Below are positions 1 through 45,851 of a DNA stretch of 45,851 nt, one piece after another. The notes under the pieces were generated by a model that was not told the DNA's origin, ran no database searches, and was given only the letters and a program-made list of their open reading frames with translations. The DNA lies in NCBI GenBank assembly GCA_012271015.1, contig JAAXHD010000012.1, positions 1 through 45,851 of the forward strand, read 5' to 3'. Position 1 is the first letter of the stretch, and the number at the start of each line of letters is the position of its first letter. The position numbers were made by a program, and so were the translations under genes. Origin of the DNA: Candidatus Poribacteria bacterium. Its GTDB lineage: Bacteria > Poribacteria > WGA-4E > WGA-3G.

Positions 1-2205
1 AACACGTTCTACGAGAAGTTCTTTCAGGGATTCTCCGAAGACGTAGCGGACACACACGGCATCGTCTACACACCGCAACCGATCGTCGATTTCATGGTGA
101 ACAGTGTGGCGCACATCTTGGAAACCGAGTTTGGTCGGTCACTGTCGGATACGGGGGTCCACATCATCGATCCGTTCGTCGGGACGGGGAACTTCATCGT
201 CCGTCTCATGCAGGACATCCAAAGCACGGCATTAGAGGCAAAATACCGCAATGAGTTGCATTGCAACGAGGTGATGCTCCTGCCTTATTACATCGCCAGT
301 CTCAACATCGAGCAGGAGTACTACCAACGCACAGGGACGTATCTACCGTTTGAGGGGATAGCGCTTGCTGACACATTTGAGCTATTTGAAGGACAACAGA
401 CAGAATTCTTCACACAGGAAAATACAGAACGGGTAACGAGACAGAAGGCAACGGATATGTTCGTCGTCATTGGCAACCCACCTTACAACGCACAGCAGGT
501 GAATGAAAACGACAACAACAAAAATCGAAAGTATGAAACAATGGACGAACGGATTTTCGAGACGTATGCAAAAGACTCTAAAGCAACTCTGAGAAATAAA
601 CTCCGCGATCCGTATGTAAAAGCATTCAGTTGGGCATCGGAACGGATCGGAAAAGAAGGGATTGTCGCCTTTGTGACGAACAACGGGTTTCTTGACGGTT
701 TCGCTTTTGATGGAATGCGGAAACACCTCGCACAGGATTTTGACGCGATTTACATTCTGGATCTCGGTGGGAACGTCCGTAAGAACACAAAGTTGTCAGG
801 AACAACGCACAATGTCTTCGGAATTCAGGTGGGCGTGAGCATCAACTTTCTCATCAAGAGAGGTGCTATCAAGACAGATTCAAAACCTACCGAAATTTTC
901 TATGCTCGCGTTGAGGAATTTTGGCGGAAAGAAGAGAAATATAACTATCTCAATTCAAAGAAACACTACCAAAGGGTTGAGTGGCAACAGATAACGCCTG
1001 ACAGTCGCTATACATGGCTTACGGAAAGACTCCATGCCGAATTTGACACCTTTATTCCGATGGGAACGAAGGAAGCAAAGGCACAGAAAAGTGCCGCGGT
1101 GGATGTAATTTTCAAAACTTACAGCCTCGGAGTTAGCACAAATCGAGATGCGTGGGTTTATAACTTTAATATAAGCACGCTTACAGAGAACGTTCAGAGA
1201 ACGATGGAGTTTTACAATCCACAGGTGCTGAAGTGGTTAGTCACACCAGAAAAGTCGATTGTGAATATTGATAATTTTGTTGTGTATGATGATACTAAAA
1301 TCAGCTGGAGCCGGGACTTAAAGGCGAAACTGAAACGAGGGAAGATTGCTGAATATACAGAGCACAAGGTAAGAACATCACTCTACCGTCCGTTCACGAA
1401 ATCAAATCTCTACTTCGACCGAACAGTGAACGATGTTGTATCCGTGTTTCCATCCATCTTCCCGACTTTGGAGACAGAAACAGAAAATCGAGCGATTTGC
1501 GTGAGCAATATTGGTAGTAACAAATCTTTTCAATCTTTGATGGTAGATGTGATTCCAAACCTTCATCTCACAGGTGATTCACAGTGTTTCTCTTTTTACA
1601 TCTACGACGAAGACGGAACCAACCGACAGGAGAACATCACTGATTCGGCGTTGACGGAATTCCGAACGCATTACGGCGACGACACCCTCACCAAGTGGGA
1701 CATCTTTCACTACAACTACGGTCTCCTGCACCATCCCGACTATCGTGAGAAATATGAGATGAACCTCAAGCGCGACCTCCCACATATCCCGTTCGCCGAA
1801 GACTTCTGGGGATTCGCCAACGCAGGCGCAGCGTTAGCAGATCTCCACGTCAATTACGAATCCGCTCCGAAATACGACGGACTGAAATATATCGAAACGG
1901 AAGGAATGACGGTGGATTGGAACGTCGAGAAGATGAGATTGTCCAAAGACAAGACGCAGTTGAAATACAACGATTTCCTCACATTGGACGGTATCCCTGC
2001 GGAGGTCTACGAGTATAAACTCGGCAACCGTTCTGCGTTGGAGTGGGTGGTGGATCAGTATCGCGTCAAGACCGACAAACGGAGCGGGATTGTGAACGAC
2101 CCGAATCGTGCCGATGCACCGCGGTATATCGCGGATCTGATTGCCCGTGTCATCACCGTCAGCCTGCAGACTGTAGAAATCGTCAAAACCCTACCTACGC
2201 TATAA
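1..2205 (+). CDS. Type ISP restriction-modification enzyme (N6-adenine DNA methylase plus C-terminal specificity domain), 5'-truncated by the window edge
   Basis: Frame is open from base 1 (NTFYEKFFQGFSEDVADTHGIVYTPQPIVDFM...). Methylase motifs DPFVGTGNF and VVIGNPPYNAQQ. C-terminal FAEDFWGFANAGAALADLHVNYE...YKLGNRSALEWVVDQYRVKTDKRSGIVNDPN resembles the type ISP specificity domain. Confidence 0.9.
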   Translation, partial: NTFYEKFFQGFSEDVADTHGIVYTPQPIVDFMVNSVAHILETEFGRSLSDTGVHIIDPFVGTGNFIVRLMQDIQSTALEAKYRNELHCNEVMLLPYYIASLNIEQEYYQRTGTYLPFEGIALADTFELFEGQQTEFFTQENTERVTRQKATDMFVVIGNPPYNAQQVNENDNNKNRKYETMDERIFETYAKDSKATLRNKLRDPYVKAFSWASERIGKEGIVAFVTNNGFLDGFAFDGMRKHLAQDFDAIYILDLGGNVRKNTKLSGTTHNVFGIQVGVSINFLIKRGAIKTDSKPTEIFYARVEEFWRKEEKYNYLNSKKHYQRVEWQQITPDSRYTWLTERLHAEFDTFIPMGTKEAKAQKSAAVDVIFKTYSLGVSTNRDAWVYNFNISTLTENVQRTMEFYNPQVLKWLVTPEKSIVNIDNFVVYDDTKISWSRDLKAKLKRGKIAEYTEHKVRTSLYRPFTKSNLYFDRTVNDVVSVFPSIFPTLETETENRAICVSNIGSNKSFQSLMVDVIPNLHLTGDSQCFSFYIYDEDGTNRQENITDSALTEFRTHYGDDTLTKWDIFHYNYGLLHHPDYREKYEMNLKRDLPHIPFAEDFWGFANAGAALADLHVNYESAPKYDGLKYIETEGMTVDWNVEKMRLSKDKTQLKYNDFLTLDGIPAEVYEYKLGNRSALEWVVDQYRVKTDKRSGIVNDPNRADAPRYIADLIARVITVSLQTVEIVKTLPTL

Positions 2206-2554
2206 CCCCAAAATGGTTGAACACCAATTTTGTTGGGGTTCGCTACGCTCTACCCATAGTATTTTGAAGCAGTCTCTACAAATGCCGCCTCTACGAGGCT
2301 TGATTTTTCGACTTCACACAGTTCTACAGAGATGCCGCCGCGCTGGGGCTGAAGAGCGTACATTCACACCTCATTTTATTGACGACCCGAAAAATGTTTC
2401 CACATTCCCGACTCTTCAGAAATAAAACGAACTTTTTTTGAAATAATCTGACTCATGTAAACAAAGAGAGCAATTGAACGTTCAAATATTGTAAAAGGTA
2501 GAAAAGTGAATTGACATTTATAGTGGACTAAAAAAACAAAGAAGGAGAAAAATC

Positions 2555-2896
2555 ATGGCAACGCAAATTAGACGGCAAGACGGCATCACGATTTTGGAAC
2601 CGAGCGGAAAGATAGTGGGATCCTCAGCATCGGAATTACGGAAGGCAATTTCACCGCAAATAGAGGCTTACGATGAGCCACGTGTCCTCATCAATCTCGG
2701 ACGCGTCAATCGGATTGATAGTTCAGGACTCAGTGCCCTCATGGAGGCACGTGTCGCCGCGACCCGCAAGCAAGGACGCATCGGGGTTGTCAATGTCGGC
2801 AAACACATCAAGAACCTGGTCGCTCTGAATCGATTGGTGAGTCTCTTTGAGTGTTTCGACAGCGAGGATGCCGCAGTTTCGGAACTATCGGCATAG
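2555..2896 (+). CDS. STAS-domain protein / anti-sigma factor antagonist
   Basis: 113 aa; INLGRVNRIDSSGLSALMEARVAATRKQGRIGVVNVGKHIKNLVALNRLVSLFECFDSEDAAV matches the STAS anti-anti-sigma pattern with the conserved DSSGL. aaggagaaa RBS upstream. Confidence 0.92.
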   Translation: MATQIRRQDGITILEPSGKIVGSSASELRKAISPQIEAYDEPRVLINLGRVNRIDSSGLSALMEARVAATRKQGRIGVVNVGKHIKNLVALNRLVSLFECFDSEDAAVSELSA

Positions 2897-2922
2897 TATC
2901 CTAAATCCAGTGAAATAGAAAT

Positions 2923-2957
2923 AAAAAGGGGATCGGTTTTACCGGTCCCTTTTTTTG
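2923..2957 (+). terminator. Rho-independent terminator after the STAS gene
   Basis: aaaaagGGGATCGGttttaCCGGTCCCttttttt hairpin followed by a T tract. Confidence 0.8.
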
Positions 2958-3201
2958 TACGACGCATGAGATTCTGACGGACACCGGTGCGGTTAGGAAA
3001 CCGCACCTACCACATCGAAAGAAATGGCGAGGTTGGGAAACCTGACCAGCGGAAATAGGGGGGTCAGGCTTAGGGCATTATTGTTCTCGGCACGCAAACT
3101 AACAGTTTGCGGTACAGCAGCGTCGCGATCAGGAGATCGCTCCTACAGGAAGAGGAGAGCCGCAAGATTCGAGTGGGATTCGGTGTGGGTTGATAAATCG
3201 C

Positions 3202-5916
3202 TTAGTGAACTAACGTCACCTTAACAGAATCCTGTCCGTCTGCATAAGGAATATCCCATTCAATCTGCTCACGGATCTCAACGCGTCCCGTGCTACACCG
3301 ATACGAACCTGTCGGCATCCCATGCACCGAGATATGCGCACATTCCGCATGCATGTACGGCTTCGACAAAACAAGCTCCAACTGTCGCAAATCTTTCGTG
3401 AGCGTCGCTTTCTCAATACGAGCCTTTACCGCCTCCAACGTCACACCGAGCGGCATAAAGGCAACCCTGACACCCAATCCGTCCTGCGGAATGAGCGTGT
3501 AATCGTCCATCGTCTCGGAAACAGCGCACCCATAACCGACAAGCCCAAAATCCGGATCTTGGACGAGGTAGGATTTCAGCATACTCAAATTTCCGTAAAG
3601 CCCGATACCCACTTCACCAGAGAAACAGCCGTTCCGATAGTAATTGTATTCCAGCGACCCTTTTTCCGGCGGATTGAATCGCCATTCCCTACCGTTATAT
3701 CCCTTCCCAGACGAATCGACACAACTCCAGACCGCCAAGGTCGCACCGTAAGCCTTCTGCAGGAAGTGTAGATCCCCTGTCTGCTCGTATCTATCGAAAA
3801 GCGGACGCGCCAACAGTGGCGTTGGATAGCATCCGATGTATCGCATATTCGTACAGTAGGAGAACCACATCGGCGTTGCGTCTCGACTGGCGAGGATTGT
3901 CTGTACGGTACGCAACTTCAAGGGTTCATCATCAGCGACCTGTGCTAAGTAGTACAACGCTGCTTTCGAGGCATGATCGAAACAATACTCCGATGCGAAC
4001 GGGTATTCCTCTTCAAGGAAGAACGGGAGACACCCTTCAATCGCCTCTCGGAGCGTCCGGTATTCAGCAGTCATGCCTTCCATCTTCAACGATCTCAGGA
4101 GATGCGCCAGAATCGGTGAACCCATCGGTGCATGTGTTTTAGACATGTTGCCTCGGTGGTAGTCGATGTAATTCTTCGTCTCATAGACGCTCTCGTAGGT
4201 GGAATCGAGATAAGAGGCGAGTGCAGTGTTATAGGCGAGGTTGAGATACCACAACGGCTCACGACTCGTTTTTATTCCGTGCAACGTGGTGATCCGATAC
4301 ATCTGATAGTAGATATTATAGACGTGCGGATAGTTATAGATACGCCAGACGTAATCCCATCGCCGCCACGAACCCGGTCGTAGCCCAATGAGCGAGTTCA
4401 AGACCTGATAGTTGTCTTTGTTCTGTAACTTCCCGTAGAGAAACTTCTCAATAAATTCATCGAGGGCGTGGATCTCCTCCTCATCGGGATAATAGGCGTT
4501 CTTTCCAGCGAGGAATACCGGTGGTGCAAAGCACCTGTCATCGCTACCCCCCATATCAATCGAGCCACACGGTGCTTCCTCCTCTACGATGAGTCTTTCA
4601 TCCTTGTTATTCCAGATACGAAAACTATAGTGACAGAGATCATCTGGGTCTTCGACACGCTGGTTCTCCACGATGAATTTGGAGCGCGCCTTCATCAGGG
4701 TCTCTATCTCCGCGATACCGTTGAACACAAGGTGTGCCCACTCGCCATTGCCGTATCGGATTGTCACCTTCTGTTCACCCATAGCAGTCAGACGGACGGT
4801 ATAGGTGTGACGGTCACCCATCGTTGTCACCGGTTCAACCTCAATGCCATTGGCAGTCTCAATCGCCGTAATCGGTTTCTTGCATCGGAGCAGAAGATGT
4901 GCCGTCGTGCCGACAGGCAACACCATCCCCGGCACGATCTTCACAGCGATGTTCCCGTCCTGATACAACTTCTCACTGACATCGGCATGGTCTTTGACGC
5001 GACTCAGTGCGAAACTGAAAGTCCGTTTTTCATCGGGTGCTAAAGTGAGCGAACGGTGTCCATTGTACCAAGGTTCCTCCGCAGTGGCTTCGGAAAATAG
5101 GTAAAACATGGAACCCGCACCCGTCATCATCTCGGTGTTCGGGAAAAGTCCATACCCAGAAATCGCCTCCAGTGCGGTATCGTCTTGTGGAACAATCAGC
5201 AAATGGTCACCTTTTCCACTCGCACGGGTCGCAAGGATGTAGGACGAATGTCCAGAGACAAATGAACTTTCAATCACACGTTGCTCAAAAACGTATTTCG
5301 TAGACTCAATCGACCGGTGGTTGAAACCCTGTTTCTCATCACCGATGTCGTAGTTCGTATTCAGTGTGATCGGGAGTCCGAGTTCCCCAATTTCGACATG
5401 TTCCTGCGAAGTGTTATGAAGCGTGATCGTCCATAAAATAGCATCGCCGCTCTGCGGGTTCCCCCTAAACGCGTACCTTTGCTCAATATTGAGGTATTGG
5501 AGTCCACCTCGGTTGACAGAATTGCCCTCGTAACGGGTGGTTATGGAATCATCGTCGTAGGTCACCGTCCGGACATCGTCGCTGAGGAAGGTGTGCATCG
5601 CGTGCCAGTTTTGGTTTTTAGGGTCGGGATTACAAATCCCTCCGGTAGGGGGCACACGCGCTTTCAGTACAACGTCACCCGTCCAACAGTGCATCGGAAT
5701 ACGCTGCGCCTTTTCAGGAACATGCCGTTGTTTCCACCAGATGTTGAGGCGCATGTTCTGTTCATTCCCAAAGAAGTTCGTGCCTTGTGCGTCCTCTGTG
5801 AGGTATAAACCTTTGATAGCACCGCTGCGTCTATCCACATCGAGGATGTAATGTTCATTCGTCAAACGGAGGTATGCCTCGTGGGGGGTATAGCGTGCGT
5901 ATCGGACCTGTAGCAT
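3202..5916 (-). CDS. Large DUF5695-like protein, probable carbohydrate-active enzyme-like
   Basis: 904 aa continuous ORF; N-terminal beta-rich segment and C-terminal helical, glycosidase-like segment (WSYCTNMRYIGCYPTPLLARPLFDRYEQTGD...). The family name is from recall only. Confidence 0.6.
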   Translation of the reverse strand: MLQVRYARYTPHEAYLRLTNEHYILDVDRRSGAIKGLYLTEDAQGTNFFGNEQNMRLNIWWKQRHVPEKAQRIPMHCWTGDVVLKARVPPTGGICNPDPKNQNWHAMHTFLSDDVRTVTYDDDSITTRYEGNSVNRGGLQYLNIEQRYAFRGNPQSGDAILWTITLHNTSQEHVEIGELGLPITLNTNYDIGDEKQGFNHRSIESTKYVFEQRVIESSFVSGHSSYILATRASGKGDHLLIVPQDDTALEAISGYGLFPNTEMMTGAGSMFYLFSEATAEEPWYNGHRSLTLAPDEKRTFSFALSRVKDHADVSEKLYQDGNIAVKIVPGMVLPVGTTAHLLLRCKKPITAIETANGIEVEPVTTMGDRHTYTVRLTAMGEQKVTIRYGNGEWAHLVFNGIAEIETLMKARSKFIVENQRVEDPDDLCHYSFRIWNNKDERLIVEEEAPCGSIDMGGSDDRCFAPPVFLAGKNAYYPDEEEIHALDEFIEKFLYGKLQNKDNYQVLNSLIGLRPGSWRRWDYVWRIYNYPHVYNIYYQMYRITTLHGIKTSREPLWYLNLAYNTALASYLDSTYESVYETKNYIDYHRGNMSKTHAPMGSPILAHLLRSLKMEGMTAEYRTLREAIEGCLPFFLEEEYPFASEYCFDHASKAALYYLAQVADDEPLKLRTVQTILASRDATPMWFSYCTNMRYIGCYPTPLLARPLFDRYEQTGDLHFLQKAYGATLAVWSCVDSSGKGYNGREWRFNPPEKGSLEYNYYRNGCFSGEVGIGLYGNLSMLKSYLVQDPDFGLVGYGCAVSETMDDYTLIPQDGLGVRVAFMPLGVTLEAVKARIEKATLTKDLRQLELVLSKPYMHAECAHISVHGMPTGSYRCSTGRVEIREQIEWDIPYADGQDSVKVTLVH

Positions 5917-6512
5917 AATAATTGCTCGCTTTCACGGGGTAAAGGTGAGAATTTCCTTGAGAATACCCGTTTTAGAGGAATCTGTCAAGGAAAAATCATC
6001 CTCTGTAGGCGGGAGATTGGAGCGGGATTCGATGCGGTTGGATGAAAATAAAAAAATGATTCGGTAATTGTTTGTGTCAACCCTCCGTGGGAATCGCGAG
6101 CACAGCTCGCTCCTACAGTAAGAGATGATTGAGAGTATTACCGATTTAAATTCTGAAACTTCATGAAACCGCATCTACCGTGTGGGGTTGGTTTTTAGTC
6201 CCTCCTAACATCCTTATTAGAGGGAATAAGAGTCGGGATTCGGAGATCTCTCCTATAGAAAAAAACGGGCAATAAATTGCCCTACTACGAACGAAGAAAT
6301 TGAAAGTCATTGAGTTTTCGGAACCTTTTGTAGGTTCTGTCGGATATACCGCGACCGCAGGAATCAAGAGTCGGAATTCGGATATCCCTCCTACAGGCAA
6401 ACTAAACAACCCTATATTGCGAATCTTCCCATTGACAAACATCCCAACCTATGATAAACTTCGGTTTATGTGAACCACCATCACAGAAATTCTATAACCA
6501 AGGAGACGATTA

Positions 6513-7460
6513 ATGGCAAATATCAAAGTCCTGATTGCCAGTGGAATTAGCCAAGAAGTTGCGGATATGCTGAAGGACGCACCCTCGGAGATGGAAATCA
6601 GCTTTCTACCGGAAGGTGGGGAACTCAAAGACCACATTTCAGATGCTGAAATTCTCTATGGCGTCGTGTCAGAAGATGCCCTCCCTGGGGCGAAATCCCT
6701 ACAATGGGTGATGCAACCGTTCGTAGGCGTGGAAAGGTCAATGTACCCCGCCTTCAAAGAAAGCCCCATCACACTGATAAATAGCAAGCGTTTGTATGGA
6801 CCGCAACTCGCCGAGCACGCCTTCGCGTTGTTACTGTCCCTGACGCGGGGGATCAACGCACAACTCGATTTAATGCGAGATAAGGAGTGGAAGTGGACAC
6901 CGTGCGTTGAGGTATCGGGAATGACGATGGGCGTTCTCGGACTTGGGGGTATCGGCAGAGCGGTCGCCCAACGTGCCAAAGCCTTCGAGTTTAACGTGAT
7001 TGCTGTCGATCCCGAACCGATGGAGAAACCAGACACCGTTGACGAATTGGGACAACTCGATTGGTTGCCGGAGTTCTTGTCCCGCAGCGACGTTCTGACG
7101 GTATGCTGTCCAATCACACCACAAACGCACAAACTGCTGTCCCATGCAGAATTCGATGCCTTACCAGAAGGTTGCTTCTTCATCAACGTCAGTCGTGGTA
7201 AGGTTGTAGACGAAGATGCGCTCATCGCCGCGTTGAAAAGCGGGAAATTGGCGGGTGCGGGGCTGGATGTGACCTATACGGAACCGTGTCCGGAAGACAA
7301 CCCGTTATGGACGCTCCCGAATGTGATCCTCACGTCCCATACCGCTGGCGCGTCGCAAAATATCGCCAAACGCGCGATGGAACTCTTCATCGACAACATG
7401 CACAAATACGTGAACGGAGAACCGCTCACCAACGTTGTGGATAAGGAAAAAGGGTATTAA
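6513..7460 (+). CDS. D-2-hydroxyacid dehydrogenase (NAD-dependent)
   Basis: MGVLGLGGIGRAVAQRAKAFEFNVIAVDP Rossmann motif; FINVSRGKVVDEDALIAALKSGKLAGAGLDVTYTEPCPEDNPLW signature. Confidence 0.95.
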   Translation: MANIKVLIASGISQEVADMLKDAPSEMEISFLPEGGELKDHISDAEILYGVVSEDALPGAKSLQWVMQPFVGVERSMYPAFKESPITLINSKRLYGPQLAEHAFALLLSLTRGINAQLDLMRDKEWKWTPCVEVSGMTMGVLGLGGIGRAVAQRAKAFEFNVIAVDPEPMEKPDTVDELGQLDWLPEFLSRSDVLTVCCPITPQTHKLLSHAEFDALPEGCFFINVSRGKVVDEDALIAALKSGKLAGAGLDVTYTEPCPEDNPLWTLPNVILTSHTAGASQNIAKRAMELFIDNMHKYVNGEPLTNVVDKEKGY

Positions 7461-7474
7461 ATGGAGAACCTATA

Positions 7475-7720
7475 ATGGAATACAAAATACCACTCCTTTT
7501 AATGCCCCAACCTGAAGGTGGATACACAGTGACCTCCCCGCTGTTGCCTGAGTTCGTCACTGAGGGTGATTCGTTAAACGAGGCATTAGAAAACATTAAG
7601 GACGCTCTTGCTGCGGTCATTGAACTCTATCAGGACATGGGACGCTCATTGCCAGAAAACACCCATATTCCCGATGCAAAGAGCCCTGTGTGGTTAGAAA
7701 CGGTAGTATCGGCACCGTGA
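7475..7720 (+). CDS. hicB: HicB-family antitoxin
   Basis: MEYKIPLLLMPQPEGGYTVTSPLLPEFVTEGDSLNEALENIKDALAAVIELYQDMG is the HicB fold signature; adjacent to HicA. Confidence 0.9.
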   Translation: MEYKIPLLLMPQPEGGYTVTSPLLPEFVTEGDSLNEALENIKDALAAVIELYQDMGRSLPENTHIPDAKSPVWLETVVSAP

Positions 7721-7929
7721 CATACCGTGAAGTTGCTCGAAAATTAACAGCCCTCGGTTGTCAAGAACGAAAGAGAAGAGGCGGTGGATCACATCGCAAA
7801 TGGTTTAATCCCAACACCCAACAAGGCACTGTTGTTCCAGATTGGGGTAGACGCGACCTGAAATTGGGAACGATTCATGCCGCTGTCCGCCAATTGGGAA
7901 TCAATTGGCAAAACTTCCAAAACGCATAG
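7717..7929 (+). CDS. hicA: HicA-family mRNA interferase toxin
   Basis: VTYREVARKLTALGCQERKRRGGGSHRKWFNPNTQQGTVVPDWGRRDLKLGTIHAAVRQLGI with HicA GSHRKW. The GTG start at 7717 overlaps the hicB TGA stop (GTGA), more likely than the 7690 start in the ORF track. Confidence 0.88.
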   Translation: MTYREVARKLTALGCQERKRRGGGSHRKWFNPNTQQGTVVPDWGRRDLKLGTIHAAVRQLGINWQNFQNA

Positions 7930-7948
7930 AATCACCAAACCAAACGTT

Positions 7949-9091
7949 TTAAGCCTCTATTACAAAGGCTTCCAGTGCTTCCGTATCAATATCAATACCG
8001 AGTCCGGGCATATCATCAATGATGAAAGACCCATCCTCGATCATCGGCTTTCGCGTGGTGATTTGCCCTTTCGATTCATACGCCTCAGGGGAATGCTCCA
8101 TAATCAGGAAGTTAGGGATCGTCGTTGAAAATTGCACCGTCGCGGCAATCGACAGGATGCCACCGCCACCGATGTGAGGCGTCACCGGTATGTTGTAGAC
8201 ATCGGCAAGGCTTGCGATGCGTTTCCCCTCCGTGAGTCCCGTGCGGGCAATATCGGGCATGGTGATGTCGCAGGCGCGACGTTCAAACACCTCCCGTAAC
8301 TCATAACGGGTGCGTGTCCACTCCCCGATAGCGACCGACATATCCAATGCCTGCGCCAACGCCGCTTGCCCGGGGATGTCCTCCGGTGCCGTCGGTGATT
8401 CTAACCACATCACGTCCAATTCCTCAAGTCCTCGTCCGAGCAGTGTCGCTTCTGGAACGCTATACTGGGTATGGAGGTCCACCATTAACTTAATCTGCGG
8501 ACCGACCTGTTCGCGCACCGCGGCAACGATTTCTAAAATCTCTGCGCGACCGTGCGTCGTGTGAATTTTCAATCCGCCATACCCCTGCGAGATGTGTTTA
8601 GCCGCCTGTGTCGCCGCCGCTTCCGGTGTGCTACCTCCAACACCGGCGTACAAGGGAATCCGATCCCGATAGCGTCCACCCAGTACCTTGTGAACGGGTT
8701 TCCCTGTTGCTTTCCCGATGATGTCCCACAGTGCGATGTCACACCCCGCGAGTGCATCGATGAAAAATCCGGTATAGTGTCCACGTTCCCGCATTGCTGT
8801 GAACATACGCTGCCAAAGGTATTCCACGTCAAACGGGTCTTCTCCCATCAGTATCGGACGACACAGATCCTCAACGATTGTCTTCGATGTGCGCGGCGAA
8901 ACGGGACTCTGCCCTTCGCCATACCCGACGATGCCATTTGACGTAGTGATCCGCACGACCATCGTTTCGTGGTGTCGTGAGTAAATAGAACGCCACCCTT
9001 CAGAGGGTAAGTAATAATTGTCGGTCTGTTCTTCTGATGATTTCTCGGTTTGGTATCGGAGCGCGAACGCTTCAACTTGTGTAATTTTCAT
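7949..9091 (-). CDS. Mandelate racemase/muconate lactonizing enzyme family protein (enolase superfamily)
   Basis: KITQVEAFALRY N-terminus; GGLKIHTTHGRAEILEIVAAVREQVGPQIKLMVDLHTQYSVPEAT; VTPHIGGGGILSIAATVQF. Confidence 0.93.
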   Translation of the reverse strand: MKITQVEAFALRYQTEKSSEEQTDNYYLPSEGWRSIYSRHHETMVVRITTSNGIVGYGEGQSPVSPRTSKTIVEDLCRPILMGEDPFDVEYLWQRMFTAMRERGHYTGFFIDALAGCDIALWDIIGKATGKPVHKVLGGRYRDRIPLYAGVGGSTPEAAATQAAKHISQGYGGLKIHTTHGRAEILEIVAAVREQVGPQIKLMVDLHTQYSVPEATLLGRGLEELDVMWLESPTAPEDIPGQAALAQALDMSVAIGEWTRTRYELREVFERRACDITMPDIARTGLTEGKRIASLADVYNIPVTPHIGGGGILSIAATVQFSTTIPNFLIMEHSPEAYESKGQITTRKPMIEDGSFIIDDMPGLGIDIDTEALEAFVIEA

Positions 9092-9238
9092 AATTAAACA
9101 GCCTCCCTGACATCAGCATATTGGAACGGATTCCCTTGAATTTTTACTTGAATATACGTAAAATGTCAAAAGACGGTTCACTTTTCTGCAACGACACACT
9201 AAAACTTTTCACCAACTGCCCAGTTATCTTGAACCCTC

Positions 9239-11182
9239 ATGATGTCTTCACCACGTCCACCTATGGATACGCCAAATCATGAAAAAATCACAGGACGTAC
9301 CATCCTCATATCTCTGCTACTCCTGCCGTTCATCTACAAATGGCATATTGAGTGTGAAGCCCTCCGATACACCTTTCCAACATTGATGGCACCCTTCTAT
9401 AGCGTAGTGTTCACACTCCTGATCATTGCAGTGTTCAATATTGCTTTAAAGAAATACGCCGCGAAGTATGCCCTAACCAGTGGAGAACTGATCAGTCTCT
9501 ATGTCCTGATGTCAATAACACTGCTGTTCATGTCCTACGACATGTTCCTGCCACTCGTCTCAATCATCGTCCACGCCTTCTATTTCGGTACTCCCGAAAA
9601 CGAATGGCGCGAGCTGTTTTGGCGTTATCTGCCGGAGTGGTTAACAATCAATGATCCGCGTGTGCTTCGCGCATTCTATCTCGGTGATGCCCCGTTTTTT
9701 GAGACCCACTCTGTGAAGAAATGGGTGACACCGACGTTCTGGTGGTGCGTCTTCACTTTTGCGCTGATCTTCGTGATGCAGTGTATCAATGTTATTATCC
9801 GCAAGCAGTGGACGGAACAGGAACGTCTCGTGTATCCAATCGTTGAACTCCCATATCAACTCGCCTATAACACAAACCAATTCCTTCGGAGTCGGGCGAT
9901 GTGGTGGGGATTCGGCATTGCGTCAATCATTAGTCTTGCCAACGGGCTTCACATCTTTTTTCCGTCAATCCCCGCTTTCCCAAACAAGCACATACCTCTC
10001 AACGCGTTATTCACTGAAAAACCGTGGACAGCCTTCCTCCGTGGTGGAAATGCAATTATTATCTATCCGTTTGCTGTTGGACTGGGTTTTCTGATGCCGC
10101 TGGATTTACTCATATCGTGCCTACTCTTTTTTTTTCTATATAAAGTGCAATATTTTATCGCTATCCTAACCGGACTGGAAAATGTCCCCGGCTTTCCGTA
10201 TCCGTACGAGCAGAACATCGGCGCGTATATCGGTATCTGTGCTGTTGCACTCTGGGGCACACGACGGCAGATCTGGCGTGCGTTCCGCATAGCGTTTGGA
10301 CGCAGCCAAATAGCGGACGAAGCAGAACCGATGCGTTATCGAACCGCACTTTTGGGAATTATTTTCGGTGGAATATTTATCATCGGATTCGCGATGCGCG
10401 GCGGAATGGCGATGTGGATCGCCATGCTATTTTTTGCCGCACATTTCGCAACGATTGCGATTCCACTGACACGCATTCGAGCACAAATCGGTTTTCCGAT
10501 TCACTCAACAACTTTTATCGGTCCGCACCACAGCCTCGTCAGTCTACTCGGCACGCGGCGCATCGGTGCACGAAACTTGACATGGTTCGCCCTCTTTTTT
10601 TGGTTCAATCGAGACAATCGGAGCCACCCAATGCCGCATCAACTTGAAGCGTTTAAGCTTGCCGATCGTGGGAACCTTGACGTAAAAGGTCTGTCTCGTC
10701 TGATGCTTATACTGACAGTCATCGCAATGCCGTTATGCATCTTCATGCTGGTAGATACATTCTTTGAACTTGGAGTTAATACCGGCAAAGTGGGTGGGCA
10801 GATTAACAGTTTCGGTGGACGCGCATATCGCTTCCTTGAAGGTTGGCTGACCTCACCACAAGACCCAAACACCGGTCATATCACGGCGATAATATTCGGT
10901 TTCTCTCTCACGACCTTACTTTCAGCAGTACGGAGTCGGCTGTTCTGGTGGCCCATCCATCCGCTGGGTTACGGGGTATCCTTCCATCTGCATCTTTTCT
11001 GGGCGGCGTTTGTCATCAGCGCGCTCGCCAAATGGAGTGTGCTAAAATACGGTGGACTCGGTCTCTATCGGAAAGCAGTGCCACTCTTTCTCGGATTAGC
11101 ACTCGGAGATTTTGTCATGGGTAGCTTCTGGAATATTCTAAGCATTATCGTTGATAGACCGACCTACGCCTTTTACTATTAA
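9239..11182 (+). CDS. Large multi-pass membrane protein (DUF6785/DUF6784-like)
   Basis: 647 aa with many hydrophobic segments; YEQNIGAYIGICAVALWGTRRQIWRAFR and WWPIHPLGYGVSF motifs. Family assignment is from recall. Confidence 0.65.
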   Translation: MMSSPRPPMDTPNHEKITGRTILISLLLLPFIYKWHIECEALRYTFPTLMAPFYSVVFTLLIIAVFNIALKKYAAKYALTSGELISLYVLMSITLLFMSYDMFLPLVSIIVHAFYFGTPENEWRELFWRYLPEWLTINDPRVLRAFYLGDAPFFETHSVKKWVTPTFWWCVFTFALIFVMQCINVIIRKQWTEQERLVYPIVELPYQLAYNTNQFLRSRAMWWGFGIASIISLANGLHIFFPSIPAFPNKHIPLNALFTEKPWTAFLRGGNAIIIYPFAVGLGFLMPLDLLISCLLFFFLYKVQYFIAILTGLENVPGFPYPYEQNIGAYIGICAVALWGTRRQIWRAFRIAFGRSQIADEAEPMRYRTALLGIIFGGIFIIGFAMRGGMAMWIAMLFFAAHFATIAIPLTRIRAQIGFPIHSTTFIGPHHSLVSLLGTRRIGARNLTWFALFFWFNRDNRSHPMPHQLEAFKLADRGNLDVKGLSRLMLILTVIAMPLCIFMLVDTFFELGVNTGKVGGQINSFGGRAYRFLEGWLTSPQDPNTGHITAIIFGFSLTTLLSAVRSRLFWWPIHPLGYGVSFHLHLFWAAFVISALAKWSVLKYGGLGLYRKAVPLFLGLALGDFVMGSFWNILSIIVDRPTYAFYY

Positions 11183-11463
11183 AAAGGTATCGTGAACAAA
11201 GTTAACTCCTACATAAACAGGGCTATTTAGTTTTAAGGTTTTTGTCGGATTGACGCGGAAAGTCGCGATCAGGAGATCGCTCCCACAGCGGATCCGATAA
11301 AATCGAAAATCCAAAATTTTGAAAAACTAAACGACCCTGCCTCCATAAAAACGCTATCTTCACTTTTTTCTTCTAATATGCTATTATCTCATTAATTGCG
11401 GAAACACACAACTGAGAAAGATTTAAGGGCTACCTTCACACACGTCCACTATGACAAAAAATC

Positions 11464-12882
11464 ATGAAACGACTCGCTTGTTCTCTCCTTATCACTTTGT
11501 TTATCTCCTCTCCTGTTCTCACAGAGCCAAGGCACCGGTTTTTCGGTAGCAACCAGACCTCTGCTGTCATTAGCCTTCACCACCTCGCCAACGTTTCAGG
11601 CCTTGAAGTCTCACGGAAGCATGTTGAAAACATCCTCATGCGGAAAGCCGAAGCAAATCGGGGCATCAACATCCACACACTTATTAACACCGCCAGAGAG
11701 ATTGGAATTGAATTGCTGGAACAGAATCTCAACTATAAGCACCTACAACTCCTTGAAACACCAGCTATCACTGTCTTCAAAAAAGCGTTTGATAACGAAA
11801 ACCCAATAACCAACGCTACACCAGAACATTTCATTGTTGTTGAAGAGGCGACCGAGAAATGGGTACGTATCTTCGGAACACCTCAAAACGCCACACACGG
11901 GGCAGGAACTGTCATTCCTCGAGACCGATTCTTGGAACTTTGGACGGGTCACACTCTAAAGCCACTGTACGTACTTCCTGCGGAAGCGAGACAACTGCTT
12001 GCAGACATAATGACCGGCACAGAAGACTATAAAGCGAAATTCAAAAGCGGTGTCATCGAATTCTCCATCACACTGAGCCAAGCGACGGATAAACCCGTAC
12101 CCGCAAATGCAGTGACATATATGGAAAACGGGCATCAATACGAAGAAACAGGATACTGGCACATCACCTACAAATTTGACGGGGAACGTCGCTTCTACGA
12201 TGTCAAAATGCGTCATAAGATGGAATTCCATGGACATTCGCTCGAAGGTTGGCAAGAAACCCATCATCAATATCGGATACTGCGCAGCATACTGCATGTC
12301 TGGGAAAAGGACGGGACGGAATGGAAAAAGTACCGACCCCAAAAAGTGTCCGCACGCTTTCTTAAACCACACTTCAATCCACATTGGTGGAGCTGGCCCC
12401 TTTGGAATCTTAGACTCACAGACCTGTTTCGCTTCTTCAAACCCACGGATGTCCAACAAGTTAACGTAGAAAACGCCGTTCATTATCTGCTCACCGGACA
12501 CAGAAGTGGAGCTGCCGACAGTGATATTGAAATCTGGTTAGATCCACAAAAAGACTACCGTCCCACTCGCGTGCTAACGCATATTAGAAGTATATTAGGT
12601 GTAGCACCCGACGAAGCCCCTGGCGAAAAACCCAAACCGATACCGCTTGAAACAGAGTATACCCTTACCCGCTATACATACCAAATCGAGAAGTTTGATC
12701 CCGATATCTGGTTCCCGAAGACTGTTACCAGAGAAGTGTCATTTAGCACTGCGGATGAGAACCAAAAACCACTACCGATACTCAGAAAAACAGTCATGCA
12801 CGTCCATCGCGCCGTATTTAATATACCCATTGCGGAAGAAGATCTGGGCAGGATTTCAGATATGGCAAGACCGGTGAGATAA
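11464..12882 (+). CDS. Secreted protein with a degenerate C39 peptidase-like N-terminal domain
   Basis: Signal peptide MKRLACSLLITLFISSPVLTEP. Region SNQTSAVISLHHLANVSGLEVSRKHVENIL...TPEHFIVVEEATEKWVRIFGTPQ follows C39-like layout without the catalytic Cys. Confidence 0.5.
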   Translation: MKRLACSLLITLFISSPVLTEPRHRFFGSNQTSAVISLHHLANVSGLEVSRKHVENILMRKAEANRGINIHTLINTAREIGIELLEQNLNYKHLQLLETPAITVFKKAFDNENPITNATPEHFIVVEEATEKWVRIFGTPQNATHGAGTVIPRDRFLELWTGHTLKPLYVLPAEARQLLADIMTGTEDYKAKFKSGVIEFSITLSQATDKPVPANAVTYMENGHQYEETGYWHITYKFDGERRFYDVKMRHKMEFHGHSLEGWQETHHQYRILRSILHVWEKDGTEWKKYRPQKVSARFLKPHFNPHWWSWPLWNLRLTDLFRFFKPTDVQQVNVENAVHYLLTGHRSGAADSDIEIWLDPQKDYRPTRVLTHIRSILGVAPDEAPGEKPKPIPLETEYTLTRYTYQIEKFDPDIWFPKTVTREVSFSTADENQKPLPILRKTVMHVHRAVFNIPIAEEDLGRISDMARPVR

Positions 12883-13106
12883 GTAGAACCTATCTCATAA
12901 ATACCAATATCAATCTATCTAACTTCGTTAGACCACAACCGGTGCGGTTAGAAACCGCACCTACCAGCTTAGGAGAGTAATCTACCTAACTTCGTTAGAC
13001 CATAACCTCTTAACTGAAAACCGACAACTGAAAACTGATTGACTTTACCAAAAGTATATGCTAATCTATTTTCTCAAACAAACATCCTATATCTCCGCGA
13101 AAGGTA

Positions 13107-14150
13107 ATGTTAATGGAACAATGGATCACAGAACTTGCTAACGGGTTACCCAGCCTGGCTCTTTTTTTAATAATTGCGGTAACACTTTACACAATCGGTA
13201 AAGGTGCAGATTGGCTCGTCGATGAAGCCGTCATCCTTTCAACCCGATGGGGTTTAGGGAAAGCGGTCATCGGTGCAACGATCGTGAGCATCGGCACCAC
13301 AACTCCAGAGGCGGCAGTCTCTGTTCTCTCGGCAATACAAGGAAAACCGGGGCTTGCGCTCGGCAACGCAGTCGGTTCAATCATTTGCGACACGGGACTC
13401 ATTCTCGGATTGGCATCCCTCATCGCTCCGCTACCCCTCAATCGCCAATTGGCTTCACGGTTGTCGAACGTACAAGTCGGCGCTGGCATCCTGCTCGTGC
13501 TCGGCTGTTTTCCGTGGACATCCCCAGCGCAAGTCTTCACGCAAGGTGGCACTTTACCACAACTGGTAGGGGTCGTCTTCGTTATATTATTGGCGTTATA
13601 CATCTATCAGTCCATCCGATGGGCAAGTGCCGCAGGCGCGAATCCCGATAATGTAGAAGAAACGGAGGCAGAGGCAGCAGGGGCATTCGGAACGCTTCTT
13701 AAACTCATCGGGTCAATTGCTATCATTGTCGTCTCTGCACAAATTCTGATACCAGCCGTGAGCATCATGGCGGAGCGGATAGGTGTCCCGAAACACATCA
13801 TCTCCGCAACACTTGTTGCGTTCGGCACCTCGCTCCCGGAACTGGTGACAGCAATAACAGCAGTCAGACGCGGACACGGAGAGTTGGCAGTCGGTAATAT
13901 TATCGGTGCCGATATTCTCAACGTCCTCTTTGTCGCCGGTGTTTCTGCTTCCGCAACGCAAGGCGGTTTGCAGGCGGACGGTCAATTCTTCCAGTTCCTG
14001 TTCCCAGCGATGCTGTTTATTCTGATCGTGTTTCGGTGTGGGATCTTCGTATCGGGCGATCAGTTGAAACGTCCGTTCGGGGTCGTGCTGGTCGGCACAT
14101 GGCTTCTGGTGACAATCCTGAGCTATGTCCTCTCAATCGAAATGCATTAG
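13107..14150 (+). CDS. Calcium/sodium antiporter (CaCA superfamily)
   Basis: Two inverted alpha-repeats: VIGATIVSIGTTTPEAAVSVLSAIQGKPGLALGNAVGSIICDTGLILG and HIISATLVAFGTSLPELVTAITAVRRGHGELAVGNIIGADILNVLFV. Confidence 0.95.
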   Translation: MLMEQWITELANGLPSLALFLIIAVTLYTIGKGADWLVDEAVILSTRWGLGKAVIGATIVSIGTTTPEAAVSVLSAIQGKPGLALGNAVGSIICDTGLILGLASLIAPLPLNRQLASRLSNVQVGAGILLVLGCFPWTSPAQVFTQGGTLPQLVGVVFVILLALYIYQSIRWASAAGANPDNVEETEAEAAGAFGTLLKLIGSIAIIVVSAQILIPAVSIMAERIGVPKHIISATLVAFGTSLPELVTAITAVRRGHGELAVGNIIGADILNVLFVAGVSASATQGGLQADGQFFQFLFPAMLFILIVFRCGIFVSGDQLKRPFGVVLVGTWLLVTILSYVLSIEMH

Positions 14151-14156
14151 TTAATA

Positions 14157-14333
14157 GTTGTCAGTTCGCTCACTTCGTTCGCTTTCAGTTGTTGGCTGTC
14201 GGTTAAAGAGCAATTCGTAACAATCTGCCATAATGTTGGAATATCCCAAAGCGCGGTGGATTGTTACTGAAAAACTTTTTAACCAATAACTGAAGACCGA
14301 AAGGGTTGCGGAGCAACCCGAACCGATAACCAC
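14157..14333. repeat. Second copy of the fold-back element family
   Basis: tagttgtcagtt...tcagttgttggctgtcggttaaagag...cgtaacaatctgcc...ggattgttactg...aataactgaagaccgaaag...accgataacc; same core as 23634-23776. Confidence 0.6.
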
Positions 14334-14466
14334 CTATCTGATAATCAACAGGATTTGGAAACCTTCAACAGGAAACATCGTAATTCTTGACACATTTGTG
14401 ATAGAATGTCACAATCAACGCCAAATTTAGACCACTTTTCCATAACGCTCAAAAGGAGGCATCACA

Positions 14467-15639
14467 ATGAGCAACGATCAATCACCGAAGAAAGAGGTCT
14501 ACCGTGCCCAGGCTTTTGCTGATTTCAAACCAGAACTCTCAGCCCCCGGTGCTACACCGGAAAGACTGGAGCATCTAAGGGAACACGGTTTCGTGATCAT
14601 CAACGACTTTGTCGACAATCCGTGGATTCCAATCCTCCGGGAGGCAGGTCGTCGGGTTACGCAAGCGTGTGCGCCTGATAACGGCTATGACGTTCTCGAC
14701 TGCTCAAAGGGATACGTTCACCGGGCAGGCGAGCATGAACCTTGGGCAATCCGAGGTATACTTCATCCGGCATTTAAAGAACCCGTTTTCGCTGAATTTT
14801 ACGGATCGCCTGATTTCACAGGCTTCGTCAAAGCGTGGTGTGCGGTAGAACCTGAAGACCTTGTCATGACGAACATACTCCTCTGGTGCAATCCCCGTAA
14901 AAAAGAGAACAGACTCGGATGGCACAGAGACACGACATGGTGGGGTACTGGAGAGAGTTACTTCTCACAAGAAAGTCGCACAGAAGGTCCTGAAGCCTAT
15001 TCCGAAGAGGTTGAGCAGATCCGCTGGAAAGAAATTCAGGAAGAAAATGAGAAGCGAATTACCGAACGGAACAGTGTCGGTATGTTTTTAGCACTCGCAG
15101 ACGACGAATGCCATGAACTCGTTGCGGGTAGCCACAGTCGATGGCGCACCCCGCTTGAACACGACGTACTACTCCCACAATCCATGAAGGATCAGGGTGT
15201 ACCGTATACACCGAGTTGGAACGGCACAGATCCGCTCCCCGGACAGGTCGCGATCCGGCTCAAGGCAGGTCAAGCACTTATCCGTAACGGTGTGACCATC
15301 CATACCGGACACACCGTGCCTGAGCGTGAACGCAATACCCTCTCCATCGGTTGGTCGAAATGGAGCGGTCCCTCCGAGGAGGAACCGAAGGTCGTCGATG
15401 CACGATTCGCATGGCAACTCGATCCTGCCGTTCGCGAGGCACTTCCGCACGAATGGATGAAAACAGCGTGGGATCGTTGGGCGGCAAACCACAAACTCGG
15501 CGATAGACTTGAAGACCGCTACGCAGGCTTTGACATCCAACGCATCAAAGCGGGTGAAGTTGTCGGATGGCGCACCGAACTAGAACGTCAAGCCGCCGCC
15601 GCAGGCGAGGCATGGGAACAATACCAAACCGTATCCTAA
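14467..15639 (+). CDS. Phytanoyl-CoA dioxygenase (PhyH) family protein
   Basis: HGFVIINDFVDN...GWHRDTTWWG...ALADDECHELVAGSHSRW...RNGVTIHTGHTVPERERNTLSIGWSKWSG; HxD and distal His/Arg pattern. Confidence 0.9.
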   Translation: MSNDQSPKKEVYRAQAFADFKPELSAPGATPERLEHLREHGFVIINDFVDNPWIPILREAGRRVTQACAPDNGYDVLDCSKGYVHRAGEHEPWAIRGILHPAFKEPVFAEFYGSPDFTGFVKAWCAVEPEDLVMTNILLWCNPRKKENRLGWHRDTTWWGTGESYFSQESRTEGPEAYSEEVEQIRWKEIQEENEKRITERNSVGMFLALADDECHELVAGSHSRWRTPLEHDVLLPQSMKDQGVPYTPSWNGTDPLPGQVAIRLKAGQALIRNGVTIHTGHTVPERERNTLSIGWSKWSGPSEEEPKVVDARFAWQLDPAVREALPHEWMKTAWDRWAANHKLGDRLEDRYAGFDIQRIKAGEVVGWRTELERQAAAAGEAWEQYQTVS

Positions 15640-15677
15640 CAACAGAAAATAACCTTGAACTCAGATGAGATGAAGAA

Positions 15678-15710
15678 AAAGAGGGCGGGAAACCTAATTC
15701 CCGCCCTTTT
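15678..15710 (+). terminator. Rho-independent terminator after the first phyH-like gene
   Basis: GGGCGGGAA-acctaa-TTCCCGCCC followed by TTTT; perfect 9-bp stem. Confidence 0.88.
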
Positions 15711-15903
15711 GGCTGCGAACCCTTCTATTTCCGAACTATGGTAGATTCTACAATTAACATTACATTGTTGAATTGTAGGAGGGGAAGAAATTGAAGAAAC
15801 GCCCCAGCAAAAACCCCCAGCAAAAACACTCCGATTCCCGACTGTCAGGGTAGGGGTCGCGATTCGGAGGGTACGCCCCCTACAGAAGAGATGTAAACTT
15901 AAT

Positions 15904-16024
15904 CAGGACTTACGCAAAATGAGCAAATATCGGACAGTCAGACGCAAAAATCGATAATTTCGTCCCTTAAACCCCCTCAATCCCCCTTATCAGGGGGACT
16001 TTCAGAGGGAATGCGTAAGTCCTA
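15904..16024. mobile_element. 121-bp MITE-like element with 12-bp terminal inverted repeats and TTAAT target duplication
   Basis: AGGACTTACGCA (15905-15916) / TGCGTAAGTCCT (16012-16023) perfect TIRs; TTAAT at 15899-15903 and 16025-16029; no coding capacity; apparent empty site at about 38320. Confidence 0.82.
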
Positions 16025-16255
16025 TTAATTATGAGTTTTACTATAACTTTGCTAATTTTTCGTTTGAATAAACGGTGGCACTTCAGCTATCCAATTGGGA
16101 TAGTAGTTGGAGGTATCGTCTGATCAGGTGTTTATCAAGGGATCGGGTGGTTCTGTGTTCGGATATGGAGATTTTTCGCGAAAGAAAGTGAACGCAAAAA
16201 TGCTAAAAGCATACAGGAAATCAAAGAATTTGGGTTAGCCTTATTCTGGAAAGTC

Positions 16256-16783
16256 TCACCGCTCCGCCTCTATATGAGAGGCAATAATAGCGATACCCCC
16301 CGTGAGGGTCATGCAACCCAAAATAGAACCTGCTGCAACTGATTTCATCCGAGACGATCGCATCCTCGCCTGATAGGCATCGGCGTAAAATTTGATATAC
16401 TCAGCCGATTTTCCGATCAATCTCTCAGGTGGTGGATTCGGTGGACGGATATGATATCGAAGCAGCAGGTTGAAAGCCCCCGCGGCACTCATTGCAGCCG
16501 TACCGTAAAAAAGAGCGTCCTGCCTTTGTCCGAGCGTCGCGTCAGCGATGAATCCCGTCATCAAACCACACATCCCTGCGGCGAAAGTCGCACTCATGCC
16601 TGCTCCAAAAGAAGCCAGCACCTCCACATCGCGTGTGGCATCCGCCGACGCTGCTGCTTTTGCCTGAAGACGTATCGAGTCCTGCTCCACAAGTGGCAGC
16701 TGCGCATAATGTTTAGCACCACAGCCTGTAAGTGCAATAATCCACACACTTGACAAACACCATAAACATCGTAAGAATTTCAC
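16256..16783 (-). CDS. Small predicted lipoprotein with hydrophobic segments, unknown function
   Basis: MKFLRCLWCLSSVWIIALTGCGAK (lipobox LTGC); ATGA 4-bp overlap with the upstream deacetylase gene. Confidence 0.6.
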   Translation of the reverse strand: MKFLRCLWCLSSVWIIALTGCGAKHYAQLPLVEQDSIRLQAKAAASADATRDVEVLASFGAGMSATFAAGMCGLMTGFIADATLGQRQDALFYGTAAMSAAGAFNLLLRYHIRPPNPPPERLIGKSAEYIKFYADAYQARMRSSRMKSVAAGSILGCMTLTGGIAIIASHIEAER

Positions 16784-17469
16784 TGGCTGACATCCGATAC
16801 CCGCACAAACGCGTATCCCTCTCGTTTAAGCGCAGTAATGATCCTGTCTGTTGCCTCTATGGTTCCCAGACGGGTGGCGTTCCGATAGACACCTGTTCCA
16901 TCGTGGAAGATGATAATGGAACCCGGCTGGACCTTCCCCAACACCGTTTTGGTAATTTTGTCGGGGTTCTGTGTTGTCCAATCCCAACTCCATACATCAC
17001 CGCTGATGTGGGCGCGGTCCCGCTTCGCGAGCACCCACGCCACCGGCAGAAATCGTGTTAAGATAGGTGCCCGAAACACAATCTCACCCTTTACACCGAT
17101 GTGGCGAAGCAGTGCATCCGTCCGTTCAATTTCCCGCTGGACAGCGAAGGGCGGCAGCAAACCCAGTACAGGATGGCTATAGGAATGATTACCGACTTGG
17201 TGTCCTTCAGCGATGACGCGGCGTACCGTTTCAGGATGCCGTTCAACCCGATTCCCGATCATAAAGAACGTGGCTTTGACATCATGTTTGGCGAGGACAT
17301 CAAGCAACTGATGGGTATAAGGCGGACTCGGTCCGTCATCATAAGTGAGCGCGACAATCCGTTGATGTGTGTTCAGGTGAACAATGTTCTCTCCGAAAGG
17401 GGGTCTAAAGAAAACCCACAAAAATCCGACTGTTGCTATCCCTGACACAGCAGCGATTATTAATTTCAT
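16780..17469 (-). CDS. Polysaccharide deacetylase (NodB homology)
   Basis: IVALTYDDGPSPPYTHQLLDVLAKHDVKATFFMIGNRVERHPETVRRVIAEGHQVGNHSYSHP; SIIIFHDG. Confidence 0.95.
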   Translation of the reverse strand: MKLIIAAVSGIATVGFLWVFFRPPFGENIVHLNTHQRIVALTYDDGPSPPYTHQLLDVLAKHDVKATFFMIGNRVERHPETVRRVIAEGHQVGNHSYSHPVLGLLPPFAVQREIERTDALLRHIGVKGEIVFRAPILTRFLPVAWVLAKRDRAHISGDVWSWDWTTQNPDKITKTVLGKVQPGSIIIFHDGTGVYRNATRLGTIEATDRIITALKREGYAFVRVSDVSQ

Positions 17470-17528
17470 GAAATTTCACCAGCGAAACAGATAAGTTCAC
17501 GGAAATTGCACCTATCTTAGTTGGAGCA

Positions 17529-18515
17529 CTAAGCCGGTGGTGCGATGAGACGTACAAATGAACTCGATACCTCGTCTAACTCCTCACGAACCGCCGGATC
17601 CAGTTCCCACCCGACACCGCCGAGCGTGTCATCCAGCTGCTCAATCGTGTCGCTACCACTGATTGCAACGGTGACCTCTGGGTGCGATAACACCCACGCT
17701 ACAGCGAGTTGTGCAGGCGTTTTGCCTAACTCCGCCGCAAGTCGCTTGAGAGTTACGATCACCTTTCCGGTCTCACCACTTATTCGTTGCTCAAATTCAT
17801 CACGTAAGCGTGCCCCCCATAAAGTTCCAGCGGGAGGTGGTTCACCCGGTGCGTAAACACCACTCAATAAACCCACTGCCAACGGACTATAAGCCATAAC
17901 ACCTAATCCTTCCTCACGCACCAAACCGAACAACTCGGTTTCCATATCCCGATTGAGTAGGTTATACATGTTCTGAATACACATATAGGGGGTTGCGTTA
18001 ATCCGATCGGCGATCCAGAGTGCTTTGCATGCCTGCCACGCCTGATGATTACAACAGCCAATATAACGCACTTTGCCTGAACGCACCAAATCGTCCATTG
18101 CGCGAACCGTTTCCTCCTGCGGGGTAGATTCATCAGGCGCGTGGATGAGGTAGACATCAATATGGTCGGTGTTGAGACGCGATAGGGAACGCTCGACCTC
18201 ACGCATGATATGGTATCTCGACAGACCCTGATCGTTCGGACCTGGACCGATCTGACTGAAAACCTTCGACGTAATCACCACGTCGTCCCGTTTGCCCTGA
18301 ATCGCTTTACCGAGCACTTCCTCAGAACGACCAATGTTGGCGCGATCGTCCATAAGTCCATAGATGTTGGCACAATCAATGAGATTGATACCGGAATCAA
18401 TGGCGTGTTCAACGAGCCTTTGGGCTTCATTCGCGTCGCCTTGTCCTCTGAGTCCTAAACCCAATGCGAGTGGACTCACCTTAACCCCTGCTTCTCCAAA
18501 ATTGACATATTCCAT
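17529..18515 (-). CDS. Aldo/keto reductase
   Basis: MEYVNFGEAGVKVSPLALGLGLRGQGD...GINLIDCANIYG...RLNTDHIDVYLIHAPD...YIGCCNHQAWQ. Confidence 0.94.
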   Translation of the reverse strand: MEYVNFGEAGVKVSPLALGLGLRGQGDANEAQRLVEHAIDSGINLIDCANIYGLMDDRANIGRSEEVLGKAIQGKRDDVVITSKVFSQIGPGPNDQGLSRYHIMREVERSLSRLNTDHIDVYLIHAPDESTPQEETVRAMDDLVRSGKVRYIGCCNHQAWQACKALWIADRINATPYMCIQNMYNLLNRDMETELFGLVREEGLGVMAYSPLAVGLLSGVYAPGEPPPAGTLWGARLRDEFEQRISGETGKVIVTLKRLAAELGKTPAQLAVAWVLSHPEVTVAISGSDTIEQLDDTLGGVGWELDPAVREELDEVSSSFVRLIAPPA

Positions 18516-18639
18516 TTTTTTAATGATCGCTCCTGGACTGCTGCGTCCGTTGTCCTTGCAGGTTTTCGGTTAATCCAACAAGGTTTTTGAAGTCAAAGTT
18601 ATACTGCAGACGAACGCAAATTGCGCAAGTCCTAAATTG

Positions 18640-19620
18640 CTAAAAAATCTGAAATGCGTCTACGAGCTGTTGCATGTCTTTGGGCATCTCCGCTGAAAAA
18701 GTCAACTGTTCACCCGTTTCTGGATGCTCAAAACCGAGTAGACGTGCATGCAACGCCTGACGCCTGAATTGCGAGAGCACCTGTTTCAACGCCGGCGTGT
18801 CGGCATCGTTCAAAGCACGTTGTTCGCCCCCATAAACGGCATCACCGACCACCGGATGCCCAATATGTTGCAGATGCACACGAATCTGATGGAGGCGTCC
18901 GGTTTCCAGCGTAAGTTGAACACGCGCGAATTGCGGATACCTCTCCAAAACTTCATAGTGCGTGACAGCATGCCGTCCGCCTGTTTCAACCGTCGTCATC
19001 CGTCGTCGATCCCGTCGACTCCTCGCAATTCGGGCATCAATCGTCCCCAAAGTGTCCGTAGGCGCACCACATACTACAGCAATATATCGGCGCGTGATAC
19101 TATGCCGTTCAAACTGAACGGAGAGTTCCCGATGTACCACATCCGTTTTCGCAACAACGAGCACCCCTGACGTTCCCTTGTCCAATCTGTGCACTATCCC
19201 AGGTCGCTCCACACCTCCGATCCCCGAAAGGTCTGTGCAATGTGCCAGTAATGCATTCACAAGCGTTCCAACATTCACCCTATTCGCAGGATGAACAAGC
19301 ATCCCCGCGGGTTTATTCAGTACAATTAAGTGGCGATCCTCGTGAAGGATGTCGAGCGAAATTCGTTCAGGTTGAACGGTATCCAAAGGGCGCGGCGGTG
19401 GAATTCTCAAGCACACCCGGTCTCCGTCTCGCAGCACATAACTCGGTTGTTTAGCAACCTTACTATTGACAGTGACATCGCCATCGCGAATCAATCCTTG
19501 GAGATAGGTTCGAGAGACCCCTTCCGTTGCGTTGAGAAGAAAGCGGTCGAGACGTGTCCCGCGCTGATCTTCTTGGATGTCGTAGATTTGGGTTTCATTT
19601 TTCATTGCAGAATCTGACAC
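18640..19620 (-). CDS. RluA/RluD-family 23S rRNA pseudouridine synthase
   Basis: S4-like N-terminus (GTRLDRFLLNATEGVSRTYLQGLIRDGDVTVN); catalytic GIVHRLDKGTSGVLVVAKT; TGRLHQIRVHLQHIGHPVVGDAVYGG. Confidence 0.96.
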   Translation of the reverse strand: MSDSAMKNETQIYDIQEDQRGTRLDRFLLNATEGVSRTYLQGLIRDGDVTVNSKVAKQPSYVLRDGDRVCLRIPPPRPLDTVQPERISLDILHEDRHLIVLNKPAGMLVHPANRVNVGTLVNALLAHCTDLSGIGGVERPGIVHRLDKGTSGVLVVAKTDVVHRELSVQFERHSITRRYIAVVCGAPTDTLGTIDARIARSRRDRRRMTTVETGGRHAVTHYEVLERYPQFARVQLTLETGRLHQIRVHLQHIGHPVVGDAVYGGEQRALNDADTPALKQVLSQFRRQALHARLLGFEHPETGEQLTFSAEMPKDMQQLVDAFQIF

Positions 19621-19741
19621 CTATTGACACAATCGATAACTGTAAGTCGTTGCATACAAGAAATTTCCACGTTTTTCAGACCGATTCGGATCAGAAGTAA
19701 AAGTCGGGGTAATCGTGACAAGGTGGTTGACCCGTTAGTAA

Positions 19742-20530
19742 CTAATCGTCACTTTCTACACTGGAAGGTAATTCCAACTGTTCCCGAATCGCTTGGCGAA
19801 CTCGAATACAAGTTTCTATAGCGTGTTGGACATCAGTAGCAGTCGCCTCTTTGCCCGGATAACGAAAATCCACCGCATGCTCAGAAATTGTGGAGAAATC
19901 GGCTTGCCAAACTTCCCAATCAGGAAGCGTAGGGAGAATCAAACTCAGTAGCCTTTCCAAATCGTGCGTTCTCGTAAATGGAATGTTCGTCTCTTGAAGC
20001 CACGCCTTGAGATACTTTTCAATACACTGCTGGGCATGGAAGCAGATGGCATCGTGTATTGGATTCGATGAGTGATAATTCTGGTGCATGATGGTATAAT
20101 CGCCCTCAGCCTTTCGGATCCACTCCAACGTTAACGGATTCATTGCCTCCTTCTCCATTTCCAACGCACCGGGATAGATAGCGGAGTAACCCGCAAGTGC
20201 ACGTTGTAAGGGATCCACAGTGCCATAAAGCACCTCTCCTTTTTCGGTTATCTCGCGAAGGAACCAGTCATTATATGAGAGACGATAAGCAATCTCTTCC
20301 GGCGACCGGACAAGTAAATCCATAGGGAAGCGATGAGGGATGCGTCGTCTAATTTCTGACGCTTGGCGACGCGTTTCAGATTCCGGAATTGTCATCACAA
20401 CGAGCAGATCCACATCTGAGTCCTCTGTAGGGGTACCATACCCATAAGAGCCAAAGAGGATTACTTGTAGCGGGGCAAATTCGCGAACGATGTCATCACA
20501 AGTAGCCTGAATTTCTTGTCGGCTGACCAT
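19742..20530 (-). CDS. Fused nucleotidyltransferase (MNT)-HEPN domain protein
   Basis: N-terminal VILFGSYGYGTPTEDSDVDLLVVM (GSxxxGxxxxxSDxDL). C-terminal EWIRKAEGDYTIMHQNYHSSNPIHDAICFHAQQCIEKYLKAWLQETNIPFTRTHDLERLLSLI is HEPN-like. Confidence 0.88.
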   Translation of the reverse strand: MVSRQEIQATCDDIVREFAPLQVILFGSYGYGTPTEDSDVDLLVVMTIPESETRRQASEIRRRIPHRFPMDLLVRSPEEIAYRLSYNDWFLREITEKGEVLYGTVDPLQRALAGYSAIYPGALEMEKEAMNPLTLEWIRKAEGDYTIMHQNYHSSNPIHDAICFHAQQCIEKYLKAWLQETNIPFTRTHDLERLLSLILPTLPDWEVWQADFSTISEHAVDFRYPGKEATATDVQHAIETCIRVRQAIREQLELPSSVESDD

Positions 20531-20757
20531 AAATCATTCCTCCTATCACCACGACCTGTATTCGCCACTATCTCTCACTGAAAATATAATAGCATATTGT
20601 GAAAGAAATTATCAAGTTCTTGATGGTGCGAAAAAAAGGAACCTAAACATCCCTATCCAAGTTTCCAAACTTCACTTCACAATTGATTTGACACTTAATA
20701 TAAGAATGTGATACGCTTTATTCATCAGACATCCATACCCTACAATTGGGTGGCACA

Positions 20758-21534
20758 ATGCGAAATATCAAACTCGTGCTTGAATACGACGGCACGAATT
20801 ACCACGGCTGGCAGACACAACCGAACTTGCCGACAATCCAAGATACCATCGAGGAAAGTTTGGCAAAACTCACCAAAGCCTCGATACAGATCATCGGGGC
20901 AGGGAGGACCGATACCAGCGTCCATGCAGAGGAACAGGTCGCCAACTTCCATACGGATTCACAGATACCCATCATCGCATTTCAGAAAGGACTCAACGCT
21001 ATTCTGCCCCGGGATATCGTCGTTTGTTCCGCAACAGAGGTGCCCCCTGAATTTCACGCCCGCTTCAGTGCAACCAGTCGGCGGTACCGGTACACGATTC
21101 TGAATCGGGAATACCCCAGTGCACTTCTGCGACATACGGGTTACTGCTTCCCGACAGAAATCGATGTTTCACGAACGAACGATCTTTGTCAAACGTTGGT
21201 CGGCAAACACGATTTCTCTTCCTTCCAAAAGGTGGGGAGTGACCGACTAAATCCTATTTGCGAGATTTACGAGGCGCACTGGTGGAAAAAAGAACCGTAC
21301 GTCTACTTCGAGATCGAAGCAGATGCGTTCCTGCGAGGTATGGTTCGCGCCATCACCGGCACCGTCTTGACTCTTAATCGCAAGTTTTGGCGTGCAAGCT
21401 GCGCGAAAAATATGAAATACCGAGATGCCGAGATGGAACTCCTCCGTATTTTAGATGCTAAAGACCGAGCGTCGGCAGGAATGTCAGTTCCGGCACACGG
21501 ATTATCACTCATTGGAGTTAAATATAACGCCTGA
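20758..21534 (+). CDS. truA: tRNA pseudouridine synthase A
   Basis: MRNIKLVLEYDGTNYHGWQTQPNLPTIQDTIEESLAKLTKASIQIIGAGRTDTSVHAEEQVANF; catalytic GRTD. ATG at 20758 preferred over upstream TTG 20746. Confidence 0.96.
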   Translation: MRNIKLVLEYDGTNYHGWQTQPNLPTIQDTIEESLAKLTKASIQIIGAGRTDTSVHAEEQVANFHTDSQIPIIAFQKGLNAILPRDIVVCSATEVPPEFHARFSATSRRYRYTILNREYPSALLRHTGYCFPTEIDVSRTNDLCQTLVGKHDFSSFQKVGSDRLNPICEIYEAHWWKKEPYVYFEIEADAFLRGMVRAITGTVLTLNRKFWRASCAKNMKYRDAEMELLRILDAKDRASAGMSVPAHGLSLIGVKYNA

Positions 21535-21740
21535 CGCGGATTTGGCAGATGGCAATTAGCAGTCAGTAGTCAGCAAAGAGGCTTTCGTCCTACAAAGGTG
21601 TCCTCTTGAAATAGACTCAAAACCCGTAGCCCGTAACATTGTCCCGTAAGCCCACACGCGGCTTGCGCTACGAGGGCGGATATAAGCAACACCCGTCAAA
21701 GTCGAAACGCACGAACTTTAACCGTAAGGGAAATTAAAAA

Positions 21741-22754
21741 ATGAACTACAGCCAAGTCTTGAATGAATTGGAAACTTTAGTTAACGAAACCTTCGGACTC
21801 TGGGAACACAACCGCGTAGGTTTCCAGTGGCGACACTATACATGGAACCATACCATGCGTGTGCGTGCGCTGAGCATGGAACTCGGTAAACGGGAAGGTG
21901 GGGATGTGAAGTTGCTTGAAGTCGCCGGCACCCTGCACGACATCACCAAACGATACGACGGTATTATCCTGACTGACGACAACGGACAACGTATCCTCGA
22001 CCATAACGGGTTCTGGTTAAACGAAACGCTCACCCCCGCTGGTCAGAACGTCGTTACGGAACTTTACAACAAGCACAACCTTCACGGCAAGGTACATCAC
22101 GAATCGGGGGCAGTCATCACCGAGAACATCTTAGCGATGTATGACTTTGATCCAGACTTCGTTCAAGCCGCGACAGCCGTTGTTCTCGCGCACCTGAAGC
22201 CGATGAATCTCACAGCCGAGGACTTTAAATTGCTCTACAACAGGATCGAAAATCAGATTCTCTACGATGCTGACACAATGGATCCGAACGTCGGCTATAC
22301 CGCTTTCTTCCGAAACATTCACATCCACTCCCATTTCGCCCTACAACGCGGAAATTTCGACCTTGAAGACTACGTCCGGAACCTTCCACGTTGGATTAAT
22401 TCCAAGCAGGAATTCGTCGACAAACTTCTGACAGAGTCTTCTCGCGAAGTCGCCCAAGCGCGACAAGACCGGAATCAGCATCTTTTCTTGCAAATGGTAG
22501 ATGAATTAGACGATATGGAGACAAACCGTAAATATGGATTGCTGGGTGTGATTGAGTATTTCGTCAGTGAAAGTGAGGATCCTCACTTCCTGAACCAACT
22601 TGACTATCTGACAAACGAGTGGCTTCCACAACGCCGACAATGGCTCGCTGAAGAAGAGCCGGACGCATCGGCACGAGATCACGCCCAAGCCGCAATCGAT
22701 CGGGTTGACGATTTCCTGACCCTCATGACCCGCGAAAGTAAAGGCGAAATGTAA
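21741..22754 (+). CDS. HD-domain phosphohydrolase-like protein
   Basis: WRHYTWNHTMRVRALSMELGKREGGDVKLLEVAGTLHDITKRYDG (H...HD) with distal D in YDADTMDPN. Confidence 0.8.
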   Translation: MNYSQVLNELETLVNETFGLWEHNRVGFQWRHYTWNHTMRVRALSMELGKREGGDVKLLEVAGTLHDITKRYDGIILTDDNGQRILDHNGFWLNETLTPAGQNVVTELYNKHNLHGKVHHESGAVITENILAMYDFDPDFVQAATAVVLAHLKPMNLTAEDFKLLYNRIENQILYDADTMDPNVGYTAFFRNIHIHSHFALQRGNFDLEDYVRNLPRWINSKQEFVDKLLTESSREVAQARQDRNQHLFLQMVDELDDMETNRKYGLLGVIEYFVSESEDPHFLNQLDYLTNEWLPQRRQWLAEEEPDASARDHAQAAIDRVDDFLTLMTRESKGEM

Positions 22755-22764
22755 GGAGTTTTAC

Positions 22765-23628
22765 ATGAACACCCCAACGACAAGCGAACAGACAGACATT
22801 GTCCAAATCCCATATCCACCCGACCTTTATCGTTTTGACACGGCGGCAGAAGGGATTTCTGGTGGGTTTTCAGCCGTAACTGAGGCAGACATCGAATACT
22901 TCCATCAATACGGCTATCTTGTCATCAACGATGCCTTCAGTACCACTGAAATCAAGGACGCATTGGCGGGCATGATCCATCTCATGGACGGAAAGTGCCC
23001 TGATTTCCGAGCGATCCAATTTGAACCGAAACTCGTCAAACAGAAGGACGAGCTGGAAGGACAAGAACGTCGGGACGCTATCAGGAAAATTTTCCGTTTT
23101 GTAGCCTACGAACCACGCCTGAACGCGATGGCAGCCCATTCAGGGCTCCTCGGGGTTCTCGAACAAATGATAGGGGATACGCCTGAACTGTTCCAAGACA
23201 TGGCACTCGTCAAACCACCGCGTCACGGATCGGAAAAGCCGTGGCATCAGGATTGTGCCTATTTTAACTTATCGATGGGAACAACGGTCGTCGGCGTATG
23301 GATCGCCTTAGACGAAGCCACACCCGAAAATGGTTGCTTACACGTCATACCCGGCTCAAATATTGAGGGACCGATGATCCATTTCAAACGGCGAGACTGG
23401 CAGATTTGTGATACGGATGTACCCGTGGGGCGAGATACGATGGTTCCGCTCAAGCCGGGGGGTTGTCTCTTCTGGCACGGATTGACCCATCACGGAAGTC
23501 CTGTAAATCAATCGGAACAACGGCGGCGGGCACTCCAATTTCACTACGTACCGGCGAGTGCTGGAGAAATCACAACGCAGGAACGGATGGAAGTTTACGG
23601 AAGCGAAGGAAAAGAGGTAGATTGTTGA
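22765..23628 (+). CDS. Phytanoyl-CoA dioxygenase (PhyH) family protein
   Basis: YGYLVINDAFSTTEIKDAL...PWHQDCAYFNLSMGTTVVGVWIALDEATPENGCLHVIPGSN...GCLFWHGLTHHGSPVNQSEQRRRALQFHY. Confidence 0.94.
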   Translation: MNTPTTSEQTDIVQIPYPPDLYRFDTAAEGISGGFSAVTEADIEYFHQYGYLVINDAFSTTEIKDALAGMIHLMDGKCPDFRAIQFEPKLVKQKDELEGQERRDAIRKIFRFVAYEPRLNAMAAHSGLLGVLEQMIGDTPELFQDMALVKPPRHGSEKPWHQDCAYFNLSMGTTVVGVWIALDEATPENGCLHVIPGSNIEGPMIHFKRRDWQICDTDVPVGRDTMVPLKPGGCLFWHGLTHHGSPVNQSEQRRRALQFHYVPASAGEITTQERMEVYGSEGKEVDC

Positions 23629-23633
23629 GTATT

Positions 23634-23776
23634 AGTTACCAGTTATCGGTTATCAGTTGTCGGTTAAGAGATGTTTCTGTAACAATCTACCCAAACTTGG
23701 AGTACCCGTAGGCAGTCGTAAATTGTTACAGAGTCGTTCTTGAACTGAAAACCGATAGCCGACAACCGACAACTAT
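23634..23776. repeat. Fold-back (MITE-like) intergenic element with degenerate GTTATCAGTTGTCGGTT-type termini
   Basis: Left gttaccagttatcggttatcagttgtcggttaagag; right end inverted ctgaaaaccgatagccgacaaccgacaacta; internal inverted ctgtaacaatct ... aaattgttacag. Confidence 0.65.
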
Positions 23777-23780
23777 TACG

Positions 23781-24833
23781 CTACTTTTTCTCTTCTGGGA
23801 ACGGTGCACGGATATCGTAACGCCCCTCAACAAATACCGGTAACTTTCCACCTTCTACGAGAAGGTCAAGCGGGTTGGGTCGCGTTTTTAACGGGAAAGT
23901 AACAACGTCTTGGAGACGCAACGATTCGTAAATTGCCATCAGGATTTCTATCGTGCAAAGCCCGTGTTTGCCGGCATTGCGGTGTTCATCAACACTCCCC
24001 TCAATCCAATCTAACATCTCGTCAAATTGGTTCGGTTCACCTTGGCGGGGTTCAATAACCTGCCATCCTGCGGCTTTGCTGTTGAGCAATTCAATCGTAC
24101 CGTTTTCACCACGACGGAGTTGACCATCGTCTCCGTAGACGACATCGCCTCGGAGGACGGGTTCCGGTAAATCGCTTTCGTAGATGCCGCGGATACCGTT
24201 TTCAAAGCAGATTTCCGCCATACATAGGTCTTCAGTTCTTACACGTCGCTCCCAACGATCGGTTTTGCGTGCGACCTGACCAATCAGCCACAACGGCTCT
24301 GGATCACCGAGGATGTAGCGCATTTCGTCGATTTCATGGGTGCCACGGTTCAAAAGCCCGTGTCCATCACGGCGGAGCATCGCTTGCGGTTGCCCGATTG
24401 CGCCTTCTTGGATAAGGCGGCGCGCCTCGCAATTCTGGGGGCTGAAACGCCGTTGGTGTCCAACGACTAACTTCACATCGTGTTTCTCACAGGCATCCAT
24501 CATGTCCTGCGCATCACCAACCGAAGCCGCCATCGGTTTTTCGGTAATAACACCGAGCACACCGCTTTCCGCAGCAGCGATAGTCGGTTCAGCACGGACG
24601 CTCTGCCACGTCGTGATACTGACGATGTCCAAGTTCTCTTTCTCGCACATTTCACCGAAATCGGTATAGCGCGTTTGGAGTCCGTGTTCTTCCGCGAATC
24701 TCTCGGCGGATTCTTCGCTGATGTCTGAAGCCGTGACAACCTCAGCACGACCGGTACTCATCCAATTACGTGCATGGGAACGTCCCATGCCACCGCATCC
24801 AATAATTCCAACACGATATGTTTTGTCTGACAT
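23781..24833 (-). CDS. Gfo/Idh/MocA family oxidoreductase
   Basis: YRVGIIGCGGMGRSHARNWMSTGRAEVVTASDIS; GVITEKPMAASVGDAQDMMDACEKHDVKLVVGHQRRFSP. Confidence 0.95.
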   Translation of the reverse strand: MSDKTYRVGIIGCGGMGRSHARNWMSTGRAEVVTASDISEESAERFAEEHGLQTRYTDFGEMCEKENLDIVSITTWQSVRAEPTIAAAESGVLGVITEKPMAASVGDAQDMMDACEKHDVKLVVGHQRRFSPQNCEARRLIQEGAIGQPQAMLRRDGHGLLNRGTHEIDEMRYILGDPEPLWLIGQVARKTDRWERRVRTEDLCMAEICFENGIRGIYESDLPEPVLRGDVVYGDDGQLRRGENGTIELLNSKAAGWQVIEPRQGEPNQFDEMLDWIEGSVDEHRNAGKHGLCTIEILMAIYESLRLQDVVTFPLKTRPNPLDLLVEGGKLPVFVEGRYDIRAPFPEEKK

Positions 24834-25097
24834 CTGTTTTACCTTTTTATTGGTTATCGGCTATCGGCAAGAAAGTTTGCAAGTATTCTAAAGTTAGGAA
24901 GTCCGCTAAAGTTGAAGATAGACTTCTGGCAACTTTACAGACTTTATCCTACCGACTGCCGACTGCTGACAACTCTTGAATCACATGGACATAAATCCTA
25001 CAAGGATTACATGTTATCAAAAATTGGTTGTCAAAGCAAGCGAATTCTAAGAAAAATAGATTACATGTGTTCTTTTTAACACATCTTTCAAAGCCAT

Positions 25098-25253
25098 AAA
25101 GCCATATAAAGCCGCATCCTGCCTATAGTTTCTATCAAGGCACCGATTGGTTTCTATTACGCGATAAGGTCAATGCGACCTTATCGCTCCTTGACTATAA
25201 AAAGCCATATAAAGCCATATATTGTCTATAATCTGTAACAAGTAACCGATTGG
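25098..25253 (+). repeat. Two 53-bp imperfect direct repeats flanking a perfect 11-bp hairpin
   Basis: 25098-25150 and 25201-25253 both begin AAAGCCATATAAAGCC and end ACCGATTGG. Hairpin GCGATAAGGTC-AATGC-GACCTTATCGC at 25161-25187. Confidence 0.8.
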
Positions 25254-25322
25254 CATCGTTTATGCAGGTAGGGTTAACACAACCCATTACATACGGTGAA
25301 GAAAATTCGCAAGGAGAAGGAA

Positions 25323-26603
25323 ATGGAAAAGTTAATCGTCAAAGGTGGTACCCGGCTTCAAGGAACGATTCCAGTCAGCGGTTGTAAAAACGCAGTTCTG
25401 CCTATCGCTGTCGCCGCGGCAATTCTCGGCGATGGGGTCAGTGTACTCCACAACGTACCAAATCTAACAGACGTAAAAACCCTCAGTGCTGTGTTGGAAG
25501 GACTCGGTGCTACAACAAAAATAAAAAAATCCTCGCTCTATATTGAACCCATAAACCACTTACAATACGAAGCCCCTTACGAACTTGTGCGCAAAATGCG
25601 CGCATCTATCTATGTCCTCGGTCCACTCGTGGCGAAATTAGGGAAGGCAAAAGTCTCATTCCCCGGCGGATGTGCCATTGGACCTCGCCCCATCGACTTG
25701 CATATCCGAGGCTTAGAGCACTTAGGTGCAGATGTCACAGTCGAAAGCGGATACATCTACGCACAAGCGGAACGTCTCACGGGTACAGAGATGTACCTCA
25801 TGGGACAGCACGGCCCCAGCGTCGGTGCGACTGCGAATGTTATGATGGCTGCCACTTTGGCTGAAGGCACCACGGTTATCCGTGGGGCGGCACGTGAACC
25901 GCATGTCTCTGATCTCGCCCGCTTCCTCAATGCGATGGGAGCAGATATAGAAGGCATCGGCACTTCTGTCCTGACAATTCACGGCGTCAAGCAACTCCGT
26001 GGAACCGAACACACCGTTATATCCGACGATATTGAGGCTGGTACCTTCATGGTCGCCGGGGCTATTACCAGAGGCGATGTCTACGTCGAAGGTATCACAC
26101 CAGAACAAATTCCCGCCATCTCAGAAACACTCACTGAAGCAGGTATCGAATTAGATTGGGATGACAATGGCGTCCGCGTTACAACACCCCGCGAGATCAG
26201 AGGTATTGATGTCACCACAGAACCTTTCCCCGGCTTTCCGACAGATATGCAGGCACAAATCATGGGATTGCTCTGTCTCGCCGCTGGGACCAGCGTTATT
26301 ACGGAAAACGTACACACGGATCGCTATATCCACGCAGCAGAATTGAATCGGATGGGTGCGGACATCATGCTCGATGGCAGCAAAGCAGTGATTAACGGCG
26401 TCTCCACACTCAGCGGTGCCCCAGTGATGGCTTCCGATCTGCGTGCGGGTGCTGTCCTTGTCGCCGCTGGAATGGCAGCAATCGGCGAAACCATTGTATC
26501 ACGGATCTATCACATCGATCGTGGGTATGAATCTATCGAGGAAAAACTTAACAACGTCGGTGCGAACATCAAAAGAGTCAGAGATAGCGGCGAAGAAGTT
26601 TAA
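25323..26603 (+). CDS. murA: UDP-N-acetylglucosamine 1-carboxyvinyltransferase
   Basis: MEKLIVKGGTRLQGTIPVSGCKNAVLPIAVAAAILGDG; SFPGGCAIGPRPIDLHIRGLEHLGADV; FPTDMQAQIM. ATG at 25323 follows aaggagaagg. Confidence 0.95.
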   Translation: MEKLIVKGGTRLQGTIPVSGCKNAVLPIAVAAAILGDGVSVLHNVPNLTDVKTLSAVLEGLGATTKIKKSSLYIEPINHLQYEAPYELVRKMRASIYVLGPLVAKLGKAKVSFPGGCAIGPRPIDLHIRGLEHLGADVTVESGYIYAQAERLTGTEMYLMGQHGPSVGATANVMMAATLAEGTTVIRGAAREPHVSDLARFLNAMGADIEGIGTSVLTIHGVKQLRGTEHTVISDDIEAGTFMVAGAITRGDVYVEGITPEQIPAISETLTEAGIELDWDDNGVRVTTPREIRGIDVTTEPFPGFPTDMQAQIMGLLCLAAGTSVITENVHTDRYIHAAELNRMGADIMLDGSKAVINGVSTLSGAPVMASDLRAGAVLVAAGMAAIGETIVSRIYHIDRGYESIEEKLNNVGANIKRVRDSGEEV

Positions 26604-26642
26604 CGATTTTCGTCGCTAACGAAGAGGAAGGATTATCCAAGG

Positions 26643-27941
26643 ATGTTACAAATTGTCGAGACAGGGACCCAAGAAGCTGAGGATTTTCTCTCAAAGTTGA
26701 AGGCACGCGGTAAGTTAACAGATGAAGGTATCTTAAAGGTAGTCCGGCGTATTTTGAGTGATGTGCAAGCGGAAGGGGATAAAGCGGTTGTCCGATATAC
26801 TCGCAAACTCGACGCATCCCGTATCTCAGTAAAGGAACTAAAGGTATCACGGGAAGAATTTGGGGAAGCGTATTTAGAAGTACCCTCTGAATTTATAGAC
26901 GCAATCACGCATGCGAGAACAAACATCGAAAGATTCCACGAGAAACAGTTACGAAGTTCATGGATGTCAACAGAACCCAACGGCGTACTGCTCGGACATC
27001 TGATTCGACCGCTAAGGCGTGTCGGTGTTTGTGTTCCAGCGATCAGCCAACTTCTCGTCTCTTCCTTGCTGATGAACGTCATCCCCGCGACCGTTGCGGG
27101 TGTTGAAGAAATCGCTGTCTGCATCCCTCCGATGCGGAATCGAGAGATTAACCCTTATATGCTGGTTGCCGCCGCAGAATGTGGTATCCAAGAAATCTAC
27201 AAATGTGGCGGAGCACAAGCCGTCGCCGCAATGGCATACGGCACGAAAACGATTCCATCTGTCGATAAAATTGTCGGACCCGGGAACCTCTATGTCCAAT
27301 TTTCCAAGAAAGAGGTATATGGACATGTGGATATAGACAAATTAGCGGGTCCCAGCGAAATCCTTGTCATCGCCGACAACACAGCTGACCCAGATTACGT
27401 TGCCGCAGATCTCATCTCACAAGCAGAACACAAAGCTGATTCCGCCGCAATCCTGATCACCCCTTCACTTGGGTTCGCCGAACAGGTCAAATCTGCGATC
27501 GAGGTTCAGGGTGAATCCCTACCTCGCCGCGACGAACTTACAGAGGCATTTGCGAACTTCGGTGCCGCGTTTATCACCTCAGACCTACCGGAGGCGTTCA
27601 CCCTCGCCAACGAAATCGCCCCGGAACATCTTGAACTTCACATCGAAAACCCATTCGATTGGCTCGGAGATGTGCATAACGCGGGGGCTATCCTCATAGG
27701 TCCCTATTCGCCAGAAGCCGTCGGAGATTACATTGCAGGACCAAACCATGTCTTGCCTACAGGTACAGCCGCACGCTATGCCTCACCACTCAGCGTTGAC
27801 GATTTCCTAAAGAAGTCAAGTCTCATCTCATACACCAAGGCGGCTTTAGAGGAAGTCACACCAGCAGTTGTTAAACTGGCTGAGGTGGAAGGACTCGAAG
27901 GGCACGCTGCCGCTATGAAAATCCGATTTGAAGAAGATTAA
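26643..27941 (+). CDS. hisD: Histidinol dehydrogenase
   Basis: IVGPGNLYVQFSKKEVYGHVDIDKLAGPSEILVIADNTADPDYVAADLISQAEHK...APEHLELH...GPNHVLPTGTAARYASPLSVDDFLKKSS. Confidence 0.97.
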   Translation: MLQIVETGTQEAEDFLSKLKARGKLTDEGILKVVRRILSDVQAEGDKAVVRYTRKLDASRISVKELKVSREEFGEAYLEVPSEFIDAITHARTNIERFHEKQLRSSWMSTEPNGVLLGHLIRPLRRVGVCVPAISQLLVSSLLMNVIPATVAGVEEIAVCIPPMRNREINPYMLVAAAECGIQEIYKCGGAQAVAAMAYGTKTIPSVDKIVGPGNLYVQFSKKEVYGHVDIDKLAGPSEILVIADNTADPDYVAADLISQAEHKADSAAILITPSLGFAEQVKSAIEVQGESLPRRDELTEAFANFGAAFITSDLPEAFTLANEIAPEHLELHIENPFDWLGDVHNAGAILIGPYSPEAVGDYIAGPNHVLPTGTAARYASPLSVDDFLKKSSLISYTKAALEEVTPAVVKLAEVEGLEGHAAAMKIRFEED

Positions 27942-27973
27942 GCCCACCTTGTTCCAATAGGAGACCCATCAAA

Positions 27974-28684
27974 ATGTTTCTCATTCCCCTGAGTCTGCTG
28001 TTCCACCTTTCCGATCCCGACGTATCCCATGAGAGAGCCGTTCTGCCTTCTGTTGCGACGTTCTCGATTGTCGGATATGACGCAGAAACCGGTGCTCTTG
28101 GAATCGCCGTGCAATCCAAATTTTTCGCTGTTGGTTCGGTGGTCCCATGGGCACAAGCAGGCGTTGGGGCGATTGCAACCCAATCGTATGCAAACACGAC
28201 TTACGGACCTAACGGTTTAAAACTCCTTAAAAGTGGACTCTCCGCCGAACAGACTTTGGAACGACTCATTGCAGATGATCCGGGGCATGCGACGCGACAG
28301 GTAGGCATCGTGGATGCGAAGGGCAATGTCGCTAACTATACAGGTGATGAATGTAACGAGTGGGCAGGTGCCATCTCAGGGCAGCATTACACAGCTCAAG
28401 GCAACATCCTCGCTGGTGAAGCGGTCGTCAAGAGGATGGGCAAAGCATTTGAGGAAACAGATGGTGAACTGGCGGATAAATTAATGGCAGCACTCTTCGC
28501 AGGGCAAGAAGCAGGAGGCGACACACGCGGACAACAGTCAGCCGCTCTGCTCGTCGTTCAAGAAGGTAGTGGCTACGGCGGGTTCAATGATCGGTACATC
28601 AATCTACGGGTGGACGATGCCGAGAAGCCGATCGAAGAACTCCAGAGGCTCTTAGAAATCCACAAAAAATTAGTGTCCCGGTAA
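27974..28684 (+). CDS. DUF1028 family protein (Ntn-hydrolase-like)
   Basis: ATFSIVGYDAETGALGIAVQSKFFAVGSVVPWAQAGVGAIATQSYANTTYGPNGLKLLKSG is typical of DUF1028. Confidence 0.9.
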   Translation: MFLIPLSLLFHLSDPDVSHERAVLPSVATFSIVGYDAETGALGIAVQSKFFAVGSVVPWAQAGVGAIATQSYANTTYGPNGLKLLKSGLSAEQTLERLIADDPGHATRQVGIVDAKGNVANYTGDECNEWAGAISGQHYTAQGNILAGEAVVKRMGKAFEETDGELADKLMAALFAGQEAGGDTRGQQSAALLVVQEGSGYGGFNDRYINLRVDDAEKPIEELQRLLEIHKKLVSR

Positions 28685-28786
28685 TCCCACCTTTTTCGCT
28701 CCCGACTTTTAGTGATCAGACCCCTTTAATAAAGGGAAGAGCCCCCCAGGAACCTCCACTGACTGCTGAAGACTGACAACTGATGG

Positions 28787-29257
28787 CTATTCAATCGATT
28801 CATCTAACACAAGTAGCGGACGTTTAAAACGCGAACGAATACCGTTTGCTGTGGCTAAGACGACCGGTGCACTTATAATCCGACGTTCCAACTTCCGCTT
28901 TCCGGGCATATCGCTGATAATAATCCCTATCAGTATTGTCAAAACACCTTGTCCGGGTAAGGGTATCTGAATAATCCCCACCACAACAAGTACGACTGCC
29001 AGCAGATTTTTTAAGCACTTCATACCTATCCGTAAAACGGGGTGCCTGATGCGACTCGTCCGCCTATTAGCCAAGAAATAGTCAGGTGGCAAGTAAGCAA
29101 TAACCAGCGTGCAAAAGAGGATGCTAACGATAAAACTCGCTACAGAGACACCAATCAGCATCACTCCATACGCCTTTAGCCATTCAAAGAGAAAGTAACT
29201 GTAAGATTTTAACATGTCTATAAACGCCAAAAAAGTCTGAACTTGATCACAATTCAT
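28787..29257 (-). CDS. Small PGPGW-like transmembrane protein
   Basis: VVLVVVGIIQIPLPGQGVLTILIGIIISDMPGKRKLERRI; 4-bp overlap with the upstream SDR gene. Confidence 0.6.
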   Translation of the reverse strand: MNCDQVQTFLAFIDMLKSYSYFLFEWLKAYGVMLIGVSVASFIVSILFCTLVIAYLPPDYFLANRRTSRIRHPVLRIGMKCLKNLLAVVLVVVGIIQIPLPGQGVLTILIGIIISDMPGKRKLERRIISAPVVLATANGIRSRFKRPLLVLDESIE

Positions 29258-30027
29258 CGACGCGAAACAGCTCCCCCGTCAACAGTCATAATATCACCGC
29301 TAATATAAGCGGCTTCATCAGAGGCAAGAAACAACACTGCGCCGATATAGTCCCACACCGTTGCCCCTCGTTCAAGCGGAGGCGCGTCCGGTGAAGCAGT
29401 CGGTAAATCCGGTAGGGTGTCATCTTCAGGGAGATTTTGTGAAGCATTCATACCGGTGGGTGCGCCGCCTCCCGGTGCGACAGCATTCACCGTTATGCCA
29501 TGCGGACGAAGCTCCAGTGCCAGACTTCGCGTGAGCCGATTCAGGGCGGCTTTACTCACACAATAACTCAGAACACCGACGTGAGATTCCTCGGCAAAAA
29601 TAGAAGAGTTGTTAATGATACGTCCACGTATGTCTTGAGCTATCATCACTTGAGCGACCGCCTGCGCACATAGCAAACATCCCTTCACATTCACAGCCAT
29701 CACCTTGTCAAACAGTTCCGGTGTTACCTCAAGCAACGGCTGTCGCCCCAGAATTCCTGCATTATTGAAGAGAATATCGATCCGTTTAAATGTCTGCACT
29801 GCAATCTCAACGGTTTCCTGGACTTCCTCAGGCGCGGTGACATCTAATGCAACCGCAATAGCCTTTCCACCCGCAGCGCGGACTTCAGCGGCGACAGCAT
29901 CTGCGCTTCTTCCACCTGCAACAACGACGGAGGCACCCTCACGAGCGAACGCCAAACACGCCGCTCTCCCAATACCTAACGGTCCACCGCCACCTGTTAC
30001 GAATGCGACTTTGTTCTCAAAACGCAT
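29254..30027 (-). CDS. Short-chain dehydrogenase/reductase
   Basis: KVAFVTGGGGPLGIGRAACLAFAREGASVVVAG; NNAG; NSSIFAEESHVGVLSYCVSKAALNRLTRSLALEL; C-terminal GDIMTVDGGAVS. Confidence 0.95.
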   Translation of the reverse strand: MRFENKVAFVTGGGGPLGIGRAACLAFAREGASVVVAGGRSADAVAAEVRAAGGKAIAVALDVTAPEEVQETVEIAVQTFKRIDILFNNAGILGRQPLLEVTPELFDKVMAVNVKGCLLCAQAVAQVMIAQDIRGRIINNSSIFAEESHVGVLSYCVSKAALNRLTRSLALELRPHGITVNAVAPGGGAPTGMNASQNLPEDDTLPDLPTASPDAPPLERGATVWDYIGAVLFLASDEAAYISGDIMTVDGGAVSRR

Positions 30028-30391
30028 CGATTTCTCCCCTTTCAGACAATTCCTGTTCTTCGTTCCTCATGTGTTATAACCTGAGTTGCTACCTATAGAA
30101 AATCCTTCAGTTTTCTGTGAAAGTTGAAGCATTCAGCAGATTGGCGAGGTTAGAAAACCTCGCCAGCGGGAATGGCGGGTTTTCGTTCCTATTGAAATTT
30201 AAACTTATTTTCATAATTCACCATAAACAGTGATAGAGCTTTCCGAATGTTCTGCACAAATGGTGTTTTTCAAGTTTAGGGAGCAACTTGGATTATTATA
30301 ACATTTTATCACATCGTCCATTTTTTATGCAAAGTTTCACACGATTTAAAGTAGAAAAAAAGTGGTCATCTCAGCGCACGATAAATTTCCC

Positions 30392-30420
30392 TTGACAAAT
30401 ACTAATGAAAACACTATTAT
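30392..30420 (+). promoter_or_regulatory. Sigma70-like promoter upstream of the PQQ-like gene
   Basis: TTGACA (30392-30397), 17-bp spacer, TATTAT (30415-30420). Confidence 0.6.
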
Positions 30421-30493
30421 AGTTAGCGTGGTAGCGTAAAATGTTGAAATTCGGGCATAATTTCACGTTTCATGAAGGAAAAAGGGAACTTAT

Positions 30494-32023
30494 ATGGTGG
30501 AACACCCCTCAAAAGCGATCCGCTGGTGGCCCCTTTGGGTGGTCATCATTTTAGCTATTTTAGGTACGTTGGTGACATGGATTTGGGACGCGGGCCATCG
30601 CCAAGACAAGATTCTTTTAACAACTATGATTGTCATCGGCACAATCATTTTGGGTATATTATGGCTGTTATTCTTCTCAGAGATGAGATGGCGGTTTAGG
30701 TTACTTGTGCTTACGGTGATCGTCTTGGGCGTTTTCCTCAGCAATAATCTATTCCAATTCAAAGGTTTCAGCGGTGATCTCGTCCCGATATTTGAATGGC
30801 GTTGGCAAGAGGGTCAAACTGCCGTTCAATTCAATTCTGAAAACCTGTCAGTCCCCCAAATGTCCATCACGGACTATCCACAATACCTCGGACAACATCG
30901 AAATGGTGTCATATCTACCACGAAGTTGAACCTTGATTGGGAATCCGCCCCACCGAAGTTAGTATGGCGGCGACCTATTGGCGCAGCGTGGTCAGGATTC
31001 GCAATTGCCGGGAACTCAGCGATTACGCAAGAACAGGAAGGCGCCTGGGAAAAAGTGGTCTGTTATGCGTTACATACCGGCGACGTAAAGTGGAGTCACC
31101 AAGACCGAGCGAGATACAACACATCTCTTGCGGGTCTCGGACCGCGAGCAACACCAACAATTTCTGGCAACAGAGTTTATACCCTCGGTTCAACAGGGAT
31201 TCTCAATTGTCTCGACTTTGAAACCGGAGAACAACTCTGGACGACTAATATCTTTGAAGAGCACACGGCAGACGCCCCCACTTGGGGCGTAAGTATTTCG
31301 CCACTCGCTATCGGTGAACTCGTTGTCGTCAGTGCCGGCGGCGCAGTTGCATATCACAGAGAGACCGGCGAAGTTGCTTGGATCGGATACCGGACCAAGA
31401 GCGGTTACAGTTCACCCTTCCTCACGACCCTCGCGGGTGTAGAGCAAATCGTGATTTTTAACCAAGGTCTCGTCACTGCACATGATCCATTGAGCGGTGA
31501 ACTTTTATGGATGCAACCGTGGCCCACCGCGGTGGAATGTGTATCGCAACCCGTCCCGCTATCCGATGACAAGCTTCTGGTCTCAAGCGGCTATGGTGTC
31601 GGTGCTAAACTGTTCCAAATTTCTCGTAACCTAACAGGTGAATTCAACGTCTCTACTATATGGGAGACGATATATCTAAAAGCCAAATTCACGAACATCA
31701 TCTACTACAACAACTATCTGTATGGATTGGACGATGGGATTTTTGCCTGTGTAAACCCAGCCGATGGCACACGTCAATGGAAACGCGGTCGATATGGACA
31801 TGGACAGACCCTCCTGATTTCCGATGTTCTCCTCGTTCTGACCGAATCCGGCGAAGTTGTACTCGTAGATCCCAACCCAGACACCCATATAGAACACGCA
31901 CGCTTCGCAGCAATAAAGGGTAAAGCGTGGAACACCCCCGCTCTTGCTGGTGATTATCTTCTCGTTCGAAGCGATCGCGAGGCGGCGTGCTATCAGTTAC
32001 CAACGATTAATACCGAATATTAA
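30494..32023 (+). CDS. Membrane-anchored PQQ-like beta-propeller repeat protein
   Basis: N-terminal hydrophobic helices, then repeats such as VCYALHTGDVKWSHQ, LNCLDFETGEQLWTTN, YHRETGEVAWIGY, ACVNPADGTRQWKRG. Confidence 0.88.
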   Translation: MVEHPSKAIRWWPLWVVIILAILGTLVTWIWDAGHRQDKILLTTMIVIGTIILGILWLLFFSEMRWRFRLLVLTVIVLGVFLSNNLFQFKGFSGDLVPIFEWRWQEGQTAVQFNSENLSVPQMSITDYPQYLGQHRNGVISTTKLNLDWESAPPKLVWRRPIGAAWSGFAIAGNSAITQEQEGAWEKVVCYALHTGDVKWSHQDRARYNTSLAGLGPRATPTISGNRVYTLGSTGILNCLDFETGEQLWTTNIFEEHTADAPTWGVSISPLAIGELVVVSAGGAVAYHRETGEVAWIGYRTKSGYSSPFLTTLAGVEQIVIFNQGLVTAHDPLSGELLWMQPWPTAVECVSQPVPLSDDKLLVSSGYGVGAKLFQISRNLTGEFNVSTIWETIYLKAKFTNIIYYNNYLYGLDDGIFACVNPADGTRQWKRGRYGHGQTLLISDVLLVLTESGEVVLVDPNPDTHIEHARFAAIKGKAWNTPALAGDYLLVRSDREAACYQLPTINTEY

Positions 32024-32104
32024 TTCCCACATTGAGTGATCCACAACTCAGCTGTATACTCGCACTTATAAATAACTCGCCCTTCACCCGTTAGGGAAAC
32101 AAGC

Positions 32105-33064
32105 ATGAGAAAGGAAATAGACGACAGAATGCTTAGATATATCCATAAATTATACCCTCTCGTCATCTGTTGTACGATCGCGTTATTATTTCCGATAGAT
32201 AGCGCGACAGCCGGAAAATATTGGAGCATCCCAAGTAAACTCCGAGGAACGATTGATTCGCCTTTGGAAGCAAGTTTTGAACTCTATGTCAAAAACCGGC
32301 GGAGTCGCCGGATCCTGTCAACAACAGATCGGACGAGTTTCGTCGTCTATGACATTTCAAAAAATAAAAAACTGGTATCGATCAACGAAGATCGGCAAAT
32401 GATGGCAGCCTCACTGATTAAGAATTTCGTTATGCTCGCCTACTTTCACGAAGTTAGACACGGCAGGCAAGCCCACACTGCTATAAATAGGGGACACCTG
32501 ACAGCAATGATCCAGCGGAGTTCAAATCCATCAACAAACTACTTTATTCGATTACTCGGCGGACCGGCGCAGGTAACTCGGATACTGAAAGGCAATTATC
32601 CGTATTTTAAGCAGACCCGAATTGTTGAATACATACCCGCCAGCGGACGGACTTACAAGAATATGACATCTGCTCGTGATCTCGGCACGTTTTTTCTACG
32701 TCTCTGGCAAGGAAGGCTCCCTCATTCTGAAAAAATGAAGTGGTATTTCAAACTCAAAAATGGGGACTATATTTTTAAGAAAACCTATATCCCATCATCG
32801 GTGACGGTTTACAACAAAACAGGTACTGTTTACGGTTTGGTAGGAGACGGCGGTATATTAGTGTTTCGAGACCCCCGCGGAAAACTGAGACCTTATGTTT
32901 TTATTGGATTGATGGAGGACAGAACCAAAACGAACCGAAGAAATCGCTGGCAGTCTTTTGCGAAGTGGAGAAACCAGCGCACCTATATTTTGCGGCGACT
33001 CTCAGAACGCGCCTATAAGTATATCTACGAAAACCACTACGGCGGTAGACTCGCCCGCCGTTAA
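32105..33064 (+). CDS. Secreted serine hydrolase of the class A beta-lactamase/PBP fold
   Basis: Hydrophobic leader; AASLIKNF (SxxK), RSSNPSTN (SxN), VYNKTGTVYG (KTG). Confidence 0.88.
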   Translation: MRKEIDDRMLRYIHKLYPLVICCTIALLFPIDSATAGKYWSIPSKLRGTIDSPLEASFELYVKNRRSRRILSTTDRTSFVVYDISKNKKLVSINEDRQMMAASLIKNFVMLAYFHEVRHGRQAHTAINRGHLTAMIQRSSNPSTNYFIRLLGGPAQVTRILKGNYPYFKQTRIVEYIPASGRTYKNMTSARDLGTFFLRLWQGRLPHSEKMKWYFKLKNGDYIFKKTYIPSSVTVYNKTGTVYGLVGDGGILVFRDPRGKLRPYVFIGLMEDRTKTNRRNRWQSFAKWRNQRTYILRRLSERAYKYIYENHYGGRLARR

Positions 33065-33083
33065 TTGCTGTAAGGGAGCCTCC

Positions 33084-33740
33084 ATGCGACGCATTGTTGA
33101 CATCGGTAGACGCATTGAACTCATACCCATTGACCCACACTTCCACGATATTACCATCGGACTCTATCGCCAGCAAATTGCCGATCCAACGACTGGAACG
33201 GATTTCCCCGCTTTCCTTGTTCATACCTATAGCCAGACGACAGGCGTTACCGAGAGAATTGCAGAAATCACACGAACAATGCAAACACTCGGTGGTATGC
33301 TCAAAACCCCCGAAGGTCTGCTCTACTTCCCTTGCAAAGATCCCCACGAAGCCGCATGCCGTCGCGTTTTCTTGGAGGCATGTAAGTTCGCATCAAATAC
33401 CCATACCGAACCACGCCCTTTAAACATACTGGATAGGAAATCCAAACTCACCATCACCGTCGATTCAATAGGAAACGGTATCTATCAGGTCAGTACAAAC
33501 GGTGAAGGCAGAGGGGCAGCACGGCGGATCTCAGCGATTGCCGGCGGCTTGATGAAATTGGGCGAGATGGAAGAGGTCGAAACCGATAACAACGATACCG
33601 TTCGCTTTGCCTGTGGGCATTCCCATGATGCACTTATCGGACTCCTGCTGATTCGTGCCCCAAACGTCAGGATCACCCTGCGCGAAGACGAGATGAGTGC
33701 TTCACGAGGGGTCCTATCCGCTCCGAGCCAACAGACCTAA
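33084..33740 (+). CDS. Conserved hypothetical protein
   Basis: 218-aa ORF starting MRRIVDIGRRIELIPIDPHFHDITIGLY, RBS-like taagggag upstream, 19 bp after the previous gene. No confident family. Confidence 0.65.
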   Translation: MRRIVDIGRRIELIPIDPHFHDITIGLYRQQIADPTTGTDFPAFLVHTYSQTTGVTERIAEITRTMQTLGGMLKTPEGLLYFPCKDPHEAACRRVFLEACKFASNTHTEPRPLNILDRKSKLTITVDSIGNGIYQVSTNGEGRGAARRISAIAGGLMKLGEMEEVETDNNDTVRFACGHSHDALIGLLLIRAPNVRITLREDEMSASRGVLSAPSQQT

Positions 33741-33951
33741 AACTCTGTTTGTAGTAGGGAGACCATGCGCAAGTCGCGTGTGGACTTGCGGGACAATGCC
33801 CGTTTGGAACCTGCCATAAATCACACGACTACGAACCTCCCCTAAACGGACTTCATCCGCCCTTTTGAACTCCGTTTCTTGTTTCTCTGGAAATTAAAAT
33901 GGATCTGTGGTATTATTGCAGATAGTTATTCTTCGCGGAAGAGGAATTCGG

Positions 33952-34701
33952 ATGAATCTGTTCTTTAGAGTCTCATCTACAATAATAGCAGTCTTACTCA
34001 CGATCCATATCACAGGCTGCGAGAGTTCCAATGACGACGAAGAAGTTCCAGTCGTAGTATTCATTAGCGCGATCCCAGCAGACGGTGAGATCCCAGCAGA
34101 TGGAACCATCACGCTTAACTTTGACAAAACACCCAGAGGCGTAACAGTCCGAGCAAGTAATGGAAAAATAGGTAAAACTACCATCTCCACGAAAACCGTT
34201 ACGATCATCGGACCCTTCACGCAAGGTGAACTTGCTCTCACGATCACCTGGGCAGATGGTGAGCAAACGCTCAACTATACCGTCACCGCTCCCGATTCGA
34301 GCACCTCTATAGACATCGAAGAAACTATTGAAGAACTGGAGCCGGAGCCGAAGCCGCAACTGACGAAGTCTCCATTTAACGTCACTGACGCAAACTTCAC
34401 AGAACTGGTCATGGAATCCGAGTCACCCGTTGTGGTGTATTTCTGGGCAGACTGGTGCCCACCCTGCAAATGGATGGCACCTATTATCAAGGAGGTCGCC
34501 TCCGAAAATGAGAAAACCTTCCTTATCGCGCAGTTAGACACCGACAGAAATCGACAAACAACCATAAAATATCGGATTGAAGCGATTCCGACTTTTATCG
34601 TGTTCCGAGATGAAAAAATAATTGGACGATTCGTAGGTGGAATGCAGAAAGCAGGTCTTCTTCACCACATTGGTCAAGCAATAAACAATCAAGGAAATTG
34701 A
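33952..34701 (+). CDS. Exported lipoprotein: one Ig-like repeat plus C-terminal thioredoxin domain (Cys form, WCPPC)
   Basis: Lipobox ITGCES; repeat VVVFISAIPADGEIPADGTITLNFDKTPRGVTV...LALTITWADGEQTLNYTV; SPVVVYFWADWCPPCKWMAPIIKEVA...IEAIPTFIVFRDEKIIGRFVG. Confidence 0.93.
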   Translation: MNLFFRVSSTIIAVLLTIHITGCESSNDDEEVPVVVFISAIPADGEIPADGTITLNFDKTPRGVTVRASNGKIGKTTISTKTVTIIGPFTQGELALTITWADGEQTLNYTVTAPDSSTSIDIEETIEELEPEPKPQLTKSPFNVTDANFTELVMESESPVVVYFWADWCPPCKWMAPIIKEVASENEKTFLIAQLDTDRNRQTTIKYRIEAIPTFIVFRDEKIIGRFVGGMQKAGLLHHIGQAINNQGN

Positions 34702-34713
34702 AGGAATTTAAGG

Positions 34714-35754
34714 ATGCAAAATCAAACTGTTAAATCGATGACGGGTCGTGAACGGGTGCTCGCCGCGCTAAACAACGAACCGACTGACCGAACACCTATC
34801 TGTAATCCGACCTCCGTCGCGACTGTTGAACTGATGGATCTCGTTGACGCGCCCTTCCCACAGGCGAATCGAGAACCGGAACTCATGGCACGCCTCGCTG
34901 CGACAGGATATACCGAGCTCGGGTTCGATACCATCATGCCCGTTTTCACCATTATCCAAGAATCGAGCGCGCTCGGTTGTAAAATTCAGTGGGAACAAAA
35001 GGACAATTGGCCCACAGTTATGATGCGCGAACCGATCTGGGAAGATGCTGACGATATTGCTATACCCGACGACTTCTTGACGCATCCAGACACCAAGTGC
35101 GTCCTGGACGCGATTAAAATCCTGAAGAAAGAATACGGTGATGATGTCGCTGTCATCGGGAAAACGATGGGACCTTGGTCGCTCGGCTACCACTGCTTCG
35201 GAGTTGAACCCTTCCTGTTGCTCTCACTTGACGATCCCGGTAGAACGAAACTCGCGCTCGATCGGATGAAGGAAGCCACTGTGCAATTCGGGGTCGCACA
35301 AATCGAGGCAGGTGCCGATGCGCTTACCCTCCCCGACCATGCGACAGGCGACCTCGTCAGCGGCGAATACTACCAACGCTACCTCCGAGACCTCCACATC
35401 GAATTCGTCGAACGGATCCCTATTCCTTTAATCCTGCACATCTGTGGACGCACCGTTGATAGAATGGAATACATCGCGCAAACCGGCATGTCCGCCTTCC
35501 ATTTCGACTCTAAAAACGAACCGCAGGAATCTATGGACATTATTCAGGAGCGCATTGCTCTTGTCGGCAATATCAATAACCCTGAGACGCTGTTTTCTAA
35601 AGAACCGGAAGACGTCAAAGCAGAGGTCGTCAAAAACCTTGATGCGGGAGTGCCACTTATTGGACCCGAGTGTGCGATCCCACTTCAAACGACAATCGAA
35701 AATCTGCAAGCGATCCCCGAAGCCGTTCAAGAATGGCACAAGGCACAAACATAA
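34714..35754 (+). CDS. Uroporphyrinogen decarboxylase (URO-D)/MtaA-like family protein
   Basis: MTGRERVLAALNNEPTDRTPICNPTSVATVELMD...LDDPGRTKLALDRM...LILHICGRTVDRMEYIAQTGMSAFHFDSK. Confidence 0.92.
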   Translation: MQNQTVKSMTGRERVLAALNNEPTDRTPICNPTSVATVELMDLVDAPFPQANREPELMARLAATGYTELGFDTIMPVFTIIQESSALGCKIQWEQKDNWPTVMMREPIWEDADDIAIPDDFLTHPDTKCVLDAIKILKKEYGDDVAVIGKTMGPWSLGYHCFGVEPFLLLSLDDPGRTKLALDRMKEATVQFGVAQIEAGADALTLPDHATGDLVSGEYYQRYLRDLHIEFVERIPIPLILHICGRTVDRMEYIAQTGMSAFHFDSKNEPQESMDIIQERIALVGNINNPETLFSKEPEDVKAEVVKNLDAGVPLIGPECAIPLQTTIENLQAIPEAVQEWHKAQT

Positions 35755-35761
35755 ACTATCT

Positions 35762-36376
35762 ATGAAAAAGATTACGGTTTTATTGCTAACTGCCTGTTTA
35801 ATCCTGACCAATCTCTTAGCGACAGGCTACACACAAGAAATTAATCTCGAACACCTACAAGCCTCCGATGTCAACGTCGATGGCACCGTCAACATCCTTG
35901 ATTTGACCCTGGTCGCCGCAAACTTCGGCGCGACACCTACCGCAGATCAGAAACTTAACCCGGATGTCAACGGGGACGGCACCGTTAATATTTTGGATTT
36001 GACGCTCGTCGCAAGCCATTTTGGTAAGAGATCCGGTATCCCGTATGAAGTCACAGATGCAACGTTCGACGCTATCGTCTTGGGTTCTGAACTCCCTATT
36101 GTTGTAGAATTCAAAGACGATACCTGAATATTCTGCATAATGATGCGACCGGTGGTCGCAGCAGTCGCATTGGAATATCGAGATGTCTTCAGTTTCGTCA
36201 AGTTGGATGTAAATACGCAACCCGAGAAAACAACTGAATATAACATTCGCGGAACGCCCACCTATATCGTATTCAGAGACGGAGAAATCTTACCGGACTT
36301 CATCATCGGGGCAATGCCCAAGGCTAAATTGGTAAAACGAATCCTTGGTATCTTAGAGATTGAAGAAAGTGAATAA
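35762..36376 (+). CDS. Candidate exported selenoprotein 1: signal peptide, dockerin-like repeats, thioredoxin domain with U-I-F-C; UGA at codon 122
   Basis: MKKITVLLLTACLILTNLLATGYTQ leader; DVNVDGTVNILDLTLVAANFG and DVNGDGTVNILDLTLVASHFG; then YEVTDATFDAIVLGSELPIVVEFKDDT-[TGA 36125-36127]-IFCIMMRPVVAAVALEYRDVFSFVKLDVN...RGTPTYIVFRDGEILPDFIIGAMPKAKLVKRILGILEIEESE-TAA. No other stop in frame. Confidence 0.85.
36128..36178 (+). promoter_or_regulatory. Candidate bacterial SECIS hairpin of selenoprotein 1
   Basis: Immediately after TGA: ATATTC(36128-33)/GAATAT(36173-78), AATG(36139-42)/CATT(36168-71), TGCGACC(36144-50)-GGT-GGTCGCA(36154-60). Loop starts after 23 nt and begins with G. Confidence 0.75.
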
Positions 36377-36389
36377 AGGAGAAAAACAG

Positions 36390-37991
36390 ATGAAAAAAAT
36401 CACCTTTCTATTCCTAACGACCTGTTTGATTCTCACGCATTTAACCGTAGGCTATACACAAGAAGCAGATATCGAGACTTTAAGAGCCTCCGATGTCAAT
36501 GCCGATGGCGTGATAAACATTCTCGATCTGACGCTTGTCGCCGCAAACTTCGGCACGACACCCGCCGCAGATCAGACTCCTAATACGAATGTCAACGGGG
36601 ACGGCACCGTCAATATCCTCGATTTGACGCTCGTCGCAAGCCACTTGGGTAAAACCGTCAGTCCACCTGTGATGTTCATTAGTGCGAACCCAGCAACCGG
36701 CTCACAGTTAACTATGGACGATACCATCACTCTCACGTTTGACAACATGCCAGAGGACGTTACTGTAAGCACAGGTGTCGCTACAGTTACCGATAAAACT
36801 GTGTCAATCATGGGTCCTTTTGACGCAGGCGCACTCACACTGACAATCACTTGGACAGACGGCACCCAAACGCTCGATTATACCATTAGACCCCCCGCAG
36901 CGTTCGTTAGTGCGAACCCAGTCGCCAACTCTAAACTCGCTGTCGACGATACCATCACACTTACCTTCGACAACCCACCAGAAGACGTTAAAGCGAGCAC
37001 AGGTGATGCTACAGTCACTGATAAAACTGTGTCAATCACGGGTCCTTTCGATCCAGGCGCACTCGCACTAACTGTCACGTGGGCAGATGGAACCCAGACA
37101 CTCAACTATACTATCAGACCACTTGCCACATTCGTTAGCGCAAATCCAGTGATCCGATCACAAATTGCTGTCGACGATACCATTACCCTCACCTTCGACA
37201 ATCCACCAGACGACCTTACAGTCAGCGAAGGAAGGGCAAGAATCATTGGCAAGCGGGTGCGAATCACGGGTACCTTTGACGCAGGTGCACTCGCCTTGAC
37301 TGTCACCTGGGCGGATGGATCCGAAACGCTCACCTACACCGTCCGCGTCCCTGACACTGAGGCACCCAAAATTACCAGCGGAAGCGTCAATGACGGCGAT
37401 AAAGAGGTCGACCCCGAAGCACTTAGGCGGATCGAAGTTACCTTCAACGAAACAGTAACTGGCAACATGGCACTGCAAACCGTAGCAGGTGCTGATGTCG
37501 GATGGCGCGGCAAAGTTGAAGGCAAGAAAGGGACGCTTGAATTGGTCAGAGGCAAAGAACTCGACAACGAGATAACTTACGTTATTGCAGGGAAAGTCAG
37601 TGATGCGGCTGGCAATTCAACCGACATCAGGATTCGGTTCACCACTGTCAGTAAAACCTTTGAGACTCTTTTTGAAGTCACTGATGCTACGTTTAACTCT
37701 CTCGTACTTGGATCAGAAGTCCCTATCATGCTTGAGTTTATAAAGGATGGCTGACCGTTCTGTCGACAGATGGCGCCAGTTGTCGCCCAAATTGCTTTAG
37801 AGAATCAGAACACGTTTGCAGTCGCAAAATTGAATATTAAGAATGCTCGACAGACGCTCCAAAAATATCCGATTCGACAAACTCCCACGTATATGGTGTT
37901 CCAAGATGGGAAACTTGTTGGAAATTTCAGAGGCGTCATACCAAAAGCCCAACTGCTTCAGAGTATTCTTAACGTCATAGAAGTTGAATAG
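36390..37991 (+). CDS. Candidate exported selenoprotein 2: signal peptide, dockerin-like repeats, three tandem Ig-like repeats, SbsA-like Ig domain, thioredoxin domain with U-P-F-C; UGA at codon 455
   Basis: aaaggag RBS; MKKITFLFLTTCLILTHLTVGYTQ; three ~76-aa repeats; FEVTDATFNSLVLGSEVPIMLEFIKDG-[TGA 37752-37754]-PFCRQMAPVVAQIALENQNTFAVAKLNIKNARQTLQKYPIRQTPTYMVFQDGKLVGNFRGVIPKAQLLQSILNVIEVE-TAG. No other stop in frame. Confidence 0.88.
36664..37347 (+). repeat. Three tandem ~228-bp coding repeats (Ig-like modules) within selenoprotein 2
   Basis: Periodic FVSANP...DDTITLTFDNxPEDV...DKTVSITGPFDxGALxLTxTWADGTQTLNYTIRP; unit length ~76 codons. Confidence 0.9.
37772..37787 (+). promoter_or_regulatory. 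Candidate bacterial SECIS apical hairpin of selenoprotein 2
   Basis: GGCG(37772-75)/CGCC(37784-87) with C37777-G37782 closing an AGTT loop. 23 nt between TGA and the loop, same codons as in selenoprotein 1. Possible outer pairing GTTCTG(37757-62)/CAGAAC(37806-11). Confidence 0.6.
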
Positions 37992-38217
37992 AATTAGGGG
38001 ATGGAAGAGTGGGGTATCCTTCCCACCTTCTTCCATCCTTCCAGTCAAAAGCTTCCAATCCCGCAAGCAAACACAAGAATCTTGCCGAAGTAAGTTGCGA
38101 CCTATTGTAAACATAGCACTCCGCTGGAGTGCTGTAGCTTAAATACACTCTTTCTATAGACATATCACCCCTCTGGGGTGAAGAAAGTGCGCGAAAAATC
38201 TCCTTGAACCTTCAAAT

Positions 38218-38335
38218 AACATTACATTCTTGAATTGTAGGAGGGAACTCCGATTCCCGACTCTCAGTGAGTTGAGTCGCGATCAGGAGGGTACGCCCCT
38301 ACAGAAGATATGTAAACTTAATTATGGACTTTAGT
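38218..38335. repeat. Dispersed intergenic repeat, second copy near 15758-15903
   Basis: Shared acattacatt.ttgaattgtaggaggg...cgattcccgact.tcag.g...gtcgcgat..ggagggtacgcccc.tacagaaga.atgtaaacttaat. Confidence 0.8.
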
Positions 38336-38346
38336 ATAATTTAGCA

Positions 38347-40248
38347 TTACACGCTACTTCGATGATAAAACCACCACTCCAGCACAAGGAGTAGGAACGC
38401 CGAAAGTGCAAACCAACGCCATATCTCTTGCACTATCGGTTGCAATCCATCTTCCACATCCATTGAGAGGTTTGTAATCGCTGGCGTTGGAGAATGGGAC
38501 AGTGCCGACTCCGTAGCGTTCAGTAGATTGACCGTGAACCGTTCAATCCGCCTATCATCCGCAAAAAGGGTATAGACCCCAATTTGATCTGTCTGGGTGA
38601 ATATCGAGTTCTCCAATCCAACCGTCGTTTCATCCGGTTTCTGCACGTGAAGCGTGCGTCCCTTGTGGCTCAACGCGACGCTCACCCGTTCTCCAGTCCG
38701 GAATGCGTATCGTGTTCCACTTCCTTGAGATTGTAGTGACTGCAACGGAGCAGTCCCTGCTTCAAACCACGCTAAACACTGATAGACGAATTGTGGTCCA
38801 TCGGGGACAGTCAGCGGAAAGGAAGAGATTTCAGGGTTAAACGCATCGAACTCGAAAACAAGAAGCCGAGTATTCTGTCTACTACCGAGCCATATCAATG
38901 CCCCTTTCTCTGTCTCAACAAGCGCATGTCCCCAGAGTGGTAACACTCGGTGCATAGACTCGCTTATCTGTAACCCCTGCAGCGATACACTCTCCATGAG
39001 CGGGTGGTTTCCATCCTCTTTGATAACGCGAACAGGTGTCCTCTCCGTTTCGGCAACTGGAGACTCTTCTTGAATGTAGGGCAGATTGTTCCCGGGTGCG
39101 ATGAAGACCAAAGCCGTTCCAGCGGCAGTCTTAGAGAGATCCGCGAAAGCCTCGCGACCGGCGAGCGTGCCACCATCAAAGATTGCGACATCGGCATCGC
39201 CAGTGCCGTGATAGTCCGTCGGATCCACCACATTCAATCTCACGTGATCTCCGTACGACTCCAAAAGATCGGGTAGCAACGATTTTCGATTGTCGCTCAC
39301 AAGTAAAATCCGCAGTTGAGGGATAGCAGATAGGAGTGCCCAAGCACTGTTATCCAGTGGAAAGTCGTCATCTATATCAAGGTGTCCACTCAGCACTTTT
39401 CCCTCTAAACCGCTCGGATCACCTGAAAACAGAACTGATTTCGTTCCACTCGAAGGAACGGACACCGTTCTATCATCAAGAAGAACATCCTCCACCGACA
39501 ATTGAACATCTAATTCCTTGGATACATCCGTGAAATTTTGAACGCCGATGAGGACTTCATAACGATCCTCTAACATTTCAACACCGAACCGAACGATACC
39601 GACATTCTCCGCACTCCCACCCACTCCGATTTCCTGCACCGGCAACGATATATCTGGTAGGTTCTCAAACGTCCCACTCACAAAGACAATCTTGTCTTGC
39701 GGCGAATCCGCATAACGTGTTGCTGCATCAAAGACAGGACGCAGATTGCGTGGTGCATGGGTCTGAGCGATATCTGCTATTGCCTGGTGGAGTTTCGAGG
39801 TATCCGTTGTAAAAGCTTGTTGGATATAGGTCTCAGGAGAATTCGTCACCATGAGCATCATCCCACCACTCACAGAAACCTCTTTAAGGTATTGCTGCGC
39901 TTCCTGTTTCGCGAGCGTGAGGCGGGTTTGTCCCATCTCTTTTGACAACATGCTCGCGGAATTATCAACGATGAGAATTGCTTTTCCGGGCATAAACCCG
40001 GGTCTACGTAGCGCAGGGCGCGCGACGCTGAATATGAGGAGCAACAGGAACAGTACCTGTAGCAATGGGAGGAGTAGGTTACGGAGCCGTTGGAAAGGGA
40101 CATTTGCTCTCCGGTCTTCGTCAGTGGAGAGCCAAAACATAATGCTGGGGACGAGGCGGGTATGGCGGCGTAATTTCAGAAAGTGGAGTGCGATCACAAT
40201 CGGAATGACACCGAGTAGATAAAACGCGGCAGGGTTCAGGAATTGCAT
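38347..40248 (-). CDS. BatA-like membrane protein with von Willebrand factor A-type domain
   Basis: MQFLNPAAFYLLGVIPIVIALHFLKLRRHTRLVPSIMFW N-terminal BatA-like segment; AILIVDNSASMLSKEMGQTRLTLAKQEAQQ (DxSxS); C-terminal TM WRWFALSAFLLLVLEWWFYHR. Confidence 0.92.
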   Translation of the reverse strand: MQFLNPAAFYLLGVIPIVIALHFLKLRRHTRLVPSIMFWLSTDEDRRANVPFQRLRNLLLPLLQVLFLLLLIFSVARPALRRPGFMPGKAILIVDNSASMLSKEMGQTRLTLAKQEAQQYLKEVSVSGGMMLMVTNSPETYIQQAFTTDTSKLHQAIADIAQTHAPRNLRPVFDAATRYADSPQDKIVFVSGTFENLPDISLPVQEIGVGGSAENVGIVRFGVEMLEDRYEVLIGVQNFTDVSKELDVQLSVEDVLLDDRTVSVPSSGTKSVLFSGDPSGLEGKVLSGHLDIDDDFPLDNSAWALLSAIPQLRILLVSDNRKSLLPDLLESYGDHVRLNVVDPTDYHGTGDADVAIFDGGTLAGREAFADLSKTAAGTALVFIAPGNNLPYIQEESPVAETERTPVRVIKEDGNHPLMESVSLQGLQISESMHRVLPLWGHALVETEKGALIWLGSRQNTRLLVFEFDAFNPEISSFPLTVPDGPQFVYQCLAWFEAGTAPLQSLQSQGSGTRYAFRTGERVSVALSHKGRTLHVQKPDETTVGLENSIFTQTDQIGVYTLFADDRRIERFTVNLLNATESALSHSPTPAITNLSMDVEDGLQPIVQEIWRWFALSAFLLLVLEWWFYHRSSV

Positions 40249-40400
40249 TTTTTAAATTAGTTGTCAATTGTCAGTCGTCGGTTACAAGAGGGTCTTATTA
40301 AAGGATGGGAAACACCCTATCAAAAACACCTCTTAACTGAAAACTAATAACTGAAGGTTTCCTGCGCAGCGGACGAACCGAAAACTATTAAAACTTGTTG

Positions 40401-40805
40401 TTAAGACGTGCTCTCGCCTTCCTCTTTCTCCTTGAGGCTCTGCAGCACTTCATCGGCATCCAACCGACCGGTTTCGCCATAGTCTTGGAGGCGTTCACAG
40501 GCGGCTCGGACCTTATCGTGTTCGTCAAGTTCCAAATAGAGTTTTGCTAAATTCGTGTGCATTTCCCGAAACACACCGGGCCAATTCCGTTCGCCTTCTT
40601 TGTCAATGATGCGGGTCGCATTTGTAATAGCGGTATTGACAACCTCGTCCAATTCCGCTTTATCTTCATCTGAGATCCGAAAATCGGCTTCTTGGCACTG
40701 CTCGTTGTAGGCTTTTAGTTCGCTCAGTGCCTTATCGCATTGGTTATATGTTTTTTCAATACTCAACGCACCCTCAAAAATTTTTGATAAGAATCCTAAT
40801 TTCAT
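40401..40805 (-). CDS. Hypothetical helical protein, possibly TPR-like
   Basis: MKLGFLSKIFEGALSIEKTYNQCDKALSELKAYNEQCQEADF...NLAKLYLELDEHDKVRAACERLQDYGETGRLDADEVLQSLKE. Internal Met preferred over the 40841 start. Confidence 0.6.
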   Translation of the reverse strand: MKLGFLSKIFEGALSIEKTYNQCDKALSELKAYNEQCQEADFRISDEDKAELDEVVNTAITNATRIIDKEGERNWPGVFREMHTNLAKLYLELDEHDKVRAACERLQDYGETGRLDADEVLQSLKEKEEGESTS

Positions 40806-40906
40806 AGCGTCTCCGAATTGGTGTAGGGCTTCGGAAGTCAAGCAATCACGATGATTGTGATGGCATGCTCCCGATGAGGTGGAAGTCCCTCGCCCTACAA
40901 ATTACT

Positions 40907-41683
40907 CTATAAATCGGTTTTCAATTCTCCCCATGTCACCGCCAACTTGTCGCGAGCTTCAACAGCAAGTACCACCGGTATACTCAGTTCCATATTTTCC
41001 CTTACCTCTTCTTCAGTCAACGCCGCCGCGTATATGACGACTTCATCAATGATCGCATCTTCGACTTTATGGAGGTTCGGATTTTCACCAGCACCGATGT
41101 AGATCGCTGCCTCTTTGAACTTGGGCCACTTGAAATTCTCTGGCACCTCACCGATAAATTTACCGTTGACATAGATTTTGCCATCTTTTCCATCGGCAAC
41201 TAAAACGTAGTGGTACCACTCTTTCAATTCAAATTTGAAGTTTGCGAGCTTCTTGTCAGCGTGATGTCCCGCATCCCAGAATGGATTGAAACTGGGATCC
41301 ACCATCGTCCGGAATTCACAACATCCACCCGCCGCGGCTTCAATCGAGATAATCCCGTCGTATGCGGCGTGCTGATTCAGGAAAAACCACGCTTCCATTG
41401 TGATCTCTGTTTTCTCACCGATTGGAACGATAAAGTCGTTCTGTTCCATTACAACGACACCACCGTTCAGATGGATCGCTTTATTGAATGCCCCGTCAAC
41501 AAGCGAGCCCTTTCCGACCAATTCTGCATCATTCCCATTGTCAGAATCATCACTGACTTTAGTACCACTCAATTTGTCAAAAGAGTAATAGACGAGGATG
41601 TCCTCTTCCTCGAAAGCGTGAGAGAGACTCACCGCACATACACAAATCGCCGTAAGCCCCAACAGAAATAATTTTCTACGCAT
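40907..41683 (-). CDS. Secreted LamG/concanavalin A-like lectin domain protein
   Basis: Signal peptide; DILVYYSFDKLSGTKVSDDSDNGNDAELVGKGSLVDGAFNKAIHLNGG...KEWYHYVLVADGKDGKIYVNGKFIGEVP...IDEVVIYAAALTEEEV. Confidence 0.92.
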   Translation of the reverse strand: MRRKLFLLGLTAICVCAVSLSHAFEEEDILVYYSFDKLSGTKVSDDSDNGNDAELVGKGSLVDGAFNKAIHLNGGVVVMEQNDFIVPIGEKTEITMEAWFFLNQHAAYDGIISIEAAAGGCCEFRTMVDPSFNPFWDAGHHADKKLANFKFELKEWYHYVLVADGKDGKIYVNGKFIGEVPENFKWPKFKEAAIYIGAGENPNLHKVEDAIIDEVVIYAAALTEEEVRENMELSIPVVLAVEARDKLAVTWGELKTDL

Positions 41684-41997
41684 TCTTGTGTCTCCTTAAA
41701 CATTTTAACAGGAATTTTAACACAAACATTGAACACTATTAATGCATTATACAACATTCTCTGAATTATAGCAACGCGCAATGCTAATCGGAACAGGACT
41801 ATTCAGTTTTAAAAATTTAGCAGATTTTTTGGGGTTTGAAGGTTCTTTTTCCATGCCCGGAGCGGTTACAAACTGCTCCAACCGGATCTGGGCACCTAAA
41901 ATCCGGCGAAAAAATGGAAAACTAAATACCCCTGCTAATCGGAAACCGTCCGCAAATTGTCCTTGAAAACTGATACCTTAAGTGTTACAATATCCGC

Positions 41998-42837
41998 ATG
42001 ACATTTCTTGAAGCAATTCTTCTTGGGATTTTACAAGGCTTAACAGAATTCCTACCGGTCAGTAGTTCAGGGCACCTCGTCTTGGCACAGCAATTCCTCG
42101 GACTCAAGGATCCCCTCGTCTTTTTTGATGTGATGCTTCATGTCGGAACATTAGCCGCCGTGCTCGTCGCGTATCGTGATGCAATAGGGCGATTAGTGAT
42201 AGGTGGGCTATCTGCGCTCGGAAGCACCCAATTTTGGCGGAAACCAAGGGCAACGCTCAACACATCGGCGGAACTCAAGTTTATATGGCTGATACTCATC
42301 GGCTCTATTCCAACAGGAATTATCGCAGTGGTATTCAAGACGCAATTGGAATCCTTCTTTGATGAGGTTCGCATTGTAAGCACCATGTTAATCCTCACCG
42401 GCATCATTCTCCAACTCCCTCGACTCCGCAGAGAGAAAACGGATAGATCGGATGCCTCCACCGGAGAATTGAAAACATGGCACGCACCACTCATCGGAAT
42501 CGCACAAGGCTGCGCAATTACGCCGGGCATTTCCCGTTCGGGTACGACAATCTCGTTGGCACTTTTTTTAGGGATTCCCGCAAAAACCGCGGCGGAATAC
42601 TCCTTCCTGCTCTCAATTCCCGCGATACTCGGTGCGGTTGCTCTCAAAATCCAAGACCTCGGAGATACCACGATCCCGCTTTACATCGTAGGAACCGGTA
42701 TGCTCGCCTCGTTTATTGTCGGCTATATCGCGCTGCGGTTTCTACTGGTTATACTAAATCGAGGCAAATTCTCGGTGTTCTCCTATTACTGCGTCGCTTT
42801 AGGGCTAACTTCACTCTTAATCGCCTTAATCCAGTAA
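41998..42837 (+). CDS. uppP: Undecaprenyl-diphosphatase
   Basis: MTFLEAILLGILQGLTEFLPVSSSGHLVLAQQFLG; GIAQGCAITPGISRSGTTISLALFLGI. Confidence 0.96.
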   Translation: MTFLEAILLGILQGLTEFLPVSSSGHLVLAQQFLGLKDPLVFFDVMLHVGTLAAVLVAYRDAIGRLVIGGLSALGSTQFWRKPRATLNTSAELKFIWLILIGSIPTGIIAVVFKTQLESFFDEVRIVSTMLILTGIILQLPRLRREKTDRSDASTGELKTWHAPLIGIAQGCAITPGISRSGTTISLALFLGIPAKTAAEYSFLLSIPAILGAVALKIQDLGDTTIPLYIVGTGMLASFIVGYIALRFLLVILNRGKFSVFSYYCVALGLTSLLIALIQ

Positions 42838-43502
42838 GTCGCGACGCATCCAAGCACTTTTTTGTTGTAGTGCCGCACCTCCGGCATCACACCGACACTC
42901 TCTAAGATGTCACAGATTTTCCTGTCGTTTTGGAGCGTGTTCCGAATCCACTTTTCTCCAGTGCATCCATAAATCAGACTGGCGAGATACATTTGTAACG
43001 GTTTCAGTTTGAAACGCTTGAGATACCGAAGTGGAAACCCGAACCCGTGTCCAGAGATCGCGAGGGTGCCTCCCGGTTTTAAGACCCGTGCAAGCTCAGT
43101 TAAGGCGGTTTCGTCGTCGGGGACATGCGGCATGACGAGGAAACAGGTTACGAGATCAAAAGACGCATCGGCAAAAGGCAGGGTTGGGAGTGCCGCCCGT
43201 AGCAAGGTAGGATCTACAGAAGACCGGTCTATGAACTCGCCTATCTGAGAGCGTCCGGACACCAAGAAAAACGCATCAACATCGACACCAACAAGGAGTT
43301 CTGGCGTGTCAGTGGCAAGAGCGACAAGAAGATTCCCCGGTCCACACCCAACATCTAACACCCTTTTACCGGTAGCATCGATGTTCAAAGTGTCGAGTTG
43401 CCTACGCGTTATGCCATCTTCTAATTCGCGGTAAGCGTTCTGAATGTAGGCACGGTGCCACTCTGTCAAACGACTTCTCCGTATAATAAAGAATTCGCCC
43501 AT
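42786..43502 (-). CDS. Class I SAM-dependent methyltransferase
   Basis: GKRVLDVGCGPGNLLVALATDTPELLVGVDVD; FADASFDLVTCFLVMPHVPDDETALTELARVLKPGGTLAISGHG. Confidence 0.92.
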   Translation of the reverse strand: MGEFFIIRRSRLTEWHRAYIQNAYRELEDGITRRQLDTLNIDATGKRVLDVGCGPGNLLVALATDTPELLVGVDVDAFFLVSGRSQIGEFIDRSSVDPTLLRAALPTLPFADASFDLVTCFLVMPHVPDDETALTELARVLKPGGTLAISGHGFGFPLRYLKRFKLKPLQMYLASLIYGCTGEKWIRNTLQNDRKICDILESVGVMPEVRHYNKKVLGCVATYWIKAIKSEVSPKATQ

Positions 43503-44359
43503 CTGCGAAGCCGTTGGGGAATCGTTGTGAGTTCTGAACGGAAGAGGATCAGTCCAGCATCATCGGTGATTGGAACAGCCTTCAGCCTATACAGTGGCGT
43601 GTCCAGCGTGTTCCATCCTATATCTGTCGTGCGTGCCGAGTGGAACCCACCCGTCTTCACAATCTCGATCTCGCGTTCAGTATAATCGCCGTTTGGGTAA
43701 CTGAAATGAGAACACTCAATCCCCAAAAGCGTTTCCAAATCCCTTTTGCTCTCAAGAACCTCTTTTTTACACTCGGTGTCTGTGCAACGCGGTAAGACTG
43801 AATGGAATTGGGTATGTGGTTGGAAGTCAACGCTCTCTGCCATCTCTTGCATTTCCGAAATATTGAGTGCCTGCCTGTCTGGATATACTTTTTCAGGCTC
43901 AAAGTTAGCAGTCCGTTTGAGGCACGCCAACCGTTCTGCGTTCGGTAGCCTTTTCAGTCTCTCTTTCTCTGCTTTGGACTGTCCCGCTACCTTGAACCAG
44001 AAGTGCCGCTTTGTATCAATAATCTGTGTGCAGACGTAGAGCGTTGGACGAACACGGTACTGCTTGAAAATCGGTAGAAGCGCGATATTACCAGCGTGTC
44101 CGTCGTCAATCGTAATCACAATGCTTTTCGGAGGGATCCGCGAGAAATCCTGTTGATGAATTGCAGTAACGAGGGTATCCAGTGAGACAATCGTGTAACG
44201 GCGCGAGAGATAGGCGATATGTTTCGCAAAAATTGCGGGTTGCGGATCGTGATACAGGAGGATAGCAACCCGATACCGACACACCCACTCCCGGATGAGC
44301 ATCGACATTCCTAACAGACAAATAACAGTTGCTACCATATTTTTTAGAAAATTACGCAT
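43466..44359 (-). CDS. Polysaccharide deacetylase family protein
   Basis: KSIVITIDDGHAGNIALLPIFKQYRVRPTLYVCTQIIDTK; HTQFHSVLPRC; CSHFSYPNGDYTEREIEIVKTGGFHSARTTDIGW. Confidence 0.92.
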   Translation of the reverse strand: MRNFLKNMVATVICLLGMSMLIREWVCRYRVAILLYHDPQPAIFAKHIAYLSRRYTIVSLDTLVTAIHQQDFSRIPPKSIVITIDDGHAGNIALLPIFKQYRVRPTLYVCTQIIDTKRHFWFKVAGQSKAEKERLKRLPNAERLACLKRTANFEPEKVYPDRQALNISEMQEMAESVDFQPHTQFHSVLPRCTDTECKKEVLESKRDLETLLGIECSHFSYPNGDYTEREIEIVKTGGFHSARTTDIGWNTLDTPLYRLKAVPITDDAGLILFRSELTTIPQRLRRWANSLLYGEVV

Positions 44360-44484
44360 CTATCATATTGCCCCACAAGAAGTCATAAACTTATCCCATT
44401 AGACCTACCCATTTGAAAATCCGGAATTGTCTAACCACTGTTCCACCCTGTGCGTCCTAAAGAATTGCAAGTAATAGATATTTC

Positions 44485-45558
44485 TTACTCGACGAATAAT
44501 TGCCGATAAATCTCTTCTAATTTTTGAACAGACACCGCACTGTCAAACTTTTGTTGAATCGTCGCTCGTGCGTTCCTACCCAATTCACTTGCAAAATCGG
44601 GTTCAGTCAGCACCCGATGCAGTGCCGTCGCTAACGCTGTCGGATCCCGTGGCGGAACCCGAATACCGTCCTTCTCACCCTCTATTAAATCTACGATACC
44701 CCCGACATCCGATGCAATGCACGGCATTCCGATCCCCATTGCCTCAATTAACGCATTCGGTGAACTTTCGTGTAGCGATGGAAGCACAAAGACATCCGCT
44801 GTCAGAAGCACAGAGAAAACATCCTCACTAAATCCCGGAAACGCCACCTGTTCTGAAAGCCCGTATTCCGCCGTGAGTGCTCGGAGTCCCGCCTCCAATT
44901 CACCTTCACCGAGAAACGTACATCGCCACGCGACATCTTCTCGATTCAACAAATTTAATGCTTCAATCAGATACCGATGCCCTTTTTCAGGAGCGAATCG
45001 TCCGACGCTTACGATTAACTTCTCATCGGGACCACACGTACGCGGTTGTGCCCACGTCTCGGTGGGTAATTCCAACAGATTGGGGATGCTAACAATGTTT
45101 TTGTCTGGATATCGCTGGTGGAGATGCCGTTGGATCTGCGCTGAGTTCGTCAGAAGGACATCGGCGGTATTGTAGATGAGTTTTTCTGTAAGATAGAGCC
45201 GAAACTTCCCGTACCGCGCATGGTAGTCGCCGCGTTGAGAAGCGATGAATGGAATCTGTCGCCACAGTCCGAATCTACGCGAGAGTCCACAGAGGAAATT
45301 GGAATACCACAACCAACTATGTACGATGTCGGGTTCGACAGCATTGACAATGCCACCGAGTGCAAACGCCTTTTCGAGCAATCTCGGACGTCTGCCTTCA
45401 CCTGCGAGTGTTGCCACCTCCCGCACACACGGTAGGGCGGCGAGTTCCCTAACACGTTCCCCTTCGGCGCGACTCAGGACAACGGACGCTTCATATCGCT
45501 CAGGCGGCAACCGATCCAGGGTCTTGAGCAGTTGTGATTCGGCACCGTCCTTTGTCAT
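44485..45558 (-). CDS. GT4-type glycosyltransferase; the true N-terminus may lie upstream of the annotated ATG
   Basis: MTKDGAESQLLKTLDRLPPERYEASVV; KLIVSVGRFAPEKGHRYLIEALNLL; VFVLPSLHESSPNALIEAMGIGMPCIASDVGGIVDLI. Confidence 0.93.
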   Translation of the reverse strand: MTKDGAESQLLKTLDRLPPERYEASVVLSRAEGERVRELAALPCVREVATLAGEGRRPRLLEKAFALGGIVNAVEPDIVHSWLWYSNFLCGLSRRFGLWRQIPFIASQRGDYHARYGKFRLYLTEKLIYNTADVLLTNSAQIQRHLHQRYPDKNIVSIPNLLELPTETWAQPRTCGPDEKLIVSVGRFAPEKGHRYLIEALNLLNREDVAWRCTFLGEGELEAGLRALTAEYGLSEQVAFPGFSEDVFSVLLTADVFVLPSLHESSPNALIEAMGIGMPCIASDVGGIVDLIEGEKDGIRVPPRDPTALATALHRVLTEPDFASELGRNARATIQQKFDSAVSVQKLEEIYRQLFVE

Positions 45559-45713
45559 GGAATCAATGACATACAGAATTTTGATTTTTTAATTTTACCT
45601 TGCGGATTTTTAATTTTACCTTGCGGGTCGGTGAGGTGGGTACAGAATATGAACCTGCCTTCACGTAGATCCGCCCTCCGCTACGCTTACGGGCTAACGG
45701 TTTTGAGCCTATT

Positions 45714-45740
45714 GTAGCATAACCTGTTAGGTTGTGCTAC
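45714..45740. repeat. Intergenic hairpin, 12-bp stem
   Basis: GTAGCATAACCT-GTT-AGGTTGTGCTAC, one G-T wobble pair. Confidence 0.7.
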
Positions 45741-45851
45741 CCTCTACCCCCGCAAGCAGGGTGTGTGTAGGATACCAACAACTTCGTACACTACAAAGAG
45801 GAACCCTTTGTGAGACGAACACCTCTTATAGTAGATTCCGAAAATAAGTTT

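Follow-up and report, generated by a model that had tools for sequence, protein, structure and literature searches.

Organisation of the locus

The window, by which we mean the whole 45,851 bp stretch of Candidatus Poribacteria DNA that was analysed, contains a MITE in an intergenic position between convergent reading frames. The frame upstream ends at position 15639 and has a sub-threshold PhyH-like match. On the other side, the adjacent reverse frame (16256-16783) gave no Pfam match and the reverse frame after it encodes a polysaccharide deacetylase. The features are listed below, with the basis for each in brackets.

15738-16052, plus strand: dispersed host repeat interrupted by the MITE, with imperfect inverted, MITE-like ends; outer limits approximate (alignment of copies)
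15899-15903, no strand: left target-site duplication TTAAT (sequence; empty site AAACTTAATTATG in other host-repeat copies)
15904-16024, plus strand: 121 bp MITE, a 119 bp core between C and A (sequence; 12 further full-length copies)
15905-15916, plus strand: left terminal inverted repeat (TIR) AGGACTTACGCA (an exact match to the end of the IS701-type element G000:C117:3575-4672)
15982-15997, plus strand: internal hairpin CCCCCT-TATC-AGGGGG, an interior module of this MITE's subfamily (sequence, folding)
16012-16023, minus strand: right TIR TGCGTAAGTCCT (sequence)
16025-16029, no strand: right target-site duplication TTAAT (sequence)
38218-38345, plus strand: uninterrupted copy of the host repeat, a paralogous empty site (alignment)

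A sequence-only reading of this DNA had described a 121 bp element with perfect 12 bp TIRs, TTAAT on both flanks and an internal CCCCCT-tatc-AGGGGG hairpin. Each of these features was located, the TIR positions being exact. The two TIRs are 12 bp each and 100% complementary. Single bases, C at 15904 and A at 16024, separate them from the TTAAT duplications, and hence 121 bp lie between the duplications while the core (15905-16023) measures 119 bp. The element is short, non-coding and bounded by TIRs, as a MITE should be. When folded as single-stranded DNA, the core scored z = -5.0 against shuffled sequences (0 of 200 folded as well). Elsewhere in the window a lone AGGACTTGCGCA end lies on the minus strand at 18622-18633, without a partner. 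We rejected this as a second element; it is a lone remnant or a chance match, 2.6 matches being expected in the window at two or fewer mismatches.

The MITE interrupts a copy of another repeat

The same reading had placed a natural empty site at 38218-38335 and proposed insertion into one copy of a dispersed repeat. Our alignments bear this out. When the flanks were joined with one TTAAT they aligned, through the junction AAACTTAATTATG, to the 38 kb copy and to contigs C205 and C297. The empty copy is ~86% identical and is paralogous, not orthologous. Together, the TTAAT duplication and the paralogous empty copies provide both marks of insertion, a target-site duplication and an empty site. 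Besides the 38.2 kb position in the window, the host repeat occurs on several other contigs.

The host repeat ends in the imperfect inverted sequences TATGGTAGATTCTACAATTAA and TATAGTAAAACTCATAATTAA. Inverted ends of the form TATNGTA...AATTAA were seen at window positions 15738-16052 and 38218-38345 and at loci L087-L092. The interrupted repeat looks like another MITE, and the arrangement may be that of a MITE within a MITE.

Copies of the TIR are abundant and share one duplication register

In the genome (4.94 Mb in 438 contigs) there were 151 exact TIR matches, compared with 2 for a reversed-sequence control. Perfect TIR pairs spaced 102-132 bp apart numbered 33, with none in the control. 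These differences exclude chance. The 121 bp MITE has 12 other full-length copies, at 85-92% identity. The remaining element families in the genome have only the TIR in common with it. Given such diverse interiors, only the ends look to be required.

An exact 5 bp duplication was found one base outside the TIR for 32 of 60 elements in this genome, where shuffled partners predict 0.87. When relatives were included the count rose to 122 of 214 (1.5 by shuffling). The duplications are mostly A/T, and the motif YTAR was contained in only 6 of the 32. The copies are many, dispersed and differently flanked. A search of the genome for the TIR had been proposed, with flanks common to all copies, or absence of the TIR elsewhere, as outcomes that would tell against a mobile element; neither was seen, for the TIR lies at well above 100 sites whose flanks differ. 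At G000:C58:11838-12204, near a contig end, two TIR elements nearly abut in tandem (L031-L033, L066); one of them may have inserted next to, or within, a copy already present.

TIR pairs with the 102-132 bp spacing were present in 44 of the 60 genomes searched, this genome included, with no control matches. Within the genus they were found in 35 of 36 genomes (own included), at up to 150 per genome. The distribution extends further. When a wider search pattern was used, TIR pairs were present in 13 of 20 genomes from other groups encoding a relative of the transposase described below, and the same was true of 30 out of 145 genomes drawn from a single class around Brasilonema sp. CT11 (G073).

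An IS701-family element carries the same ends

An autonomous transposase with matching ends, the other search proposed from the sequence, was found in the same genome. The element (G000:C117:3575-4672) is 1,098 bp in length, has perfect TIRs as on the MITE and is flanked by the duplication TCTTT. Its 337 amino acid transposase scores 361.7 bits against NF049921 (IS701 family), for which the cut-off is 250. Hence, the MITE and an autonomous IS701 element have the TIR in common. Residues D70/D71, D157 and E263/E268 are invariant among 14 related transposases; assigned by motif only, they could form a DDE triad. The relatives are ~47-71% identical and occur in Poribacteria, Cyanobacteria, Caldilineales, Methylococcaceae, Pyrinomonadaceae and Bacteroidetes. 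Most of those checked were flanked by the MITE's TIR, many with matching 5 bp repeats. The assembly has a single intact copy of the transposase; other copies are partial, most of them at contig ends.

The strongest candidate for mobilising the MITE in trans is the NF049921 transposase. The evidence consists of identical TIRs, 5 bp duplications in one register, dispersed copies and paralogous empty sites. Hence, from sequence comparison, we consider it highly probable that this MITE is non-autonomous and that a DDE transposase of the IS701 family (NF049921 subgroup) mobilises it in trans. The transposase would bind the 12-13 bp ends, pair them and cut, and insertion would be at an AT-rich target with a 5 bp stagger. 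The interior would be filler, of any sequence and often palindromic. In kind this is an ordinary MITE, and it is now linked to its transposase. The sequence-only reading had not identified the transposase family, nor had it noted the single-base spacer, the diversity of interiors or the length pattern described next.

Element lengths in Poribacteria

Lengths are quoted as GG..CC, which is the core minus 2, and three adjacent length ranges were searched for TIR pairs. We fetched 160 elements, chosen from printed lists with obvious near-duplicates omitted; with loci collected earlier these gave 215 distinct sequences. Lengths clustered near 87-89, 97-98, 109-112, 117-119, 127-129 and 149-150 bp. 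The peaks were near 88, 98, 118-119, 129 and 150 bp, with a spacing of ~10.2-10.5 bp. Because relatives show the 88 and 98 bp peaks, an interpretation based on this genome, that of one constant length near 119 bp, was dropped.

At the level of the 215 distinct elements, which as copies are non-independent, the best period was 10.5 bp (R 0.36; 0 of 5000 smoothed nulls). For amplified clusters, defined by at least 3 copies at 20% divergence (n = 16), the period was 10.1 bp (R 0.87; 0 of 1000 nulls). The 10.5 bp signal of amplified clusters was weaker at 30% and 35% divergence (p ~0.04 and ~0.03, respectively), and at 30% a 7.5 bp period fitted better. When all Poribacteria clusters, singletons included, were merged at 30% divergence the periodicity vanished. 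In three genomes (G025, G036 and G037; e.g. L383, L384, L387), 118 bp MITEs with a GATGCACTTCGCATCTGGGCGAGTACGCCGCAAAACT-like insert of ~31-32 bp reach 150 bp, a gain of ~three helical turns, and other families also contain a similar insert.

Element lengths in an independent set

The independent set comprised 46 elements, mostly cyanobacterial, with loci taken as supplied by the search and not hand-chosen. These gave R 0.51 at 10.5 bp. Tested against the Poribacteria phase (V-test), 29 sequence clusters gave V 0.47 and p 1.7e-4. With 20 clusters the phase p was 7e-4, and there a 13.4 bp period fitted better. The main peak was at 86-91 bp; without it, the phase test gave p 0.014. A test with hand-labelled families had a similar outcome, though it is weaker evidence owing to the labelling, and in it the phase for other phyla was ~1.5 bp longer than that for Poribacteria.

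Explanations for the length pattern

The ends of these elements are ~60-130 bp apart, which is less than the persistence length of DNA. Efficient pairing would then occur only on compatible helix faces, a step that has moderate support. We propose that lengths cluster by helical turn because close ends must face compatibly for synapsis. The transposase would thereby filter lengths, leaving amplified families near 88, 98, (108), 119, 129 and 150 bp. We lean, by a little, towards the view that IS701-type MITEs are length-quantised by the helical repeat (~10.5 bp), in nearly one phase in Poribacteria and Cyanobacteria, with the interior otherwise free. The data suggest, and do not prove, this helical-phase constraint on the synapsis of short elements, and the signal fades under coarse clustering. 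Families of 125, 114, 111 and 127 bp were off phase, and families have modules in common, so they are not fully independent. Length shifts within families, from a hand-compiled set, were mildly in phase (p 0.045).

The main rival bears on phasing only. It holds that these are ordinary IS701 MITEs whose length peaks were inherited from a few ancestral seed elements, an account that we regard as tenable but short of probable. Modules common to families, such as the CCCCCT hairpin and GTAGCATAAACT, are expected from shared descent, as is the weakening of the Poribacteria signal by coarse clustering. Conversely, at least 3 unrelated hairpins sit at 87-90 bp in Poribacteria and several other unrelated interiors at 86-91 bp in Cyanobacteria, and the Poribacteria and mostly cyanobacterial sets agree in phase.

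If helical phasing holds, these MITEs are a natural helical-twist experiment, in which hundreds of elements with free interiors record the end spacings that were accepted. Genome sequences would then reveal the geometry of IS701 synaptic complexes, and there would be a parallel with Paramecium IESs. The prediction would be directly testable with a small, defined TIR. In the partial literature covered we found no report of such a length pattern for bacterial MITEs, which argues only weakly for novelty. A review of prokaryotic MITEs (PMC10969869) uses neither "periodic" nor "helical" in its main text.

Alternatives for mobility

A different transposase might mobilise the MITE, e.g. a second IS701-like protein (L061:2432-3316) encoded beside the autonomous copy. 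This shorter frame ends near a lone TIR and probably belongs to a decayed element. It matches IS701 models, below their cut-offs, and a matching TIR end follows at L061:3338-3349. However, we found no TIR on its left to pair with that end, only the NF049921 transposase lies between two perfect TIRs, and relatives of the latter carry that TIR in many phyla. We therefore judge a different source of transposase very unlikely.

Alternatively, the elements might be immobile, either palindromes of the REP type or terminators, which the host retains because they supply RNA hairpins or space its genes. Strong hairpins, the site between convergent frames and REP-like cores in many families would suit this view, but it is scarcely credible given exact 5 bp duplications at over half of the copies, empty sites, TIRs identical to those of the transposase element, and the placement of 6 of 8 hairpin copies examined in the genome between two TIRs (the other 2 being cut by a contig end). 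No terminator signal was found inside the MITE, and a terminator role was rejected.

Comparison with known systems

Searches of the literature returned no related paper for the TIR string and none for Poribacteria MITEs, and among papers combining MITE, IS701 and insertion sequence, IS701 was mentioned just once or twice. Among insertion sequences of the IS701 family (NF049921, transpos_IS701_2), the autonomous copy in this genome and its relatives in other phyla have 12-13 bp TIRs and a duplication register identical to those of the MITE, which lacks the gene. IS701 itself reportedly makes 4 bp YTAR duplications. The MITEs depart from this canonical pattern with 5 bp duplications, and the insertion sequences of the NF049921 subgroup do likewise.

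Prokaryotic type II MITEs, such as Nezha and Chunjie (PMC10969869), are similarly short, non-coding and multicopy, have TIRs and target duplications, and resemble insertion sequences only in the TIRs. By inspection, the subterminal sequences of the MITE and the insertion sequence differ beyond the TIR, which sets it apart from type I. Judged by its sequence, the 121 bp MITE is consistent with type II as PMC10969869 uses the term. Unlike Nezha and Chunjie, one TIR here is common to many unrelated interiors across several phyla, and lengths appear to cluster by helical turns. A 114 bp element in another genome (L357; G005:C271:25634-25747) has subterminal sequence resembling the ends of the IS701-type insertion sequence in OX638352.1 (L144); it is apparently a deletion derivative, i.e. 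a type I MITE, beside many type II ones.

A periodic length dependence would have precedents. Paramecium IESs have a ~10.2 bp length periodicity, for which DNA looping between the ends was proposed (PMC3464196). Their lengths are periodic at ~10 bp, as those of the MITEs may be, but their excision, in a eukaryote, is the work of a domesticated piggyBac transposase. Helical-twist experiments with IS50, as they are cited there, gave a ~10 bp periodic dependence on length (Goryshin et al. 1994, as cited in PMC3464196). According to that citation, the IS50 lengths were an engineered series, whereas the lengths described here are those of a natural population of bacterial MITEs.
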